This document shows positions 1 through 64,000 of a stretch of 64,000 nt of DNA, in pieces (the stretch's first letter is position 1; every line of letters starts with the position of its first letter). Position numbers and translations under genes: made by a program. This stretch comes from a virus, in IMG/VR virus record IMGVR_UViG_3300029953_000018, positions 20,498-84,497 of that record; one strand, written 5' to 3'. The notes under the pieces are model-generated. The model made no database searches. It saw only the letters and a program-made list of their open reading frames with translations, and was not told where the DNA came from.

Positions 1-881
1 GCGCAGAAGCTACAGATCGACAAGCATTGCTCTCGGAAAAGGGTTGGTCGGTCAACCAGTACAAGACCGCGCAGAATGCGATCCGTGAGCAGCGCGTACC
101 CCGTCGTGTTACCCGTTACATCGCCTTTGACGAAGAGCTGTGCTGGGTCTCTGGGTTGTACCTGGCCGAGGGGAACGTCACGCCGAAGCAGGTTCTTTTC
201 TCGCTGCACAGGGACGGGGCGGAATTCGTGGCGCGCCTCGATGCGTTCTTCCTGAAGAACTTTGGAACCGAAGGGTTTACCGCGGAAAAGAGTGAACAGG
301 GCATCCAGCGTGTCTACTCAAGCACAGTAGCCGCCCAGTTTTTCCATAGCCTGTGCGAGGGTACATCCGTCAGGAAGCGCGTGGCAGACGAGTTGAAGCA
401 CGCCGGGGAGCGGCGCGTCGCTTCACTTCTTCACGGCTACTTCGACGGCGACGGTTGTTACCACGAGGGCCACAAAACGGAGAAGCGTGACGCGATTACA
501 GCCAGCCGACAGCTCGCTGCCGACGTTCGCAATCTTCTTCTCGCCTATGGGTTCATCCCGGGTCTTACACGTCAAGAACCGGAAGCCTACTGCATCAACG
601 GGAAGACGGGCGTGTCCAGCGGTTCGTACAAGATATCGCTTCACGGCGGCATGGCCCTGCGTTTTGACGCTTGGCTACGCGGTGAGCCGCTCCCACACGT
701 AGTTCACTGCAACATCGGGCTCTTTAAGGACGGCTACGTGTGGCATCGCATCGAGGAGCTCCGGGAGGTAGAAGCCAAGGAGGTGATCGGTTTCCAGATG
801 ACCTGTGGTCCCGTCGTTACCCTCGAAGACGACACGGAAACGCACGGCACGTTCTGCTTGTGGGGCATGGCCTCAGTTAAC
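1..881 (+). mobile_element. Intein in portal gene with apparently intact LAGLIDADG endonuclease (N-terminal part outside window)
   Basis: Two LAGLIDADG-like blocks are visible: VSGLYLAEG at 147-173 and LLHGYFDGDG at 426-455. Both keep an acidic residue at the catalytic position (Glu and Asp). The C-terminal splice region has the pattern THGTF...SVN followed by Thr: the intein would end at Asn (879-881) and the first extein residue is Thr (882-884). The usual penultimate His is replaced by Val, which some inteins tolerate. The N-terminal splice junction lies outside the window. Confidence 0.75.
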
Positions 882-1922
882 ACGAACTACATCCCGATCA
901 TGCCCCTACCCCTGGGTAATCAGACCATTGGTGGGGATGGCAAAGCGCTCTTGATGAGTCAAGAAATGCAAATGCTAGGCGAGCAGATCATGATGGGCAT
1001 GGGTGTGCCCCGGGAGTTTTTGCAAGGCGGCTTGTCCTGGGCTGGCAGCAACGTGTCCATGCGCATGCTCGAGAACACGTTCTTGAGCTTCATCGGCCGA
1101 CAGCGGCAGATGGTCAATTGGATCATGCAGCTCGTCTCCCATTTCATGGGGTGGCCCAAGGTCAATGTACGGCTCAAGCCGTTCAAGATGGCCGACGACA
1201 TGCAACGTAAGAGCTACTTGTTCCAGCTGAACCAAGCGAACAAGATCAGCGACACCACGCTACTGGCGGACGCCGACCTCGATATTGAAGATGAGAACGA
1301 CATCATGATCCGCGAGAGCGCCAGGCGCTTGGCGGCGGTGAAGAAGCAACAGCTCGCGATGGCCGAGATTCAAGGCGAGAGCCAGGTCATCATGATGAAG
1401 ATGCAAGCCAAGGCGCAGCAAACGATGCAGCAAGCGCAGCAGCAACCTTTGGCACCGGGAGAGCCCGGGGGGCCCGATGGCGCCCTGAACGCGCAGCAAG
1501 CGCAACAAGCAGCACAGCCACCCCCCGTCCCCATGTTGCCTGGGCCTGCGCCTGCGCGCGGGTACTCTTCGAGCGTGCCAGCCGGCGCGCAGAGCTCCCT
1601 TAGTATCGATCAGGACTTGGGGTCGTCCGCCGGGAACGAGAAGATGCCCGTCGACTTGGTTCAGCTGGCCACTGGCTACGCCAAACAGATCGCGCAGCTT
1701 GATCCAGACATGCAAGAGATGGCGCTCAACGCTCTGGCGGCGCAGAGTCAAGACCTGGCCGATTTGGTGACTGAACTCATCAGTAAAGAACAACAGAGCG
1801 CCGCCCCCGCAGGCGACGCCGTCATGCTGGGCGACGCTCAGGGGGGCTCGGAAACGGGGGGCGTGGACATGCGTCCGTTGCCCGAAGCATTGCCCCCACG
1901 GCGGATGCAGGCGTTGATCTAG
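1..1922 (+). CDS. Portal protein, C-terminal part, interrupted by an intein (5' end outside window)
   Basis: The reading frame is open to the left edge (first full codon at base 3), so this is the end of a longer gene. Bases 1-881 read as the C-terminal part of an intein with two LAGLIDADG-type blocks. From the Thr codon at 882 the sequence reads as phage portal: GVPREFLQGG, then a long amphipathic region, followed by a Gln/Ala/Pro-rich tail that is probably disordered. Portals form the dodecameric ring through which DNA enters and leaves the capsid. The first possible in-window start is a TTG at 27, inside the intein, so I do not treat it as the gene start. The assignment rests on the portal-like motif and on the late genes to the right; an exact family was not identified. 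Confidence 0.7.
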   Translation, partial: AEATDRQALLSEKGWSVNQYKTAQNAIREQRVPRRVTRYIAFDEELCWVSGLYLAEGNVTPKQVLFSLHRDGAEFVARLDAFFLKNFGTEGFTAEKSEQGIQRVYSSTVAAQFFHSLCEGTSVRKRVADELKHAGERRVASLLHGYFDGDGCYHEGHKTEKRDAITASRQLAADVRNLLLAYGFIPGLTRQEPEAYCINGKTGVSSGSYKISLHGGMALRFDAWLRGEPLPHVVHCNIGLFKDGYVWHRIEELREVEAKEVIGFQMTCGPVVTLEDDTETHGTFCLWGMASVNTNYIPIMPLPLGNQTIGGDGKALLMSQEMQMLGEQIMMGMGVPREFLQGGLSWAGSNVSMRMLENTFLSFIGRQRQMVNWIMQLVSHFMGWPKVNVRLKPFKMADDMQRKSYLFQLNQANKISDTTLLADADLDIEDENDIMIRESARRLAAVKKQQLAMAEIQGESQVIMMKMQAKAQQTMQQAQQQPLAPGEPGGPDGALNAQQAQQAAQPPPVPMLPGPAPARGYSSSVPAGAQSSLSIDQDLGSSAGNEKMPVDLVQLATGYAKQIAQLDPDMQEMALNALAAQSQDLADLVTELISKEQQSAAPAGDAVMLGDAQGGSETGGVDMRPLPEALPPRRMQALI

Positions 1923-1924
1923 CT

Positions 1925-2257
1925 ATGGGTACGAAGCTGCATGAAGCCCGCTTGCCCGATGGGCGGCACTACTCTTGGTCGTTTTTCTGCCCGGGGTGTC
2001 AGTCGGTTCACTGCGTTACGAGTGGCTGGTCCTTCAATGGATCCTCTACGGCGCCGACCTTTTCTCCACCTGTCTTGGTGCATGCAGAGCCGGCCGTTGG
2101 TTACCCACGGTGTCACTCCCACGTGACGAATGGCGAGATCGCGTATTGTTCAGATTCTACGCATGCGCTGGCGGGAAAGACCGTGCCGTTACCGGACTGG
2201 GATGCCACCAGGTTTGCTGCAGACAAGCTCTTACATCCAGAGCAAAAGAACAGCTAA
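1925..2257 (+). CDS. Small Cys/His-containing protein, DUF6527-like
   Basis: This 110-residue protein starts three bases after the portal stop. An early CPGC pair is followed by a Trp/Phe-rich stretch, the phrase PTFSPP, a CHSHV pair and a C-terminal HALAGKTVPLP. The order of W-F-N-G, PTxSP, CH and H-x-LAG-x-xVPL matches what I recall of the phage DUF6527 family, whose role is unknown and which probably binds metal. It is the last rightward gene before the convergent leftward operon. Confidence 0.55.
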   Translation: MGTKLHEARLPDGRHYSWSFFCPGCQSVHCVTSGWSFNGSSTAPTFSPPVLVHAEPAVGYPRCHSHVTNGEIAYCSDSTHALAGKTVPLPDWDATRFAADKLLHPEQKNS

Positions 2258-2266
2258 AAGAAACAC

Positions 2267-2291
2267 GGGGCGCCCTCCGAAGAGAGCGCCC
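2267..2291. terminator. Intrinsic terminator between convergent genes
   Basis: The stem GGGCGC (2268-2273) pairs with GCGCCC (2286-2291), extended by CTC/GAG around a CGAA loop. On the minus strand the hairpin is followed by a T-rich run (complement of 2255-2263), so it best serves the leftward operon ending at 2297. The rightward side has only a weak T tract. Confidence 0.75.
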
Positions 2292-2296
2292 GGTTC

Positions 2297-3565
2297 TTAG
2301 AGCTTTTGGCTCTTGTCGCACACCACTAGGTGTCCCCAGGGTGCCGGGCGTCGCGCGTAGGGGCTTCGCACGATGCACCAGATGACGTCTAATCCGCGAG
2401 GAGATTTTGCGGGCGCTGTGCCATCGCCGTCGGTGTAGTAAACGAGCAGGTTAGCGTCGCGGTACTTCCTTCTTACGTAATCGAAAACTTTGGTGAAGTC
2501 CGTTCCTCCCCGGCCCTTGTAATCGATCTTTGGTAAGTCGCGTAGGCGAATACGCCGATCAGATTGAACGTAGACATCGACTTGAAGGTGCACTGCTTCT
2601 TCGATGCCCACGCTGCGCATCAAGTGATACACCTCGCTGCGCGCGCTGAGGAGTTGCTTGTGGCCCATGGATCCCGAGGTGTCTTCGACCAAGACAACGT
2701 TGGGACGATGGTCCACCAATCCCGCGCAAAGCACACCTGCAAGCTGCCCTCCGACGCTGGGGTTTCGCATGGAGTAAACAGAGTTTCCGGCGATGTGCTC
2801 TGCGCTGCGTTGAATGAGGCGGCGGCAGAGCTTACGCCAATCCACTTCGGGCGCGTTGTAGCGCGCTTTGATCATTGTCTTGAAGCGCCCAGGGCCGTCG
2901 AGAGCCGCTTCAATCGCATCGAGGGTTTGTTGTTTGGCGCAGAGGACCTCGGCTTCATTCTTCCCGTAGGCGGCGTCGAGCGCCGCCTCGAGTTCTTTGT
3001 TTACAGCGTGCCCTCCCCCGGAGCCACAACCGCCCGCGCCGATCTTGGGTTGCCAGGATGTGGCGGCTTGCTTCGGCTGCTTGCCGTCCATGAGCTGTTG
3101 CAGCGTTTTGTTTTTTCTCCGCAGCTCTTCCTCGAGCAGGCTGTAGTACTGCTCGAGGGTCAAGTTGGGGGGATGGTTGTAGGTCGAGGGGTAAATAACC
3201 CAGGAGGGCAATGGCCACTTTTCTTCTTGAAGGTTGAAGTTGATGGCTTCATCGGCGGCGATGCCCGCTAGGTTTTCATCGGGGAGGGCGATGACACGTT
3301 CAAAGCCGCGTAGAATGTGTTCACTCTCATGTACGAGGCAGCTGCCGATAACATCTTCTGCCTGAACTTCAGGATCGGACAGCAGCCAGGGGCCGTTAAC
3401 GTAGAGCACCAAGCCCTGCGTAATGCCCATGGTGGTCCCCGGGACGTCAACCACTTCCACCACCATGTCGAGCAGGATCCCGTCATAGTAGTCGGCGCGA
3501 GAGTTGACGTAGGCACGTCCGAGGGAAAGGCGTGAGAGTGCCTCAGAGACGATAGAACGGTCCAT
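2297..3565 (-). CDS. VWA-domain protein with N-terminal HExxH metallopeptidase-like domain (MoxR partner)
   Basis: In this 422-residue protein the N-terminal half carries VHESEH at about residues 78-83, an HExxH zinc motif, followed by AADEAINF, where a third ligand is expected. The C-terminal third holds a von Willebrand A domain with the MIDAS motif DTSGSMG near residue 305 and later GGTDF and YTDGDG. The same layout is known in putative metallopeptidase/VWA proteins that pair with MoxR-type ATPases. The ATG overlaps the stop of the upstream AAA+ gene in TGATG, so the two are translationally coupled. It may help a metal-dependent or assembly step, but the target is unknown. Confidence 0.8.
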   Translation of the reverse strand: MDRSIVSEALSRLSLGRAYVNSRADYYDGILLDMVVEVVDVPGTTMGITQGLVLYVNGPWLLSDPEVQAEDVIGSCLVHESEHILRGFERVIALPDENLAGIAADEAINFNLQEEKWPLPSWVIYPSTYNHPPNLTLEQYYSLLEEELRRKNKTLQQLMDGKQPKQAATSWQPKIGAGGCGSGGGHAVNKELEAALDAAYGKNEAEVLCAKQQTLDAIEAALDGPGRFKTMIKARYNAPEVDWRKLCRRLIQRSAEHIAGNSVYSMRNPSVGGQLAGVLCAGLVDHRPNVVLVEDTSGSMGHKQLLSARSEVYHLMRSVGIEEAVHLQVDVYVQSDRRIRLRDLPKIDYKGRGGTDFTKVFDYVRRKYRDANLLVYYTDGDGTAPAKSPRGLDVIWCIVRSPYARRPAPWGHLVVCDKSQKL

Positions 3566-4806
3566 CAGGTAACCCCGATGTACTTTAGGTGCCCCTTGTC
3601 GTAGAGCAGGCCAGTGGTCTGCGCTACAGCTTCTTGAAGATGAGGGTCTGGATGGTTCCCGTCGTAATGGGCACGAAGTAACGTCTTCGCGGGGCGTGTA
3701 CAGACATCGGCGTAACCAAAGCTCGCCGCGTTGAACAGCAAGAGCCAGCAGCTAGTTGCCAGCTGCGCTCCCCTTACGGGGTCCGCTTCGTTAGCTACGT
3801 AAATGGCGCACGAGGACAGCACCGTGCGTACAACATCGAGCTGCTTAGGAATCTGCCAGCCCTTCAGGAGTACGTCTTCGGGATTGGGCAAATTCAGCTT
3901 CTTCATGAAGACGGCCCAGTCGGCAGCGAGCCCTGCGCCGACCAGGCCCGCAACGACGTCGAGCTGGGTGCGCTCTCCTAATCCAAGGCAGCGGGCGGTG
4001 GTGACGCCGTTGACAGCCCACGACCACGTACGGTGAGAAGGCCAGGGGCCCGCGGCGCGGGGGTCGTCTGCCTCTGGTTGGTCATAGAGGCGGTAGTGCT
4101 CCTTTCCATCATCCTCCCCCTCTCCCTTTTTCAGCTTGTAGGTGCCGCCCGACGACGCCAGAAAATCGTGGGTTACGCGTAATACAGCGCCGAAGTGAAG
4201 CCCCCAGTTGGCGCGAACGCGGGCTTCACTGTTGGTCAAATTGGGGATGTCGGGCTCGTACTCATCGTTCATGTATTCGTCCCATTGCTTCAGCGTAGGA
4301 TTTGTGTACGCGTAGTGCAGTACGCGGTTAGCGAAGGGGATTTCAAGCTCTCGGCCGTTAGCTGCAATATCTGGGGGGTTCATTGCGAGAACAATGCGTA
4401 CACCCGGGGGCAGCTTGTACTCACCGATGGTGCGCTCATTCATCAAGGAGAGAAGCGCTGCCTGTACTGCGCGCGGCGCGGATGAAATCTCGTCGAGAAA
4501 AAGAATGGCACGTTCGTCGTTGATGGCAGCGCGAATCTGGGGCAGCGCGCATTCGAGAGAGAAGCCAACGGGCGTCATAACCGGGTAGCCCCCGATGTGC
4601 TCCGGGATCTTCGTGGAGGCGAAGATCGGGTAGACGTGCAAGCCCAGCATCTTTCCGATGGCGTAGATGCGCTCGCTTTTGCCAACGCCCGACCCTCCAA
4701 TGGAGCATAAATTGATGCCCCAATTGCCTTCTTGGAAGGGCGCCATCGGCCCTTTGGCGAGCGGCGTGGACATGCTAGCCACCAGCAAACTCTCAAAGCG
4801 ATCCAT
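3565..4806 (-). CDS. MoxR/CobS-type AAA+ ATPase
   Basis: From the ATG at 4806 the protein is 413 residues. Walker A is GGSGVGKS (about 37-44), Walker B is ILFLDE (about 101-106), and the sensor-1 region is VLAMNPPD (about 140). IPEHIGGYP, between the Walker motifs, is typical of MoxR-like ATPases acting with VWA proteins. A TTG ten codons upstream is also in frame, but the ATG gives only a short overlap with the preceding gene. The family works as a remodelling chaperone with a VWA partner, here the next gene. CobS-like ATPases are known from several large phages. The C-terminal 150 residues are not assigned. Confidence 0.85.
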   Translation of the reverse strand: MDRFESLLVASMSTPLAKGPMAPFQEGNWGINLCSIGGSGVGKSERIYAIGKMLGLHVYPIFASTKIPEHIGGYPVMTPVGFSLECALPQIRAAINDERAILFLDEISSAPRAVQAALLSLMNERTIGEYKLPPGVRIVLAMNPPDIAANGRELEIPFANRVLHYAYTNPTLKQWDEYMNDEYEPDIPNLTNSEARVRANWGLHFGAVLRVTHDFLASSGGTYKLKKGEGEDDGKEHYRLYDQPEADDPRAAGPWPSHRTWSWAVNGVTTARCLGLGERTQLDVVAGLVGAGLAADWAVFMKKLNLPNPEDVLLKGWQIPKQLDVVRTVLSSCAIYVANEADPVRGAQLATSCWLLLFNAASFGYADVCTRPAKTLLRAHYDGNHPDPHLQEAVAQTTGLLYDKGHLKYIGVT

Positions 4807-5095
4807 GTTGTTTTCTTTCTTCGATGAATGCGACAACGTCAGGACAAAAACGAGCCGGCATGGCCGTTTTCAAGAAACTACCCCGTACAACAAGAAACCC
4901 GTCTTCATCCGCCAAGGTGAAGGGCACGTAGAGTCCCCCGGGAATACGCACAGCTGTTTTGCGGTTCTCTGCTTCTTGTAAACTAGCCCTAAAAAGGGCG
5001 CGTAGCGCTTCGTCGTCGAGAGCGCTAGCGGCCTGCCAGCGCTCTCGAGCACGACGAAAGGCATGCGGGTCCACGAGAACGTGGGTCAACCGCAC
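4793..5095 (-). CDS. Hypothetical protein, leftward operon
   Basis: A protein of about 100 residues with a GTG start preceded by a good AGGAG ribosome site. It overlaps the AAA+ gene start by 14 bases. The N-terminal half is charged and helical (Arg/Ala-rich). The second half looks beta-rich (GGLYVPFTLADEDGFLVV). No family recognised. The position suggests a function linked to the MoxR/VWA pair, but that is inference only. Confidence 0.6.
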   Translation of the reverse strand: MRLTHVLVDPHAFRRARERWQAASALDDEALRALFRASLQEAENRKTAVRIPGGLYVPFTLADEDGFLVVRGSFLKTAMPARFCPDVVAFIEERKQHGSL

Positions 5096-5104
5096 ACGGA
5101 TCTC

Positions 5105-5356
5105 CTAGGCACTCTCGGTGGGCTCACTTTGCACAACGCGAATATCAATGCGCATGGGTTCTACCGCAGCGATTAGACCGAATAGAACGTTCAGCTCCCG
5201 TTGCTTGAGCAGTGAATCCTGCTCCTTGATGTCTTCAGTGCCTTCATACAGGCCGACGTTAACGCCGTATTCCTTAAGAAACCGGTAGAGAAGCTGCGCC
5301 AGCGTTCGTTTGTCGCTATGCGCTTTACCACTGACCGTTACCGTGAGTGTGTTCAT
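5105..5356 (-). CDS. Small protein with degenerate P-loop-like N-terminus
   Basis: An 83-residue protein. It begins with a beta strand (LTVTVSGKA) followed by a helix (RTLAQLLYRFL), the order seen in P-loop NTPases, but the loop lacks a proper GxxxxGK[ST], so nucleotide binding is doubtful. A second strand, GVNVGLYEG, follows. The start overlaps the previous stop in ATGA. No specific family is recognised. Confidence 0.55.
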   Translation of the reverse strand: MNTLTVTVSGKAHSDKRTLAQLLYRFLKEYGVNVGLYEGTEDIKEQDSLLKQRELNVLFGLIAAVEPMRIDIRVVQSEPTESA

Positions 5357-5982
5357 GTATTCCTTCGTGCAATGCAGTACCCGGCCGCCCGGTTACAAGG
5401 CCCGTTGCGCCAGCAGCGCGTGGTGATTCCTTCCACGCATTCGTTGTTCTGTAGAATGTGCTCCCCGGTACCCCACAGCCCTTCCAAGAGGTTCAGGTTG
5501 ATGTCGTTGCAGCATACGGAACAGATGTACTCAAAAGGCGGTATCGTAATAAAATCCAGGGCCCATTCGCGGTTGGGGGCGCGATCGGAAAGAACGAAGC
5601 TACCGTCATAGACGATCCCCGTTTTTTCCCCCTGAAGAATGTCGGAGCCGCACCCTGTGCAAGCGGCCACAACAAATGCACCGCTTACGAGCACGGGAGG
5701 CTGGTCCTTGTAAATGTAGCGAAGGGTTGAGCGTGTTTCATCCCAGCAATCTTCATGCAGATAGTAGGGATGGTACTGATACTCGCCATCTGCGGCCAGA
5801 AGGGGCAGAGGTACTTCGAAGACCCGCCCACAGTCATCTTGCGTAACGTTCGCAATGACAATGTGCAGTAGACAAATTGGCGTCTCAGCCGCTACGAGTT
5901 TGCTGCAGCTGTTGCACACGTGGTCACTTTGCATGACGACGCGGTTCGCCAGTGTTTCCCTAGCCAGGCTGCTCATTGCCAT
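5353..5982 (-). CDS. Cys-rich putative zinc-binding protein
   Basis: A 209-residue protein with several Cys pairs: CNSC near the N-terminus, CTGC in the middle and CSVCC further on. It also has single Cys residues near the C-terminus and HEDCWDE in the first half. This suggests two or three zinc-ribbon or treble-clef-like units. The ATG is preceded by GGGAGG, a strong ribosome site. The gene overlaps its neighbours by 4 and 10 bases. Function unknown. Confidence 0.6.
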   Translation of the reverse strand: MAMSSLARETLANRVVMQSDHVCNSCSKLVAAETPICLLHIVIANVTQDDCGRVFEVPLPLLAADGEYQYHPYYLHEDCWDETRSTLRYIYKDQPPVLVSGAFVVAACTGCGSDILQGEKTGIVYDGSFVLSDRAPNREWALDFITIPPFEYICSVCCNDINLNLLEGLWGTGEHILQNNECVEGITTRCWRNGPCNRAAGYCIARRNT

Positions 5983-6584
5983 GTCATTACCTCCCGTTGA
6001 ATGTGCAGCCAGCGTTTACTGAGCGCTTCGAGGCTCAAGTCGCGGGGGCACCCTAAGGGGTCGAAATCCCCCAAATAGGTATCGAGGAATTGTTCATCGA
6101 CGCGCTCCCCCGTGTGCAAGTAACGTGGGAGATCAAAACCATGAAGCAACAAGTCAGATACGCGATAGTCATTTTGTTGGCGTAGTTCAAGCTCACGCAG
6201 AAAGAGATCGTCTTCAACGTCGTCTGGGTAGGCATGCAGCCCTACCCACCCACGGCGCCTATCTCCGATTTCGTAGCGTTCTTCTTGTGTCCAAGGATTG
6301 ATGTCCCCCGGTTTTGCATCCCCGCAGAGTAATTCGAAGTCGAACTGCCCGATGAAAGACACGATTCCATATTGATCAACCACGCGCAGGCGCAGGGGGT
6401 CTTTGCTGCGCACAGAGCGCGTAAGAAGCGTGGTGCGCTCTTCGAGTACAGGGCACAGCGTGTTCTCAACGGTCCAGCGGCGCTGCGGCATGATGGGGTC
6501 TTGGAAGGTTCTACCCCACAGGCCCAATAGTGATGTTAATAGACGGGTGCCGGGAATGACTTCGAACTCTTTTGTTAGCGGCAC
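5973..6584 (-). CDS. Hypothetical protein, leftward operon
   Basis: I place the start at the GTG at 6584 because AGGAGG lies six bases upstream; the frame is open further to 6638 but without a ribosome site. The result is a protein of about 203 residues, mixed alpha/beta, rich in Asp, Arg and Leu, without Cys pairs or membrane segments. I do not recognise a family. It overlaps the small membrane gene upstream by 74 bases. Confidence 0.6.
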   Translation of the reverse strand: MPLTKEFEVIPGTRLLTSLLGLWGRTFQDPIMPQRRWTVENTLCPVLEERTTLLTRSVRSKDPLRLRVVDQYGIVSFIGQFDFELLCGDAKPGDINPWTQEERYEIGDRRRGWVGLHAYPDDVEDDLFLRELELRQQNDYRVSDLLLHGFDLPRYLHTGERVDEQFLDTYLGDFDPLGCPRDLSLEALSKRWLHIQREVMTWQ

Positions 6585-6699
6585 GACGAGCCTCCTCTTG
6601 GGGTAAAAAACCACTGTGGTCTGCGAGCCACCAGGCAATGCCCTGGAGAACGCCGACCACCGCGGCTAATAGGAAGAGGGGGACCTCTCCCTGTTTCAT
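6511..6699 (-). CDS. Small single-pass membrane protein
   Basis: A 62-residue protein. A hydrophobic segment, about residues 7-25 (PLFLLAAVVGVLQGIAWWL), is followed by a basic tail (EEARRAANKRVRS). An AGGAAG-type ribosome site precedes the ATG, which overlaps the upstream stop in ATGA. The layout fits a small inner-membrane protein, but the role is unknown. Confidence 0.55.
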   Translation of the reverse strand: MKQGEVPLFLLAAVVGVLQGIAWWLADHSGFLPQEEARRAANKRVRSHSRHPSINITIGPVG

Positions 6700-6854
6700 G
6701 CAGCGTTGCTTCCTTTCTTCGGTACAGTTGGGGGTTCTTCGCTGTCGGGTTCTCCTTCGTCGAAGGTCATGTAGAGCTCCGCAACGTCCTGGGAGAGCTG
6801 TGACGTTTCCGGGGGTATCGGCGGTGTTTCTTTCTTGGGGGTTTGCTTTCTCAT
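6696..6854 (-). CDS. Short acidic, proline-rich protein; first gene of the leftward operon
   Basis: A 53-residue protein starting at the ATG at 6854. The N-terminus is Lys-rich, then Pro/Glu-rich, probably disordered. The frame continues upstream to 6995, but that part would run into the RNA polymerase gene on the other strand. A candidate leftward promoter lies only seven bases upstream, so the message may have almost no leader. Confidence 0.5.
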   Translation of the reverse strand: MRKQTPKKETPPIPPETSQLSQDVAELYMTFDEGEPDSEEPPTVPKKGSNAA

Positions 6855-6860
6855 CGTGAT

Positions 6861-6870
6861 TGTTATCCCT
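6861..6870 (-). promoter_or_regulatory. Candidate leftward promoter, RGGNATAACA motif
   Basis: On the minus strand this reads AGGGATAACA, one of four near-identical copies found upstream of leftward genes (the others at 60039, 60863 and 61031). The core resembles a TATAAC -10 element. It sits seven bases upstream of the first gene of the operon running from 6854 to 2297. Confidence 0.5.
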
Positions 6871-6923
6871 GCGAAACTGCGTTTCTTGTAGGAGCGAACC
6901 TCCTCGCGGTACGCTAGGCGGCC

Positions 6924-9900
6924 ATGGCCTACCTCAATCCCAAGGAAGCGTTCGCCGACTTGAAGCAGAACGTCATCGAGGGGTTGCAAGCGCACTTCCC
7001 CATCACGGGGTCAAAGCAGAGCATCCATCTCGAGGGCGTCGACGTGCGTGAGCACGCACGGGATTTCAATGATCTAACGGAGCAACACAAGGCCAAAGTC
7101 GAGGGGCGCTCCTGGACGGTACCGGTCTTTGGGGCGCTGGCTCTGAAGAACAATCAAACGGGAGAGGTCCTCGATCGAAAGAGCATTCAGCTGGCGGACT
7201 TGCCGTACATGACCCAGCGGCACGCCTACATCGTTGATGGGCGGGAATACCAGGTGGATAACCAGTGGCGCCTTAAGCCAGGCGTGTACACGCGCCGTAA
7301 AGAAGACGGGGAGCTGAAGTCTCAGTTCAACGTGCAGGGAAAGCGCCCCTTCGACATCACGTTGGATCCAGAGACCAAGGTTTTTTCCATGATACGCGGG
7401 GACTCAAAGAACATCCCCGTCTACCCCCTCATGAAAGAGCTCGGTGTCGACGACGACACGCTTCAAGCATCCTGGGGGAAAGAGGTCTTGGCGGCGAACC
7501 GAGGCGCCCGCGCAGCGGGTACGGCGCTTGAGCGCTTCTACAAAGCTGACAAGAAGCGTGCACCGACGAGCACCGAAGAAGCGCGGCAGCACTTCATCGA
7601 TACGATGGAGGGTTCGAAGATACGCCCCGAGGTGACGCAGATAACGCTTGGGAAGCCCTATGACCACGTGAACGGGAATCTATTGCACGACGTTACGACC
7701 AAGATGATTGGCGTGCAACGCGGCGAGATTCCTGAGGATGAGCGAGACAGCCTCGTCTTCAAGGATTTGCACACGGTGGCCGACTTCGCCAAGAAGGGCC
7801 TGACCGACTGGAAGACGAAGAAAGCGCTCCAAGCGCGCACGGCACGTAAGATCAATACCGCCACCAGCATCCGCCAGGTGATTCACGGCAACATGTTCAG
7901 CAGGCCGGTTAAAGCTACATTCACCGAGAACGCGCTGGCGCGTACGGCCGATCAGGTCAACCCCGTCGAGATGCTGACTTCGAGCTTTCAAACGACCATC
8001 ATGGGGCCCGGGGGAATCCAGAGCGACAACGCCATCAGTGAGTCGGCAAAGCTCATAAACCCTAGTCAAATCGGGTTTTTGGATTCCATACATACCCCCG
8101 AAGGGTCCAAAACTGGGGTAACTTTGCACCTTCCGATGGGTGTCATTAAACGCGGGAACACGCCTCTCATCCCGGTGTACAACCTGCGCACGCAGCAGAT
8201 GGACCACATTGATCCTGTGACGTACCACAAGTCCGTGGTGATGATGCCCGACCAGGTAACGTGGAATAAGAGCACGCCCATCCCCGTGGGTAAGCGCGTG
8301 ATGGTGTCGCAGAAGGGCAACGAGCTGGTAGAGGCCGACGCTTCTTCCGCGGACTACGTGATGCGAAGCCCAAGTCAGCTTTTCAGCATGACTTCGAACT
8401 TGATTCCTTTTCTAGGAAACAATTCAGGTAACCGCGCGAGCTACGCCACCCATCATATCGAGCAGGCGATCAGCCTGCACGATCGGGACGCTCCCCTAGT
8501 CCAATCGGGAACAGGGCGGGCGACGGGTGTGCGTACCTTTGAAGAATTCATGGGACGGCAGTCTGCCCACATCGCGCCTACGGCGGGTACGGTGACAAAG
8601 GTCACGGCCGACGCGATCACCGTGCAGGATAAGGAGGGTAAGGACCACCACGTCACCATCTACAACAACTTTCCCCTCAATGATCCAAAGGCAGTTCTTC
8701 ATAGTACGCCGGCTGTAAAGGAGGGGGATGCGGTTACACCGGGGCAGCTTCTGGCCGATAACAACTTCACGCGCAATGGTCAGTTGGCACTCGGAAAGAA
8801 CTTGCTGGTCGCCTACATTCCTTTTAAGGGACACAACTTCGAAGACGGCATCGCTATTAGCCAGACCGCCGCCGCCAAAATGGCGAGTGAGCACATGCAT
8901 AAGCCGTCGATTACGTTGGGGCCTGATGCCATTACGGGCCTCGCGAAGTACAAGGCGTTGCACCCAACATCCTTCGAGACGCAGCAGCTAGAACACCTGG
9001 ATGACGCAGGGGTCGTACGCGTTGGTCAAACCGTGCGTACGGGCGATCCGCTGGTGGTGGCATCCCGCCCGTTTGACTCCAAGGGGTCGTACTCTCTGAG
9101 CAAGATTCGTAAGAGTCTAAGCAGTCAAACGCTGGACTCCAGCTTGACGTGGAAGAGTGAGCATCCCGGTGAAGTGGTGGGCATTCATCGAGATGAAGAG
9201 GGTAATGTCACCGTACATGTGCGCACCGTAGAGCCTATGCAAGTAGGCGATAAAATGTGTTACGACGAAGAAACGGAGATGCTTACCGCGCGCGGGTGGC
9301 TTCCAGTGGCGGATGTAACGTGTGCCGACGAAGTCTGCTCTCGTGTTGACGGGCACATTGTTTATCAAAGTCCCGATGCGGTTTTTGCTTACCCAACCGG
9401 CGGGCGTATGTACCGCATCAAAAGCCGGCAGGTCGACTTACTCGTTACCGATAAGCACGACATGTTTGTCAAGGAGCGGGGGGCCTCCGACTTTTTGTTG
9501 ACGCCGGCGGCTACGCTTTTTGGTCGTCGCATTCGCTACGCCAAGAGTGGGCTCTGGCAAGGGCATGACCCGGAGTACATTGCCTTCCCCGCTCTGTGCG
9601 TTCGTGCCGGTCAGTACGGTAACGGTTCTCGGATGTTGCCCGAAGTACGGTTGCCCGTCTCGGTGTACTGCATGCTCTTGGGGGCCTACGTGTCTAACGG
9701 GCACACGTTTGATCAGCCGGGGGACTACGGCATCGCCATTGACAAAGCAACGGGACCGCAATTCGAAGAACTGTGCCGTGCGCTAACCGAGGCGAACATC
9801 GCCTTCAGTCGTACGAACGGCGCGACCTGCTCCCGCGTTACCATCCATTCCAAGCAATGGCTTGAGCACTTTCGTGTTCTTGGGCGTGCACGCGTCAAGT

Positions 9901-12900
9901 ACATCCCGGAGCACATCTTCAGTTTTTCGCGGGACAGCCTCTGCATTCTCTTTAAGTGGTTGATGTGGGGGAATGGTTCTTCAATGATGACGGGGCGTCC
10001 TGTGGCGTACTTTACCTCGTCAAAACGTCTAGCCGATGATGTTCAGCGTTTGGCTCTGCACGTGGGCTACGCCGGTAACGTCCGTATTCACGCCGAGGAA
10101 GGGTGGCAAACGATCAAAGGTAAGCCCTCGTGGTGTGCGCGTTCCTACGAGGTGCGCATCGTTACAACGAAGCTGGAGCCTCAGGTTAATAACGGCCACG
10201 TAAAGAAGCAGCGTGCTCAAGAAGAATACTTCGTCGAGAACTACACCAAGCCGGTGTACTGCGTCCGTGTTCCCGGGCACGTTGTCTACGTTCGCCGAAA
10301 CGGTAAAGCTGTTTGGTCGGGCAACTCGGGGCGTCACGGGAACAAGGGGGTCATCACCACTATCCTTCCCGACAAAGAGATGCCGCACACAGCGGACGGG
10401 CGTCCAATTGAAGTCGTCTTGAATCCTAGCGGCGTTCCCGGGCGCATGAACATGGGTCAGGTCTTGGAAACGGCGGCCGGTAAGATTGCAGAGAAGACGG
10501 GGCAGACCTACATCGTCAACAACTTCGAGCACGGTGTAGACCAACTCGATCGTGTGAAGAAGGCGCTCAAAGAACACGGGCTTACGGATACCGAAGAAGT
10601 AATTGACCCCGTGAGTGGGCAATCCCTCGGTAAAGCTTTGGTAGGTCCTCAGCACCTTCTGAAGTTGAACTTTCAAATTGATAAGAAGGTGAGCGTGCGC
10701 TCTGGTATGCCTCTTGAGGGTGCCGAACCAGAGCATTATGATGCGGACACGCTCATTCCCGCGCAAGGGGGTAAGACGGGCGGGCAGTCCATGGGTAACC
10801 TGGGATTGTACGGGATGCTCGCGCACGGTGCGAAGCACAATATCCGGGAGATGCAGACTTGGAAGAGTGAGGGTGCGGATCGAAAAGAGCGTTGGGACAG
10901 CCTTCACAATGAAGTGTGGCGTGCCATTCAAACGGGGGAAACACCACCCCCTCCGAAGAAGACCTTCGCGTTCCAAAAGTTCGAGGACATGCTGACGGCT
11001 GCGGGTATCAACGTCACGAAGCGCGGGCATACACTTCAGTTGACTCCCCTCACCAATCAACAGATTCTCGCGCAAAGCGCGGGGGCGTTACCCAATCCGG
11101 GCTACAGCGTCATTTCGAAGAAGGGTAAAGCAGGGGATGAGCCCGTCGCGCGTAAAGGCGGCGTCTTCGACCCCGCGATTACGGGAGGACATGGGGGGCA
11201 GAACTGGTCGCACATTGTTCTTCCGGAGCCCGTCCCCAACCCCGTATTCGAGCATGCGATCCAGCGTGTTCTTGGCCTTAAAGAGGGGCAGTACGCGGAC
11301 ATCGTTAACGGTGAGGCCGCGGTTAAGGACGGCAAGGTTGTTCCCTTGGGAACAGAGGGCTCTAAAGCGGGGGGTGCCGCCATCGCGCATATGCTGGGTG
11401 AGCTCGACGTAAAAGAGGAGCTCAAGAAAGCTAAGGACGCTCTCGACAAGCTCAAGGTACCCGCGAACCTCGCGCATCGAGATGTTACTCCAAAACTTGA
11501 TCAGCTTTCGAAGCAGGTGCGCTACCTGTCCACTTTGGACAAGGCAGGGATTCATCCAAAGGACGCCTACGTTCTCGAAAACCTGCCCGTGATCCCACCC
11601 ATCATGCGGCCCGCAAGTTTTTTGCCGAACGGTAACGTACACGAAGCGGATCTGAACAGCTTGTACACGCGCGCTGGGCAGCTCGCGTCCGCAATGCAAT
11701 CCCCCAACTACAAGTACTTGAGCGACCATGACAAGAAGGAGGATCGCTTCAATTTGTACGACAGCGTGAAAGCGCTCATGGGGGTGGGGGAAGATTGGGC
11801 GACCCGGGGCAAGCAAGGCAAGGGAGTGCTCCTTCAAATCGCGGGCTCTGCACCCAAAGAAGGTTACTTCCAGAATACGCTCTTATCGCGTCGTCAAGAC
11901 ATGACCATGCGCGCCACCATCACGCCAGATGCATCCATGGGGCTTGACCAGGTGGGCCTACCGGAAAAGAAGGCGCTCGACTTGTTCCGCCCGTTTGTAG
12001 TGAACAAGCTGCAAGAAATCGGAGCCGCTAGTACACCACGGGAAGCGCATGCGCTTTTGTCTGAACCGGGGAAGAAAGATCCCGCGGTGTACCAGGCGCT
12101 CGATAAGGTGATGGCGGAGCGCCCCGTGCTGCTCAAGCGCGATCCGGTACTGCACAAGCACGGCGTGCAAGCTTTTTGGCCGCAGCGCGTCCCGGGGAAA
12201 GCCATTCAGATTCACCCCTTAACTACCGGGGGCTTCACGGCCGATTTCGACGGCGACACCATGGCACTCTACGTACCCATCGGGCGCGACGCTGTTGAAG
12301 AAGCCAAGGGCATGGTGCCTTCCCGAAATGTATACAACGAAGCCAGCGGCAAGGTTATTTACCAGCCGAGTCTGGAAGCCAGCCTGGGCTTGTTCAAACT
12401 CTCGCGTGTTACAGGGGATAGCGGAAAGACATTCGACTCCCATGCCGCCTTACTCAAAGCGGCACAAGCGGGAAAGCTGACGGTGACCGAAACCGCAACG
12501 GTCGATGGGAAGCCCACGACGGCCGGGCGTATCTTGTTGGCGTCCGCCGTTCCGGAATCGATGCAGCACGACATGTTGCACAACATGAATCTGTCCTTGA
12601 ATAAAAAGGGTACGGATCGCGTGTACACGCAGATCGCCAAGGAACACAAGGCCGCTTTCGCGGATTCGGCGGTCAAGCTGATGCGCCTCGGGTACGACGC
12701 CGCCTTCGGTGTTCTCAAGATCCCTAACCCGGCAACGCAGGGAACGGCGGCGGCTGTCGAGAAAGATGGGGAACACCCCAAGGACAACGTTCAGTACTTG
12801 CCTATGGGTACGCATTCCTTGAGCTTGAACGACTTTACGCCGGACAAGGCCACGCGGGATACTATCGTGGCGGCTGCAACTAAAAAGGTGGAACAGATCA

Positions 12901-14471
12901 ATGCGCGCACGGATCTTAGTGACGCCGAGCGAGAACAGCATGTGGTCAACACCTGGCACGATGCAACGGACCAGATGCTGAAAGAGCATGATACGAAGAT
13001 GACGGCCAATCCCAATAACCTGTACCTGATGCAGCAAGCGGGTGTGAAGCCGGGGCCTATTCAATACCGGCAGCTTCGCCTGGCCCCGATGCTCATGGTG
13101 GACAGCCAGAACCGTGTGATTTCGACGCCGGTAACGAAGAGTTACTCCGAGGGGTTGGACGTGAGCTCCTACTGGACGCAGATGGCCGGTGCGCGCCGAG
13201 GATCAGTACTCAAAGTTCAAGAGGTGCGCGAACCGGGGTACTTTACGAAGAAGCTCATCAACGTAACGATGGGCCTACAGGTTACGAAGCATGATTGCGG
13301 TACGGATAACGGGCTGCACTTGCCTATCCACTCCCAGGATATCTTTGACCGTACTCTGGCACAGGAACACACCATTGGGGGTGTGACGTACGCGAAGGAC
13401 ACGGTGATTACGCCGCAGGTAGCGTCCACAATCAAAGCCGCGGATAAGAACGCAACTTTGTTGGTCCGCTCAACATTGAAGTGCGACAACGGAACCGGCG
13501 TTTGTCAGAAGTGCGCGGGCCTGGCGCCCGATGGGCAGCATTATTCCTTGGGAACGAACGTTGGGATTTTGGCTACGCAAGCTCTTGGGGAACGCGCTAC
13601 TCAGCTCACGCTCAAAGCTTTTCATGGAGGCGGTGTAGCGGAGCGTGGCGCAAACTTGGTCAACGATTTTATTCGCGTCCAGCAGTTGACGTCTCTGCCC
13701 AAGGAAATCCCGAACGCGGCGCGTTTGGCTGCGAAGGATGGTGTGGTTGAGAAAATTGAAGAAGATCCCACGGGTCACGTGGCGTGGATTGGTGGCGTCA
13801 AGCACCACATCGCCAACGATGATCAGGGTAACCCGCTCTTCAAACCGCTCCCTGGGCAGACCGAGTCCACCTTACCCGGGGGCACGAAGTGGACGGGGTT
13901 GCAAGTCGGTATGAAGGTGCGCGCGGGAGACCCTTTGACGGATCCGGCGCGCACCTATGTCAATCCCCATGACTTGTACGCCGTCACGGGAAGTATGGCT
14001 CAAGTGCAAAACCACTTGGTGACGGAGCTGCATGACATTTACGGTCGCGAGGGCGTTCGCCGTCAGAACACGGAGACTGTGGTGCGCGCCCTTAGCGACC
14101 TGACCCGTGTCATTAACCCCGGGGATCATGAAACCATGATCAAGGGACAGTACGCGTCGCGTGCCAAAGTGCAAGAAGCCAACCGACAGCTTATAGCGCA
14201 GGGTCTTCAGCCGATTCAGCACACGCCGATTATGAAAGGTATCAGCGTGATGCCCCTTGAGGTACAAGAGGATTGGATGGCCAAGTTGAACCATGAGCGC
14301 TTGCGGGATCCAGCGCAGGGACTGCCCGCGAGTGCCGCCCTCGGGGCTTCCTCTGATCTGCACGGGAACAACCCGGTAGCAGGCATGGCTTACGGAGCCG
14401 AGTTTGGAATGACCAACGTCAACGTCTTCGACAAGCCGCACCTTAAAGACGTCGCGTCCCACGCATACTGA
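6924..14471 (+). CDS. DNA-directed RNA polymerase, natural beta-beta' fusion, intein-containing
   Basis: 2515 residues, about 2159 after splicing. The beta part shows TPEG (391-394) in the IGFLDSIHTPEG block and GDKM (775-778), continued after the intein by SGRHGNKGVI with lysine 1141, then NPSGVPGRMNMGQ and the terminal GGQSMGNL. The beta' part shows RPVLLKRDPVLHKHG, GKAIQIHPL and the metal-binding triad DFDGD (Asp1774, 1776, 1778). It also has the zinc-site cysteines 2125, 2187, 2194 and 2197, and a trigger-loop-like ATQLTLKAFHGGG near 2230. All main catalytic elements are thus in one chain. No alpha, omega or sigma gene is seen. It starts the rightward late module and its stop overlaps the next start (TGATG), so it may be expressed with virion genes. 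A leaderless start is possible: TACGCT lies eight bases upstream. Confidence 0.95.
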   Translation: MAYLNPKEAFADLKQNVIEGLQAHFPITGSKQSIHLEGVDVREHARDFNDLTEQHKAKVEGRSWTVPVFGALALKNNQTGEVLDRKSIQLADLPYMTQRHAYIVDGREYQVDNQWRLKPGVYTRRKEDGELKSQFNVQGKRPFDITLDPETKVFSMIRGDSKNIPVYPLMKELGVDDDTLQASWGKEVLAANRGARAAGTALERFYKADKKRAPTSTEEARQHFIDTMEGSKIRPEVTQITLGKPYDHVNGNLLHDVTTKMIGVQRGEIPEDERDSLVFKDLHTVADFAKKGLTDWKTKKALQARTARKINTATSIRQVIHGNMFSRPVKATFTENALARTADQVNPVEMLTSSFQTTIMGPGGIQSDNAISESAKLINPSQIGFLDSIHTPEGSKTGVTLHLPMGVIKRGNTPLIPVYNLRTQQMDHIDPVTYHKSVVMMPDQVTWNKSTPIPVGKRVMVSQKGNELVEADASSADYVMRSPSQLFSMTSNLIPFLGNNSGNRASYATHHIEQAISLHDRDAPLVQSGTGRATGVRTFEEFMGRQSAHIAPTAGTVTKVTADAITVQDKEGKDHHVTIYNNFPLNDPKAVLHSTPAVKEGDAVTPGQLLADNNFTRNGQLALGKNLLVAYIPFKGHNFEDGIAISQTAAAKMASEHMHKPSITLGPDAITGLAKYKALHPTSFETQQLEHLDDAGVVRVGQTVRTGDPLVVASRPFDSKGSYSLSKIRKSLSSQTLDSSLTWKSEHPGEVVGIHRDEEGNVTVHVRTVEPMQVGDKMCYDEETEMLTARGWLPVADVTCADEVCSRVDGHIVYQSPDAVFAYPTGGRMYRIKSRQVDLLVTDKHDMFVKERGASDFLLTPAATLFGRRIRYAKSGLWQGHDPEYIAFPALCVRAGQYGNGSRMLPEVRLPVSVYCMLLGAYVSNGHTFDQPGDYGIAIDKATGPQFEELCRALTEANIAFSRTNGATCSRVTIHSKQWLEHFRVLGRARVKYIPEHIFSFSRDSLCILFKWLMWGNGSSMMTGRPVAYFTSSKRLADDVQRLALHVGYAGNVRIHAEEGWQTIKGKPSWCARSYEVRIVTTKLEPQVNNGHVKKQRAQEEYFVENYTKPVYCVRVPGHVVYVRRNGKAVWSGNSGRHGNKGVITTILPDKEMPHTADGRPIEVVLNPSGVPGRMNMGQVLETAAGKIAEKTGQTYIVNNFEHGVDQLDRVKKALKEHGLTDTEEVIDPVSGQSLGKALVGPQHLLKLNFQIDKKVSVRSGMPLEGAEPEHYDADTLIPAQGGKTGGQSMGNLGLYGMLAHGAKHNIREMQTWKSEGADRKERWDSLHNEVWRAIQTGETPPPPKKTFAFQKFEDMLTAAGINVTKRGHTLQLTPLTNQQILAQSAGALPNPGYSVISKKGKAGDEPVARKGGVFDPAITGGHGGQNWSHIVLPEPVPNPVFEHAIQRVLGLKEGQYADIVNGEAAVKDGKVVPLGTEGSKAGGAAIAHMLGELDVKEELKKAKDALDKLKVPANLAHRDVTPKLDQLSKQVRYLSTLDKAGIHPKDAYVLENLPVIPPIMRPASFLPNGNVHEADLNSLYTRAGQLASAMQSPNYKYLSDHDKKEDRFNLYDSVKALMGVGEDWATRGKQGKGVLLQIAGSAPKEGYFQNTLLSRRQDMTMRATITPDASMGLDQVGLPEKKALDLFRPFVVNKLQEIGAASTPREAHALLSEPGKKDPAVYQALDKVMAERPVLLKRDPVLHKHGVQAFWPQRVPGKAIQIHPLTTGGFTADFDGDTMALYVPIGRDAVEEAKGMVPSRNVYNEASGKVIYQPSLEASLGLFKLSRVTGDSGKTFDSHAALLKAAQAGKLTVTETATVDGKPTTAGRILLASAVPESMQHDMLHNMNLSLNKKGTDRVYTQIAKEHKAAFADSAVKLMRLGYDAAFGVLKIPNPATQGTAAAVEKDGEHPKDNVQYLPMGTHSLSLNDFTPDKATRDTIVAAATKKVEQINARTDLSDAEREQHVVNTWHDATDQMLKEHDTKMTANPNNLYLMQQAGVKPGPIQYRQLRLAPMLMVDSQNRVISTPVTKSYSEGLDVSSYWTQMAGARRGSVLKVQEVREPGYFTKKLINVTMGLQVTKHDCGTDNGLHLPIHSQDIFDRTLAQEHTIGGVTYAKDTVITPQVASTIKAADKNATLLVRSTLKCDNGTGVCQKCAGLAPDGQHYSLGTNVGILATQALGERATQLTLKAFHGGGVAERGANLVNDFIRVQQLTSLPKEIPNAARLAAKDGVVEKIEEDPTGHVAWIGGVKHHIANDDQGNPLFKPLPGQTESTLPGGTKWTGLQVGMKVRAGDPLTDPARTYVNPHDLYAVTGSMAQVQNHLVTELHDIYGREGVRRQNTETVVRALSDLTRVINPGDHETMIKGQYASRAKVQEANRQLIAQGLQPIQHTPIMKGISVMPLEVQEDWMAKLNHERLRDPAQGLPASAALGASSDLHGNNPVAGMAYGAEFGMTNVNVFDKPHLKDVASHAY
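9258..10325 (+). mobile_element. Intein in RNA polymerase beta part, endonuclease probably dead
   Basis: 356 residues (779-1134), inserted between GDKM and SGRHGNKG, a nearly invariant catalytic site of RNA polymerase beta. It starts with Cys (CYDEETEMLT). Block B is LLVTDKH (TxxH). The end is VPGHVVYV...WSGN followed by Ser, so the penultimate His is Gly. Two LAGLIDADG-like segments are present, LLGAYVSNG and FKWLMWGNG. Both have Asn where the catalytic acid is expected, which predicts a splicing-competent element without homing endonuclease activity. Confidence 0.9.
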
Positions 14472-15751
14472 TGGGCCGCTACATCACCGATCCCCATACG
14501 GATGCGCGTACGCCGCTCGAGCGTACCAGCATGCGCAGTTCGTGGACGCAGCCCCACGGGGCTTCGCCCGCGTTTATTCACGAATCTCGCGTCTTAGACT
14601 TTAATTTGGCCACCTGGACCGTCGATGTACGCTCTCAGTTTGACCAGAAGTTCTACCCGAACATTCAGGTTGCGGGCCCTTACCTTCATCCTAATCGCGG
14701 AGAAGGTTGGTCGGTTGTTCCCGAAGTGAACGCAAAGTGCGTGGTATGTTTACCCAGTGACGGGCCCCCGCCTTTTGTGCTGGCTTTCATCATGCCTATG
14801 GAGACCCCCGAGGATCCCTCCTCGAGCGCTGCGGCAGAAGACGCAGCGGATACCACAGGTACTAACCAGGGTGCGGTTTTCTCTGGAGGTCGTGCACGGG
14901 GTAAGCCCGGGGACATGATATGGCAAGGGCGGGACGGCAACTTCGTGATTATGCATCGCGGGGGCGTTCTCCAGGTGGGGTCGACGGAGCTCGCCCAGCG
15001 CATTTACATACCGCTCGGCAATATCATTACGGACATCAGTCAAAACTACGAGCATCACAATACTGGGGGTTCCATTAACTGGGGACTGTCCACAAGCTAC
15101 ACCGACGATAATCCTCAGACCGAGTTTCGTCAGACGTTCCGGTTGTTTGCCAACGATGCCCAGGCGGATCTACGCATTGCTGTTGGGCAAGTGCATCAGC
15201 CTGTTCCAGAACCTTCGGGGGATGCAGGCGAGACCTCGAACAACACGGCGATGGGTGTAGGGGCCGACACTATCGTTGCTGAGTTCGTGATCGCACCGGC
15301 CGGCTTCAACGTGGAAGCGGGTTCGCCGGTGAGCGGCGTAGAGAACCTGACCAAGTTGAAGATGTTTTTTGACCGGTCAGGGTCTGGGTTCTTGCGCGCT
15401 GAAGCAAGCGTCAACATCCGCGTCAAAAATCAACTTCGTATTACGGCAGATCAGGGGATGACGCTGACCTCGGGTAAGTCACTGCAATTGCAGGCGACAG
15501 AAAATCTACGGTTGGTGGGAAGTACTGGGGTTCAGATTACGTCGGATAAGGGCGCGGTAACCATTAACGGAGGGGACACCCCCGTGGCCACCGTCGGCTC
15601 AGCGGTGAGCATTGTTATCGCAACGCCCGTACCTATTATCCTGAGCGCACCCGTACCGGGGACGCCAGGTGTCATCTCAGCGGGCGCGATGTTCACCGGC
15701 TTTATCACCAACGGATCCAGCACGGTGTTGGTCCCGGGGCCGCAAGGCTAA
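14471..15751 (+). CDS. Baseplate spike-like protein (gpV/gp5-type OB fold plus beta-helix)
   Basis: 426 residues, start overlapping the RNA polymerase stop. Residues about 40-105 read like the OB-fold domain of phage spike proteins: a short strand-rich stretch ending in GWSVVPEVNAKCVVCLPSDG...FVLAFIMP. After a Ser/Ala/Asp linker, GRDGNFVIMHRGGVLQVGS resembles the following beta segment. The C-terminal third has repeating short strands (ITADQGMTLTSGKSLQLQA, then VQITSDKGAVTING), typical of a trimeric beta-helix needle. The likely role is the membrane-piercing tip of the contractile tail. Recognised from pattern, not by search. Confidence 0.6.
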   Translation: MGRYITDPHTDARTPLERTSMRSSWTQPHGASPAFIHESRVLDFNLATWTVDVRSQFDQKFYPNIQVAGPYLHPNRGEGWSVVPEVNAKCVVCLPSDGPPPFVLAFIMPMETPEDPSSSAAAEDAADTTGTNQGAVFSGGRARGKPGDMIWQGRDGNFVIMHRGGVLQVGSTELAQRIYIPLGNIITDISQNYEHHNTGGSINWGLSTSYTDDNPQTEFRQTFRLFANDAQADLRIAVGQVHQPVPEPSGDAGETSNNTAMGVGADTIVAEFVIAPAGFNVEAGSPVSGVENLTKLKMFFDRSGSGFLRAEASVNIRVKNQLRITADQGMTLTSGKSLQLQATENLRLVGSTGVQITSDKGAVTINGGDTPVATVGSAVSIVIATPVPIILSAPVPGTPGVISAGAMFTGFITNGSSTVLVPGPQG

Positions 15752-15754
15752 GCG

Positions 15755-16387
15755 ATGGCTCTGGGTGCGCTCAAAAGCGGTACGTTGGGCGGCTTCAACG
15801 TGGGCCTCGCGGTGGCGGTTGGGTTTTTGGTACCTCTTGGCATCCAAATCGACGCGCTCATCGCGGCGGGCCTAGGCCCCTTTCAGCTCGACATCAGCGC
15901 GCGCCTCATGGCGACGCTGTCCATGTCGGTGGGCCTGAGCATTCAGGTGGGTAACCCCTTCGCTGGGATTCAAGCGGTGCTCATGGCGCTCGCCAACATT
16001 CAAGTGGCGTTGTCCCTAGCCCTCGAATTTCCTATCCCCTCAATTCAAATTGGTGTGCAGCTCAGCGCTTCCATCGCGTTGGCGGGCACGCTGTCGATTC
16101 AGCTGGGGGGCTTGCAATTGGCTATTCAGCTGGCTCTCGCGATCAAAATCCCTGCGCTACGTGCTACGGCGCAACTCGCCGCCAGTTTAAACGCCGGCCC
16201 CGTATTCGCGTTTACCTTCGCCGGGGATTCCTTGGCGACCACGGGCACGGAGGTGAACGGCTTATTTGCCGGGGGTCTTATTGACGGTACCAACGTCATT
16301 CAGCCTAGCGATCCCGTTTTTGGTATCGTGCTGCTAAGCGCAGCGCCTTCAGTTCAAGCATCGTTCGATGTACTCTTTCAGGTATAG
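15755..16387 (+). CDS. Hydrophobic repetitive protein, probable virion component
   Basis: 210 residues, nearly free of charge, made of repeating segments rich in Ala, Leu, Ile, Gly and Gln (ISARLMATLSMSVGLSIQV, IQVALSLALEFPIPSIQIG). The alternation suggests amphipathic strands or helices rather than ordinary membrane spans. It lies between the spike-like gene and a large structural gene, four bases after the former. I do not recognise a family. Confidence 0.6.
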   Translation: MALGALKSGTLGGFNVGLAVAVGFLVPLGIQIDALIAAGLGPFQLDISARLMATLSMSVGLSIQVGNPFAGIQAVLMALANIQVALSLALEFPIPSIQIGVQLSASIALAGTLSIQLGGLQLAIQLALAIKIPALRATAQLAASLNAGPVFAFTFAGDSLATTGTEVNGLFAGGLIDGTNVIQPSDPVFGIVLLSAAPSVQASFDVLFQV

Positions 16388-16392
16388 AAACC

Positions 16393-18720
16393 ATGATGCA
16401 GCCTCTTTTCTACGCCCCCGAAGTGTTCATCGAGAAAAGCGCGGGCGAGGTCGATCTTCCAGACGATCCGAATCAGTGGCCGCAACAGATTCTTCAAGAG
16501 CTCTACAAGCAAGTCCCCTACATTACCGATTACCAACCCCATGTGCGCATGGCGAGCGTGGACGCGGAACGGGGGTACGGGCTAGGGCACGTCGAGATCC
16601 AGAACCAAACAGAAGCCCCGATGGATACGCCGCAGGATCAATTGGATTCGGCGGGCATCCGTACGGTGCGCATCCCCTTCATCATCCGGGAAAAGAAGCT
16701 CAGCCCCTTCGACTTGCTGATCAATGATACCGGCGCGACCATCCCGCTGACGGAAAACCGGCTGCGTCAGGCGCTCTTTCGGCCCCAGGCATTTGACGTC
16801 ACCAGCCGAACGCCGGGGGATCAGAGCATGATTGGTCAGCTCTACCCACCCTACCGTCAGAACTACGGGTTTGGTGGGGGCGGCATCGCGATGAACGCGG
16901 CCGGCGGGATGGGCATTGGCAAGGTGGGCATGAAGCTCGCGGCCGCGGACGAAGCGTCCAGTGCCTTCGAAGCGTTCATTCTGAGCGCTGCGGAGAAGGA
17001 CGCGAACGTCCTCACACAATCAGCGCGCGAGCACATCAAGCCGAAGAACTTTGCAATCCCGAAGGGCGAAGGCCCCGGCGGTACAGGCAAGTACCCTATC
17101 GAGAACGCGACCCATGCGAAGGCTGCGCTGTCGATGGTCGGCGCTCACGGCTCACCCGCGGAGAAGACCAGGGTCTATTCGGCGGTGGCCAAGAAGTATC
17201 CGGGGATTGCCGCGAGGTCGTTGGTGCCTGCGGTCAAAGTGGATGCAAAAAAAGAAGCCTCGGTGCTGCTTGCCATCCTCCCCACCTTGGACGGTTTCGA
17301 TGCGGAGCATGCCGCAAACGAAGTAAATGCCCTAGGCCCCAACGCATTTTCTCGGATCAAGGTAGCGTCCTCTCGTTTCTACGACGCGCTGCGACTGGTA
17401 CTTGCCGCGCAGGAGCAGACGAAGCACGCGGCGTGGGAGCAGTGGCTCAAGCCCGACGTGGTCCAAGTGCAAAAAGCCGTGGAGGGCTACAAGGTAAAGA
17501 CGGCGAGCCGCCGGTACTGGGATCCGCAAGAAGCGTTGATGAATCGCGGGGACGTGGTGCGGAGCTTCGGGACCAAGGTGGCCATGCAGGCGGATCTGAC
17601 CGGTTGCTGCACACTAGGTACGAACCTGCAGAAGACGGCGGAGGACGCACCCGCGACGGCATCGGTGGTGACCAAGCCCGGGATGTACAAGGTCATGGAC
17701 AGCGGGGGCAAAGAGCAATTGGGGTACGTGGTGCCTCAGCTGGTCGATGTGCATGGATCCGAGATTCCGATCGCCTTGTTCACCAACGGCAGCACGGTCG
17801 CGGTGCAGAGCGACATTCATGGCGTACCTGCGGGGGGCGCCAACGTGAGCTTGCCTTCGGGGCCCATTGGGCAGCACGGCACGTTTTACACCGAGCGCGA
17901 CGGGGGCGTTCGTATGACGGTGCCCTTCGATTTGCAGGACTCGGTGACGCAAGGCGATCAACCCCGAGTGTACAACGGCACGACGTTCGGGGGCGACAAG
18001 GTCACGCTGTCCGTGCAGCCCAACCTGGTCGACGTGACCCCCGTGGACAACGGCCGGGTGTTGATCCCCGCGGAGTGGAAGTGGCTGCCCCTTGATGGCG
18101 CCGATCACATTTCGCTCTTGAGCAGTGAGGAAGCCACGGCAGCCAACCCCGAGAGCAAGCTGGCGCACGTTGAGGTGGTCTCCGACGGAATGTCCTTTAC
18201 TCTGCGGGGGACGCCTCTGACCAAGATCGCGACGGAGCAGCGCAGCTTCTTGTCCCTGGATGACGCGATCTTTCTCCTCGCGGGGCTTGGGGTGGAGATG
18301 AATTACGCCGCGGAGAAGCTGGCCGCGGCGGTGGCCTTCAGCCGGCCGGAGCCGATCAAGGTGGCGTGCTTGGTTGCTCCGAAGGGCGATCAGATGAAGC
18401 AGGCCCTCGAGAAGGCGGCTGGAATTGTGGGTGCCATAGCCGGTTTCAAACAGCCGCTCCTTCTCAAAGAAGCGGCGAGCTTCCCCGATCCGCAGATGGT
18501 TGACACGGTCTTGAGCCTCGGGTTCATCAATCCCGAGAACATCATGACCTTTGTTAGCTACCTTCCGGACATCGAAGACGTGCAGACGAAGATGTGTGAG
18601 TTGCTCTTCGCCGTGCGCTGCGGTCTCTCGAACGTGCCGCAGTCGGCACTCGAGCGCGCAGTGCGGTCGACGGAAGAGGTCATTGAGGGTCTCAAGATCC
18701 TCGGTTTCCAAGGTTCCTAA
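16393..18720 (+). CDS. Large virion protein with DUF6582-like module and KTAS motif
   Basis: 775 residues. Residues about 208-272 contain SAREHIKPKNFAIP, KYPIENATHAKAALS and EKTRVYSAVAKKYPGIA, the signature I associate with the DUF6582 module of phage head-region proteins. A Gly-rich stretch lies near 160-180. Residues about 370 have KVKTASRR and about 415 QKTAED, relatives of the KTAS motif shared by many late proteins here. The central part is beta-rich, the C-terminus helical. Probably a structural protein; the exact position in the virion is unknown. Confidence 0.6.
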   Translation: MMQPLFYAPEVFIEKSAGEVDLPDDPNQWPQQILQELYKQVPYITDYQPHVRMASVDAERGYGLGHVEIQNQTEAPMDTPQDQLDSAGIRTVRIPFIIREKKLSPFDLLINDTGATIPLTENRLRQALFRPQAFDVTSRTPGDQSMIGQLYPPYRQNYGFGGGGIAMNAAGGMGIGKVGMKLAAADEASSAFEAFILSAAEKDANVLTQSAREHIKPKNFAIPKGEGPGGTGKYPIENATHAKAALSMVGAHGSPAEKTRVYSAVAKKYPGIAARSLVPAVKVDAKKEASVLLAILPTLDGFDAEHAANEVNALGPNAFSRIKVASSRFYDALRLVLAAQEQTKHAAWEQWLKPDVVQVQKAVEGYKVKTASRRYWDPQEALMNRGDVVRSFGTKVAMQADLTGCCTLGTNLQKTAEDAPATASVVTKPGMYKVMDSGGKEQLGYVVPQLVDVHGSEIPIALFTNGSTVAVQSDIHGVPAGGANVSLPSGPIGQHGTFYTERDGGVRMTVPFDLQDSVTQGDQPRVYNGTTFGGDKVTLSVQPNLVDVTPVDNGRVLIPAEWKWLPLDGADHISLLSSEEATAANPESKLAHVEVVSDGMSFTLRGTPLTKIATEQRSFLSLDDAIFLLAGLGVEMNYAAEKLAAAVAFSRPEPIKVACLVAPKGDQMKQALEKAAGIVGAIAGFKQPLLLKEAASFPDPQMVDTVLSLGFINPENIMTFVSYLPDIEDVQTKMCELLFAVRCGLSNVPQSALERAVRSTEEVIEGLKILGFQGS

Positions 18721-18733
18721 ATCAGGAGCTAAC

Positions 18734-18776
18734 GTTCGTGCTCCGAGCCCCGCCACCGGCGGCGTGGAGCACGAAC
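18734..18776 (+). terminator. Long stem-loop after structural gene, likely terminator
   Basis: GTTCGTGCTCC (18734-18744) pairs perfectly with GGAGCACGAAC (18766-18776); a second CGCC/GGCG pairing lies inside the loop. No long T tract follows directly, only a pyrimidine-rich stretch ending in CTCTTT. A candidate promoter follows at 18800, the same terminator-then-promoter order as at 31342 and 41517. Confidence 0.55.
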
Positions 18777-18799
18777 ACCAATTCACCTCTTTCGCAGTG

Positions 18800-18805
18800 T
18801 AGACT
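18800..18805 (+). promoter_or_regulatory. Candidate leaderless-mRNA promoter, TAGACT
   Basis: TAGACT lies exactly six bases before the GTG at 18812. The same TARRCT-N6-start arrangement occurs at 31388 and 48904. As a -10 element it would place transcription initiation at or next to the start codon. Confidence 0.5.
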
Positions 18806-18811
18806 GCCCAG

Positions 18812-19747
18812 GTGATTCGAAGAAGCCCCGCGGAGTACTACATCAAGTACCTCATGCTGCTACCCGACAAGCTGTCGGACGCCGACATTGTTCGGACCTT
18901 GAGGGAACACCAACTGGATTACCCAGGAGCGAGTTACTTGACGAAGCTGCGCGCGGGCTTGCGCCCGCCGACGCCCTTTCGTCCGCTGATGGCGAGCGAT
19001 GTCCCTTCCTACCGCTTTTTACAGAGGCATCGGGTCCACCATCTCTTCTTCCGAAATACCTACACGCTCGAAGCGCTGGAGATGTTGACCACGCCCCGCT
19101 CGAAGGAGCTGATCGAGTCCCTCATCTTGGCGGAAGAACCCTTAATGAGCATCTGCCTTCGCTTGCGACGGTTTGGCGTTCATGTGAATCCTAAGTCGGT
19201 GGAGTACTACGAGCACTTCTTCTTCAACACGAGCCTCGTAGACCACACGGAGCTTCGCGCGCTCATATCGATTCGCGTGGAAGACATGGCGGCCGGAAGC
19301 AACCCGGATGCGGAGACCCTGGTGCGCTACAAAGCGATGCAGCGGGCTTTGTACAACGACCCGCGCTACGTAGCGGTGAACGCTGTATCCCCTCAGATCG
19401 CAGCGATGCGTCTTCAGATGCGCCACGGCTTGATGCCAAATCGCATTGAACGAATGAAGCTAGCGCAGAGCGTTCAGCAAATGGCGATGACCGCGTTGTC
19501 CGACACGTTGCAGCGAGGGGGTCCGGAGTACACCACGCAGGCGCGGGATCTTGCGTCGGTGGCAAAAGACTTGAGCACCATCATTCGTGAAGCGGGCGGG
19601 GAGAACACGCAGCTCAACGAAAGCTTGCAGCGAATTGCGCTCAGTAACGATACGACCGAAGTGCAGAACATCCGACAGTTGCCCGGGGGGCAATATGAAG
19701 ATAGTGTCACGATCACTTCCGTTGAGGTGATGAATGACAAGCGCTGA
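18812..19747 (+). CDS. Packaging-region protein, possible terminase small subunit
   Basis: 311 residues from a GTG start, mostly alpha-helical. The N-terminus (RRSPAEYYIKYLMLLP) and a segment with SDADIVRTLREHQL could form a small DNA-binding helical unit. The C-terminal 100 residues are Gln/Ala-rich helices that could be coiled. It sits two genes upstream of the terminase large subunit, where a small subunit is often found; that position is the main argument, and no motif proves it. No Shine-Dalgarno site is visible, fitting leaderless expression. Confidence 0.5.
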   Translation: MIRRSPAEYYIKYLMLLPDKLSDADIVRTLREHQLDYPGASYLTKLRAGLRPPTPFRPLMASDVPSYRFLQRHRVHHLFFRNTYTLEALEMLTTPRSKELIESLILAEEPLMSICLRLRRFGVHVNPKSVEYYEHFFFNTSLVDHTELRALISIRVEDMAAGSNPDAETLVRYKAMQRALYNDPRYVAVNAVSPQIAAMRLQMRHGLMPNRIERMKLAQSVQQMAMTALSDTLQRGGPEYTTQARDLASVAKDLSTIIREAGGENTQLNESLQRIALSNDTTEVQNIRQLPGGQYEDSVTITSVEVMNDKR

Positions 19748-20201
19748 GCGTACGGTGCAGGTGTCGCAGGTAGATAAGGGCAATGCTGCTACCGCGTTTT
19801 CGGGTACGGGGGACATGCTTTTGCCCGCAGTGCTGTCCTTTGTATCCACGGGCTACCGCTACTTCTTAGAGGAGCACGCCCTCGTGGAGCGTGACCTCGT
19901 GGTGCATTTCTTTACGACGGAGCAGCAACAAAAAACGTGGGATGTTAATGCGCTGGAGCAATGGTGGTTGAACACATTTGCGTGCACATTGAGCGCGGTC
20001 GCCTGTGATTACTTTCAAGCGGGGCCCCCGCGCATTATGGCCAAGTACACAAAGGAAGTAGCGAGCTGGTGGTTTAAGGCGCAGGGGTTTGACCACCTTC
20101 TGGATTTGTCCGCGTTCCTTCACGTTTTCTTCGAGCGGCTTGACGAAACACTTCACGCTGAGCTTCTTGCACCTGGCGCACTTCCACCCGGTAGGGTTTA
20201 A
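19734..20201 (+). CDS. Hypothetical protein upstream of terminase
   Basis: 155 residues, starting inside the end of the previous gene (14-base overlap). The middle is rich in Trp, Phe and Tyr (EQWWLNTFACTLSAVACDYF; KEVASWWFKAQGF), suggesting a compact helical protein. Its last 128 bases overlap, tail to tail, the end of a leftward gene. No family recognised. Confidence 0.5.
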   Translation: MTSAERTVQVSQVDKGNAATAFSGTGDMLLPAVLSFVSTGYRYFLEEHALVERDLVVHFFTTEQQQKTWDVNALEQWWLNTFACTLSAVACDYFQAGPPRIMAKYTKEVASWWFKAQGFDHLLDLSAFLHVFFERLDETLHAELLAPGALPPGRV

Positions 20202-20466
20202 GAGCAAACTCCACGTGCTCTCTTGTGAAACGTACATGCACGGCGCGCCAGCCAAGCCCCAAAGCAACCTGTCGGATAATGGCGCGGATGGACGTGTGTA
20301 GGTCCTTGGGCAATGAGGCAATCTGAAGCTTGGCGTGGTGCTCGCGTTTCTTGTCGTCGGTATCGAGGGACCAGCCACCAGGAAAGTGAGGGCCGCCGGA
20401 GCTCAACCAGCGCCAAACTTCCTGAAGGGCCTCTTGGGGGTCGGCTGTTTCTTCTTGAGGTTCCAT
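20074..20466 (-). CDS. Possible single leftward gene between packaging genes
   Basis: 130 residues, reading like a real soluble protein: acidic N-terminus, then alternating strands and helices (GLGWRAVHVRFTREHVEFAL) and a basic, Arg-rich tail. It would fill the 263-base gap before the terminase gene. Its ATG overlaps the terminase ATG on the opposite strand (shared CATG), and no ribosome site is visible, so the start is uncertain. It could be a moron-like gene or a chance open frame. Confidence 0.4.
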   Translation of the reverse strand: MEPQEETADPQEALQEVWRWLSSGGPHFPGGWSLDTDDKKREHHAKLQIASLPKDLHTSIRAIIRQVALGLGWRAVHVRFTREHVEFALKPYRVEVRQVQEAQREVFRQAARRKREGTRTNPEGGQTPAP

Positions 20467-22240
20467 GGGTAACGCAGCTTTAGCCTACGATGACGATGAT
20501 CTGGACGACACGTGGGATGGGGAAGAACCCTGGACACCCGAAGTCTTACCCGAGGAAGAGCCCCTTGAAGTAACCGCGCTTCAAAAGGTTGCGCCCGTCT
20601 TACCCATGATGCGCCCGTCACAATTCACGGCGCGGGCGTTCGTCCTACCAAAGGATGATGGAATGGGGTCAGGTCCTTTCTCTTTCAAAGGGAGACGGCA
20701 TCTTCCTCGCCTTTACGATACGCCCGCACGCCGCGTTCTTCTATGCTGCGCACGACAAGTTGAAAAGTCGACAGCGTTAGGTAACCGCGCGCTGTGTTAC
20801 TCAGCGCTCGTTCCTTCCATCCGCATTCTATACGTGAGCCCCTCGGGGTCGCAGACCAAAAACTTCTCACGGGATCGTATTAAGGAGCCTATCGAGACCA
20901 GCGAGCTTTTGCGCCAATTCACGACGCGCATGCTGTCGCAAAACGTCTTCGATAAGCAGTTCATCAACCGGTCGATGATCACGATGCGCTACGCGTATCT
21001 GAATGCAGACCGCGCCCGCGGTATCCCCGCCTGGCAGCTTTACTTGGATGAGATCCAGGATATTTTGCGCAGTTGCATCCCTGTTCTTGAGCAGTGCACG
21101 TCCCACGCACCCGATCGATGGAAGAGCTTTGTGTACGCCGGTACACCGAAGAGCCTCGACAACGTAATCGAGGAATACCGGGCCAATAAAAGCACGCAGG
21201 GGGAGTGGGTTGTTCCTTGCGAAGGGTGTAACACGTGGAACGTCCTCGGCGAGAAGAACATTGGTAAGAAGGGGCCCATTTGTAGCAAGTGCGGTAAGGC
21301 GATTGACCCGCAAGGAGAGCGCGCCCAGTGGGCCTGGATGGTTACGCCGGATGAAGAGCGTATCCATGTTCCCTTTGAGAGCTACCGCATTTCGCAGTTG
21401 ATGGTGCCTTGGAAGATTCGAAACTGGCACGAAGTTCTGCACGACTACGTTAACCATCCCCGCGCGCAGTTCATGAACGAATGCCTCGGCATTTCGTTTG
21501 AGTCGGGGACCCGGCCGCTAAATCAAGCGCAGCTTCGCGTGCAGTGCGGTACGCACTCCATGAGCGAGCTTGAATCCTTGCGGCATCGCTCCTTGGCGGA
21601 GCCTTTTTTCTTTGGCGTGGATTGGGGGTCTGGGGATAGCGCTTACACAGTTCTGACCATCGCGACGTACGTGAACGATCGCTTTCGGGTGATCTTCATG
21701 CACCGCTTCGTCGGCGAGGATGCGGACCCCGACGTTCAGGTTAAGAAGATTATCGAGATGGGGCATCACTTCAACGTGGCCACCATCGGTGCCGACCGTG
21801 GGTATGGCTTTGGTATGAACAGCCGCCTTGTACGCGCTTTTGGTAACAAACGCGTTCATCAATTTCAGCACTTGGGCAAGCTTACGAAGAAGGTGATCTT
21901 CGATCCCAAGTTGATGTACTGGAAGATGCACCGCACCGCGGTGATGAGCGATATCTTCGAGGCTATTAAAAAAGGCAAGGCGGAGTTTCCCCGATGGGAT
22001 GAGTTCAAGAAGCCTTATGCCGAAGACTTCACGAGCATCTACAGTGAGTACAACGAACGCCTACGAATGATCCAATACGACCATAAGCGTGGGAGCCCTG
22101 ACGATTCATTTCATTCGTTTATGTACGCGTGGCTTTCCTCTATGATCATGATCCCACGCCCGGACATCATTGCGCCGTCGCAGGAAAGCGAAGACGGTAA
22201 AGTGCTATCGCCTTACACGGGCCCCGTTTATCAGGGCTAA
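20465..22240 (+). CDS. terL: Terminase large subunit
   Basis: 591 residues. The ATPase part has ARQVEKS (residues 96-102) at the Walker A position, where relatives usually have Gly instead of this Glu. Walker B is LYLDEIQD (about 192-199). A Cys4 zinc-ribbon insertion follows (CEGC and CSKC, about 250-280). The nuclease part begins with FFGVDWGSGD (Asp386), the first metal ligand of the RNase-H-like fold, and a later DDSFHSFMYAW fits the last conserved acidic region. It powers DNA translocation into the prohead and cuts concatemers. A GAGG ribosome site lies just upstream of the ATG. Confidence 0.93.
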   Translation: MGNAALAYDDDDLDDTWDGEEPWTPEVLPEEEPLEVTALQKVAPVLPMMRPSQFTARAFVLPKDDGMGSGPFSFKGRRHLPRLYDTPARRVLLCCARQVEKSTALGNRALCYSALVPSIRILYVSPSGSQTKNFSRDRIKEPIETSELLRQFTTRMLSQNVFDKQFINRSMITMRYAYLNADRARGIPAWQLYLDEIQDILRSCIPVLEQCTSHAPDRWKSFVYAGTPKSLDNVIEEYRANKSTQGEWVVPCEGCNTWNVLGEKNIGKKGPICSKCGKAIDPQGERAQWAWMVTPDEERIHVPFESYRISQLMVPWKIRNWHEVLHDYVNHPRAQFMNECLGISFESGTRPLNQAQLRVQCGTHSMSELESLRHRSLAEPFFFGVDWGSGDSAYTVLTIATYVNDRFRVIFMHRFVGEDADPDVQVKKIIEMGHHFNVATIGADRGYGFGMNSRLVRAFGNKRVHQFQHLGKLTKKVIFDPKLMYWKMHRTAVMSDIFEAIKKGKAEFPRWDEFKKPYAEDFTSIYSEYNERLRMIQYDHKRGSPDDSFHSFMYAWLSSMIMIPRPDIIAPSQESEDGKVLSPYTGPVYQG

Positions 22241-22941
22241 TGCACATAGTGATTGAGTCGGCGTAAGACGTTGGTGTCGGTTTCAGGAAAGATTGTGGTA
22301 GCTGCGGTGCGCCCGCGCCGGCGGAGCACGTAGATGTAGGCTGCTTCGCGCAAAGAGCGTCGAGCGGCGGCAAGCTCCGCTTGTGCTTCTTTTAGCTCGA
22401 GATCCATGAACGGGACGCTGAAGCGCTGGTAGAGGCGCTCGGCCAATTCCAGGAGCTCTCGCCAGGGTTCGGGGTTGCCTGTGTACAGCTCCAGCAAATC
22501 GAAGAGCTCTTCATGAATGCCGAACAAGAGGGTGCACCAATCCGCCACTTCCAGGACTTCTGTGGGTACGTCGGCGAGCGCATCATGAACGCGGCCCGCG
22601 AGGTCGAGGATGCTTTCTCGGTCGTACGGAAGCGTGGGCGCGTTCAATCCGTGAAGGCGTTCGAGTCGGATAAGCCGGCGCTCCAAGCGGTCTTCGCGAG
22701 CATGCTCTAATAAGCGCCGCGTCTCACTGGGCGCATTGACCACCCCGGTTTGGCGCAGAGCCGCCAGCATCTGCACTTCATCTCTCTCCAGGTAGACCGT
22801 AACTTCGATCGGGTTGTTGCAGCGACGCAGCTCTCCTGTACGCACGAATCGCCGCGCTTGCCGGTAACTTATATGAAGAATCTCTGCGGCTTGCGCGAGC
22901 GTTACCCAGTTTGGATTTCTTCCCATGCGTTCTTGGGACAT
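22237..22941 (-). CDS. Leftward helix-turn-helix protein
   Basis: 234 residues. Residues about 13-40 (VTLAQAAEILHISYRQARRF) form a MerR/excisionase-type helix-turn-helix. The remaining sequence is long, Leu/Arg/Glu-rich helix, likely a dimerisation coiled coil. The first ATG (22941) has AGAGG upstream; an ATG at 22926 is also possible. The gene lies inside the rightward late module and overlaps the terminase stop by four bases, so it is a separate transcription unit. A regulatory role is likely but the target is unknown. Confidence 0.75.
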   Translation of the reverse strand: MSQERMGRNPNWVTLAQAAEILHISYRQARRFVRTGELRRCNNPIEVTVYLERDEVQMLAALRQTGVVNAPSETRRLLEHAREDRLERRLIRLERLHGLNAPTLPYDRESILDLAGRVHDALADVPTEVLEVADWCTLLFGIHEELFDLLELYTGNPEPWRELLELAERLYQRFSVPFMDLELKEAQAELAAARRSLREAAYIYVLRRRGRTAATTIFPETDTNVLRRLNHYVH

Positions 22942-22960
22942 GTACCCTCTAGTAGCACCT

Positions 22961-23932
22961 ATGAGCCAGTACGATCTACCGCCGCAAACCCTGTTGCAAC
23001 AATCCTCGGCGCGGCCTGTCAGCGGGGAAGAACTGGAGACATACGGAAAGCATGCGGCCGATGCTTACGGGCGGGGAGATTACGAAACCCTCAGCGAGGC
23101 CATTGTGGACACGGTGAAGACCGCGGGTCTTTCTCCTGCGCAGGTTCAACGCGTGGTGGAGTTTACGAACACCGCGGCTTTTTTGACGGAGTTCAATAAG
23201 GAGGGCGCCGCAAGTAAGTACGTTGTATTCAACGGAGGGCCGGCGCGCTTCAACGAGGTTATTCAAGACTTGAACGATGGGGGTGGGGGCACGGTGTTCG
23301 ATCGGGGAATACTCGATTACTCACACACCCCCGACGTGAAGACGGCGTCGCGGAAGCAACAGGCGTTGGAGAAGACGGCGGCGGCAGAAGCCGACGATGT
23401 CTTGGCGCGCGCTTTCCGTGTTGAATGCGCTGCGTCCCCTTTGCCTTACGCAAACCCCCTCGCGGATGTTCATGATCTTTGCGAGAAGCTGGCCGCGGCA
23501 CGGGACGGGCACACCGCGCAAATAAATGAGCTCGAGCTTGATCTGAGCGCAGTGTCCGAAGAGATGTACCAGCACGTAAAACAGGCAGCCCTCGAGGGTG
23601 TTTCCCTTGGCTCGGTAGTGCAGGCGTGGGACTTGGCATTGCAACCTGACCCAGTCCTGGTCAAGGCGGCCTTTGCGCTGATGGGACCTCGACTTCAAGC
23701 CGACGTGTTCGGTTCGTGGAATGCACTGGGTGCCTCCTTTGAGAAAACCGCAGCGGTGGGGGCAATGGTTAACGCGGAACACCCTATTGTGGTGGCCTTC
23801 GATGCCTACTGCGACCTCGTTACCAAGCTCGCGCACCTGCGCGCGGCGCAGGGCGACATGCTGGCGGGCATCGATCAGCTTCAGGCGTTCGAACGTTCCG
23901 TAGCGCGTAACTACAGTGAGGTGGTGGCGTGA
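22961..23932 (+). CDS. Virion-associated protein with KTAS motifs
   Basis: About 323 residues from the ATG at 22961; in-frame ATGs at 22925 and 22940 would overlap the divergent helix-turn-helix gene, and none has a clear ribosome site. The protein is Ala-rich and helical. It contains VKTASRKQQ and EKTAAAEAD close together near the middle and EKTAAVGAM later, variants of the motif shared by many late proteins. It ends in GTGA, coupled to the next gene. Probably an internal head or scaffold-type protein, by context only. Confidence 0.55.
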   Translation: MSQYDLPPQTLLQQSSARPVSGEELETYGKHAADAYGRGDYETLSEAIVDTVKTAGLSPAQVQRVVEFTNTAAFLTEFNKEGAASKYVVFNGGPARFNEVIQDLNDGGGGTVFDRGILDYSHTPDVKTASRKQQALEKTAAAEADDVLARAFRVECAASPLPYANPLADVHDLCEKLAAARDGHTAQINELELDLSAVSEEMYQHVKQAALEGVSLGSVVQAWDLALQPDPVLVKAAFALMGPRLQADVFGSWNALGASFEKTAAVGAMVNAEHPIVVAFDAYCDLVTKLAHLRAAQGDMLAGIDQLQAFERSVARNYSEVVA

Positions 23933-24435
23933 ACCCGTTGGATCTGTACTTGCTGAGCAAACACGCTGATGCGCCACAAGCAGGGGGTTGGGGGCCAACG
24001 CTGCGCAATGCTGCCATTCAAACCGGCGTGGGGTTGGCGGTAGCGGGTGCTCCCCTGGCCGCCAGTCATGTGTACAACGCGGTAACCAAGCGCCATCACT
24101 TCAACAAAATGATGGAGCACAACGAAGACTTGCAGGCGTACCACGCGCAAGACCCGGCGCGCTTCAATCAGCTCTTCACGTCATTGCACGGCATGAACCC
24201 CGAGTTCGCCGCCGACCCTATTGTGGCGGGTTCTTACATGCGCCAGATGGCCGCCCACCCCGCAGGCGCGGGCAAAGCCTTGGTTGAAGCACGCGGTGCA
24301 GCCAAAGCGTTGCCCACGCATCCTTTGTCTGACGTGATGAAGGGGATGGCGCCCACGATGGGTAAGGCCATTGCAGAGGGTACGGCGCCCAAGGCGCGGG
24401 CGGCACAAGTTCCTCCTGATGTAGCCACGGGCTGA
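23929..24435 (+). CDS. Small Ala-rich virion protein with membrane-like segment
   Basis: 168 residues, GTG start overlapping the previous stop. The N-terminus MNPLDLYLLSKHA resembles the short leaders of other proteins in this module. A Gly/Ala-rich hydrophobic segment (IQTGVGLAVAGAPLAASHV, about 31-50) follows, then a helical, His-rich middle and an Ala/Pro-rich tail. No family recognised. It precedes the protease-like gene. Confidence 0.5.
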   Translation: MNPLDLYLLSKHADAPQAGGWGPTLRNAAIQTGVGLAVAGAPLAASHVYNAVTKRHHFNKMMEHNEDLQAYHAQDPARFNQLFTSLHGMNPEFAADPIVAGSYMRQMAAHPAGAGKALVEARGAAKALPTHPLSDVMKGMAPTMGKAIAEGTAPKARAAQVPPDVATG

Positions 24436-24444
24436 GCACGGCGC

Positions 24445-26037
24445 GTGATTAAAGTCAGTACCTTCCTTCATCAGAACGCGTTCGGCTACACCGCCATACC
24501 GCTTTTCGGTGCGGCGGATCGGGAGTTCGAAAAGAACGCCAGCGCGCACTTGTTGACGCCTGTGGCGCAGTACATTGCGTCTTTGCGCCCGATGAACAGC
24601 GCTCAATATGTTTTGGTGAACGCCCTAGGCGCGGGGGAGTACTTCGGTTCGAATATAAATGGCGATAACTTTCCCGAAGCAGGATTGATCCATTGTCCCG
24701 CGGGATGGACGGGTACGCCTGGCGTCGATCGCGCCTTAGCCGCGGATTGGCCTTACGGCTTTCCGACGTTCTACAACGCGTACCCCTTCGCGCATCACAA
24801 GAATAAGGACGCCAGCCGCGCGTATGGGGTTGTGGAGCTCGCCGCGTGGAACGACCACATGAAGCGGGTCGAATTGGTGGTGCGCGTCGATTACGACAAG
24901 TGCCTTCAGTACGGCGGTGTTCCTGTTTGGGACAAGCTGAAAGCAGGTCAGTACGCCGACGTCTCCATGGGAAGCCGCGTCCCTTTTGATACCAGTTCCA
25001 TCACGTTGGATTGGAACGCGTACAACGACGCTAAGGCAACGTACGACCCGAAGAAGCACCGTTCCCCCGGCCAAGCTGTCCTCGAGGTGCATAAGAAGAC
25101 GCCCATTAAAGGGCTAAGCATCACGCGTGACGATTACGACGAGTACTGCCTCAAGTACATGAACCGTATTCTGCCCGATGGGCGGAAGGTGTTCGTCTGG
25201 AATGACTACCCGCGGTTCTTCGACATCAGCTTCGTCTTTATTGGTGCCGACCGTACCGCGAAGGTCATGGTGTACATCGCCCGGGAGGGGTCCTTTCCCG
25301 AAGCGATGCAAACCAAGACCGCCTCTGTCGCCGAAGGGTTCTCTGGGTTTCTTGAGAAGACGGCCAGCGTTAAGGGAGCGGGGCTTAAGCGGGCGGAAAT
25401 CGATAAAGAGGTTACCCCCATTCCCGATGCGGCCAAGGCCATCCCTCTTCTGACGAAGAACGAACCGCCCCTTCCCCACGACTTGTTGAACGCCTTGTCT
25501 GCGGTACCCACAGCGAGCGCACTGAGTACAACCAGCGGCCTTGGGATGGTTCTGCGCCCTCAAGAATTTCAGCGCATGGTTCTTGTGCGTGCCGGCCAGG
25601 GTTCTCTGGCGGACAGCTTGGATAGGCAGAACAAGGTATTTCCTTCTGGAGAACCTCCTTCATCGTGTGGTTTATCTCCGGAGTTGTTTCTTCCGGCGCT
25701 GGCGCGCTTACTTCTTCCCTTGTTCGATCAGCGCACCGCACTCGCTCCCGCTGTTGAGCGCCGCGTTGTTATTCTTAGCTCAGGTTCTGCGGATCCCGTG
25801 AGCGCACCTACTTCCGATACCTCGGAGCTTCTTCGTAAGATTGGTGCGGCCTACAATGGGTATCGTGAACAACTTCTGGAGATAGCCCCCTACAGCCAAA
25901 GCTTGATCCAGAAAGTAGCGACAGCTAGAAACCACGACCTAACAAAGCTTGCTGAGTGTTCCCCAGAAGATGTGTTTACCCCCCTATCATTCTGTTACTT
26001 ACGCGACGCGTATTTGCATACTTGCCGCGCAGGATGA
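24445..26037 (+). CDS. Head maturation protease-like protein
   Basis: 530 residues from a GTG start. Residues about 105-180 read FYNAYPFAHHKNKD...GVVELAAWNDHMKRVELVVRVD...ADVSMGSRV. This is the His, strand, then Ser-x-Gly order of the phage prohead protease fold; His117 or His118 and Ser174 are the likely catalytic pair. FFDISFVFIGADRTAKVM fits the last core strand. The C-terminal 240 residues contain TKTASVAEG and EKTASVKGA, copies of the late-protein motif and possible self-cleavage sites. Its position ahead of the capsid gene supports the call. Assigned by pattern only. Confidence 0.6.
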   Translation: MIKVSTFLHQNAFGYTAIPLFGAADREFEKNASAHLLTPVAQYIASLRPMNSAQYVLVNALGAGEYFGSNINGDNFPEAGLIHCPAGWTGTPGVDRALAADWPYGFPTFYNAYPFAHHKNKDASRAYGVVELAAWNDHMKRVELVVRVDYDKCLQYGGVPVWDKLKAGQYADVSMGSRVPFDTSSITLDWNAYNDAKATYDPKKHRSPGQAVLEVHKKTPIKGLSITRDDYDEYCLKYMNRILPDGRKVFVWNDYPRFFDISFVFIGADRTAKVMVYIAREGSFPEAMQTKTASVAEGFSGFLEKTASVKGAGLKRAEIDKEVTPIPDAAKAIPLLTKNEPPLPHDLLNALSAVPTASALSTTSGLGMVLRPQEFQRMVLVRAGQGSLADSLDRQNKVFPSGEPPSSCGLSPELFLPALARLLLPLFDQRTALAPAVERRVVILSSGSADPVSAPTSDTSELLRKIGAAYNGYREQLLEIAPYSQSLIQKVATARNHDLTKLAECSPEDVFTPLSFCYLRDAYLHTCRAG

Positions 26038-26132
26038 TACAACTTTCCTATTAGGCACACGCCAGCGTGGAGAGGGGTAGCGCCCTTCGAGGAACACGTG
26101 AACACGTCCCACTACTTCGGAGAAACGCATCC

Positions 26133-26897
26133 ATGATGAACGCCACGCTCGCGGCCATGTACAATACGGCAGGGTACGGAGCGCAAACCCGTGAACAGGA
26201 GAAGGTTGCACACCTTGAGCTGTTCGCCAAAACGGCCGCGGCCAATGGGATTGACCTGACGGCGCTTTCTCAAGGTGATCGGGTCGCGCTCTACAACGAG
26301 TTCACCCAGAAGCTGGCTGAAGAGGGGGGCGAGTTCCCCCCGAAGGGTGAAGAGCACGAGGAAGAGTCCGAAGAGGAAGAGTCCGAAGAGGAAAAGAAGA
26401 AGCGCGAAGAGAAGGACAAGGAAGAGGGCTCCGAGGAAGAGAAGAAGGAAGCCCAGGCGCAGTTCGCAGCCATGCGTCAGTGGCAAGAGAAGAACGCCGA
26501 GGTCGATTTCCTTGGCCGCCGTATGGCGCACGCATTCGAAGACGAGCGCCGGCAGATTCAAGCTGCGAAGACGGCGTCGGCCAAGCCGGGAGCGGCGCAA
26601 CCGGCAGTGCCGGCCGTTGCTCCCATGCCGAAGACGGCGTCGGTTAAGCAGCCCGCGACGCCGTTTGATACCCAGGCCGCGCGTCTTGCGGTGAAGCTGG
26701 CTTCCGACGCCAAGCTCAATACGAACTCGGTCATCGACAAGCTGAACGCGTTGCTGACCCTCGGGGTACCCCCGTTGGACAAGACGGCATCGGTCGCTTC
26801 AGCGAGTGATTACACCCACACCCTTAACGTGCGGGCCCTCGAGCTGTTGGAAGCGTCGGGGTACCCGGTCAACTGGAACGCGGTCTTCGGGCAGTAA
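26133..26897 (+). CDS. Highly charged scaffold-like protein with three KTAS motifs
   Basis: 254 residues from the ATG at 26133, which has CGGAGA upstream; the frame is open from 26067. The first third is helical, then comes a Glu/Lys-rich block of about 45 residues (repeats of EESEEEE and EEKKKREE). The second half has three motif copies: AAKTASAKP, PKTASVKQP and DKTASVASA, separated by Pro/Ala linkers. The composition and position between protease and capsid genes fit an internal scaffold processed at these sites. That role is inferred. Confidence 0.55.
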   Translation: MMNATLAAMYNTAGYGAQTREQEKVAHLELFAKTAAANGIDLTALSQGDRVALYNEFTQKLAEEGGEFPPKGEEHEEESEEEESEEEKKKREEKDKEEGSEEEKKEAQAQFAAMRQWQEKNAEVDFLGRRMAHAFEDERRQIQAAKTASAKPGAAQPAVPAVAPMPKTASVKQPATPFDTQAARLAVKLASDAKLNTNSVIDKLNALLTLGVPPLDKTASVASASDYTHTLNVRALELLEASGYPVNWNAVFGQ

Positions 26898-26904
26898 ACA
26901 CGCC

Positions 26905-29151
26905 ATGACACGGAGCAGAAACAAGTACGCGGACGCTTTGGGATCGGGAACACCGGATCCCAGTACCGCCCCGGCACGTTCTGCGTCTGTGCCTCAAATC
27001 GCTATCGCGAACACCCCGGCCCCTGGTCAACGGGGGCCTGTGGGTCTTGGCGGTCGCACATCGTATTCGCGTGTCAATACGGGAACCCCACCCATCCCCG
27101 ACATGGGAACCAGTGCTCAGAAGAGCCAAGCTCCTCGGGGGATGGAGTTCCTACCCAAGACGGCAGCCCAGGAGAATTATCACATGACGACTACGGTCGC
27201 GGGACGACCCGCGCTGCAAGAGATTATCAAACAGGCCATGGAAGGGGCGGCTGCTCGGGTTGACATCAGCCTGGAGTCGGCGCGCCAAATCGCTAATGCT
27301 GGGGGAACACCCCCCGCGGTTGAGAAAACCGCTTCGGCACTTCCTTCCGTACGTTCCTTGCCAACGGATTTGACCACGAAGTTGGCCAGCGCCCTTGATT
27401 ACGTCGCGGTTCAGATGGATCCCAAGCTGGCAGCCATCGACATCGACGCCAAAACCACCGACGGCGTCGGCCCGGGGGAAGGACCCAATGCGCTTGATGT
27501 GACGCACGCGATTAGCAGCGACGCTCCCCTTCAGCCCAATGCGTCGGGAAAGGCGATTGAACAACCGCCCAAAAACCCGGCACAGCAAAAGGATCCAACC
27601 CGTCCGGCCGACCCGGGTACGGGGCTCGAGACCAACGACAGTACCGAGCACAGGGAGCAGCCGATCGAGCCCATCCCAAATCAAAAGACCACGCTCTCCA
27701 ATGAGCAGGCCAAAGAGTCGTCGGCGTACGCCAACAACCTGCTTGCTCTTGGGCTGGCGCGTGTTGAGTACGACACCAAAGGCCAGCCGCAAATTGTTAA
27801 AGCAGCTGGAATCGGGGGCGCTATTACGGGTGCTCTTGGCGGCGGTGCTCTTGGCGCAGGGTTGGGTGCCTTGGCCGGGCATGCGCTGGGTATCGGCGCG
27901 GGGACCGGCGCGAAGTGGGGCGCTACCCTCGGTGCCGCCGGCGGTGCCCTTCATGGATCAGACGTGCTTCAAGGCGTGGGCGCTCCCCCTGCCGCCGAAG
28001 CGCAACCCAAGGTTGCCGCGGAGGAAACCACGCTTGAGCGCAAGGGGCGCAAAGGCGGTGCATTGGCCGGCACGATTGCAGGCAGTGTCGGTGGGGAACG
28101 CGCGGGGAGAGCTCTGGCCGAAGTGCTGGGCGCGGGTGCTCTTCGAAGTGGTCTTGCCCGTGCAGGCGGTTCTGTTCTCGGAGCGGGTATCGGTCATCAC
28201 ATCGGTGGGCGCCTTGGGCGCGCGGCCGGCGGCGCGGCGGAACATCGTCTCGACATGATCGACCCCAAGGGGAAGAAGGAAGCGTCGGCCGCGCTCAAGA
28301 ACCTGGCGCTTCGCATGGCGAAGACCGCCTTGGATCCGGAAATGATGACTCCCGAACAGATCGATGCAGCGCAAGCCTACGGAGCGGCGCGCGCGCCACA
28401 AGTTCATGGCGCGTTGGTGGGCGGTGCTCTTGGGGCTCTCGGTGGGGGTGCCGCGGGATATTACTTTACACCTCTCAACTTTGCCGGGAAGATGATGGGT
28501 GGCACCTTGGGCGCGATTCACGGTGGTTTGGCAGGAGCGGATATCGGCTCAGCCGTTGACGCGGCGCGGATGACTCCTGAACAGCACGCGCAGATGACCT
28601 TGAACGCGGAAGATGCCGCGCAGGCTAACAAGCAAGCGTCAGTGTACGCCCGCAATCTTCTGGCCCTCGGGCTGAAGAAGCAGGCGGAAGATGCCATCAA
28701 CCCGGCGCAGATCAGCGCGGGTAAGATCGACGACATCGGCGTCAATTCTCCTGACGGTGCCACCCCGGCGGGCGTTGGTGTTCCTTCGGAACCGAGCGAC
28801 GTCAATTCACAGAAGCGGCTCATCGAGTCGAACCTGGCCGCCATCGGGTACACCCGGCGGGAAGCCAAGAGCGATCCGAAGAAAGACCTAGGCGCGGTGC
28901 TCAATGAGCCGGCCCTGTCCGCGGAACATGATCGTACGCTGAACGAAGCGTTCGATCACACGGAGGAAGCGGGCGCCAAGATTGGTAGCGCTCAGACGTT
29001 GAAGATTGCTGCCGCGCGCGCGGTTTTGAACAAGCTCGCGCAGCAACAGGTGGTCGGCAAGAAGACCAAGAAGAGCATGATGGGAGGCGCTGGTGGCGCA
29101 CCCAATACCCCTCAAGCCGCCAGCGGATTTACCGCCGGCGCGCAGATGTAA
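26905..29151 (+). CDS. Large glycine-zipper virion protein
   Basis: 748 residues from the ATG at 26905. Three Gly/Ala-rich zones of 45-60 residues have GxxxG-type repeats: GIGGAITGALGGGALGAGLG, then GGALAGTIAGSVGG with GSVLGAGIGHHIGGRLG, then GALVGGALGALGGGAAGYYF. Each follows a short helical leader; two leaders are near copies, AYANNLLALGLARVE and VYARNLLALGLKKQAE. KTAAQEN and EKTASALPS are also present. Glycine zippers are typical of membrane-inserting or oligomerising helices, so a protein ejected with the DNA to form a channel is possible. No family was identified. Confidence 0.6.
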   Translation: MTRSRNKYADALGSGTPDPSTAPARSASVPQIAIANTPAPGQRGPVGLGGRTSYSRVNTGTPPIPDMGTSAQKSQAPRGMEFLPKTAAQENYHMTTTVAGRPALQEIIKQAMEGAAARVDISLESARQIANAGGTPPAVEKTASALPSVRSLPTDLTTKLASALDYVAVQMDPKLAAIDIDAKTTDGVGPGEGPNALDVTHAISSDAPLQPNASGKAIEQPPKNPAQQKDPTRPADPGTGLETNDSTEHREQPIEPIPNQKTTLSNEQAKESSAYANNLLALGLARVEYDTKGQPQIVKAAGIGGAITGALGGGALGAGLGALAGHALGIGAGTGAKWGATLGAAGGALHGSDVLQGVGAPPAAEAQPKVAAEETTLERKGRKGGALAGTIAGSVGGERAGRALAEVLGAGALRSGLARAGGSVLGAGIGHHIGGRLGRAAGGAAEHRLDMIDPKGKKEASAALKNLALRMAKTALDPEMMTPEQIDAAQAYGAARAPQVHGALVGGALGALGGGAAGYYFTPLNFAGKMMGGTLGAIHGGLAGADIGSAVDAARMTPEQHAQMTLNAEDAAQANKQASVYARNLLALGLKKQAEDAINPAQISAGKIDDIGVNSPDGATPAGVGVPSEPSDVNSQKRLIESNLAAIGYTRREAKSDPKKDLGAVLNEPALSAEHDRTLNEAFDHTEEAGAKIGSAQTLKIAAARAVLNKLAQQQVVGKKTKKSMMGGAGGAPNTPQAASGFTAGAQM

Positions 29152-29162
29152 AAGGAGCGGCC

Positions 29163-29555
29163 ATGGCAACCCAAAAGATGGATCAAGTCAAAGTCGCTCG
29201 CGTCATTAAGGATGCGGCGGTCGCCTTGCGTACCGTGTCGCAAGAACGGGACGCATTGCAAACCGAGAACGCCAAGTTGGCTCAGGCCAACCGGGTGTTG
29301 ACGACGCGCATGCAGGCCGAGAAGGTAGCGATGGACATGCACGACAAGGGTGTGCACACCGCTATGCCTTTCGCGGACCTGGTCGACACGCTCGAGAAGC
29401 GTGCGCATCAAGACCCGAAGGGCTTTGAGGTTCTCAAAGAAGCCGTCAACCTTACGGGTCCGGACATGATGAAGACCGCGTCGGTGGGCACTACAGCCGC
29501 TGCCCATCTCGGTGCTTCGGATTTCGAACAGTACATCCTCGGAGACATCGGCTGA
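29163..29555 (+). CDS. Coiled-coil virion protein with C-terminal KTASV
   Basis: 130 residues. Residues about 10-55 form a coiled coil (VALRTVSQERDALQTENAKL). Near the C-terminus the motif MMKTASVGT precedes a short tail. AGGAGC lies just before the ATG. Located two genes upstream of the capsid gene, it could be a small scaffold or core protein. No family recognised. Confidence 0.55.
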   Translation: MATQKMDQVKVARVIKDAAVALRTVSQERDALQTENAKLAQANRVLTTRMQAEKVAMDMHDKGVHTAMPFADLVDTLEKRAHQDPKGFEVLKEAVNLTGPDMMKTASVGTTAAAHLGASDFEQYILGDIG

Positions 29556-29595
29556 CCGCGGCGCTTCTTCAACAGACTGCACTAGGAGAATTTCA

Positions 29596-30138
29596 GTGAC
29601 CACACTTCGCGAAAACTTCAAGCCGGTTTCCGACGTTATGCCCATTGTTCGAAGGGACTGGATCCTTGCGGACAAGACCCTGGCCAACCCGTCCAACCCG
29701 CTGTCGCTCATCGATGGCGAGTGGATGACGCTGAATGGCGTCGGCCAAATGATCCGCGCGGTTGACATCACGCAGACGTTGGGGACGTCGGCGCTCAATG
29801 TGCTGTCGTGGCCCTTGTGGGCGGAGAACGGCCGTTATGATGTGCAGGCTATAGCCGACTGCAAGATGCCCCTTCTATGGCTCAACGCCTGGGAGTTCGA
29901 GACGCGCATCTACGATCCGGCCGAGGTCTCGGGGGCAAACGGCGCGCCCATCGCCGCCATGCTGCAACCCCTCAAGGTGGCCAGCATTTCGGTGGGTGGC
30001 GTGTACGGGGTACGGACCCTGAGCGGCCTCGTGGGCCATGGCGGTTCGAACGACACCGACCGCATCGTTGGGTACGTCACCAAGTTGCCCGCTGCCAACA
30101 ACGGTTGGCTGCGTCTTCGCGGAGGCAACCTCTTCTAA
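29596..30138 (+). CDS. Virion protein directly upstream of the capsid gene
   Basis: 180 residues from a GTG preceded by AGGAG; the frame is open upstream from 29512 but without a ribosome site. The protein is beta-rich with many Trp residues (RRDWILADKT, LSWPLWAENG, LLWLNAWEF). The size and place just before the major capsid protein would suit a capsid decoration or stabilisation protein, but I do not recognise the family. Confidence 0.55.
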   Translation: MTTLRENFKPVSDVMPIVRRDWILADKTLANPSNPLSLIDGEWMTLNGVGQMIRAVDITQTLGTSALNVLSWPLWAENGRYDVQAIADCKMPLLWLNAWEFETRIYDPAEVSGANGAPIAAMLQPLKVASISVGGVYGVRTLSGLVGHGGSNDTDRIVGYVTKLPAANNGWLRLRGGNLF

Positions 30139-30181
30139 GCCGTGTGGTGAACAACGGCCTACTTAACTAAAGGAGAATCAG

Positions 30182-31303
30182 ATGGCATCGGCACGGCAAG
30201 TCAACGATCTGTTCAACACACGCCTCGGCGAACCCGGGGGCAAAGAAAAGCTCGCCCAGTTTGGCGGCTCTTACATTCGCGATCGTCTTCGCGAGGTTTC
30301 GTTCGTTCGCAAGATCGTGCCCCCGGAGCAGGTTACGCGTACGGACTGCCAGCGTTCAACGCGGCATGACACGCTGGTCAAGATCGTCGACATCGAGCCC
30401 AAGAGCCGGGCCATGGCGATCAGCTTCCGGGGACAGCCCACGGCCCGGTTTATCCGGGGTGAGCGCGCCGAGGTAGCTTTCTTCACGATCAGCTCGGAGG
30501 TCTTTCAGAAGACCGAACAAGAGCTACTAGCGTATGAGATGCCCATCACCAAGATCATCGAGGAGAATTCGGTGAAGGACATCCAGGAGATCGAGGATCG
30601 CGAGTTCGTCATCCATATCGAAGCCGCGGTTCAGGCGCTTCAGCAGGAAGCCAACGGTGGAACGATCGTGTCGTTGAACGCTTCAGCTCTTCAAGGCAGT
30701 GCGCCTCCGGTCGAGTTCTCGGTTCGTAAGGGGGAGCTTGCGCGCGCCGCCAATACGAACGACGCGGTAATCCGCCCGGTTCAGCGCAAGGACATCGTGG
30801 AGGGCTTCAAGATCATCGACGGAAGACGCCTGCGGTGCGCACGCTTCCTTCTGACCGAAACTGACTTCGACGATGTCCTGTCCTGGACCGTGGAAGACAC
30901 CGGCGATCGGATTCAGTCGGAGACCACCGTCGACGGGTACAAGTACAATTTGCTCGTGGGCCGCCCGTACATCCGGACTGTGAAGACCGACATCCTGCGC
31001 CGTGGGAACATCTACTTCTTCGCGGAACCCGAGTTCTTCGGGAAGTTCTACGTGCTTAACCAGACCAAGTTCTACATCGACAAGGTCGCCAACACGATCA
31101 CCTTCCAGGCATGGGAGGACATCGCGATGGCGGTCATCAACATCGCCAGCGTTGGCAAGATCGAGCTCTACTCGGCGGACGCTACGGCCAACGATGAGGA
31201 CACGCTGCTCGACAACTTCATTCCGGTGGCTGAGGATAGCCTTGGCGCCATCAACAACCGCGTGAACGAAGGGCTCAAATTCCCCCAGATCGTCGCCAAT
31301 TAA
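30182..31303 (+). CDS. Major capsid protein (HK97 fold)
   Basis: 373 residues, with a strong AAAGGAG ribosome site and a terminator right after, as expected for the most abundant virion protein. An N-terminal arm with GSYIRDRLREVSFVRKIVPPEQV leads into a long helix-plus-strand core. EQELLAYEMPITKIIEENSVKDIQEIEDREF fits the spine-helix region. The C-terminal domain, FYIDKVANTITFQAWEDIAMAVIN, resembles the P-domain/A-domain end seen in large phages. No KTAS motif is present, so any processing of it would use another site. Confidence 0.8.
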   Translation: MASARQVNDLFNTRLGEPGGKEKLAQFGGSYIRDRLREVSFVRKIVPPEQVTRTDCQRSTRHDTLVKIVDIEPKSRAMAISFRGQPTARFIRGERAEVAFFTISSEVFQKTEQELLAYEMPITKIIEENSVKDIQEIEDREFVIHIEAAVQALQQEANGGTIVSLNASALQGSAPPVEFSVRKGELARAANTNDAVIRPVQRKDIVEGFKIIDGRRLRCARFLLTETDFDDVLSWTVEDTGDRIQSETTVDGYKYNLLVGRPYIRTVKTDILRRGNIYFFAEPEFFGKFYVLNQTKFYIDKVANTITFQAWEDIAMAVINIASVGKIELYSADATANDEDTLLDNFIPVAEDSLGAINNRVNEGLKFPQIVAN

Positions 31304-31341
31304 CCTGAGGGAACTCGCGTAGTTCTGTCGGCCCGGATTAA

Positions 31342-31376
31342 GAGGGCACCGGCGCCGGTCGTCGGTGTCCTCTTTT
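31342..31376 (+). terminator. Intrinsic terminator after capsid gene
   Basis: GAGGGCACCG (31342-31351) pairs with CGGTGTCCTC (31363-31372) with one G-T pair, followed directly by TTTT. Located 38 bases after the capsid stop and 24 bases before the start of the next gene. Confidence 0.85.
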
Positions 31377-31387
31377 GCGTTTCAAGG

Positions 31388-31393
31388 TAGGCT
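31388..31393 (+). promoter_or_regulatory. Candidate leaderless-mRNA promoter, TAGGCT
   Basis: TAGGCT lies exactly six bases before the ATG at 31400, directly behind the capsid terminator. It matches the copies at 18800 and 48904. No sigma70-like -35 element is seen at the usual distance. Confidence 0.5.
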
Positions 31394-31399
31394 ACGATC

Positions 31400-31894
31400 A
31401 TGCCGCAAGATGTGTTTTTCATTTTCAATACCACCCGGTCGATTCACACCGGCTCTGTGCGCCGGGCACTGCTGGGTCCTGAGAGCAGCACCAAAAACCT
31501 TTTCTTGGCGGGGGGTCTGGTCCGTGTTGTTCGGGGCCGCCCCTCTCCGGTAACCGGCGACTTTCTTCGAAAGCACATTCATGAAGTGCAAGACAAGGAG
31601 CGCAAGGGACTGGTGCGCGTGTACAACGCCCGAAGCCAACGGGTGGATCTGACAACCCTCGCGGCGGTTACCGAAGACGCTCTGCGAGAAGACGCAACCC
31701 TCGAGGACGTTGTGCCTCCTGAGGTACCTGAAGTACCCACGGAAGAAGGGCTTACTTCTACCCAGGAAGTCGCCGTGGATACGGCGGAGCTTTCGGTCGA
31801 GGAAATTTTTGAAGAAGGCACGACGGAAACTACACCCGTTGCGTCAGAAGAAGTGCACACGAGCGCGGGCAGTCGACGGCGTCGACGAGGGTAA
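31400..31894 (+). CDS. Hypothetical late protein with acidic disordered tail
   Basis: 164 residues. A compact N-terminal part of about 90 residues (PQDVFFIFNTTRSIHTGS; GLVRVVRGRP) is followed by a Glu/Pro/Thr-rich tail ending in GSRRRRRG. The small basic end after an acidic stretch is unusual. It follows the capsid terminator with no visible ribosome site. Possibly a head-completion or decoration protein; family unknown. Confidence 0.5.
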   Translation: MPQDVFFIFNTTRSIHTGSVRRALLGPESSTKNLFLAGGLVRVVRGRPSPVTGDFLRKHIHEVQDKERKGLVRVYNARSQRVDLTTLAAVTEDALREDATLEDVVPPEVPEVPTEEGLTSTQEVAVDTAELSVEEIFEEGTTETTPVASEEVHTSAGSRRRRRG

Positions 31895-31899
31895 GCGCT

Positions 31900-32415
31900 A
31901 TGGCCAACGGTGAAAAGCTGCAGGGCGTTCAGGCGATGAGCCAAACGATGCAGGCGTTTGTTCAGACTGTGCGGCTTTTTACGCGGGATCACCCTCAGCT
32001 CAATCGTTTACTGACCGGGGAAGAGTCCACGGATCGCATCATTGCGTGGGCAGTGATGGACGCCCTTTCGGATTTCAATGGGACGCCCCCTTTTTTGGGA
32101 GCGTTCAGCCTTGAAGATTTGCTTCAATGGCATCAACAGGCGCTGCTCACACGCATGACCACGTGTTCGCTGCTTGAGTCCGTAGGGCTCCTTCAAACGC
32201 GAAACCACATCAATTATTCAAACGGCGGCATCAACGTAGGCGTGAACGATAAAACGCCGCTCATCATGAACTGGCTCCAGTACTTCAAAGGGACGACGGA
32301 GCAGATGAAGCAGCGGGTTAAGGTCTCGCTGAACATCGGGCAGATTATCGGCCCCATGAACACCGGTTTGCATTCAGAACTCTGGAGTGTGAACGCTTCG
32401 TACCTCAGTTACTAG
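31900..32415 (+). CDS. Probable neck or head-completion protein
   Basis: 171 residues, helical N-terminal half (EKLQGVQAMSQTMQAFVQTV, then HPQLNRLL) and a beta-containing C-terminal half (NHINYSNGGINVGVNDKTP). The mix of helices and a terminal strand-rich part, and the place between capsid and sheath genes, suits a connector protein. No family identified. Confidence 0.5.
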   Translation: MANGEKLQGVQAMSQTMQAFVQTVRLFTRDHPQLNRLLTGEESTDRIIAWAVMDALSDFNGTPPFLGAFSLEDLLQWHQQALLTRMTTCSLLESVGLLQTRNHINYSNGGINVGVNDKTPLIMNWLQYFKGTTEQMKQRVKVSLNIGQIIGPMNTGLHSELWSVNASYLSY

Positions 32416-32446
32416 TGGTAGAGTTTGCATTACCTAAGGAGCACCC

Positions 32447-32902
32447 GTGTCTCTTCATACCTATGAGTTCGACAACCTAAAGGACATGGAGTTCTTCCTT
32501 CAGGGAGGGGTTTCGGGCGGTAAAGAGGTTGTTACCCAAAACGGGCGCATCTACGGGTTGAACGGTTCGACCCTGATCTTTACGTTGCCCGCAGGCACGG
32601 TACAGTTCTCTGATGTTTTGGAGCAGGGGCTGACGTTCCAGCAGATTTCTCAGCAGATCGCTGCTGTACTCCCGGCGCTCGCCACCTTTTGGCGCGACAA
32701 GTACATTCACATCCTGCAGAAAGCATTGGGGGGTGGGATTTCCCTGAGTAAGAGTGGAACCGCGAATCCTTTCTTCGGGTTCAGCTCCGCAACGGACGCG
32801 ATCGGTACCTTGTTCAACGGTCCTTCGGGGGCTACGCCGCGCTACATCGACAGTAGTGGTAAAGCACGGCTCGAGGGCTACTACGTGGTAGTGGAGTTCT
32901 AA
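32447..32902 (+). CDS. Probable connector or tail-completion protein
   Basis: 151 residues from a GTG with TAAGGAG upstream. GRIYGLNGSTLIFTLPAGTV and LTFQQISQQIAAVLP resemble the strand-helix units repeated inside the tail sheath, so it may share that fold. A C-terminal strand, ARLEGYYVVVEF, ends the protein. It abuts the next gene without a gap. Confidence 0.5.
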   Translation: MSLHTYEFDNLKDMEFFLQGGVSGGKEVVTQNGRIYGLNGSTLIFTLPAGTVQFSDVLEQGLTFQQISQQIAAVLPALATFWRDKYIHILQKALGGGISLSKSGTANPFFGFSSATDAIGTLFNGPSGATPRYIDSSGKARLEGYYVVVEF

Positions 32903-35182
32903 ATGACGAACAGTTTTGAGCGAGCGCTTTTCGGCGAAGACGCGCAGATCCCCCTCCACATGGCAAGTGCTTACTTCGTGTCCATGAAGCAGCCCCTTCA
33001 GGTCAAGGTGGCGCGCGTTTCGACGAAGACCGCAGGGTGGCAAGACGCGCCGGATGAGACCGGGCTTCTCGAAGGGCAATTTGAAGTACCCCTCGAGTTC
33101 GCGGTGCAGCTTATGGGTACGTGCGCCATGCACTTGCTACGGCTGATGACCGCAGGGCTCATCTACTCGAAAAGCATTCGAGGCCCCTACGCCGGTGAAG
33201 TTCTACGCGTCATTTGTGACACGGAGTGGGATCACAAGAACGCCTTTCAGTATTTGGTGGAGCGCATGGCGGTCTTGGCCGGTGCACCGCACATCCCAGA
33301 ATCGGAGATGCCCCCGTCGAGTACCGATCCTCTCGCGGTAGCGCAACGTATGATCCGCGCTGAACAAGAAATGATTCAGAGCTATCACGAGTTGTGCGCA
33401 GTCCTCGGGCACAACCCGATGAAGTTCAAGATCAAGTCGTACATGGGCGAATGCCAGGCCCACTTGGATAAGTATTGGCGGGCACTGCCACCCGAGTATG
33501 GGAACAAGCCTATGATTCCTACGCCGCCCGTGATGCTCGAGCGGCACGAGGAAAATGAGACCCCCGAACAAGAGGCCATCGAAAGCCCCGAGTTTCAACA
33601 GGCGGAAGAAGCCGCGGGCGTCGAACAACCTGGTGAAGACGAAGGGGCCGAGGATCAAGAGCTCCCTGAAGGTGGGGAGGACACGCCGCAAGAAGCGTCG
33701 GAGGCGCCTTCGGAAGAAGCTGTAGAGGAACCCGCACCGCCAGACCAAAAGACAGCCAGTGGTTTTTCCAAGGTCGCTGCCTTGATGGCGAAGTGGGCCA
33801 AGGAGAACGCAACCGATGCAGAGCTCAAAGAGACCGGGCGGCAGCGGGCGGTGACCACCATTTCTGCGGAGCACCACCGGGAGTCCGCGCGCCGCGGGGA
33901 GCGGGCAGGGCGAACCCTCGGTATGTTAGGGGGTGCAGCGGCCGGGGGCGTGCTTGGGCATGCGCTCGGTAAAGGCCATCCGATGGCGACGCTAGGGGGC
34001 GCCGCTCTGGGTGGCGCCGCGGGCCATCGGGTGGGGGGTGAGCTCGGAACCGAGGCGGACATTGCGCGGCACAAGAAGGCGAACATCGCCAAGTTGGCTA
34101 TGCGCATGGTGCGTTCTTTAACGAAGACCGCTGATGAGCTTCAGGGCATCCCCGATGCGGAAGCCCCCATGGCTTCCCCGACCGATGATCCGGAGCTGAC
34201 CCCGGTCAATTACCTGCAAGCCGAGCAAGTGGGGCAACAGTTTCAGGATCGAAACGAGGCCAACTTCTACCGTTCGAAGCTGCACGCGACCGAGCAGCAG
34301 GTGGCGCAAGCGCAGCAAGAAGCGCAAATGCAGGTGCAGCAGATGCAGCAGGCGGCGGCTCAAGCTCAGGCTGATGCCGCCTCGGCAGCGCCGCGCATCA
34401 AGTCCGCGCTTGATGAAGCGGTCAACGCCAAGAACGACGCGCTCAAGCAAATGGAGACCGCGTCGCGCATGCGGATCGCGCAGCAGAACCTACGCATGCA
34501 ATTGATGGAGTTGGCATCCCAAGATCCCGATGCCCAAGCCGCCATGGATTTGGCGCAAAGTACGGGGCAGGGAACGCCCATGGGCACACCGCTCGGAACG
34601 GTGCCCCCGGCCGCTCCCGATGCTGGCTTAAATGCGGGCCCACCGCAGCCTCCGGCTCAAGGGGATTCGGGTGGGGGCCCCCCGGGGGGGCCCGCCGGCG
34701 CGGCCCCTGATGCGCAAACCGCCCCTGGCGCGGCGCCGCCCGCGGGGTCGCCTGACATGAATGCCACTGCGGGCGGCCCGCCGGGGCCTGACCCGTCCAT
34801 GGCCCAAAGCCTGACGCAGGTGGGAAAGACGGCGTCGGTGCTTCGTCGCGGGTTGCAGAAGCACGCAGCGCTCGGCGGCGCTTTGCTGGGCGGCTTGGTG
34901 GGCGGTGCGGACCAAGCCTACCGAACCCATCAGGGAATTCAGGGGGGCCTTGACCCGGTGCAAAGCCGCATTGACGCCCTGATGGGAAGCCAAGACGGCA
35001 GCTATGGCAGCGCCGCCGCCTTGGCCATGGCTAAGACCCAGTTGGCTCAGCGGGAGCTGGCCTTGGCGCATCCGACCCAGGCCATGCTGCGCAATACAGG
35101 GAAGGGCGCTGTGCAAGGGGCGCTGCTCGGCAGCGGTATCGAGGACAAGGGCCGCCAACTTCAACGACTGCTGACGCAGTAG
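32903..35182 (+). CDS. Virion protein with ferritin-like N-terminus and glycine zippers
   Basis: 759 residues. Residues about 60-195 look like a four-helix ferritin-like domain: EFAVQLMGTCAMHLLRLMTA, then TEWDH (E108, H111) at the centre of helix B, AEQEMIQSYHEL (E154/E156) in helix C and ECQAHLDKYW (E183, H187) in helix D. After an acidic linker come KTASGFSKVAAL, a first glycine zipper (about 345-385), a Gln-rich coiled coil (about 440-545) and a Pro/Gly-rich linker. The last part has GKTASVLRRGLQKHAALGGA and a second zipper. Whether the domain binds iron is unproven: helix D has E-x3-H rather than E-x2-H. Probably an internal or neck protein. Confidence 0.6.
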   Translation: MTNSFERALFGEDAQIPLHMASAYFVSMKQPLQVKVARVSTKTAGWQDAPDETGLLEGQFEVPLEFAVQLMGTCAMHLLRLMTAGLIYSKSIRGPYAGEVLRVICDTEWDHKNAFQYLVERMAVLAGAPHIPESEMPPSSTDPLAVAQRMIRAEQEMIQSYHELCAVLGHNPMKFKIKSYMGECQAHLDKYWRALPPEYGNKPMIPTPPVMLERHEENETPEQEAIESPEFQQAEEAAGVEQPGEDEGAEDQELPEGGEDTPQEASEAPSEEAVEEPAPPDQKTASGFSKVAALMAKWAKENATDAELKETGRQRAVTTISAEHHRESARRGERAGRTLGMLGGAAAGGVLGHALGKGHPMATLGGAALGGAAGHRVGGELGTEADIARHKKANIAKLAMRMVRSLTKTADELQGIPDAEAPMASPTDDPELTPVNYLQAEQVGQQFQDRNEANFYRSKLHATEQQVAQAQQEAQMQVQQMQQAAAQAQADAASAAPRIKSALDEAVNAKNDALKQMETASRMRIAQQNLRMQLMELASQDPDAQAAMDLAQSTGQGTPMGTPLGTVPPAAPDAGLNAGPPQPPAQGDSGGGPPGGPAGAAPDAQTAPGAAPPAGSPDMNATAGGPPGPDPSMAQSLTQVGKTASVLRRGLQKHAALGGALLGGLVGGADQAYRTHQGIQGGLDPVQSRIDALMGSQDGSYGSAAALAMAKTQLAQRELALAHPTQAMLRNTGKGAVQGALLGSGIEDKGRQLQRLLTQ

Positions 35183-35191
35183 GAGACCATC

Positions 35192-36073
35192 ATGCTGGAT
35201 GCATTTCTGAACGTGTTGGTGAAGAAAGCTTCGGACAAGAAAACCGAAGATGAGTTGACGGCGCATCTGACGCGCTTGCCTCTGAACGAGATTCAAAAGA
35301 TTGCGCGGCTGGGCTCGGTTAAGAAGGCATTCTGCGGCGACGGTGACGATGGGAAGTGGCTCGCGCGCTACGAAGACACGGCGCTGTATGAGAAAGCGTT
35401 GGCGCTTGAGGAAGAGCTGCTCAAGATCGAAGCGCAGCGCATTGAGCGTCGGTTGAAGCCGGAACCCGAGATCGACAACCTCTATGCCCAAGAGGACATG
35501 GTTCGGTTGAAGAAGCGGCAACTGGACCTCGAGTTGTCCAAGCTGCGCGCGGGGGGCGAGGCGGAGCCGGCGGCAAACGATCTGGAAGAAGAAAACGATC
35601 TGGAAGAAGAGGAAGAGCCGGCAGCGGAAGACGGAAGCATGAAGTCCGCGCATTTGGCCTTCGTGCGTAAGCTGGCGGCGTGCTCGGATCCCACCCAGGG
35701 GCTGAAGGCGCCCGCGGTAAAGCGACCCCCGGTTCCTTCGATGGCCGTGAAGACAGCGAGTGTCCTGCGCCCCTTTCTTCCGGCCTTCCCAGGACTGCCC
35801 AAGGAAGCGTGCTTCGATCTGGCGGGGCGAGCGTTGGCGCACGCAGAGGCACAGCAAGCATCTTTGCGCGCCAAGCATGCGGGCATCGGCGGCGCTATCA
35901 AGGGCGCGCTGCGCGAAGGGGCCATTCAAGGGGGTACGGGTGCAGCCGGGGGCGCCCTTGGAGGCGCATTGTTTGGTGGTGTTGGGGCTTTACCCGGGGC
36001 TGCCATCGGAGGCGCCGGCGGCGCTATCAACGGTATTATTTCAGGCGCAGCCAAAGGTTTTAACGACAAGTAG
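35192..36073 (+). CDS. Glycine-zipper virion protein with KTASV motif
   Basis: 293 residues. The first half is helical and charged, with a coiled coil (EKALALEEELLKIEAQRIE) and a Glu-rich linker. VKTASVLRPFLPAF follows near residue 190. The last 60 residues form a glycine zipper starting KHAGIGGAIKGALREG and ending GGAINGIISGAAKGF. Its opening copies the KAAGIGGAITGAL start of a zipper in the gene at 26905. It lies ten bases after the ferritin-like gene. Possibly part of the same internal or ejected set. Confidence 0.55.
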   Translation: MLDAFLNVLVKKASDKKTEDELTAHLTRLPLNEIQKIARLGSVKKAFCGDGDDGKWLARYEDTALYEKALALEEELLKIEAQRIERRLKPEPEIDNLYAQEDMVRLKKRQLDLELSKLRAGGEAEPAANDLEEENDLEEEEEPAAEDGSMKSAHLAFVRKLAACSDPTQGLKAPAVKRPPVPSMAVKTASVLRPFLPAFPGLPKEACFDLAGRALAHAEAQQASLRAKHAGIGGAIKGALREGAIQGGTGAAGGALGGALFGGVGALPGAAIGGAGGAINGIISGAAKGFNDK

Positions 36074-36083
36074 GGCTCCCTAA

Positions 36084-36986
36084 ATGCCGGGTTTGGCGAT
36101 TACTAAAGCGCGCGTTCTGTCGTTGTCCCTCGACTACAACCAGTTAACTTGGGAAGTCGGAGATACAGCGGAAGACCTTCTTGATTACACCTTTCTTGTT
36201 CTGCGCGCTGAGTCCGCCTCGGGCCCCTTCGACCCCATTTCGCAGGAGCTCGAAGACGCGTTCTTGTTCATCGACAACCTGGTCAAGGTTGGGAATATCT
36301 ACCGGCAGTACCACTACAAGATCCAGATCCGTAATAAGCAAACCGGGGAAGTTAAGCTTTACGGACCCTACGCTAAGACCCCCGAGCCGACGCTCATCGC
36401 TCAGGAATTGCGGCTGCATCTGAACCTGCTGATGCACGAGTTCATCGGGCGCCGCTGTTGGCTTTTACCCGTGCGTACGTTTGGGCAGCGTTGTGCAGAT
36501 TGCTGGAACCCCCGCCTTCAAAAGCGGAAGTTCAGTGGTTGTCGTAGCTGCTTCGATACGTCGTTTGTACGGGGGTACCACAAGCCTATTGAAATTTGGG
36601 TCAGCATTGATCCAACACCGGCCAATCAACAGCCGACCAACTCGGGTAAGCTTCAGCAGCAATCCACCACAGGGCGCATGTCGTTTTACCCACCGGTAAA
36701 ACCCGATGACGTGCTGGTTGAACCCGAGAATATTCGGTGGACCGTGCGTACTATTTCCACCACGCAAGAACAGCGCGCGGTGGTGACGCAAGAGCTTCAG
36801 ATGCGGCGTGCTGAGACGACGGACATGGAGTACCTCATCCCCTTGGATTTGGGGGCGCCCATGCAAGACTTGTTTTATACCCCTGCTCGCAATTACACGA
36901 ACCCGACCACACTGACGGATTTGCCTAAAGACGACATCGACTTCGAGGGGATCTATTCCCTGTACCCCCCGTGGTACGGTCGTTAG
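36084..36986 (+). CDS. Neck or baseplate protein with fibronectin-III-like domain and zinc ribbon
   Basis: 300 residues. Residues about 10-95 read like an Ig/FnIII-type sandwich (DYTFLVLRAESASGPFDPIS; QYHYKIQIRNKQTGE). A Cys4 unit, CADC...CRSC, follows near 138-158. The C-terminal 130 residues are beta-rich and end in IYSLYPPWYGR. It sits between internal-protein genes and the sheath, where connector and tail-terminator genes are expected. Confidence 0.5.
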   Translation: MPGLAITKARVLSLSLDYNQLTWEVGDTAEDLLDYTFLVLRAESASGPFDPISQELEDAFLFIDNLVKVGNIYRQYHYKIQIRNKQTGEVKLYGPYAKTPEPTLIAQELRLHLNLLMHEFIGRRCWLLPVRTFGQRCADCWNPRLQKRKFSGCRSCFDTSFVRGYHKPIEIWVSIDPTPANQQPTNSGKLQQQSTTGRMSFYPPVKPDDVLVEPENIRWTVRTISTTQEQRAVVTQELQMRRAETTDMEYLIPLDLGAPMQDLFYTPARNYTNPTTLTDLPKDDIDFEGIYSLYPPWYGR

Positions 36987-37394
36987 GTGATGAACGAGCT
37001 TTTCTACGCTGCTTTCGCTGATGAGCTCGTGAAGATTGCCGAGGCGGATGCCGTAACAGACGCTGCGTCGGCGGTGAATGAAGGGCAAACGCCACCCCCT
37101 TATCGAGAACACCCGGCGTTGACGCTGGCGAAGGGGGTCGGTGGCTACGCCCTTGGCGCGGGGGCAGGGTACGTGGGTATGCACGGCCTGAACCGCGGTA
37201 TCCAGGCGTTGGGGGGTGATGGGTTACCCCTCGCCGTAATGAAATACGGCCCCCCGGTAGCGGCGGGCGCCGCGGGTCTTGGGTTTGGGTTGTTGCAGCA
37301 CCGTATGATGGATCGTCTAAAGAAGTCGGGGGCACCCCCGCAGAACCCCCTGACGGAGCCACACGGTGGACTCGATCAAGACCCCGAAATTTGA
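36987..37394 (+). CDS. Small glycine-rich membrane-type virion protein
   Basis: 135 residues; a GTG at 36987 or the ATG at 36990 can start it. The N-terminal helix FYAAFADELVKIAEAD is like the leaders of other late proteins. Two Gly/Ala-rich segments follow (KGVGGYALGAGAGYVGMHGL; VAAGAAGLGFGLLQHRMM), each long enough to span a membrane. The last 29 bases overlap the next gene. Confidence 0.5.
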   Translation: MMNELFYAAFADELVKIAEADAVTDAASAVNEGQTPPPYREHPALTLAKGVGGYALGAGAGYVGMHGLNRGIQALGGDGLPLAVMKYGPPVAAGAAGLGFGLLQHRMMDRLKKSGAPPQNPLTEPHGGLDQDPEI

Positions 37395-38247
37395 GGACAC
37401 GAGCGCCTTTCCCGGAAGCTTCAAGTACACCCCGCTCGAAGCCCTAAGAAACCTATTCGTCGGGTTCATGCAGGGCTTGTTCAATGCAGCGCCCCCAGGG
37501 GCGTATCACTGGGATCCCGACCCGGCGACCACGGACATCATCATTCAGGATGAAGCGCCGGTAAAGACTGAGGTGATGCAGCGCCGACCGCTCATCACGC
37601 TGACCCGGGGACCCATCCAGTTCTATTCCTTTGGAATGGACGATTTGCTTCAGTACGACGCGGCCATCAATCGTAAGACCAAGAGCATCTTGGCGACGGG
37701 TACGATGACGATCAATTGTTGTTCGCGCGTACCGCTTGAGGTCGAGAATATTGGCTGGGTTGTAGCGGAGCACATCTGGCTTTTGCGCGACCTTCTTCTA
37801 CAGCACGGCTTGTTCGATACGGGGCGCCAGATTCAGCTGGGGTCGCCCTCTCCCGCAGGGTCTATTATTGCGGATGACAATGGGGATACGTGGACGGCAG
37901 TAGCCATCAGTGTACCGTTTCAATTTGTGCGTACGAGTGCGTTTACACCCCTCGGAAAGCAGATCGTTCAAAGCATCGAGCACCGCATGCGCACGCAATT
38001 TCCGGCGCCTACTACCGTGGGGGGTCCCCCGCCGTACAACGGGTTTGACCGTCCGTTTGCCGTGCATCCGGTACCCGTGCCGCCTCTTATCAATGCCCCC
38101 GATGCCCACGGGGGTACGGCTACGTTTTCGAACAGGCCCACCTTTCTGCCAAAGCAGCGGCACCCCCTCGACCCGACGCGGGAAGTGTACGTACGAACGG
38201 TGCGCCCCTTCCGTGCGGGTAGCCTGCAGCTACCCTCTTCTCTGTAG
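37366..38247 (+). CDS. Probable tail terminator or connector protein
   Basis: 293 residues from a GTG start. It has a mixed fold: helical opening (TPLEALRNLFVGFMQGLF), strand-rich middle (RPLITLTRGPIQFYSF; GTMTINCCSRVPLEVENIG), a helix (EHIWLLRDLLLQHG), then a sandwich-like end. Strand-helix proteins just upstream of the sheath gene are often tail terminators. The C-terminus is Pro-rich and likely extended. No family confirmed. Confidence 0.5.
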   Translation: MDSIKTPKFEDTSAFPGSFKYTPLEALRNLFVGFMQGLFNAAPPGAYHWDPDPATTDIIIQDEAPVKTEVMQRRPLITLTRGPIQFYSFGMDDLLQYDAAINRKTKSILATGTMTINCCSRVPLEVENIGWVVAEHIWLLRDLLLQHGLFDTGRQIQLGSPSPAGSIIADDNGDTWTAVAISVPFQFVRTSAFTPLGKQIVQSIEHRMRTQFPAPTTVGGPPPYNGFDRPFAVHPVPVPPLINAPDAHGGTATFSNRPTFLPKQRHPLDPTREVYVRTVRPFRAGSLQLPSSL

Positions 38248-38326
38248 TGCAATTCCCATACACGCGCGCCGCGTGGAAGAATCGCTGAAGTAGCAGAGCA
38301 CTTACGCATCCAAAGGAGCGCGCTAC

Positions 38327-41300
38327 ATGGCGAATAGTACACCGGCGTCTATCCCGCGCCCCGGCACCCAGGTCATCCAACAATTTAGGGCGGTAACGCC
38401 CACGGTCATCACGCCCACGCTCGTGCCCAACGTGGTCGGCGTGTGCAAGCAGATTGTGGATTTGCTCGTGACCGACAGTACCGGCGGGCAGACCCTCAAT
38501 GCTGATGCGCTGATTGACCTTCCGGCCTTTTTCTTTTCGGCGGCTGCTACCGGAAGCCCTCCCGTATACACGGGTCTCGATGGGCTTCAATTGGCGGTGA
38601 GCATCAACGAGTCGGTTGAGGTTGATTTGCCGTTCTCGGACCCTTCGGCGGAGGGGTTGACCCCTGCGACCATGGTGTCGCAGATCATGGCCGCTTTGAG
38701 TCAGCAGGGCGTAACGTCGGCCCAGGCTATCCTGGTCAGCGACACCTACTTCGAATTTGCGACCCTCGGTAAAGGGCAGTTTGAATCCATCACCATCCTT
38801 GACACGACGTCGCCTGTGGTTGCATCGGCACTCGGAATTGGTATCGGGCAGACCTACCTGGGCGTTTCCAACTACAATCAGTACACGCTGACCATTCCGG
38901 AAGAAGCCTTTCCCGATCCGCGCAATAACCTGGCGGAGTTGGTGATTGAGCAAAACACCGTGCGCGTGTTCCTGGCAACGGGGCACAGCACGGACATCAC
39001 GGAAGCCACGCGAACGGCGTCGTTCCTGATGAAAGGAACCGTGGCCATTTCGGGGTCCGTGCAATCCCCCACGGATTTGTCGGGCCTGGTGTACCCCACG
39101 GCCATTGGCACGAAGAACCTCATTATCAACGTGGACAATGGTACTGACCAGACGATCGCGTTCACGAGCCCCGCAAGTGACACGGCGTTTTTGAGTCAGC
39201 TCCAAGCGGGCTTGTCCGGCGCAACGCCGTCGCTGGTCTCGGGTAAGTTTTTGGAGATCACCAGCAACAGCGAGGGTGCGAATAGCTCCGTTACGATCCG
39301 CCCGGCAAGCACGCTTTTGACCACGAACGGCGGGCCCCTGTCCTTTCCCGTTTTGGCAGGTACTGGGACAAGTATCGCGGCTGTAAGCGATGGCAGCGGC
39401 GGCGCCTACACCTCGCTTCTGGATTTCGCTAGCATGAACTTTACGGCGGCAGCGACGCACGCGGTGTTGACCGCCTCGGCCCCCCCGACGTTCTCTGCGC
39501 TGACCACTGGCAGCACGTTGATTCTGAGCGATGGGCATGCGCCGCAGACCATCACGTTTGCGGGTAACGAGACTACGGTGGTGGGGGCGACCAACAGCCT
39601 ACAAGCCACCATTCAGGCGCTGGTGGGTACCGAAACGGGCGGCAACGTTGTGGTGTCTTCGACAGGGGGCGCGCTGACGTTGACCAATGAAACCGTTGGC
39701 GATGAGTCGATGCTCCAAATTGTTGGGGGCACGGCCTTGGCGGCGCTCGACCCGGGTACAACGCCCACGTTGATCGCCGGTGCGCAGACCAACGGTAACC
39801 CCTTCCCTCCCCAGGCCGGCGACCAGATTTGGATCGACGGGACGTTGTTCGCGTTGGTGAACAAGGTGGCACCGGGGGGCATCACCACGCGTCTCAAGAT
39901 CAACCAGCAGGTACCGATCAGTACGAATGTCGGTACGAGCTTCTACATTGAAGCGCAGAACCTGGTGTCCCCCGCGCCCCCGAATCGACCCACGCCTGAC
40001 TTGGTGGTGGATCTTACGGACAACATCACCATCAAGCACAGTCTCCTGCGCGACTTCGTGGGAAACCCTCTGGCGGTTCAGGCCCCTATTTACGTGGCGT
40101 ACACAGCGCTTCGGCTCGACACTACGGCCTTGGCAACGAACCCGGGTCTTTTGCGCTTCGGCAATACCACGGACCTCGAGGCGGCGATCGGGCCAACGAC
40201 CGCGGACAATCCGCTGGCGCTCGGGATGTACTTCGCACTCATCAATGGGCCCGGCATTCAAGTAACGGGATTGGGCGTCGACGCAATTGCATCCGAAGAG
40301 CCCTTCGGTACCGTCGAAGCGTTCACGAGGGCCGCGGAATACCTCGAGGGCTTCGAGGTGTACGCCATTGCGCTTCTAACCCATGACGAGTCCGTGGCGC
40401 AGGTGTTCAACACCCACGTACAGTTTATGAGTCAGCCCGAGCAACACGGCGAGCGCATCTTGCTGTGGAACCCGGTCATCCCCACCAACGCGCTCGACAC
40501 ATTGATTACGAGTGGCACCAACGGTGACGGGCTGAGTACCATCACGTTCGATACCAAGATCACGAGCCTGAGCACGCTCTTGCAAGCGGCGGGTGTTAGC
40601 CCGGTGGGAACCATCCCGGTGGCGTCCGGGTTGTTCCTAGCTCTGGCCGCGGATGGGAACAATTACTCGATCGCCAGCATCGTGGGCTCCCGCGTTACGG
40701 TGCGCGTGAGCGCGGGTAGCTTCCCCAACGGTTCGAACGACGATGGCTTCTATGCAGAGAACGTTCTGCCTTCGCCGCTCATTGGGGAATTGTTCTCGAT
40801 TCGTGTGCGGGGACTGCCCCTCGTGACGCTGGCGGGAACCCCCGATAAGAATGCGATTGCAGCCAATGTCAACGCCATGGGGCAGTCGTTTCAGAACCGT
40901 CGGTTTTGGATGACGCTTCCCGATCGGTGTGTGGCCACCATCTCGGGCGTCAGCCAGGTCCTCGACGGCTTCTACATGAACGCGGCTACCGCCGGCGCGA
41001 TCGGGCAGCAGCCGCCACAGCAGTCCTTTACCCAGTTCCCCATCACGGGGTTCACCGGGGTGAAGGGTAGCAACGATACGTACAGCGAGAGCCAGCTGAA
41101 CGTGATGGCAGGCGGTGGCGCCTACATCTTTGTGCAGGATGTTGCGAACGCGCCCATCTATGCACGCATGGCGCTGACAACGGATTTGACCAGTGTCGAA
41201 ACCCGCACGGACTCCGTGACCAAGATCGTCGACTTCACTGCGAAGTTCGTTCGGGGGAGCCTGAAGAACTTCATCGGGCGCTTCAATATCACGCAGGGCT

Positions 41301-41485
41301 TTTTGGATACCCTGGGCACCGTGGGTCAGGGGCTCTTCGGCTTCCTTACGGAGAACGGCGTGTTGATTGGGGGAAGCCTCGACAATATCATCCAGGATGA
41401 GAACAACCGAGACACGGTCATCATGGATTCGACGTTGGATGTTCCTATTCCGTGCAACTACCTAAAATTGACCTTACTCATTTGA
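38327..41485 (+). CDS. Tail sheath protein, unusually large
   Basis: 1052 residues, with an AAAGGAG ribosome site. The N-terminus has the sheath-type PRPGTQVIQQFRA. The C-terminal 350 residues carry the conserved sheath end: NAMGQSFQNRRFWMTLPDR, APIYARMALTTDLTSVETRTDSVTKIVDFTAKFVRGSLKNFIG and a final strand, IPCNYLKLTLLI. Between them, residues about 88-170, 264-328 and 396-470 look like three copies of one strand-helix-strand unit, likely forming the outer surface. The sheath contracts to drive the tube through the envelope. Confidence 0.85.
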   Translation: MANSTPASIPRPGTQVIQQFRAVTPTVITPTLVPNVVGVCKQIVDLLVTDSTGGQTLNADALIDLPAFFFSAAATGSPPVYTGLDGLQLAVSINESVEVDLPFSDPSAEGLTPATMVSQIMAALSQQGVTSAQAILVSDTYFEFATLGKGQFESITILDTTSPVVASALGIGIGQTYLGVSNYNQYTLTIPEEAFPDPRNNLAELVIEQNTVRVFLATGHSTDITEATRTASFLMKGTVAISGSVQSPTDLSGLVYPTAIGTKNLIINVDNGTDQTIAFTSPASDTAFLSQLQAGLSGATPSLVSGKFLEITSNSEGANSSVTIRPASTLLTTNGGPLSFPVLAGTGTSIAAVSDGSGGAYTSLLDFASMNFTAAATHAVLTASAPPTFSALTTGSTLILSDGHAPQTITFAGNETTVVGATNSLQATIQALVGTETGGNVVVSSTGGALTLTNETVGDESMLQIVGGTALAALDPGTTPTLIAGAQTNGNPFPPQAGDQIWIDGTLFALVNKVAPGGITTRLKINQQVPISTNVGTSFYIEAQNLVSPAPPNRPTPDLVVDLTDNITIKHSLLRDFVGNPLAVQAPIYVAYTALRLDTTALATNPGLLRFGNTTDLEAAIGPTTADNPLALGMYFALINGPGIQVTGLGVDAIASEEPFGTVEAFTRAAEYLEGFEVYAIALLTHDESVAQVFNTHVQFMSQPEQHGERILLWNPVIPTNALDTLITSGTNGDGLSTITFDTKITSLSTLLQAAGVSPVGTIPVASGLFLALAADGNNYSIASIVGSRVTVRVSAGSFPNGSNDDGFYAENVLPSPLIGELFSIRVRGLPLVTLAGTPDKNAIAANVNAMGQSFQNRRFWMTLPDRCVATISGVSQVLDGFYMNAATAGAIGQQPPQQSFTQFPITGFTGVKGSNDTYSESQLNVMAGGGAYIFVQDVANAPIYARMALTTDLTSVETRTDSVTKIVDFTAKFVRGSLKNFIGRFNITQGFLDTLGTVGQGLFGFLTENGVLIGGSLDNIIQDENNRDTVIMDSTLDVPIPCNYLKLTLLI

Positions 41486-41489
41486 TCTA

Positions 41490-41548
41490 ATGCGGCGCGT
41501 GCTCGATGCGCCGCATAAGAGGAGCCCCACCCCGGGCTCCTCTTCTTT
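41490..41548 (+). terminator. Double-hairpin terminator after sheath gene
   Basis: The first stem is TGCGGCGC/GCGCCGCA (41491-41498 with 41508-41515). The second is a perfect 11-bp stem, AAGAGGAGCCC (41517-41527) with GGGCTCCTCTT (41534-41544), followed by CTTT. Strong termination is expected here. Confidence 0.85.
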
Positions 41549-41561
41549 AGCCTACCTTTGC

Positions 41562-41567
41562 TAGACT
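41562..41567 (+). promoter_or_regulatory. Candidate late promoter, TAGACT
   Basis: TAGACT follows the double terminator by 17 bases, repeating the terminator-then-TARRCT order seen at 18734 and 31342. Here no start codon lies six bases on; a message starting near 41574 would carry a short leader with TAGGAG before the GTG at 41594 and would continue into the tail tube gene. Confidence 0.45.
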
Positions 41568-41593
41568 CGAAGAGCTTTCGGTAGGAGCTCTAC

Positions 41594-41704
41594 GTGCTGG
41601 CAACGATTTACAATTCACCAAGCATAGCAACTACGCATGAGGAATTAGCGGTGCGCAATAATGCAACAACCCGCACGGTGAGTCGCGTGCTGAATGGCAA
41701 GTGA
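41594..41704 (+). CDS. 36-residue helix-turn-helix-like micro-protein
   Basis: A GTG start preceded by TAGGAG at proper spacing, ending at a TGA. The C-terminal half, HEELAVRNNATTRTVSRVLNGK, matches the pattern of a LacI-type helix-turn-helix (LAxxxxVSxxTVSRVLNG). Only this unit is present; there is no effector domain. It occupies the otherwise empty gap between sheath and tube genes. Short length makes this uncertain. Confidence 0.45.
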   Translation: MLATIYNSPSIATTHEELAVRNNATTRTVSRVLNGK

Positions 41705-41755
41705 CGAGGTAGAGGCCCAGCGGTCTCTTTTTAGCCATAGATTAGGAGGCGGACA

Positions 41756-42553
41756 TTGAGCGGGAATTACTCTGATTGGGCCCCGTACAATAACTACGTA
41801 CAGGCCGGGATGGTTGACGGCCAGTACGTCAACGCGGGCTTCATGCTATTGGCTGCAGGGCCGCCGCGTATCGCGAACATCGGCGGCGCGGCTTCCTTTG
41901 CGCAAGCCTTGAGTGGCAATGGTCAATCGGCCAATCAGATCGTGCTGCCCATTGGTGTACTGCAGAGCTTCAACGTCAGCCACAACCGGCAGTTCAGCCG
42001 TATCTTCGAAATCGGTTCCGAGCGAAGTTACTTCATCTCGGGGCGTACGGTAGGTCAGCTGAGTTTGGGGCGCGTGTACTACCACGGTGCGTCCCTCTTG
42101 CGCATTCTTTATGCGTACTACCAAGACGATATTGGACCGACCATCGTCCCGTCGATGTGGCCGAACGCGGGTTCTGCCTCAATGGCGAACCCCCACGACG
42201 TCATCATCCCGCCGGGGTACGAGAACCTTTACTTCAACCTCGCTTCAGACTTGTTCGCACAGCCCATCGGCATCTTGATGTACATCCGCGACATCAACCA
42301 AGATGCGCTCGGCGCCCTCTACTTCGAATCGAGTTACTTGCCGAATCACTCATTGGCTACGGATAGCCAAGGGGTTCTTCTGCAGGAGAACGTCGCGGTA
42401 CAGTTTGAGCGCGCAGTCCCTGTAGCTATCAGCGCGCTGACCCTTATTTCGACGGCATCCAACGCGGGGGGCTCGAATATGTCGAGTACCTTCCTTGGAA
42501 TTCCTGACGCGTCGACCCAGGCCAACGCGTCCACATCGGCCGCGGCGGCGTAA
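41756..42553 (+). CDS. Tail tube protein
   Basis: 265 residues from a TTG with TTAGGAGG upstream. The order after the sheath gene is the standard one. The middle, LPIGVLQSFNVSHNRQFSRIFEIGSERSYFISGRTVGQLSLGRVYY, fits the strand pattern of tube proteins, where an FEIGS-type phrase is common. The C-terminus is Ser/Ala-rich. Hexameric rings of this protein form the rigid inner tube. Confidence 0.75.
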   Translation: MSGNYSDWAPYNNYVQAGMVDGQYVNAGFMLLAAGPPRIANIGGAASFAQALSGNGQSANQIVLPIGVLQSFNVSHNRQFSRIFEIGSERSYFISGRTVGQLSLGRVYYHGASLLRILYAYYQDDIGPTIVPSMWPNAGSASMANPHDVIIPPGYENLYFNLASDLFAQPIGILMYIRDINQDALGALYFESSYLPNHSLATDSQGVLLQENVAVQFERAVPVAISALTLISTASNAGGSNMSSTFLGIPDASTQANASTSAAAA

Positions 42554-42562
42554 GGAACTCCC

Positions 42563-42949
42563 GTGTCCACGCCGTTCACGACAACGCTTACCGTTCAAAC
42601 GCCCATGGCGGCGGGGCAGCCGCCGCTCCCCATCGTGGCCGCTCTCTCCGCTGCTTATGACAGCCGCACCGAGTATCGACTGTCCTTTACAGTGTCGGGA
42701 ACCAAGACGCTCGACATGGGAACGTTGGGCCCCAACGGCGCTAAGCTTTTGCTGGTGACGATGGATGCCAGCGTTGACCCCACGGTTCAACCCGTGCTTC
42801 TTTCCCTTAATGGAGCCACACCCGGTATCGAAGTATCGCCCGGGGGGTTTTTTGCTTTAGGGAGTCCTCAGCCAACCACCGCCGGTGTCCTTTCCATCAC
42901 GATCACACACGCTTCCACCGCCGCTATGAGCGTGTGGGTTTTTGGATAA
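42563..42949 (+). CDS. Small beta-rich tail protein
   Basis: 128 residues from a GTG, almost entirely short strands with Thr, Val and Pro (TTLTVQTPM; EYRLSFTVSGTKTLDMG; GVLSITITHAS). It has few charges, like a beta-sandwich virion component or fibre-associated protein. Located ten bases after the tube gene. Family unknown. Confidence 0.55.
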   Translation: MSTPFTTTLTVQTPMAAGQPPLPIVAALSAAYDSRTEYRLSFTVSGTKTLDMGTLGPNGAKLLLVTMDASVDPTVQPVLLSLNGATPGIEVSPGGFFALGSPQPTTAGVLSITITHASTAAMSVWVFG

Positions 42950-42952
42950 CTT

Positions 42953-43441
42953 ATGCACCGTCAAGTCATCGAGCGCGTTACTGAAGTGGCTGCGGGGTCT
43001 GCTTCTAATGTAATCAAGGACAGTGTATTCGGCGCGCTGCTGACCGTAGCGGTCGTTTGCATCATTTGGTTGCTGAAGCGCTTGATGAGCGTGCAGGATC
43101 AGAGGGTCGAAGATCAAGTACGCGCCAACGAGATGATGGAGCACAGCCGCGAGAAGACATCTAGCCTGATTGCGCAAGTGAACCAAGCGTCCGTGGGGGT
43201 CAACGCGACGCTGGACAAATTGGTAGATGCGCAATGCGACAGCACGCGTTCGTTGGGCGATTTGCGCTCGTCTATTCAGTCATTACAGGTGACCACGGAC
43301 AGCGTCATCCGCGACGCTGTCCGTGGTCGGTCTCAACCGGAAGTCGCACCCATGTCGTCTGTTCGACAGGAGGTACCCCGCGGAGGGAGTTACTCGCATC
43401 TTGATCCTGGGTTGTACGACCGAGGAGAGAGAGGACGGTGA
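42953..43441 (+). CDS. Membrane-anchored coiled-coil protein
   Basis: 162 residues. A hydrophobic segment, about 26-42 (VFGALLTVAVVCIIWLL), is followed by basic residues and a long coiled coil with heptad-like spacing (residues 50-120). The tail is Arg/Gly-rich. The layout fits a small holin or spanin-like lysis protein, or a tail component; no enzyme gene for lysis is seen nearby. It ends in GTGA with the next gene. Confidence 0.5.
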   Translation: MHRQVIERVTEVAAGSASNVIKDSVFGALLTVAVVCIIWLLKRLMSVQDQRVEDQVRANEMMEHSREKTSSLIAQVNQASVGVNATLDKLVDAQCDSTRSLGDLRSSIQSLQVTTDSVIRDAVRGRSQPEVAPMSSVRQEVPRGGSYSHLDPGLYDRGERGR

Positions 43442-43785
43442 CTGTGATCGCCTTCTTGCAAAGGTTGACAGGGACGTCACGCCGTGGCGTACAAGAAAGT
43501 CAACGTTTTGAGCACAACATTCGTTGCGTTATTCAACAGGTCAAACAGTTGGAACGCTTGTGCGAGGACATGGATGGCGTCTGCCATCAAGTGGAAGAAA
43601 CGCAGAGGCGCATCCGTACGTCGCCCCGCTCCTCGGGCTACTCGGGGGAGCACGCTAAAACCATTCCGGCGTCCCGTCCGCCAGGAGAAGCAGAGTATGG
43701 AAACGCCGAACGAGAAGCGCCTATTACAGCGCGAGGGATGTCCCTTTGCGCGGCTGGACGAGAGCTCCCAGATCATCCGGCGTAA
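43438..43785 (+). CDS. Small coiled-coil protein
   Basis: 115 residues from a GTG overlapping the previous stop. Residues about 20-60 (EHNIRCVIQQVKQLERLCED) form a coiled coil with two Cys residues. The last 50 residues are Pro/Arg/Ser-rich and overlap the next gene by 89 bases, so the true C-terminus is less certain. No family recognised. Confidence 0.45.
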   Translation: MTVIAFLQRLTGTSRRGVQESQRFEHNIRCVIQQVKQLERLCEDMDGVCHQVEETQRRIRTSPRSSGYSGEHAKTIPASRPPGEAEYGNAEREAPITARGMSLCAAGRELPDHPA

Positions 43786-44017
43786 GGACTTGGTTTCGCT
43801 CGGCGATTCGTTTCGAGCGTCCACGATCCCCTTCGACACTCTGGCGCGCCACGTGCAGCGCCAGGTTATTCTTGTCAACCGTTTGCAATACGGCCTTTTC
43901 GCGCTATTCGTAGTGAGTATTGCACTTTTGGTAAGTACGCTTTGGTTGATTCATCGCGTCGAGACCCGTGCGGTGCCCCCTTCCTCAACAACTTCGCGGC
44001 CCCTGGAAACAGCGTGA
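43697..44017 (+). CDS. Small C-terminally anchored membrane protein
   Basis: 106 residues from an ATG preceded by CAGGAGAAG. A soluble N-terminal part of about 65 residues is followed by LQYGLFALFVVSIALLVSTLW, a clear membrane span, then a short tail. Together with the gene at 42953 it gives two small membrane proteins in one block. Possible lysis or envelope role; inferred from layout only. Confidence 0.55.
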   Translation: METPNEKRLLQREGCPFARLDESSQIIRRKDLVSLGDSFRASTIPFDTLARHVQRQVILVNRLQYGLFALFVVSIALLVSTLWLIHRVETRAVPPSSTTSRPLETA

Positions 44018-44775
44018 CGTTGGGCTGGCAAAAAGTAGCGGATGAATACCGCTTGGCGCCATTCGGCCAAGGGCGCACGCTGCCCCGGGATCGACTGCAA
44101 GCGCAGGCGGAAGAGTTCAACGATCAGTTTCGACAACGCGAGGCGTTGACCATGTCCCAAACGGTAGAGAACCTAGGGGGTCCCGGCAGCGGCCGTGCCC
44201 GCTACTTGCGCGCGATCATGACAACGCCGTACGCGGTGCATCCTCTTCTGCCTTTTGCGGGGCCCCCGATGATGCACCCCATGGGTTACGGGGCGGGCGC
44301 CGCGTACAGCGCGCCCAACGATCAGGATCTGCGCGCGGGGGAACCCGACCCAGAAATGACGGCGCTTGAAACGGGCATCACGCACACCGCGTCCGTACGG
44401 TTTGCGGAGGCTATGGGGCGCGTGCTCGCGGAGAAGCGCGCGCAAGAGGAGCCCGCGTACATGTACGGCCCCGAAGCCTATGCACCGTACGAGGAAGCGC
44501 CCTCACCGCAGTACGTGCGTGCACTGGCATCCCCGCCGGTTGCGCCCCATGCACAAGCGGCCCGGCAGAACGCGGTACGCGCCTTAACGCACGTGGGGCA
44601 AGGTCTCGGGGAATCCGCGATGGCAGCGGGGCATGGTCTTCAAGCCGCTGCGGGTGCGGTAGGGCGGGGACTTCAGGGTTTCATGGGACAGGAAGCCACC
44701 AGCGATCAGCGGTGGGGAACAGGGTTTAGCCCCGCGCCTGTGACTAACGAATACGGTCAACCGCTTCGAATGTAA
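44014..44775 (+). CDS. Pro/Ala/Gly-rich late protein
   Basis: 253 residues from a GTG in a GTGA overlap; the frame is open upstream from 43942 but the overlap fits local practice. It is rich in Pro, Tyr, Met and Ala (PYAVHPLLPFAGPPMMHPMG). THTASVRFAEAMGR recalls the KTASV motif but lacks the Lys. The C-terminus has Gly/Ala helices and a terminal YGQPLRM. It is the last gene of the late block; the leftward gene ends on the very next base. Confidence 0.5.
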   Translation: MTLGWQKVADEYRLAPFGQGRTLPRDRLQAQAEEFNDQFRQREALTMSQTVENLGGPGSGRARYLRAIMTTPYAVHPLLPFAGPPMMHPMGYGAGAAYSAPNDQDLRAGEPDPEMTALETGITHTASVRFAEAMGRVLAEKRAQEEPAYMYGPEAYAPYEEAPSPQYVRALASPPVAPHAQAARQNAVRALTHVGQGLGESAMAAGHGLQAAAGAVGRGLQGFMGQEATSDQRWGTGFSPAPVTNEYGQPLRM

Positions 44776-45226
44776 CTACGGCAGGTGGTTCCACCAGCCG
44801 GTGGCTACGGGGGGCGCGACGTCGTCGTCTTCGTGGGGAGCGGGGTCTTCATTAAAAGAGAGCAGTGGATCCTCCTGAGAATCACGCCAAGGTTCTTCAT
44901 CAGTCTCTTCCTCGTCTTCGTCCTCGTCGTCGCGGGGTGGGCGTGTTTGAAACGGTAAGGCGTCCGGGGGTTTGGTCGATGAGGTGGTAGAGGAGTTGGG
45001 CTGTTCGGCGTACGTCGTCGTGCTCTGGTTGAGTAGGTCCCGTTCCTCGTTCGTCAGGCTGGCCAGAGTTTTGTTTCCGGAGAGAAGTGAGGTCAGCGTT
45101 GTGAGGAGCTCCGGTTCGTAGTGGGTGGGGTGTTCCAGGTAATCGCGCAGAAGAATCCGGGGGTCTCCCAGGAGCGCCTCGAATAAACCAGGCGTCGACG
45201 GCACGCTGCTGGGCGACGTTAGCGTC
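44776..45226 (-). CDS. Downstream frame of the likely frameshifted gene
   Basis: This frame is open from 45432 but becomes protein-like only from about 45190: TPGLFEALLGDPRILLRDYL, then LLTTLTSLLSGNKTLASLTN. An acidic tail ending GWWNHLP follows. No ribosome site or good start is seen near its beginning, so it is probably made only as an extension of the frame above. A CCC codon at 45227-45229 followed by G is one possible +1 slip site. A base-calling error or a decayed gene are alternatives. Confidence 0.5.
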
Positions 45227-45571
45227 GGGTCGAAGGTTGGAGAGCTCAGGGCCGGCAGAGTCGGTAAGACCGGCAGCGGCGGCAAGGTACTCGGGAAGTA
45301 CTTTTTGGGCGTACGCCCGGATAACAGCTGTTTGAGCGATTGCGTAGCGTTCCAGGAGTTCTTCGTGGTGCTCGTCACAGTACGCGGCGAAGACAGCCCC
45401 GAGGGCTTGGGCCATGTCAATGGGCGGCTCATTGTTCTGGGACCTGTCGTAGTTGAGGGCGGTTACCAGGTGTTCCGCTTGTAACCATGTCGCGTCGGGA
45501 AGCGCCACAGGCAAGAGGCGTACGTGTAATCGGGGGTCTCGCGTAGTGTCCGGCGCAAACTTCTTAGTCAT
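44900..45571 (-). CDS. Leftward gene, upstream frame of a likely frameshifted pair
   Basis: 223 residues if read without a shift. The first 125 or so look like a normal helical protein (NEPPIDMAQALGAVFAAYCD; HHEELLERYAIAQTAVIRAY). After about residue 125 the sequence turns Arg/Pro/Gly-rich and unnatural, while another frame becomes protein-like. A +1 (or -2) shift is needed to join them. Lying between tube and tape-measure genes, where tail assembly chaperones with frameshifts are usual, it is a candidate chaperone, though on the opposite strand from the tail genes. Confidence 0.55.
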   Translation of the reverse strand: MTKKFAPDTTRDPRLHVRLLPVALPDATWLQAEHLVTALNYDRSQNNEPPIDMAQALGAVFAAYCDEHHEELLERYAIAQTAVIRAYAQKVLPEYLAAAAGLTDSAGPELSNLRPDANVAQQRAVDAWFIRGAPGRPPDSSARLPGTPHPLRTGAPHNADLTSLRKQNSGQPDERGTGPTQPEHDDVRRTAQLLYHLIDQTPGRLTVSNTPTPRRRGRRRGRD

Positions 45572-45614
45572 TGCGGCACAAGAGGCTCAGAGGTGTACAC
45601 CATGGTTTTTCTAC

Positions 45615-45643
45615 TTGAACCACAAGATATACGACTGTATACA
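45615..45643 (+). promoter_or_regulatory. Sigma70-like promoter
   Basis: TTGAAC (45615-45620), a 17-base spacer and TATACA (45638-45643) form a near-consensus sigma70 promoter reading right, 24 bases before the ATG at 45667. The best host-type promoter I see in the window. Confidence 0.6.
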
Positions 45644-45666
45644 ACACACGGCACTGATCATTGAAC

Positions 45667-45921
45667 ATGCGCAGCATCGTGGTGGTTACAGCAACTGTCC
45701 CTTTCTGCGTAGACGACCCTCGGTTCTATGGCTCAGTACGCGTGGTCGAGGTGGTCCCTCTCCACGGGCATAAAACCATTGGGTTGCGGCTCTACCTGAA
45801 AGAAGATCGCTACGTCATCTTGCCACGACATCGCTTGGACGAGGTGATCGCAGCCCAACGGGCCGCAGGTGTGATCGCAGCCGACCAGTACAGAAACGTG
45901 ATTAGGGAGATGAATCCATGA
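45667..45921 (+). CDS. Small beta-rich hypothetical protein
   Basis: 84 residues from the ATG (a TTG two codons upstream is also possible). Strand-rich with MRSIVVVTATVPF and RFYGSVRVVEVVPL, then a helix near the C-terminus. First gene behind the sigma70-like promoter, coupled to the AT-hook gene by an ATGA overlap. Function unknown. Confidence 0.6.
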   Translation: MRSIVVVTATVPFCVDDPRFYGSVRVVEVVPLHGHKTIGLRLYLKEDRYVILPRHRLDEVIAAQRAAGVIAADQYRNVIREMNP

Positions 45922-46511
45922 CTGACGTGAACAATGTGATCGCGACGTTCAAGAGCCGGCTGGCGGCAGGGCACTACAAGGAGCTGTCGGGTGCCCGCCG
46001 AGGCATCGGCAAGTTCCAGGGTATCGAAGACGCGGACCGCAAGAAAATGCTCGTTATCGCGGAGCGTCACTTTGCGGCGGGCGCGCCCGCGGTCAGTGCG
46101 CCAGTGGCTGAGGTGGCTTCGGCGGCTCCCAAGGCGAAGCGAGGGCGCAAGCCCAAGGCGGTGGTCGAAGGTGCTGCCCCGGAAGCCCCCAAGGCGCGTC
46201 GGGGGCGTAAGCCCGCCACGGCTGCTAGCACGATGTCGCTTGCCGAGGACGCCAATCAGCAGCTGGGCATTTGCGAGAAGGCCGTGGATCAGCTGTCGCG
46301 CATCGGGGATCGCAACGTCGACGTGGCTGTGGAGATGACGGCGGCGAAGGAGTGCATCGGCCGCGTCATTCGCAACTTGCGCAGCACGCTCGGAGAGGAC
46401 ATCACGTCGCCCGCGCCTCAGGCGCTCGTTGGGCACGTTGTTCCTCAGAGTCTTCCGGCCATGCCCCCCAACGGGGCGGGTGCCGTGCTAGGCGCTCCCG
46501 CGCATCGGTGA
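45918..46511 (+). CDS. AT-hook-like DNA-binding protein
   Basis: 197 residues. Residues about 70-95 contain KAKRGRKPK and KARRGRKPA, two AT-hook cores (RGRKP) that bind the minor groove of AT-rich DNA. They are set in an Ala/Pro-rich linker. The N-terminal 55 residues and a later helical part (EDANQQLGICEKAVDQLSRI) are separate units. It may bind phage or host DNA as a nucleoid-type or regulatory protein. It holds one copy of a 25-bp repeat (46308-46332). Confidence 0.6.
   Translation: MTDVNNVIATFKSRLAAGHYKELSGARRGIGKFQGIEDADRKKMLVIAERHFAAGAPAVSAPVAEVASAAPKAKRGRKPKAVVEGAAPEAPKARRGRKPATAASTMSLAEDANQQLGICEKAVDQLSRIGDRNVDVAVEMTAAKECIGRVIRNLRSTLGEDITSPAPQALVGHVVPQSLPAMPPNGAGAVLGAPAHR
46308..46332 (+). 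repeat. 25-bp exact repeat, copy 1
   Basis: GATCGCAACGTCGACGTGGC followed by TGTGG is identical to 47670-47694, 1.36 kb away. The two copies are read in different frames (DRNVDVAV here, EIATSTWLW there), so the identity is at DNA level. Confidence 0.85.
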
Positions 46512-46928
46512 CCATAGAAGACCGATGTAATCCACGTCGGTCTTTTCTTCAGCGTCGTCAAGCACACGCACATTCCCCTGATTTCGGATCGGCACGTGCC
46601 ACGACACGGTGCCGTGAGGGGACTCCAAAATAACCACCACTTCTTGAACATGTTGCTCGACGAGCAGCAAAGCGTACGCGCCGTATACTTTTACGATGCG
46701 TTTTAGCTCGTTTGGCCATGCGGCTTTCTCGGGGGGCAGATCCACAGGGATGATGCCCTCAGTTCGCCGTCCGTGAAAAACTACAGGGGACGCCGGCCAC
46801 ACCAGTACAAACGGCGTGATAGACGCTCGTGCAGTCCACGAAGTGTACAGTGACGCCAATCCTTGGCGTGCTTCGCGCACCAGGTCTTGATGAATAAAAC
46901 GTTCTTTGGCAAAGTAGGAAACCGCCAT
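46488..46928 (-). CDS. Hypothetical leftward protein
   Basis: 146 residues from the ATG at 46928 (a further upstream start at 46949 would run into the deaminase gene). Beta-strand-rich, e.g. ITPFVLVWPASPVVFHG and YALLLVEQHVQEVVVILESP. Its ATG overlaps that of the divergent deaminase gene in one CATG. Its end overlaps the AT-hook gene by 24 bases. No visible ribosome site and no family. Confidence 0.5.
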   Translation of the reverse strand: MAVSYFAKERFIHQDLVREARQGLASLYTSWTARASITPFVLVWPASPVVFHGRRTEGIIPVDLPPEKAAWPNELKRIVKVYGAYALLLVEQHVQEVVVILESPHGTVSWHVPIRNQGNVRVLDDAEEKTDVDYIGLLWSPMRGSA

Positions 46929-47418
46929 GACTGATGACTGTAACAGCAACGCCCGCGACCGACCTGGCTTTCAAGAAATTATGCTACGCATGGCGCAATT
47001 GGTTGCGCAGCGCTCAACGTGTCTGCGTCTTCAAGTGGGTACGGTGATTTCGAGTAAGGACTTTCGTCAGGTGTACTCGATGGGCTACAACGGTAATGCC
47101 AGCGGCTTACCGAACGCGTGCGACAAGACGGGCCCCGAAGCGGTGGGAAACTGCGGTTGTTGTCACGCTGAGCTCAACGCGATTGTGAATTGCAGCGCCT
47201 CGCGCGAGGTAGAAAAGCTTGTGTTTTCTACGGATTCGCCCTGCATCATGTGCGCTAAATACCTCATCAATCTGGGGGGTGTTACCGCCATTTACTTCCT
47301 GCGCCCCTACCGAACGCAGGAAGCTGCATCGCTGCTCGAGCGAAGCAACATTACCCTTCATCACGTTTACGCTTTTTCCAAGCAAGCCCCTGTCGGGGAA
47401 GAGATTCATGGGCGGTAA
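46927..47418 (+). CDS. dCMP deaminase
   Basis: 163 residues. It has the zinc-dependent cytidine/dCMP deaminase signature: CHAELNAI (His80 ligand, Glu82 proton shuttle) and SPCIMC (Cys106 and Cys109 ligands). Other family features are VGTVISS and a GYNGNASGLPNAC stretch as in phage dCMP deaminases. It converts dCMP to dUMP for thymidylate supply, which with the nearby dNMP kinase suits phage DNA synthesis. AGGAAA lies upstream of the ATG. Confidence 0.92.
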   Translation: MTDDCNSNARDRPGFQEIMLRMAQLVAQRSTCLRLQVGTVISSKDFRQVYSMGYNGNASGLPNACDKTGPEAVGNCGCCHAELNAIVNCSASREVEKLVFSTDSPCIMCAKYLINLGGVTAIYFLRPYRTQEAASLLERSNITLHHVYAFSKQAPVGEEIHGR

Positions 47419-47494
47419 GAAGGCAGGCGTCTTCTGCAACTTTGGGCATCGGTCGAGTGATGACAAACCCGTAACGCGAAAGAGAAGTTTATGA
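47408..47494 (+). CDS. 28-residue possible micro-protein
   Basis: ATG inside the end of the deaminase gene with GGGAAGAG upstream; the TGA overlaps the next ATG (ATGA), so both ends fit the local coupling pattern. The sequence is basic (MGGKKAGVF; VTRKRSL) with a CNFGH motif. Real but tiny, or chance; nothing more can be said. Confidence 0.35.
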   Translation: MGGKKAGVFCNFGHRSSDDKPVTRKRSL

Positions 47495-47700
47495 CGCAAG
47501 AACGCATGGTGGCCTGGAGCCGCCTCTTTTTGAAGCGTGAGTCGTTGTCTGCGGATGACCCGGAACGCGAAGTATGTGACAAGGCCCTCGACGACTTTTT
47601 GCACGAGGCCACCCCCGAGCAACGCACGCACATGATCAAGCTCATGGAATGCATTGATCGTGCGCTGGAGATCGCAACGTCGACGTGGCTGTGGGGATGA
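47491..47700 (+). CDS. Small helical protein ending in a repeat
   Basis: 69 residues, helical and charged (PEREVCDKALDDFLHEATPE). The last eleven residues, EIATSTWLWG and the one before them, are encoded by the second copy of the 25-bp repeat, so the original C-terminus may have been replaced. ATGA overlaps at both ends. Confidence 0.5.
   Translation: MTQERMVAWSRLFLKRESLSADDPEREVCDKALDDFLHEATPEQRTHMIKLMECIDRALEIATSTWLWG
47670..47694 (+). repeat. 25-bp exact repeat, copy 2
   Basis: Identical to 46308-46332. Here it forms the end of the 69-residue gene, read in another frame. It may mark a past recombination or duplication. Confidence 0.85.
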
Positions 47701-47825
47701 GCATCAGGGGCATGGAACACTCGAAGGATGCTGTTTACGTGGCACGCTGTGAGACGTGTGGCTACCTTCTGGGCGCGCAGGATCCAGGGCGGCCTTGTTG
47801 GTATTGCAAATGGGTGAGTCGATGA
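47697..47825 (+). CDS. 42-residue zinc-ribbon micro-protein
   Basis: The sequence has CETC and CWYC separated by 13 residues, a minimal zinc ribbon. ATG and TGA overlap the neighbouring genes in ATGA at both ends, which supports translation by coupling. Role unknown; the region holds many similar small Cys4 proteins. Confidence 0.55.
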   Translation: MSIRGMEHSKDAVYVARCETCGYLLGAQDPGRPCWYCKWVSR

Positions 47826-48892
47826 TCATCGGAATCAGCGGACTCGTCTTCGACGAGCAGGGTAACAAGGGGAGCGCGGGGGCTGGCAAGAGTACGGTTG
47901 CGGACCGTCTGGTCGCGCGCCACAAGTTCGTGGCGGTGGGCCTCGCCGACGTCATGAAGCGCTTCGTTCAGGAAGTTCTAGGCTTCAGTGATGAGCAACT
48001 GTGGGGACCAAGCGAGAAGCGCAACGAGCCCGATAAGCGCTTTTCCCGGCGCTTACGGCCATTTCCCCCGGGCACAGAACGCGCGGTGGCTGCCATTCAA
48101 AAGTTCGTAGAAGCTATGCCTTATTTAGATAGTACGGAGCACGCGGTTAAGGAAATTAGCGAGCGACTTACAGAGTTTCTTACCCCTCGCTACGCTCTTC
48201 AGGCACTCGGTACGGAATGGGGCAGGCACTGCTACGAAGACATGTGGGTTGCGTACGCGATGAAGGTGGCGCAGAAGCTTATTCTGCAAGACGTGACGTA
48301 CAGCGCGCGTTATGGCGTTTGCTATACCTCAGGTGAGGTTAAAGGCGTAGTTTTCAGCGATCTGCGCTTCAAGAACGAGATCGATTACATCAAGAAGAAC
48401 GGTGGGAAGATTGTTCGCGTGCGCCGCCCTGTTGAGAAGTTTATTGCGTCGGAACATCAGTCCGAGATGGATCTGAACGACGTACCCGATGATGCCTTCG
48501 ACTACGTCATCCACGGGCTACCCGCGGACGTGCACGATCTTCAGCTCAAGACCGACCAGATGCTGGATTGGTTCAAGGGCCGCATCATTCCCTACGACGA
48601 AAAGAGCGTCGACGTCCCACCTTTCCTGCGAAAGGGTGCGGTGCTTCCTCTCGGTACGGGAATCCTTGTCGAAGAGAACGTAACTGTAGCGGACAGCGTT
48701 GAGCTCAAGCTGACATCTTCCCTGGGATCGTCTCCGCCGTTTGAAGGAACAATCAGCGATGGCGGACAGGTAGACCTGGATGCACAGCACTATCTACCCA
48801 TTATCAGTGTTTCTGGGAAAGATATTCGCTGTTGCCCCCTCGATACTGACAACGATGGCAGCTGCCCCATCCATCCGAAGGGTTGCGATTGA
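47822..48892 (+). CDS. Deoxynucleoside monophosphate kinase
   Basis: 356 residues from the ATG at 47822. P-loop GSAGAGKST (17-25) follows the strand MIIGISGLVF. Later VVFSDLRFKNEIDYIKKNGGKIVRVRRP is the conserved dNMP-kinase core, where the DLRF phrase and a following strand are diagnostic. It phosphorylates dNMPs for phage DNA synthesis. The last 80 residues are an extra beta-rich/Cys-containing tail (CCPLDTDNDGSCPIHPKGC), which I do not know from the T4-type enzymes. Confidence 0.85.
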   Translation: MIIGISGLVFDEQGNKGSAGAGKSTVADRLVARHKFVAVGLADVMKRFVQEVLGFSDEQLWGPSEKRNEPDKRFSRRLRPFPPGTERAVAAIQKFVEAMPYLDSTEHAVKEISERLTEFLTPRYALQALGTEWGRHCYEDMWVAYAMKVAQKLILQDVTYSARYGVCYTSGEVKGVVFSDLRFKNEIDYIKKNGGKIVRVRRPVEKFIASEHQSEMDLNDVPDDAFDYVIHGLPADVHDLQLKTDQMLDWFKGRIIPYDEKSVDVPPFLRKGAVLPLGTGILVEENVTVADSVELKLTSSLGSSPPFEGTISDGGQVDLDAQHYLPIISVSGKDIRCCPLDTDNDGSCPIHPKGCD

Positions 48893-48903
48893 AGTAGATG
48901 ATG

Positions 48904-48909
48904 TAAGCT
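48904..48909 (+). promoter_or_regulatory. Candidate leaderless-mRNA promoter, TAAGCT
   Basis: TAAGCT is exactly six bases before the ATG at 48916, like TAGACT at 18800 and TAGGCT at 31388. Confidence 0.45.
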
Positions 48910-48915
48910 AGCGGA

Positions 48916-49392
48916 ATGCCGCAGCCGCAGCTTACCCTCAACCTACAGCAGTACGAAGCCCTGGTGTACCTCGCGCGCATCGGGGCGCGGCTCAAGGGCT
49001 TTTTGGATGCCATCGCGAAGGATGCGCGCTTCCGACAGCTTCTGGAAGCCGCCGTTCATTACGCCGGGCAGGATGCGAATAGGGCGCGCGATCTTGAAGC
49101 CTTTCTGAAAAGCATCGAAGAGCCGAACGGCATCCACCGCTACTTTCTTGCGGTGCGCTGGCAAGAATTGGCCGCTCCGTTGCCCCCACGGGTCGCGGGA
49201 GCGGCCACGCGCTTTCCAGAAAACTGGCCCCCGAATCTTCAGGGCATCATCGAGCTGATGACCCGTCCCATTGCACGGGCGGACGTTGATGCGTTTCTAC
49301 TAGCCAACGCGAAGAGTCCGGTAACCGTCGTGGTGACGGCCGATCCCGGGCTTACGGTGGGATGGACCGCCGTGGAGGACTATTTCGTATGA
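48916..49392 (+). CDS. Hypothetical protein
   Basis: 158 residues. N-terminal half helical (LNLQQYEALVYLARIGARL; FRQLLEAAVHYAG), C-terminal half more strand-like (KSPVTVVVTADPGLTVGWTA). No Cys pairs. It starts a new coupled block behind the TARRCT motif. No family recognised. Confidence 0.55.
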   Translation: MPQPQLTLNLQQYEALVYLARIGARLKGFLDAIAKDARFRQLLEAAVHYAGQDANRARDLEAFLKSIEEPNGIHRYFLAVRWQELAAPLPPRVAGAATRFPENWPPNLQGIIELMTRPIARADVDAFLLANAKSPVTVVVTADPGLTVGWTAVEDYFV

Positions 49393-49655
49393 TACAAGAA
49401 GCACAAGCTGTGTTCAGTCTACCGGAGCAACAACTCGGGGCGATTACAGTCCAAGACTTCGCCGGGTCGACGTATGCTTTTCCCGACGTCAACGTGACCG
49501 CGCTCAAGAACATGCTTCCCCCTTCGGGGCGTCGGCCGGAAAACTTGCCGTGCTTGATGATCGTCAACGTATCCGTGGCGGTACTCAGCATTCCTTTCAA
49601 GAACATTCAAAGTATCTGCGTAGGTACGGAAGTGCTGTGGAATGCAACCGCCTGA
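49389..49655 (+). CDS. Hypothetical small protein
   Basis: 88 residues from the ATG at 49389, overlapping the previous stop in ATGA. Beta-rich: EQQLGAITVQDFAGSTYAF and CLMIVNVSVAVLSIPFKN. Probably a small sandwich or barrel. Function unknown. Confidence 0.55.
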   Translation: MIQEAQAVFSLPEQQLGAITVQDFAGSTYAFPDVNVTALKNMLPPSGRRPENLPCLMIVNVSVAVLSIPFKNIQSICVGTEVLWNATA

Positions 49656-49992
49656 CAAGCCAGCGGATTTTCGACACACCGATCCGGCGTTTGTCGATCC
49701 AATGAAGGAACGCATCGAACTTCAGTGCCTCAAGTGCGCTATGCACGTGCACCTGTTCGTGCAGAAGTCGATGCGCCTTAAACCGGGCGATAAATTGTAT
49801 GTAGACCCTGAGCAGCCTGAATGGGGGCGATGCCCGCGATGCCGACGAAAAACACTTCAAGTGCTCCACGTGCCAGCTATTACGCCTACACCGAGTGCTA
49901 TCGGCTTTTGGAAGCTACCGGCGGGACCGGCCACTGGAAACTCGTCGGCTACCAAGACCGACCCCTCGGTTACGCCGAAAGAGTCCAAGTAA
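49642..49992 (+). CDS. Zinc-ribbon protein
   Basis: 116 residues. CLKC near residue 29 and CPRC near 64 flank strand-rich sequence (MHVHLFVQKSMRLKPGDKL), a zinc-ribbon layout. The last 50 residues are Pro/Thr/Lys-rich and overlap the next gene; the zinc part is the most convincing. Overlaps its neighbours at both ends. Confidence 0.55.
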   Translation: MQPPDKPADFRHTDPAFVDPMKERIELQCLKCAMHVHLFVQKSMRLKPGDKLYVDPEQPEWGRCPRCRRKTLQVLHVPAITPTPSAIGFWKLPAGPATGNSSATKTDPSVTPKESK

Positions 49993-50267
49993 CGCCCTTC
50001 GCGCAGACGACAGGGAAAGGGGTTGTAGCTGGCGTGCTGTACACCCTCGAGCGCCTTTACCTTGAAATGGGGCACGCCCTGCTCCTTCTTCAGGGAGAAC
50101 TGTTGCAAAAGCTCGTGGGTCCAAACTATGTCTTTTGCGGGGGTCAACCCGCACCGGCGTACGAGCCGCGACCGCATCTACGAAACGTACGGCTCGCGAG
50201 CATCACCCAAGTTCCCGCGGAGATGACGCTGCCTGAAGTGGCCTTGCTTCTTCGTGCGAAGGAATGA
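49821..50267 (+). CDS. Hypothetical protein
   Basis: 148 residues. The start is uncertain: three in-frame ATGs in the first seven codons (MGAMPAMPT). The body begins clearly with ASYYAYTECYRLLEATGG and has strands and a helix (VLYTLERLYLEMGHALLLLQ). It overlaps the previous gene by 172 bases in another frame; codon-level data would be needed to say where one ends and the other begins to be under selection. Confidence 0.5.
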   Translation: MGAMPAMPTKNTSSAPRASYYAYTECYRLLEATGGTGHWKLVGYQDRPLGYAERVQVTPFAQTTGKGVVAGVLYTLERLYLEMGHALLLLQGELLQKLVGPNYVFCGGQPAPAYEPRPHLRNVRLASITQVPAEMTLPEVALLLRAKE

Positions 50268-50303
50268 ACCGTCTCTCTTTTTTCTAGCTAACGCTTAGTG
50301 CGT

Positions 50304-50320
50304 GGTGCACACTGTGCACC
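50304..50320 (+). promoter_or_regulatory. Palindromic site upstream of Pro-rich protein gene
   Basis: GGTGCAC-ACT-GTGCACC is a perfect 7-bp inverted repeat. It lies 14 bases before the ATG, just upstream of a GGAGG ribosome site. It may be an operator or a small hairpin controlling translation. Confidence 0.4.
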
Positions 50321-50334
50321 AACTACGGAGGATC

Positions 50335-51648
50335 ATGGCGATTCCTGGTGCTCGTGTTCTTTCTCTGGATAACCCCCGCCCGCCGCAAGCGGCTCCCTAC
50401 GTACAACCGGGAGCCGGTGCGCACGCTACGGGGTACGCCGCGGGGGTCGCTGCGCGACGCTCCGGTACGTTACCCAAGTACAACGGTCCTGTTGGAGGGC
50501 TTCCCTCGCCCCCCATGCCGGCGCTTGAACAACCGCATCGCGATGGCATGACCATGGCGGCGCAAGCGCAGATGACGCGCGGCCCTGATGCCAGCCGTAA
50601 TGTTCAGCGGGCAATGGCGGGGCACGCGCAAACCGGCAGCATCGTAATCCCGGAAGATGCCATGCCTCCTCCCCCGCAAATGCCTATGGCAGGGCCGCGG
50701 CTTCATCCGCTGGACACGCTGCCTGAGGAAGCCATCCAAGATCCCCAGTTTCATCGGGGTACGGGAAGCTTGATGGCCCAATCCCAACCTCACCTGGCCA
50801 TGAAGTACGGGGTGATTCGTGACGGGCAGCGGTTGACGCCCAACGACGTGATGGGAGGTCCCACCGCTTCCCCCGGAGGGATGCGCGGGAACAAAGCGCG
50901 GCGGTCTCCCGACGTCATTGCGCGGGAGCTGAAACAAGCCTTGATGGCGCCCCCGGGAGCGCCAGGGGAAACCGATGCGGGTCCTGAGCCGCCCCCGGGT
51001 ATTCCCCGTTCTGTCGCCGAGGCTGAAGCGCAAGCGGCTCAAGGGCCTGGGGGTGCGGCCAGCCGCGCGGGAGCTTCCCCGGTGGTCCCGGGCTTGGATG
51101 CCAGCACGCCAGAATCTGAGGCCAAGGCCAAACGGCTTTTGAACGAAATGGATGACTTCGACTTCGAGCGCCTACGGCGCGAGATGTTGTCCGACATCCT
51201 GAAGAACCCAAAGCAGCGCGAGGACGTTGAAAAGCGCCTCGAAGCGCTCGACATCGGGGAGCTCATTACGCGCAATGTCATTCAGCAACGCGTCCCGATT
51301 CTTCCCGGTAAGTTCATGCCGACGTTCGAGTCAATGCAGGGAGGTATTGAGCTGCGCCTGAAACAACTCTTGGTACGTGAGTCTAGCAGCGTTGCCGTAA
51401 CGGAAGCGTACCTGCTCGACAAGTACGCTGTCATGACCACCACGGCGGGAACGGTCGCGATCAATGGTGTGCCTTTGCCCCCCATGTACGACGAGCGCGG
51501 CGACTTCAGTGAAGACCTTTTTTGGGCCAAGTTTGAGTGGATGCTCAAGCGCAACATTCACATGTTGGCGTCGCTCGGTGTGCATTACTCCTGGTTCGAG
51601 CAACGCGTGCGTAAGTTGTTCGTAGCCTCTGAGGGAAAAGATGGTTGA
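50335..51648 (+). CDS. Pro-rich protein with compact C-terminal domain, possible tail-region component
   Basis: 437 residues from an ATG with GGAGG; an upstream GTG at 50302 is less likely because it includes the palindrome. The first 240 residues are Pro/Ala/Met/Gly-rich and probably disordered. The last 180 form a helical domain beginning DDFDFERLRREMLSDILKNP and ending HYSWFEQRVRKLF. This type of long linker plus a compact domain is seen in assembly factors and tail proteins; no family was recognised. Confidence 0.5.
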   Translation: MAIPGARVLSLDNPRPPQAAPYVQPGAGAHATGYAAGVAARRSGTLPKYNGPVGGLPSPPMPALEQPHRDGMTMAAQAQMTRGPDASRNVQRAMAGHAQTGSIVIPEDAMPPPPQMPMAGPRLHPLDTLPEEAIQDPQFHRGTGSLMAQSQPHLAMKYGVIRDGQRLTPNDVMGGPTASPGGMRGNKARRSPDVIARELKQALMAPPGAPGETDAGPEPPPGIPRSVAEAEAQAAQGPGGAASRAGASPVVPGLDASTPESEAKAKRLLNEMDDFDFERLRREMLSDILKNPKQREDVEKRLEALDIGELITRNVIQQRVPILPGKFMPTFESMQGGIELRLKQLLVRESSSVAVTEAYLLDKYAVMTTTAGTVAINGVPLPPMYDERGDFSEDLFWAKFEWMLKRNIHMLASLGVHYSWFEQRVRKLFVASEGKDG

Positions 51649-52079
51649 ACACCACGGAAGGGTGGTTCAAGGCGCAGCTTCTGTTTCATACGCTGCAGAA
51701 GATGCCGCCTGCTGGTTCCCTTCAAGAGTGGGTTCTCATCTTATACCTCGACAAAACGGAGGATATTGAGCATTCGAAGTTCAGAGCACTCGTACAGGTA
51801 GTGCTGACCGTTGGAGCCGAAAACCAGGACGCCGGTCTTGAAGCCTTCGAAGAGTACATGAATAAGGCATTCCCAAGTTTGAAGACCAAGAAGAAGAAGA
51901 AACGCGACGAGCTCATGGACGTACTGAAGCAGTGGGTAGGGCAAGGGCCCTTGCGTGTGTCGCCAATGGGCGACGGCCAGGTACGTGGACGCAGCAAAAT
52001 GGTTAAGCGCATCGCAAGCGTTGAAACAGGCGCGGTAGCCCGCGCGACAGCCCGTATTGGGAATATTCGACCCCGATGA
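51645..52079 (+). CDS. Hypothetical basic helical protein
   Basis: 144 residues from a TTG overlapping the previous stop. Helical first half (WFKAQLLFHTLQKM; LEAFEEYMNKAFPS), then KKKKKRDELMDVL and an Arg/Gly-rich tail. The basic stretch suggests nucleic-acid contact. Coupled to neighbours on both sides. Confidence 0.5.
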   Translation: MNTTEGWFKAQLLFHTLQKMPPAGSLQEWVLILYLDKTEDIEHSKFRALVQVVLTVGAENQDAGLEAFEEYMNKAFPSLKTKKKKKRDELMDVLKQWVGQGPLRVSPMGDGQVRGRSKMVKRIASVETGAVARATARIGNIRPR

Positions 52080-52486
52080 ACAAGGATGAAGCCAAGTATT
52101 GCCCTCAGTGTGGCGCGGCCTCCCTCGACATCAGTGCCCTCGCGAACACGCCCGTTCATTGCCGGGCGTGTGCCTGGACGGGCGCTGCCGAAGCGCTGTA
52201 CACCGTACCCTTCTTCTATGCCCAGGGTAGCCGGGAGGGTATTGCCAACGAACTGCTCAACGACCTGAGGCGCTTTCTGAGCAGTGAGCGTTTCATGGTG
52301 GGCTTCGTCGGTTTTCTTGGACGTTGGGGCTTCGTGAATCTGCAGCAGGAAAAGAAGCTTCTGGCGATCAACGTCGCACGGTACGCCGCCGCTACGGCGC
52401 GCGCCGTTTTGACATCCGTCATTGAAGAGCGCGAAAAGGTTGAGAAGGAGGCATGCGGCAATGGCCGACCCGAGTCCCGCGGATAA
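52076..52486 (+). CDS. Zinc-ribbon protein
   Basis: 136 residues. The N-terminus has YCPQCGAAS and HCRACAWTG, a classic Cys4 zinc ribbon (about residues 9-38). A helical domain follows (GIANELLNDLRRFLSSER; RYAAATARAVLTSVIEER). Such ribbons often bind nucleic acids or other proteins. ATGA overlap with the previous gene. Confidence 0.6.
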   Translation: MNKDEAKYCPQCGAASLDISALANTPVHCRACAWTGAAEALYTVPFFYAQGSREGIANELLNDLRRFLSSERFMVGFVGFLGRWGFVNLQQEKKLLAINVARYAAATARAVLTSVIEEREKVEKEACGNGRPESRG

Positions 52487-52742
52487 GCTCACGTGTTTCT
52501 TGGATCAGGGACGCTTCTGCGACGCGGATTGCATGGCCTACAAGGTTGTACCGGATGGAAATCAGCAACTGGACGGAGGGCAACAGCATTGCGTGCTCCT
52601 TTCTGCGCTCGAGCGTACGGGGCGCGCTCTGCAGGGAATCGGGGGTCTGATGAATGCATTGAATACGCGCTGGCGTAAGCAAAGCGAAGATGCACAAAGG
52701 GGCGGGCCTCTTGCACCCCCGGACCCCTTGGGTAAACGCTGA
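52461..52742 (+). CDS. Small Cys-containing hypothetical protein
   Basis: 93 residues from an ATG with AAGGAGG upstream; the frame is open from 52422. Cys residues at CFLDQGRFCDADC suggest a small metal site. The remainder is helical with a Pro-rich end. TGATG overlap with the next gene. Confidence 0.5.
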   Translation: MADPSPADKLTCFLDQGRFCDADCMAYKVVPDGNQQLDGGQQHCVLLSALERTGRALQGIGGLMNALNTRWRKQSEDAQRGGPLAPPDPLGKR

Positions 52743-53332
52743 TGTTGCACGCACAAATCGTTGGGTACTGGCGCGGGGGTTCTTTCGATGGAAAGAGTTT
52801 TCCGACGGCCAAAATAAGCTTGATGCTTCCCGGGGATTACCCGGTCGACGTTACGGTTACCGAGAGCTATTTGCAGCAGCTTTTGGAGAACCAAAGCGCT
52901 CTCGTTGAGGAACCGCGTGCTCCCGGCGGGGACATGCTGAGCGTTCCTAACGAGTCAACGCTCATTGCTTGGGCTTCCTTACCGGACGCTACCTGCCCTG
53001 CGCGCGTCAAGCTGGCAATGCGGGATCATCAGCTTCCTGCGCAGCTTCCTTCCGATAAGTTGGCGCAGATCGTCGCGACTATTTTGAAGGAGTATACAGA
53101 AGCTGATTGGGCCGCGCTTGAGACGAAGTACGCCTCACCTCGTCCGGCGGCACCGCAGCCGCCCAATGTAGGTACGGTGGAATGGGGGGAGGGCAGCATC
53201 ATGCGCCCGAGCGTACCTTCGCGAACCGTACCCAAGAACGATGCGGGGTGGCCGCTGGTGTCGGACCCCCAAAGGGAGGATCCCGGGGAGGTATCCACCC
53301 CCAGTGATGAGGACGGGGTTCCCGAGTTCTGA
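52742..53332 (+). CDS. Hypothetical protein
   Basis: 196 residues. A strand-rich N-terminal part (AQIVGYWRGGSFDGKSFPTA; YPVDVTVTESYLQQLLEN) is followed by a helix and a Pro/Glu-rich, probably disordered tail. The stop overlaps the next ATG in TGATG. No family recognised. Confidence 0.5.
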   Translation: MLHAQIVGYWRGGSFDGKSFPTAKISLMLPGDYPVDVTVTESYLQQLLENQSALVEEPRAPGGDMLSVPNESTLIAWASLPDATCPARVKLAMRDHQLPAQLPSDKLAQIVATILKEYTEADWAALETKYASPRPAAPQPPNVGTVEWGEGSIMRPSVPSRTVPKNDAGWPLVSDPQREDPGEVSTPSDEDGVPEF

Positions 53333-53790
53333 TGTACTTCATTTGCCCCGAGCTTCACTTTGCTTTACGCGCGGTGGGCGGCGATGCCAACGAGGTCGCC
53401 GCCCTTTTGGGGCCGACGTCACCTCAAGCGAACGCAGCGTGCCCTGAGTGCCATAAGCTCCTCAAGCAAGGCGTCTTCATCGACGCTTCACTGCTAGCAC
53501 GTGTTACGCCCGTGCTGCGGGAGGTAACGCCCTTGGAAGCCCACCTTGCTCTTGAGGGGCTGGGCTTTCCCGATGAGAGGGATTGTGCCGAAGAGATTGT
53601 GCGGGGTGTTCTCCTTGGTAAGTCCATCCGATCTGTGCAAGCCCACGGCATTCGAGGAACACACCGCACCGTCATCGATAGCATCACGTTCGAGGATGGT
53701 ACCACCATGTTCTTCAGCGGTAGCCAATGGGGTGCCCTCGTTTACCGCTTGCGAAAACCCAACCCCTTCTTGAGTAAGGAGAGCCCGTGA
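53332..53790 (+). CDS. Hypothetical protein with Cys motif
   Basis: 152 residues. MYFICPELH and ACPECHKLL may give an N-terminal zinc site. The C-terminal part has the helix-strand stretch TPLEAHLALEGLGFPDERDC and SITFEDGTTMFFSGSQW. Coupled at both ends. Family unknown. Confidence 0.5.
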   Translation: MYFICPELHFALRAVGGDANEVAALLGPTSPQANAACPECHKLLKQGVFIDASLLARVTPVLREVTPLEAHLALEGLGFPDERDCAEEIVRGVLLGKSIRSVQAHGIRGTHRTVIDSITFEDGTTMFFSGSQWGALVYRLRKPNPFLSKESP

Positions 53791-54491
53791 CAGTTCTCGA
53801 GGTACGTTACCGGCGGTTACAAACCAAGGACAACGGGGAGTACCCCTACGCCGGCTGCTTTGTTTTTGAGGGTGTAACCGAAGAGTTCCCGGCGCTCTTC
53901 TACCGGCAGCTCATCGGGCGTTTGCACGATCTGCTGAAGGAGCACCCTACCCTTGACCGCCTTCTGTTTCAGCGAACAGAGCGCAGGGGCATCCTTCCCT
54001 TTGAGCTCGGCCCCGGTACGTTTCAGCTCCTGCGCGAGGACCCCGTTGCGGCGTACCGTGCGATGACCGTGGAGATTGACCGAGGGGCTTCGGTTAGCGC
54101 GGCCACGCTGGGTACGGAGGGAGCTACGTTTGGGCGTTACCTTTACCTGCGCATTCAGCGCGGCGAAGTTTCGGACCCGTTAACGGGGCAACGGCTCAAC
54201 CTGGCCTATGGGGAGAAGCAGGGCTGGAAGATCCGCGCGCAGAACAGCGCCTCGGACACGTGGCTTCCTTTGTTCTCCGTGATTGATGATGCGCCCTTGG
54301 GCGCTACGGCGATCGAGCGCATCGCGTACATGCACTGGGCGCTGCTTGACGTCGAGTATCTTCTTAAGCTGGATCATCCAGCGTTTTACTTGCCTTGCCC
54401 GTGGAACACGACGGGCCCTTGGGTTACACGGGAAGAGCTTCAGCAACGTTACGCGCAATGTTACGCGCAAAGTAAGGAAGGTATGTCATGA
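53787..54491 (+). CDS. Hypothetical protein
   Basis: 234 residues from a GTG with AAGGAG upstream. Mixed alpha/beta (EEFPALFYRQLIGRLHDLLK; GRYLYLRIQRGEVSDPLTGQ). The C-terminus carries a short Tyr/Gln repeat (RYAQCYAQ) matching a direct repeat GTTACGCGCAA at DNA level near 54450. No family recognised. Confidence 0.5.
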   Translation: MTVLEVRYRRLQTKDNGEYPYAGCFVFEGVTEEFPALFYRQLIGRLHDLLKEHPTLDRLLFQRTERRGILPFELGPGTFQLLREDPVAAYRAMTVEIDRGASVSAATLGTEGATFGRYLYLRIQRGEVSDPLTGQRLNLAYGEKQGWKIRAQNSASDTWLPLFSVIDDAPLGATAIERIAYMHWALLDVEYLLKLDHPAFYLPCPWNTTGPWVTREELQQRYAQCYAQSKEGMS

Positions 54492-54874
54492 CGACTGGTG
54501 TTCGTATTCCGCGTGATCAGATGAACGACCCGGAGGATCGGGGAACTCCTTTTGCTGCGGGCGCGGGTGTTCCCGCTTTGATGGTTCCTGCCAAGTGGTA
54601 CGACGAGCAGGGGCGCCCTCATCAAGAGTACGTTTTCGTGGTGGGAAACGTTGCCTACAGGGATCCTAACGGGGAAGCGTGGGCAGACAGCTTGCAGGTA
54701 TTTAAGGATCCGGTGGCCACGAAGGTTGTGCAGCAGGCCAACGCGCAATTTGAAGCCATGGTGCTGGCCGTTATCCGAAAGTCCAAGCTGCAGATGCCCC
54801 TGCCCGCGGGCAGCGACGGGGTCGAGGTTCTTGCTGATGAAACGGATCGAAGTGTCGTTGCACCCGCTTCATGA
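54488..54874 (+). CDS. Hypothetical protein
   Basis: 128 residues, ATGA overlap with the previous gene. It has a strand-rich centre (PHQEYVFVVGNVAYRDPNGE) and a C-terminal helix (VVQQANAQFEAMVLAVIRKS). Its end overlaps the start of the co-chaperonin-like gene by 38 bases. Function unknown. Confidence 0.5.
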   Translation: MTTGVRIPRDQMNDPEDRGTPFAAGAGVPALMVPAKWYDEQGRPHQEYVFVVGNVAYRDPNGEAWADSLQVFKDPVATKVVQQANAQFEAMVLAVIRKSKLQMPLPAGSDGVEVLADETDRSVVAPAS

Positions 54875-55181
54875 TTGGACGCTCGTGCAGATGGACCCGG
54901 CGCTGCACGAGGGGGTATCCCCCGGGGGTTTGCTTCTAGTGCGACCGCCCCTTGTGCGCACGGGGACGGTTGTTGCCGTAGGCGTTGGCCGCCTTTTCGT
55001 GGACGAGGTTTTTCGCGCGACGGAGGTAAAGGTCGGGGAACGCGTGGCTTTCCTCGCCGCCACGATGGACACCAAGCAAGGACATCAGATGCAGGGTACC
55101 CTTGGGGAAGAACGCGCGCTGATCCGCGAGAGCGACATCCTGTTCGTCATTGAAGAGGGGAACCCCCACCTCGACAAGTAG
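54837..55181 (+). CDS. GroES-like co-chaperonin
   Basis: 114 residues from the ATG at 54837 (the frame is open earlier but overlaps the previous gene). HPLHDWTLVQMDP at the start and GVSPGGLLLVRPP match the first strands and mobile-loop region of Cpn10. RTGTVVAVGVG and VKVGERVAFLAA match the G-x-V-x-A-x-G and V-K-x-G-D/E-x-V core, and ALIRESDILFVIEE the last strand. Phage co-chaperonins (T4 gp31 type) adapt host GroEL to fold the capsid protein. No GroEL gene is in the window. Confidence 0.75.
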   Translation: MKRIEVSLHPLHDWTLVQMDPALHEGVSPGGLLLVRPPLVRTGTVVAVGVGRLFVDEVFRATEVKVGERVAFLAATMDTKQGHQMQGTLGEERALIRESDILFVIEEGNPHLDK

Positions 55182-55186
55182 GAAGC

Positions 55187-55471
55187 ATGCTGCTGGTAAA
55201 CCAAACGAGCCCGGGCCACTTCGAGCTTAATTACATGTGGTTGCCGACTTGGCTCGGTATGAATGCAGAGCGTAAGCGCCAGGTAGAAGAGCACATCTGC
55301 GCCGTCTTCGTTGGGAAGGAAGCGACCCCCGAAGACCTTCATCGCGAAATCATCGACCACCTCTGTCAACAGTTTCCGCTCATCGATGGGCTTTCTGCCT
55401 ATCTGCATGCGGTGGAAGGCATCGTGTTGTGCGCCGAGAAAGAATCGAGGGCGTGTGGACCGCAAGGATGA
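55187..55471 (+). CDS. Hypothetical small protein
   Basis: 94 residues. Helical with a few aromatic residues (FELNYMWLPTWLGMNAERKR; ATPEDLHREIIDHLCQQF). No membrane span or Cys pair. The last 17 bases overlap the ribbon-helix-helix gene. Role unknown. Confidence 0.5.
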   Translation: MLLVNQTSPGHFELNYMWLPTWLGMNAERKRQVEEHICAVFVGKEATPEDLHREIIDHLCQQFPLIDGLSAYLHAVEGIVLCAEKESRACGPQG

Positions 55472-55634
55472 CCGCCTTCACCTGCGCATCAGCGTACAGT
55501 TGAAGCGGAGCATTCAAGCGTACTGCACGAAGTACAACATTGATGTTTCTACCCTAACCACACGCTTTTTTGAACGGGTGGTCGCTAATGAACGAGCGCG
55601 TGAACAACGCGAACAAGCCGCGTCCCGTGAATAA
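55455..55634 (+). CDS. Ribbon-helix-helix DNA-binding protein
   Basis: 59 residues from a GTG with CGAGGG upstream. RLHLRISVQLKRSIQAYC gives the strand plus first helix, and DVSTLTTRFFERVVANERAR the second helix, as in Arc/MetJ/CopG repressors. These bind DNA as dimers through the paired strand. It is a likely phage regulator. Confidence 0.65.
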   Translation: MDRKDDRLHLRISVQLKRSIQAYCTKYNIDVSTLTTRFFERVVANERAREQREQAASRE

Positions 55635-56205
55635 GAGCGACGCAGGTGCTTCGCGCACCATCAACATCCCTGAAAATCTGGGGGTGGAGGGATTTATTCA
55701 CGGGCTGCGGGAAGTGCTTCGTCTACCTCGCGTTCAACGCGTCGTTATTGAGGTCGGGCACCTAACGTTCTTTCAAACAGTACCAAAAGATGCGGCGGAG
55801 ATTACGCCGAACGTCAACGTGTCGTTTGATCACCTGCGCCCTTACAACATCATCCGAAACGCGCCAACGCGGGAGCTTCAGTACCCCTTGACCCTGGGGG
55901 CGTCGGCGGTGCTGACCGCGATGTTGGATGTGACGTGCTTGAGCGGCTACACCCCGATTGCCTTCGTTGTTTCAGTTAACACGACACTGTGGAATTGGTT
56001 GTATTTCCGCGATGACCTCGAGGTAAAGAGCCGCGATACCTTGCTTGGTTACCCCGTGTTAACCGATACGCAGATACCGGAGACCGCACTTGTTCTTTGC
56101 GTCGGCGTTGACGGTACGACGGCGCTCTTGGACACGCGCTTGTCCCTGAAAGCAGAGATGCTGAACGCACCCAGCGTCGGCAGAGAAGAGGTGGATGTTC
56201 TATGA
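55588..56205 (+). CDS. Hypothetical protein
   Basis: 205 residues from the ATG at 55588. Mixed alpha/beta: VEGFIHGLREVLRLPRVQRV, then VVIEVGHLTFFQTVP and PETALVLCVGVDGTTALLDT. A similar strand content is seen in assembly and regulatory proteins, but I do not recognise it. It overlaps the preceding gene by 47 bases and the next by four. Confidence 0.5.
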   Translation: MNERVNNANKPRPVNKSDAGASRTINIPENLGVEGFIHGLREVLRLPRVQRVVIEVGHLTFFQTVPKDAAEITPNVNVSFDHLRPYNIIRNAPTRELQYPLTLGASAVLTAMLDVTCLSGYTPIAFVVSVNTTLWNWLYFRDDLEVKSRDTLLGYPVLTDTQIPETALVLCVGVDGTTALLDTRLSLKAEMLNAPSVGREEVDVL

Positions 56206-56693
56206 GACCCTTGGCGCTGGCCGCAATTCAAGCGGGCTTGATCGATGACGATACCCTGGCGCAGTTCCAGCGATGGGGCTTCGTCCCCCGCACGTTGGAC
56301 AAGCGCGTTCAGGAAGACCCTGACCTCATCGTGGAGCGCATTCAGTTTGCGCTCGAGGCTGAAGAACAAGTTCGCATGCAGAGCACGGATCTCGATCTGC
56401 TCAAGTTTTACCTGGACCCGAAGAACCAGATACAGGGGCAGATGGTCATCGCTACGGAAGATGCCAAGGCGACCAAGGCCGTGACCTTTGCAAAGCGCGA
56501 GCGCAGCGCGGTCGTTCAGTACATCATCCCCTGGATCTCCGAGAGCGTTGTGGATATCGTGACCAATGGCAAGACGTACCTACGCTATGTCCTGGAGAAC
56601 CGGCACGTGAAAGTGTATTTCGACCATGTTGAGGAGCTTTACTTCGGCGATGTCAAAGCGTTCATGGTCGGTACGGGTATGGAATCATGGTAG
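56202..56693 (+). CDS. Hypothetical protein
   Basis: 163 residues, ATGA overlap with the gene before. Helical start (LALAAIQAGLIDDDTLAQFQ), then a beta part (QGQMVIATEDAKATKAVTF; VKVYFDHVEELYFGDVKAFM). No Cys. Function unknown. Confidence 0.5.
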   Translation: MRPLALAAIQAGLIDDDTLAQFQRWGFVPRTLDKRVQEDPDLIVERIQFALEAEEQVRMQSTDLDLLKFYLDPKNQIQGQMVIATEDAKATKAVTFAKRERSAVVQYIIPWISESVVDIVTNGKTYLRYVLENRHVKVYFDHVEELYFGDVKAFMVGTGMESW

Positions 56694-57154
56694 CCGTTGA
56701 CACCATGCTTCAAGTGCTCCACGCAAAGTACGGCTTTGAACCGGCGGAGAAAGGGGTCACAACGCTTGCTGAGGGAAAGCAGCAGCTGCGCCTCTTCGCT
56801 CGAGTTCAGCGCGTTGCTAATTGGCTTCTCTTCATCGATAAGCTTCTCGGCGAAGAGCTCAGCCATTCTTGGCGTTTGCTCCTCGCGCAGAAGTACATCA
56901 AACGCGTCCCGCGCAAGGACGCCCAGATGGTCAAGGGCTGGCTCTTTATTCTCTCAGCGCAGGACTTAGAGGCAGCGTGTGTGGAGATTGCGGCCATTGC
57001 GAAGGCGGCGCCCACTCCGCGGGCAAGCGTGGATGAAATGCCCTTGCCTGGGGGTGGGTTGCACCGCAATCTCAGTTCAACGCGTGGTAAGGGCGCTCGT
57101 CCAACGGTCAGTAGTGGGGGCCAACCCTCCTTTGAGTTTTTCGGGCGTAGGTAA
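56687..57154 (+). CDS. Hypothetical helical protein with disordered tail
   Basis: 155 residues; helical domain (QLRLFARVQRVANWLLFIDK; KDAQMVKGWLFILSAQDLEA) followed by a Gly/Ser/Pro-rich tail ending PSFEFFGRR. The C-terminal FEFFGRR could be a peptide that docks on a partner. Seven-base overlap with the previous gene. No family. Confidence 0.5.
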   Translation: MVAVDTMLQVLHAKYGFEPAEKGVTTLAEGKQQLRLFARVQRVANWLLFIDKLLGEELSHSWRLLLAQKYIKRVPRKDAQMVKGWLFILSAQDLEAACVEIAAIAKAAPTPRASVDEMPLPGGGLHRNLSSTRGKGARPTVSSGGQPSFEFFGRR

Positions 57155-57159
57155 AGCGC

Positions 57160-57843
57160 ATGTCCATCAATGAAACCGCATTCGACGCACGGGCTTTTCG
57201 TCAAGTCGCTGGCGACTTGTACGCATCAGCCGCTGTAACCGAGGCCGAGGTCGAAGCGGCGCGCCAGAACATGCTGACGCTTAAGAAGGCCGCCGCGGAA
57301 AAGAGGGTGGCCCTCTATAAGATTGAGGTGCAGTTCGGCCGTAATCATCACGTCAACGGTGAGTCCACCTACGGCATGCTGACCTTGTGGGAAAGCGGTA
57401 CGAAGCTTCACGGCGGGGGCGACGCCATGCTTTATGTGTGTCCGGGGAAGTACATGAAGCGCAACGACTGCGAACATGTCATCCCCGACGCCGTCAATGG
57501 CCGTTCCGTTGTTGTTTGCCCGAGCTGTTTGACTGCCTGGAGTAATCAACAGCTTATTGGGCAGCACGCCTACCGCTTTTCAATTCAAACGTGGGCCGAG
57601 GTCATTCAAACGTGGTTTCTGCGCTTGGATATGAACGCCGACCTTCGCATAAAGTACTTTTACGATGATATTCGTGCCGCCTCAGCGGCAGAGCAAGAAA
57701 AGGAACTGCGGGGCGAGCTACTTGAAAAGGCGCGTGCAGCGCCTCGCCGTATCTCGCGCGTGTACTTGCTCAATGATCTCATCAAAGATGTCAATGCGGG
57801 CGCAAGCATGTACACTAGGATCCTCGCCTTTTTGAGGACGTAG
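57160..57843 (+). CDS. Cys-containing hypothetical protein
   Basis: 227 residues. Helical start (VTEAEVEAARQNMLTLKKAA), then a beta/Cys part: YVCPGKYMKRNDCEH and VVVCPSCLTAWSNQ, which could bind zinc (Cys and His ligands). The end is helical. It sits among other small zinc-ribbon genes. Confidence 0.55.
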   Translation: MSINETAFDARAFRQVAGDLYASAAVTEAEVEAARQNMLTLKKAAAEKRVALYKIEVQFGRNHHVNGESTYGMLTLWESGTKLHGGGDAMLYVCPGKYMKRNDCEHVIPDAVNGRSVVVCPSCLTAWSNQQLIGQHAYRFSIQTWAEVIQTWFLRLDMNADLRIKYFYDDIRAASAAEQEKELRGELLEKARAAPRRISRVYLLNDLIKDVNAGASMYTRILAFLRT

Positions 57844-57847
57844 CCCT

Positions 57848-58210
57848 ATGTTTACGCTGGAGCCCGAGAAAGAACCCGACGAGTACGTACGCAAGATGCA
57901 CTTGCTGGCTGTCAGCGAGCACATGATCACGTATTTGAGCGAGAACTACGATTCGGGTACCGACGCTCCGCCGGCCAAAGTTATCGAAACACATGCGCTT
58001 CCTGTCGCGCAAAGTGTTGTACCCGGTGGAATCATTGCGGAGTTCATCGCGAATCTTTCCCGTTACAGCGACGAGCTTCGGGGGGATATTCGGCTGTACC
58101 ACCGCACTAAGGAAAATGCTCATGTCCTGGGAACCCCCGCCCCAATCCCCGCTGCTGCTCAATCGAAAGCAGCGAAGAGCCCGCGCCGCGCAAGAACGGC
58201 GAAAAAATAA
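57848..58210 (+). CDS. Hypothetical protein with basic tail
   Basis: 120 residues; helical (EYVRKMHLLAVSEHMITYLS; IIAEFIANLSRYSDELRGDI) with a basic Ala/Lys/Arg end (SPRRARTAKK). Its last 89 bases overlap the next gene in a different frame. No family recognised. Confidence 0.5.
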   Translation: MFTLEPEKEPDEYVRKMHLLAVSEHMITYLSENYDSGTDAPPAKVIETHALPVAQSVVPGGIIAEFIANLSRYSDELRGDIRLYHRTKENAHVLGTPAPIPAAAQSKAAKSPRRARTAKK

Positions 58211-58637
58211 ACCACCCATCGGAGAACGAATGCCTGACAGCGCTGATCTACCGCAACGTGTGCGCCAACTGGACTTGGTTGTTGATTCCATGCGCACCGC
58301 TTTCAACCGTAACCATCGCGCCTACAGTGAGGCGCTGAGCGCCGTGGACGGTCACCTCGCTGTACTGCGCGCTGTCATCAATGACTTGGTGCGCAACGAA
58401 GTCACCGTCATCAAGGAGGGTGAGAGCACGGGGAGCGTTGACTGGGACACCTACTACGGGTGGTACAACGATTTCATCAAGAGGCAGGCTGCAGCGGATG
58501 CCGCCGCGAAAGAGGGCGCGGCACCCGTCGTAGAATCCCTGCCCACGAGTGAAGAGCTTTTTGGAGGAGACCATGGCAGTCGGGATCGATCGGTATCTGA
58601 AGGCATCGCGGACGCGGGCGTCGAAGCCCGCCCGTAA
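58122..58637 (+). CDS. Hypothetical protein
   Basis: 171 residues from the ATG at 58122; an ATG at 58230 with CGGAGA upstream is an equally possible start. The early part LNRKQRRARAAQERRKN is very basic. The body is helical (VRQLDLVVDSMRTAFNRNHR; SEALSAVDGHLAVLRAVIND). Its end overlaps the next gene by 65 bases. Function unknown. Confidence 0.5.
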   Translation: MSWEPPPQSPLLLNRKQRRARAAQERRKNKPPIGERMPDSADLPQRVRQLDLVVDSMRTAFNRNHRAYSEALSAVDGHLAVLRAVINDLVRNEVTVIKEGESTGSVDWDTYYGWYNDFIKRQAAADAAAKEGAAPVVESLPTSEELFGGDHGSRDRSVSEGIADAGVEARP

Positions 58638-58803
58638 CTTGCAAGACGGCTCGGTGGTGTTGGCGACCACGACGGTGCATGGCCCGCGGCAGATGCGCTG
58701 CATGCACTGCCATGGGATGGCGGGGCCCGCGCGTAACGGCGCCGGTCAAGAGGTTCTGCGTTGCTCGGGCTGTGGCACCGAATCAGTGCTGAGGCCCCTG
58801 TGA
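58573..58803 (+). CDS. Small zinc-ribbon protein
   Basis: 76 residues from an ATG with GGAGGAG. CMHC and CSGC separated by about 17 residues form a zinc ribbon after a basic N-terminus (KASRTRASKPARN). GTGA overlap with the next gene. Confidence 0.6.
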   Translation: MAVGIDRYLKASRTRASKPARNLQDGSVVLATTTVHGPRQMRCMHCHGMAGPARNGAGQEVLRCSGCGTESVLRPL

Positions 58804-59054
58804 CGCTTTTGTTGGAGTCCGACGCGTCTTCCCCCGCCGAAGCGGAGCGGCAAGTGGACGCGGCCCTTGATGAATTCGATGGCTACTTCCGCACCATCCA
58901 GACCGACGCCTACGAGGGGGCTGCCCTTGGCCTTAGTCCACCCGAGCGCGCCATCATCAAGACCTTCTGCGCGTACTTTCTTGGGTTGGGCCCCCGTAAT
59001 CCCCGTGCTGCGTCCAAGGAAGGAGCCGCCCATGCCGCGCCGCATCGCCGCTGA
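58800..59054 (+). CDS. Hypothetical small helical protein
   Basis: 84 residues from a GTG in a GTGA overlap; the frame is open upstream from 58761. Helical and acidic (SPAEAERQVDAALDEFDGYF; PPERAIIKTFCAYFLGLGP). No motif recognised. Confidence 0.5.
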   Translation: MTLLLESDASSPAEAERQVDAALDEFDGYFRTIQTDAYEGAALGLSPPERAIIKTFCAYFLGLGPRNPRAASKEGAAHAAPHRR

Positions 59055-59466
59055 GATGACCTGCGACCGCTGTGGGCGTATTTGGTACGCCGACTTCAGC
59101 GTGGAAAAGCAGGACGTGACTTGCGCGTCCCTCGAGCTCTCCATTCGGGAAGCGAACGGGGAGGAGCGCAAGGTGTGCTTCGAGGCCCTTTGCGATGTGT
59201 GCGCCGCGTCGGTCGCGGGGTACTTGACGGCCATCACGCGCAAGATGAAGAAGGCCAGCCCGCAGCGCAAACCGAAGGCTAAAAAGGAGGGAGCGGTCGC
59301 GACCCCCTCCCCTTTTGGTACCCTTCCAGCGTCTACGCCGTCGCCCCTGGGGTCACCTGGGGGGCATACCGTCGCGGCGCCGGCAGTACCTGCCGCTCCA
59401 ATTCCCACCCGTTCCACCGGAACACCGCCTCGAGCCACGGCGCGCCCAGGGCACGCCGCACCTTAA
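59032..59466 (+). CDS. Zinc-binding protein with disordered tail
   Basis: 144 residues from an ATG with AAGGAG upstream. CDRC (about 11-14) and CDVC (about 53-56) enclose a strand-rich unit (FSVEKQDVTCASLELSIREA). A Lys/Pro-rich and then Pro/Ala/Thr-rich tail follows. The last 134 bases overlap the end of the leftward gene; the low-complexity tail may be mainly a by-product of coding on the other strand. Confidence 0.55.
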   Translation: MPRRIAAEMTCDRCGRIWYADFSVEKQDVTCASLELSIREANGEERKVCFEALCDVCAASVAGYLTAITRKMKKASPQRKPKAKKEGAVATPSPFGTLPASTPSPLGSPGGHTVAAPAVPAAPIPTRSTGTPPRATARPGHAAP

Positions 59467-60004
59467 ACGACGCTCCACGCATCAAGCGCACCAAGTGCTC
59501 CACGCCCCCTTCGCGCGCCGCGGAGTACAGCACGCTCACACCCGTGGCTTGTTCGAAAGGCCCGTAGGTCACGCGAACGCGCCCTCCCTCGAGGGTTTTG
59601 ACGGGGTCGCCGAGCAGCGTGTGCTCGTCTGGGATAGCGAGGTGAACCAACGCTTGTCCCCCGGAAGGGTGGGGCTTGCCCGCGTGACAGAGGGAGGAAT
59701 GATCCCCCTCTTCATACAGAGAGAGGTGGTCGACGCGCCAGCCAAAGAAGGTTTGGCCCAGCGCGACCAGGGCCACTTCCTTAGAGACGCCGGTAAAAGA
59801 CTTTTGCGGCAGCCCTTTGGCGGCTGCGCGCAGGTCTTCATCCAGGCGTCCAATGTACGTAGCGAGGGCGCGATGCACTGGAATGAAGATTTCTTCGGAC
59901 CCTTCGGACCCCATGTGCAGGTGCCAAACGGCTTGTTCTTTTTCGGGGGGCGCAATGAGCAGCCCCGTCGTGACCGTATTGTTGATCGTATAGTTGCGCA
60001 TCAA
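59333..60004 (-). CDS. Hypothetical leftward protein
   Basis: 223 residues. The N-terminal half is clearly protein-like, with a strand pattern (NNTVTTGLLIAPPEKEQAVW; SEEIFIPVHRALATYIGRLD). KEVALVALGQTFFGWRVDHL follows, then several strands and short helices. A GAGGAGAG ribosome site is upstream and a candidate promoter motif lies at 60039. An open frame on the other strand covers the same bases but lacks these features. Function unknown. Confidence 0.6.
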   Translation of the reverse strand: MMRNYTINNTVTTGLLIAPPEKEQAVWHLHMGSEGSEEIFIPVHRALATYIGRLDEDLRAAAKGLPQKSFTGVSKEVALVALGQTFFGWRVDHLSLYEEGDHSSLCHAGKPHPSGGQALVHLAIPDEHTLLGDPVKTLEGGRVRVTYGPFEQATGVSVLYSAAREGGVEHLVRLMRGASFKVRRALGAPWLEAVFRWNGWELERQVLPAPRRYAPQVTPGATA

Positions 60005-60038
60005 GCTCTCCTCTCGAGAAGTTCAGTACCCCCAGTAC

Positions 60039-60048
60039 TGTTATTCCC
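60039..60048 (-). promoter_or_regulatory. Candidate leftward promoter, RGGNATAACA motif
   Basis: Minus strand GGGAATAACA followed by GTACTGG, which continues the similarity with the copy at 61031 (ATACTGG). About 35 bases before the start at 60004. Confidence 0.5.
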
Positions 60049-60069
60049 GATTAAGAGGAGAACTTCGTG

Positions 60070-60318
60070 TTAGGCGTCGCCGTAGGGTTCGGACGACTGA
60101 ATAGCGGCTTCAAGCGCACTCAGCGTGAACGACTTGGCGAGCTCTGCCGCTTTGCCTGTCACCCGCGTGCCACGAAGAATACCCAGCGCTAGGCGTGCCG
60201 CTTCAACATTGTGCAGTTCCAGACCGCATAGATTTTCGGATGCGCCGGCTTCACCGGTTTGTGCCAGGGTGGCCCGACACAGCTCGAGGCTGACCTCGGC
60301 GTTGTGCAAGTGATTCAT
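60070..60318 (-). CDS. Small helical protein
   Basis: 82 residues from the ATG at 60318, which has GGAGG five bases upstream; an earlier ATG at 60330 is possible. All-helical and Ala/Leu-rich (NHLHNAEVSLELCRATLAQT; EAARLALGILRGTRVTGKAA). A TTGCTA...ATTATA sequence upstream could be a promoter. No family recognised. Confidence 0.5.
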   Translation of the reverse strand: MNHLHNAEVSLELCRATLAQTGEAGASENLCGLELHNVEAARLALGILRGTRVTGKAAELAKSFTLSALEAAIQSSEPYGDA

Positions 60319-60440
60319 GAGGGCCTCCATTGCGTGTATAATGCGTCGCTTTAGCTTGATAGCAAGAATAAAGTGCACTTACACGTGCATCTGTAGTGCG
60401 TTTCCTTCATTGAACCGAGGGCTACTTGTTGAAGAATAGC

Positions 60441-60458
60441 CCCGGGCGTACGCCCGGG
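60441..60458 (-). terminator. GC-rich palindrome, possible terminator
   Basis: CCCGGGCGTACGCCCGGG is an 18-bp perfect palindrome, 22 bases beyond the end of the leftward gene at 60480. In the minus direction a short TATTCTTC follows. A weaker pairing GGGCTA/TAGCCC lies next to it. Confidence 0.6.
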
Positions 60459-60479
60459 CCTTTCCCAACAAGCGAGCCA

Positions 60480-60809
60480 TCACGTGGCAGACGCGTCGTT
60501 CGCTGTGTCATCACCGCTGACCCAACCGCCGACCAGGCAGCCGATGGAGTACAGCCCGTAGAGAACGCCGCCGGCCACCGCGATGCTGGCAGCGCCTTTA
60601 CCCACGTCAACCGCGTGATCCCGCAAGGACTTCGGGCCGGGGGCTTCCAAGGCCACCGTAACCTTGACCCGCTCTGCCAAGATTTGGCCGAGGGTGAACG
60701 TCTCTTCCGCCGCGTGTTGCTGTGTCGAAATCGGGATGTTCAGGCTGGGGGCCTCGACGCGGGTGGGTTGAGTCGAGCGCTGCGAAACCACGGTGTTGTT
60801 CGTGTCCAT
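60480..60809 (-). CDS. C-terminally membrane-anchored small protein
   Basis: 109 residues from the ATG at 60809, which has AAGGAAA upstream and a promoter-like motif before it; an ATG at 60935 in an ATGA overlap would add 42 Asn/Ser-rich residues. A polar N-terminus and a strand region (ILAERVKVTVALEAPGP) precede a membrane span near the end (ASIAVAGGVLYGLYSIGCLV). Possibly an envelope-acting protein; family unknown. Confidence 0.5.
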   Translation of the reverse strand: MDTNNTVVSQRSTQPTRVEAPSLNIPISTQQHAAEETFTLGQILAERVKVTVALEAPGPKSLRDHAVDVGKGAASIAVAGGVLYGLYSIGCLVGGWVSGDDTANDASAT

Positions 60810-60862
60810 GTTGTTGTTTCCTTGATCAGAGGTTGTTGTAGATGCGTTCCTCTGCTCATTGT

Positions 60863-60872
60863 TGTTATGCCT
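60863..60872 (-). promoter_or_regulatory. Candidate leftward promoter, RGGNATAACA motif
   Basis: Minus strand AGGCATAACA, 54 bases before the ATG at 60809. If real, it supports that start rather than the longer form beginning at 60935. Confidence 0.4.
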
Positions 60873-60931
60873 GCTATCCGCGAGCTTTTGCAGCGCTTCG
60901 GGCAACAGAACACCGAAGCACAGATCACTGT

Positions 60932-61015
60932 TCATTTCTTTCCCTTCTTGATGGCTTTAGCGATGATGAGCGCCAGGCCCAACGTTTTCGAGATGATCGA
61001 CATGGCTGAAAGCAT
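60932..61015 (-). CDS. 27-residue cationic amphipathic peptide
   Basis: Start ATG at 61015 with CTGGAGAG upstream and a promoter-like motif at 61031. The peptide is a hydrophobic helix (SAMSIISKTLGLALIIAKA) ending in a run of Lys (IKKGKK). Such short amphipathic, positively charged peptides often act on membranes, as holin-like or toxic peptides. Confidence is limited by its size. Confidence 0.5.
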   Translation of the reverse strand: MLSAMSIISKTLGLALIIAKAIKKGKK

Positions 61016-61030
61016 AGGTCTCTCCAGTAT

Positions 61031-61040
61031 TGTTATACCT
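61031..61040 (-). promoter_or_regulatory. Candidate leftward promoter, RGGNATAACA motif
   Basis: Minus strand AGGTATAACA followed by ATACTGG, about 16 bases before the ATG at 61015. It contains TATAAC, the closest of the four copies to a -10 consensus. Confidence 0.5.
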
Positions 61041-61092
61041 TGTAGATCCGCAGGTTTTCTCGTGAGCTCCCGTGGTAAAGTGTTGACAACCC

Positions 61093-64000
61093 ATGCCTTT
61101 CTCCTCGACAGATATCGCTTCTCTGACCGGCGGCTTCTCTCAGCAGACAATGTTGCAGCAGCAGCAAGCGGCGATGCTGACGCAACAATTTGGTGGGTAC
61201 TCCCCCAATTCAATGGCGCATCCCGTAGCGTCGACGGGGGAACAATTTTCCGGAATGTTGATGCAGAACATGAGCCAGATGGGCATGTCTGCAATGGGCA
61301 GCCAACGACTCAATGGAATGGGCTGGGGTATCGCAGCGCCGTTTACGCAAACAGGCCAATTCATGATGGGTCAAATGGCATACGGCGCTCAACAACAGCA
61401 GATGCTGGATTCCAACCTGCGCCAGTCCTACCGCTTCCCTAATTCCTTTGGCGGCCGAGGTTTTTCTGGAACGGATACCGCTTTAATCGGTTCGAGTTTG
61501 CGACAGGCATCGCATCAGCGGGGTCCGGGCGGGGAGAGCGCAAGCTTCGAAGAGCTTGGGCAGCTCGCATCCAACATGGGCCGTATGGGCATGGCCGAAG
61601 GGGTACGCTCGGTCAAAGATTTCAACGAGAAGTTCAAGACGATGCTGAGCACGGTCAAGACCATCGCGACCGAGCTGGGCACGTCCCTAGAGGAAGCGCA
61701 GAAGGTCATGGCTTCCTTGAAAGGCACCGGCATCTTCAAAGGCCAAGGGCAGTTCACCTCCTTGATGCGCCAGGGAGCGCTTGCCGGGAACATGTCGATA
61801 GCGGAGATGAGCTCGGCGGCCATGATGGGCGCGCAAATCTCCCGGTCCGTTGGTGGCCTTGGTAAATCCGGAGCTTATGCGGGCGTGCACACGCTCTCCA
61901 ACATCGGCGCCGCGACACAAGCCGGGGTCATGAGCGAAGAGGACATCTACAACGCTACCGGATTGACGGGCGCTGAAGGGCGGCAAGCCATGGCGCAGAA
62001 CATGATGAGCACCGACGCGCACTTCTTTAGTGGGCAACTCGGGCGGCGCGCTCTGGCGGCCATGGCCGGCAAAAACGGTCAATTGGACCTTTCTGCCATG
62101 CGCACTTTCATGAGTGGGGGCGTGGGCACCGGGGGAACCATGGCGATGGCCCGGCAGCACACCGGGGGTCTTGGGGGGCGCGCCAACTTCATTCGAAACG
62201 AAGGGCGTCTGCGCGGCGAAGCCATGAAGGCGTTTGGGGGATTGGGCACGGCCATGGTGGCCAAGAACTGGCTCGAGTCCCAGGGCAAGGACATGGACGC
62301 GATGGACGACCGGTCCATGCTCTTCTTCCAACGCAAGTTCGGCGTTGGGCGCGATGAAGCCGATCAGATGATCAAGATGGCCCGCAACATGGACACCATC
62401 TTGGCGCAACGGCAGAAGTCCCAAGAAAACGATCAGTACCTACGCCGGGCAGATCAAGCCGATCGCGCCAGCAAACCCGAAGAGATCGTTAAGCGTTTGG
62501 AGATGGCGCGCAACGAGATCAATGACGGTTTACGGGAAGTGGGCGCCAGCTTTTATAAGAGCATGGCGACGAGCATTGGCGAGTTCATGGGCAAGATGTC
62601 CGGCGAATACGTTCAGCGTCGGCGCGCGGCCATGGCGGGCATTGTCAATCAAATGCTGAAGGGCGGCCCCGGTACTGACTCGATGATGGCGAAGGAGCTC
62701 GGTATTGTAAAGGGCGCCCATGGGTACGAAGCCCTCGGGGGACAGAGCGCTGGTAGTAAAGCCATAGGGGCTGACTTGTTTGGAGATAGCAAACTCTCCG
62801 GAGCGCAGTTCAATCGGTTTTTGGGCTCTAACGCGCAGCGCTTTCGTGACGCTGGGTATGACATTACGGGCGCCAAGAGCATGGGGGATGTCAACGCCAT
62901 TCAGCAGCAAGCGTTTCAAGCGGCGCTGGGCTTCTCCGTGGGGGGTTCCAAGAGGGGCGGCGAAGGCTTTGATGAAAAGACCCAAGCGGCTTTCGGTGCT
63001 TTGGCGGGCAATGGCATCAAAGGCTACGGCGCGGAGTTCACCAAGAGCTTTGAGACCATATTGGGTCAGCTGGATACTTCTGGGGGGAAGATGCTGGCGC
63101 GGAAGTTCAAGGATGCGAGCGCAAAAGAACGCGGACGCATGATGAGCGACATCTTGGAGAAATCCGGTCTGAAAGATGTGTACGCGGACCGTTTGCAGGC
63201 GCCAAGTGCGTTTGGCAGCAGTGCGATGGGAAGCAAGTACGCAACGCTTGATGCAGAGAACCGTGCCGTCGGCGGTCTCATTCTGGGGGATCGCTCGCGC
63301 TACGGCGCAGAGGGGCCGGAAGGTATCGGACACCGCATTCAATCCCTTGGCGGGGACATGTCGCTTTTGATGGGCGGCGATCAATCCCGTGGGGGGCGCG
63401 GGGTTGCAAAGGCGACCAACTGGTTGTCTAAGCAATTCAGCGGCGTCGACGCTTTCATGAAGGACTACATGTCCGATACTGCAAAGGGTGCGGAGAACCG
63501 CAACCAAGTGGGTGGCGCGGTAAGCGATTCCGTCGAAGCGATGACTCTTGGAATAACCGGGGGGCGTCTTGGGGGTTGGTTCGGGGATAAGGCCAAGAGC
63601 TTGTTGGGGGGCGCCACCGATACGGAGCGACAAGGCGTCGCGGAGTTTTTGAAGGGAGATTCCGCGCGCACGATGGCCGGTACGCTACTGACCGGGGACT
63701 CCAAAGCGGTAAACCAAACCCTGGGGGACATTAGTAAGCGCCGCGGTTCGTTGGCGGGTATGAAAAACCGAACGGCCATTGAGGGTGCAGAGATGAAAGG
63801 GCTTCAAGCGCTCGAAGCCATGGGGCGCATTCGGGCGGCGGGGGGACAACCCACCAAAGACCAGTTGGCTCAAATTGCGAAGCAAACTGGGTATGGGGAC
63901 GTTGCTTCCATGTTGAATGCATCTGGGGGCGCAGACGCTACAGCGCGTCATGAATGGTTGCGGGATCGCGCCCAAGCGTTTGAAGGTATGGGAATGCAAG
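61093..64000 (+). CDS. Tape-measure-like protein, N-terminal part (3' end outside window)
   Basis: The frame opens at the ATG at 61093 and stays open to the right edge: 969 codons seen. The first 130 residues are rich in Met, Gln and Gly. Then come long helical stretches (FNEKFKTMLSTVKTIATELG; EEIVKRLEMARNEINDGLRE) with Gly/Ala-rich turns, repeatedly in the style of phage tape measures (GRRALAAMAGKNGQLDLSAM). Great length, helical repeats and position after the tail genes support the call. A tape measure sets tail length and is ejected with the DNA. A large internal virion protein is the alternative. Confidence 0.65.
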   Translation, partial: MPFSSTDIASLTGGFSQQTMLQQQQAAMLTQQFGGYSPNSMAHPVASTGEQFSGMLMQNMSQMGMSAMGSQRLNGMGWGIAAPFTQTGQFMMGQMAYGAQQQQMLDSNLRQSYRFPNSFGGRGFSGTDTALIGSSLRQASHQRGPGGESASFEELGQLASNMGRMGMAEGVRSVKDFNEKFKTMLSTVKTIATELGTSLEEAQKVMASLKGTGIFKGQGQFTSLMRQGALAGNMSIAEMSSAAMMGAQISRSVGGLGKSGAYAGVHTLSNIGAATQAGVMSEEDIYNATGLTGAEGRQAMAQNMMSTDAHFFSGQLGRRALAAMAGKNGQLDLSAMRTFMSGGVGTGGTMAMARQHTGGLGGRANFIRNEGRLRGEAMKAFGGLGTAMVAKNWLESQGKDMDAMDDRSMLFFQRKFGVGRDEADQMIKMARNMDTILAQRQKSQENDQYLRRADQADRASKPEEIVKRLEMARNEINDGLREVGASFYKSMATSIGEFMGKMSGEYVQRRRAAMAGIVNQMLKGGPGTDSMMAKELGIVKGAHGYEALGGQSAGSKAIGADLFGDSKLSGAQFNRFLGSNAQRFRDAGYDITGAKSMGDVNAIQQQAFQAALGFSVGGSKRGGEGFDEKTQAAFGALAGNGIKGYGAEFTKSFETILGQLDTSGGKMLARKFKDASAKERGRMMSDILEKSGLKDVYADRLQAPSAFGSSAMGSKYATLDAENRAVGGLILGDRSRYGAEGPEGIGHRIQSLGGDMSLLMGGDQSRGGRGVAKATNWLSKQFSGVDAFMKDYMSDTAKGAENRNQVGGAVSDSVEAMTLGITGGRLGGWFGDKAKSLLGGATDTERQGVAEFLKGDSARTMAGTLLTGDSKAVNQTLGDISKRRGSLAGMKNRTAIEGAEMKGLQALEAMGRIRAAGGQPTKDQLAQIAKQTGYGDVASMLNASGGADATARHEWLRDRAQAFEGMGMQ

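Follow-up and report, generated by a model that had tools for sequence, protein, structure and literature searches.

Can a tailed phage carry a bacterial-type RNA polymerase (RNAP) core in which β and β′ form a single polypeptide, and what becomes of such an enzyme when an intein lies between two of its conserved motifs? Among bacteria, a β–β′ (rpoBC) fusion is found in Helicobacter. The question was raised by a long reading frame in a 64,000-base stretch of viral DNA (hereafter the window), which comprises bases 20498-84497 of an 84,497-base IMG/VR record. The sections below deal in turn with the frame and its genomic setting, with the intein, with the relatives of the enzyme in other phages and with the way in which such a polymerase might work.

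The fused reading frame and its phage setting

The frame begins with ATG, is open for 2515 codons and contains no ambiguous base (Table 1), and its Pfam domains follow in the order Rpb2_3, Rpb2_6, then Rpb1_1, Rpb1_2 and Rpb1_5 (Rpb1_1, like a LAGLIDADG_3 match within the insert, being under cut-off). The β motifs TPEG, FEDG, GDKM and GRHGNKG are found at residues 391, 639, 775-778 and 1136-1142, respectively, and those of β′ lie beyond the junction. The frame is a full-length bacterial-type β–β′ fusion with its catalytic motifs present. The Mg-binding motif of the window reads TADFDGD rather than NADFDGD; the latter is found in 87 of 101 phage sequences compared, and T replaces N in two of them, one of which is the window. 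The second β′ zinc site is widely conserved in the same set, the first three Cys each being kept in 92/101 sequences and the fourth in 90/101 (with five gaps at each Cys). The N-terminal β′ zinc-ribbon segment, by contrast with its counterpart in 21 bacterial sequences, each of which has four to six Cys there, contains no Cys in 100 of the 101 phage sequences and one Cys in the remaining one. An assembly join or artefact is very unlikely because the same 2515-aa frame is carried by five other IMG/VR contigs, which differ from the window by 2 to 5 nucleotides without any stop being created; the frame also recurs in other relatives.

Table 1. Coordinates of the features discussed, numbered from the first base of the window
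Feature	Position	Strand	Remarks
Portal gene, 3′ part (start upstream of window), with end of its own intein at 1-881	1..1922	+	Ortholog of annotated Salmonella phage Arash portal
Fused β–β′ RNA polymerase precursor	6924..14471	+	2515 aa with intein; 2159 aa spliced
N-extein, β up to GDKM	6924..9257	+	Residues 1-778
Intein, residues 779-1134 (C779-N1134), 356 aa	9258..10325	+	C1, TxxH, SGN^S kept; LAGLIDADG acids replaced by Asn
LAGLIDADG motif 1 remnant SNGH (LLGAYVSNG)	9693..9704	+	N925; D or E in 8 related inteins
LAGLIDADG motif 2 remnant WGNG (WLMWGNG)	9966..9977	+	N1017; D in 8 related inteins
C-extein, remaining β from SGRHGNKG, then β′	10326..14468	+	
Approximate β/β′ junction, LTPLTNQQ to GGVFDP	11040..11174	+	Without N-terminal β′ zinc ribbon
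Catalytic Mg-binding motif TADFDGD	12237..12257	+	Residues 1772-1778
β′ Cys4 zinc site, C2125 to C2197 (C2125 ... CDNGTGVCQKC)	13296..13514	+	
Trigger-loop block KAFHGGG	13614..13634	+	From residue 2231
426-aa gene overlapping polymerase stop codon	14471..15751	+	
Large terminase subunit	20465..22240	+	PF05876 match
Major-head-protein-like gene	30182..31303	+	PHROG match only; no Pfam match

A profile built from 23 intein-free relatives matched solved bacterial β′ chains with an E value of 1.2e-174 (among the best 60 of 219 PDB matches). Structures were predicted for the two halves of the intein-free relative L030. Its β half, modelled with a pLDDT of 83.6 (residues 902-969 are of low confidence), was found to superpose on cyanobacterial RpoB with Z 36.9 and an rmsd of 3.8 over 852 residues. 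For the β′ half (pLDDT 85.8), the top match was an integrative RpoC model (Z 32.3, 1045 residues), M. smegmatis following with Z 31.7 (rmsd 5.0, 1035 residues) and T. thermophilus RpoC with Z 31.2 (rmsd 3.2, 1032 residues). Integrative and experimental models are tied within about 1 Z. In prediction, both halves of this close relative take the bacterial RNAP fold.

The polymerase is phage-encoded, surrounded as it is by portal, terminase and head genes. The window belongs to the same species as contig L005, which is 99.99% identical over 24 kb and part of a 167-kb record, and records of relatives indicate that the phage genome is probably 170–200 kb in size. The arrangement recurs, since orthologues of the 426-aa gene lie directly downstream of the polymerase in 87 of the 130 loci whose flanks are long enough and a portal orthologue was found in 120/146 loci, upstream of the polymerase in 113/146 (some of the loci in both counts share one contig). 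The original prediction, made from the letters of the sequence, had placed β and β′ with their catalytic motifs in one 2515-residue phage frame, split by an intein between GDKM and GRHGNKG. These claims are borne out by the neighbouring genes, by the open frame with its ordered domains and by the insert C779-N1134, whose limits are given by intein-free relatives. The bacterial fold predicted for both halves of L030 agrees with them, and the stop codons or assembly joins that it had named as a danger were not found in a frame that is open and recurs in five other contigs.

The proximity of the gene to structural genes, the upstream portal in particular, could mean that virions carry the enzyme and inject it for early transcription, as phiKZ-like and crAss-like phages do with their virion RNAPs. 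Consistent with this, it is the sole RNAP detected in relatives, a single RNAP locus having been found with the family profile in each of 20 records (a second enzyme, if highly divergent, would be missed by this profile). However, gene position alone says little about packaging, domain searches of the frame revealed no tail or ejection domain, and a single chain of 2159 aa would need to pass through the tail. Packaging is therefore a tentative reading with perhaps a one-in-three standing, and we lean, if not strongly, towards a polymerase that is made during infection.

The intein at residue 779 and inserts across the family

The position of the intein between GDKM and SGRHGNKG was set by intein-free relatives such as L030, which display an exact empty site. 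An alignment with related inteins showed that C1, T64xxH67, VYC and SGN are invariant in 9/9 of them; in the window the +1 residue is Ser, the C-terminal residue is Asn and the penultimate residue is Gly rather than His. A profile of the nine inteins matched solved inteins (7qsu with E 2.9e-12, PI-PkoII with 7.4e-12), and the window intein on its own gave NCBIfam matches to models of intein-bearing DnaB, PolII and GyrA that stay under the whole-protein cut-offs. As regards the features of a class 1 LAGLIDADG intein, the splicing residues and the empty site are present, while the catalytic acids of the endonuclease are absent. It could be argued that the intein is mobile even so, its endonuclease remaining active despite these changes, in so far as the LAGLIDADG region is recognisable by a weak Pfam match and by the profile of the nine inteins. 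This is very unlikely, since both acids are Asn in the window only, D/E (motif 1) and D (motif 2) being retained in 8/8 related inteins, and since motif 2 bears a further change in the five near-identical sister contigs, all of which have Ser for the Gly that follows N1017. Judging from these residues, the window intein probably still splices but homes no longer.

The decay of an endonuclease inside the gene, together with the change from N to T in the catalytic motif, might even suggest that the polymerase gene as a whole is a dead relic. This is most improbable in view of 2515 codons without a stop, the conservation of both the splicing residues and the DFDGD acids, and the paucity of differences between the window and the five other contigs (see above), none of which is a stop.

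The history of the intein can be partly outlined by comparison with relatives. Since the closest of these, L021 (74% extein identity), is without the site-779 intein and has another at DFDGN^ (with ^ for the point of insertion), and the next, L030 (70% extein identity), has no intein, the site-779 intein was probably gained recently. With two more distant relatives, the window shares higher identity in the intein than in the extein (49.9% vs 41.5% for L071 and 48.9% vs 39.9% for L119), which is the pattern expected of lateral homing; the corresponding values for L043 are 33% vs 30%. However, a lateral origin is not firm because other pairs lack this excess, the difference being in the opposite direction between the window and L151 (39.3% in the intein vs 44.3% in the extein), between L071 and L151 (40.6% vs 47.4%) and, at site 790, between L014 and L110 (50.3% vs 60.2%). 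These identities argue that lateral homing is likely for some inteins of the family, rather than for all. The window intein would then be a former homing element, which probably entered from a related phage and lost its endonuclease afterwards.

Relatives carry inserts at nine other sites of the polymerase, which, like the degenerate state of the endonuclease, escaped the original prediction. By an alignment-based count with a threshold of > 120 aa, 24 of 191 distinct proteins (relatives among the IMG/VR matches listed) carry a total of 33 intein-like inserts, distributed over ten sites (one insert, in L057, is cut by the contig end). Twelve of them lie at DFDG[D/N]^, seven at GDK[ML]^ and four at TPEG^; HGNKGI[VI]T^, K^S at position 963 and FH^ in the trigger loop have two each, and residue 589, HGNK^, LNP^SGVPG and CQK^C in the zinc site have one each. 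L151 carries as many as four, zinc site and trigger loop included, and L315 three; L151 and L312 each have an insert at site 779. Their ends are intein-like, with Cys or Ser first in most and Asn or Asp last; splicing residues were aligned for nine inserts, and an NCBIfam scan of ten gave matches below the curated cut-offs. Most of the ten sites are well conserved, with a mean of 0.69 over the ten compared with 0.51 for all windows, a value that was reached in 0/20,000 random draws, a figure that overstates independence because three of the ten sites are neighbours; sites 589, 963 and 1846 are outside the top fifth of conservation. Since L014, L052, L054 and L151, which belong to one clade, carry different sets of inserts, turnover appears to be fast.

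The inserts at DFDGN^C in L021, L025 and L303 deserve separate mention. Ordinary splicing at this point would leave Asn in the place of a Mg-binding Asp, so that a further step would be needed for an active enzyme. Conceivably, the inteins are more than parasites, and splicing at catalytic motifs is a switch by which the phage polymerase is activated late or under certain conditions, but we regard this as improbable. The window phage, for its part, has lost the endonuclease yet keeps the splicing residues.

Fused and split forms and the polymerase tree

Relatives were collected in four IMG/VR scans with the window protein and relatives, and in one with L114, the best-scoring matches being kept. 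The 308 loci thus obtained represent 192 distinct relatives. Among these matches listed, 155 of the 192 have the complete fusion in one frame, 16 have a fusion whose frame is cut short where the contig stops, and in 17 β is joined only to the initial part of β′, the chain ending after the catalytic barrel and the C-terminal third being separate. The remaining four are cut, broken or recoded; in three of them (L029, L061 and L062) the contig end precedes the diagnostic point. The fourth, L131, was considered as a broken frame and rejected as such, its five in-frame stops all being TGA and open under code 4 (reading TAG as Q fails to open the frame). Among the matches listed, fusion is thus the normal state of this large phage family, and the notion in the original prediction that a full-length fusion is unusual in a phage is not supported. 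Separate β and β′ genes were not seen in three alignment scans (among the best 80 of 115, 178 and 462 confirmed matches), in which matches are ranked by their similarity to a fused protein; a phage with separate genes could therefore be missed. Two entries of the phage set, phrog_25354 and phrog_24349, resemble separate phage β′ and β; to judge from their length, both may derive from bacterial chromosomes included in that set.

Where the second piece of the split enzymes is present, it is a downstream gene of ~610-640 aa (1239 aa in L139 and a 1397-aa open frame in L137). Of the cultured phages examined, Arash and Vibrio D181 have the split form. An apparent three-piece polymerase in D181 was discounted, one of its breaks being a group I intron and the other the common β′ split. 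In the split subclade, β′ is broken about 85 residues past DFDGD. The match of the C-terminal pieces starts at about L030 residue 1513-1516 in four of the six whose match begins near the break, and cyanobacterial RpoC2 was found by structural comparison to align from about L030 residue 1527, which places the phage break close to the cyanobacterial one.

A FastTree phylogeny was computed from 122 sequences (101 phage, 21 bacterial) and 1973 columns. Sequences < 1400 aa were excluded from it, as they were from the intein counts, and nine more were removed by hand, eight of them because they are cut by the contig end, the other being L129, which is complete and has the split form. In this tree, which is without archaeal, eukaryotic and published mReC sequences (see below), the 101 phage polymerases form one clade apart from the 21 bacterial RNAPs, on a stem of 0.79 with a support of 1.0. 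All ten split sequences fall in a single nested clade (support 0.999), and the basal-most phage lineages, L141/L142/L157 and L127, are all fused, the branching order between them having a support of 0.478. Since fused lineages are basal and the split clade is nested, the enzyme was likely fused early and re-split later; the long branches are the reason why this order is put no higher than likely. The contigs of three members of the phage clade (L154, L155 and L157) are filed under bacterial genomes.

That the window frame should be an rpoBC fusion from a bacterial chromosome, as the original prediction had considered, or else a host gene recently captured inside a phage contig, is scarcely credible: five bacterial fusions do exist among the sequences met (contigs named Omnitrophota and Vermiphilus), but they nest within bacteria in the tree, well apart from the phage clade, and the β′ zinc ribbon is absent in 101/101 phage and present in 21/21 bacterial sequences, with phage genes on both sides of the polymerase gene in the window.

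Working model and relation to known polymerases

We are confident, on the whole, that the locus encodes a tailed-phage RNAP core of the multisubunit type, made as one chain of β, a short junction and β′, with an intein that keeps the splicing residues and lacks the endonuclease acids. After translation, the precursor would splice itself, joining GDKM to SGRHGNKG, and the enzyme would work only once spliced, because the insert separates GDKM from GRHGNKG. The original prediction had been categorical that no active enzyme can exist before splicing; the intein does split β between conserved motifs, and activity of the precursor is accordingly to be called unlikely rather than impossible. A gene for the α subunit was found in 0/20 phage records by a search that was positive in 13 of 14 control genomes. 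Because α was not found in related records and both large subunits are in one chain, the fusion may replace the α dimer as an assembly platform. A sigma-70 region 2 was found in 5/20 phage records and a region 4 in 9/20 (six over cut-off); the record for the species of the window (L005/G001) yielded neither region. Guidance to promoters could be provided by a sigma-like or an unknown phage factor. The polymerase, made during infection in the reading that we favour, would transcribe phage genes once host RNAP has started the infection, and most likely the middle or late genes.

How does this enzyme relate to those already described? Multisubunit-type RNAPs that stand apart from the cellular ones were reported from phages in 2020, under the name of multimeric RNAP-encoding Caudovirales, or mReC (Weinheimer and Aylward 2020; PMC7481178), which likewise speaks against the view in the original prediction that such a phage enzyme is unusual. 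As far as the available part of that paper goes, mReC are metagenomic tailed-phage contigs, three of them > 200 kb, with a β plus β′ RNAP that lies beside phage hallmark genes and is apart from cellular ones (PMC7481178); the RNAPs of the family described here are apart from the 21 bacterial ones in the tree. Two of the three named mReC representatives come from metagenome 3300017989 (PMC7481178), in which L114 was also found. Given the similar source, the apartness of the RNAP and one shared metagenome, the present family probably makes up much of the mReC lineage. There are differences as well. The part of the mReC text at hand names fusion for crAssphage only and inteins nowhere (PMC7481178). 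Eight mReC head proteins are said there to match PF07068 (PMC7481178), whereas 0/26 records did so here, in a search whose control was silent in 14/14 genomes. For PF03237, the large-terminase model of the mReC lineage, matches were found in 10/26 records (four over cut-off); the window terminase matches PF05876. Selection of mReC required NADxDGD, as the available text has it (PMC7481178). The window, which has TADFDGD, is therefore not filed as a member. An RNAP1 gene annotated as β and β prime, and stated in the part of the source available to cluster distantly with mReC (PMC10159854), may be another relative.

Other phage polymerases differ more clearly. The phiKZ-type enzymes, as described in the accessible part of PMC7598289, are likewise phage-encoded with no α found and share the cyanobacterial split, but there are two enzymes per phage and at least four or five chains, compared with a single chain here (or a pair of chains in the split subclade) and, by profile, one RNAP locus in each record. 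The crAss-like and YonO-type RNAPs resemble the present enzyme in being phage proteins with both barrels in one chain (PMC7481178, PMC7824862, PMC10770324, each as far as available), but the crAssphage RNAP is reported to have no recognisable COG0085/COG0086 match (PMC7481178), whereas Pfam models and solved subunits match here over most of the length. Derivatives of multisubunit RNAPs with fused barrels are on record in PMC10770324, the available part of which does not name phages of the present kind. The bacterial rpoBC fusions have β then β′ in one frame as here, but possess the zinc ribbon and belong to the bacterial clade. Finally, RNAP inteins in eukaryotes and eukaryotic viruses occupy six conserved sites near the active site, in the second-largest subunit, according to the part of PMC1635734 at hand, whereas the ten sites found here are spread over both β and β′ and include the Mg motif, the zinc site and the trigger loop.

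A search of the open-access literature found no description of this phage fusion or of these inteins. As far as this search shows, it is new that a large phage family should mostly have the full fusion, that the fused chain has apparently been re-split and that inserts occur at as many as ten sites of the enzyme. A core encoded by one gene, apparently free of α and with a near-complete β/β′ fold, would be an unusually simple cellular-type RNAP to make and to study. The likely re-splitting near a break that cyanobacteria and, according to the literature, phiKZ-like phages also have bears on the origin of the fragmented jumbo-phage enzymes. Ten insert sites in one enzyme offer a natural test of the preference of inteins for conserved residues and, possibly, of a part for them in regulation.

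Inserts at the polymerase motifs

In L021, L025 and L303, three loci with related polymerases, the first Cys of the catalytic-motif insert is preceded by Asn (DFDGN^C...VWD^T), and ordinary splicing would therefore yield DFDGN rather than DFDGD. Most catalytic-motif inserts end in Asp, not Asn. In the related locus L151, the inserts of the polymerase lie at GDKL, at REMQTLK, at the zinc site and at the trigger loop.

Features of the window and of related loci
Feature	Location	Strand	Remark
Catalytic-motif insert	L021 ~14264; L025 ~14261; L303		in L303, at residue 1428 of L030 (intein-free relative)
Polymerase frame, 3591 aa	L151:5001-15776		four inserts
tmRNA match	L131 14876-15249	-	same locus as TGA-interrupted polymerase
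Group I introns	L074:9500-9780 and 5703-5910		Vibrio phage D181
VWA-like DUF2201 gene, adjoining AAA ATPase gene	window 2297-4836	- (opposite strand)	between portal and polymerase
Portal-gene intein, 445 aa	window 1-881 (G000:C1:20044-21378)		second intein, same phage as window's polymerase intein
950-1046-aa gene	L015:14253-17126; L019:22157-25168; L039:22246-25098; L042:13585-16725; L050:22221-25103		several kb downstream of polymerase

Recoded, intron-bearing and bacterially labelled relatives

The same fused polymerase in L131 (5001-11006) is interrupted by five in-frame stops, all TGA, and its frame is open when read with code 4. One group I intron of Vibrio phage D181 lies within the polymerase gene and the other immediately 5' of the portal ortholog. 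In the deposited annotation of this phage, the polymerase pieces are hypothetical proteins.

Fused rpoB-rpoC frames of ~2500-2600 aa are found in bacterial contigs named Omnitrophota and Vermiphilus (L167, L169, L172, L177 and L200), and these cluster together in the tree. The phage polymerase is also present in contigs assigned to genomes of Deltaproteobacteria, Thermoguttaceae and Bacillus (L154, L155 and L157), which are probably phage contigs placed in bacterial assemblies by binning.

Neighbouring genes and a possible further invaded gene

Orthologs of the VWA-like DUF2201 and AAA ATPase genes occur at 50 and 53 of 146 loci, respectively, some of these loci having a contig in common. The portal intein has acidic residues at both LAGLIDADG-like motifs and, for this reason, is perhaps still mobile. 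Since the gene downstream of the polymerase in L015, L019, L039, L042 and L050 holds a stretch resembling the window's intein, it may be a further invaded gene.
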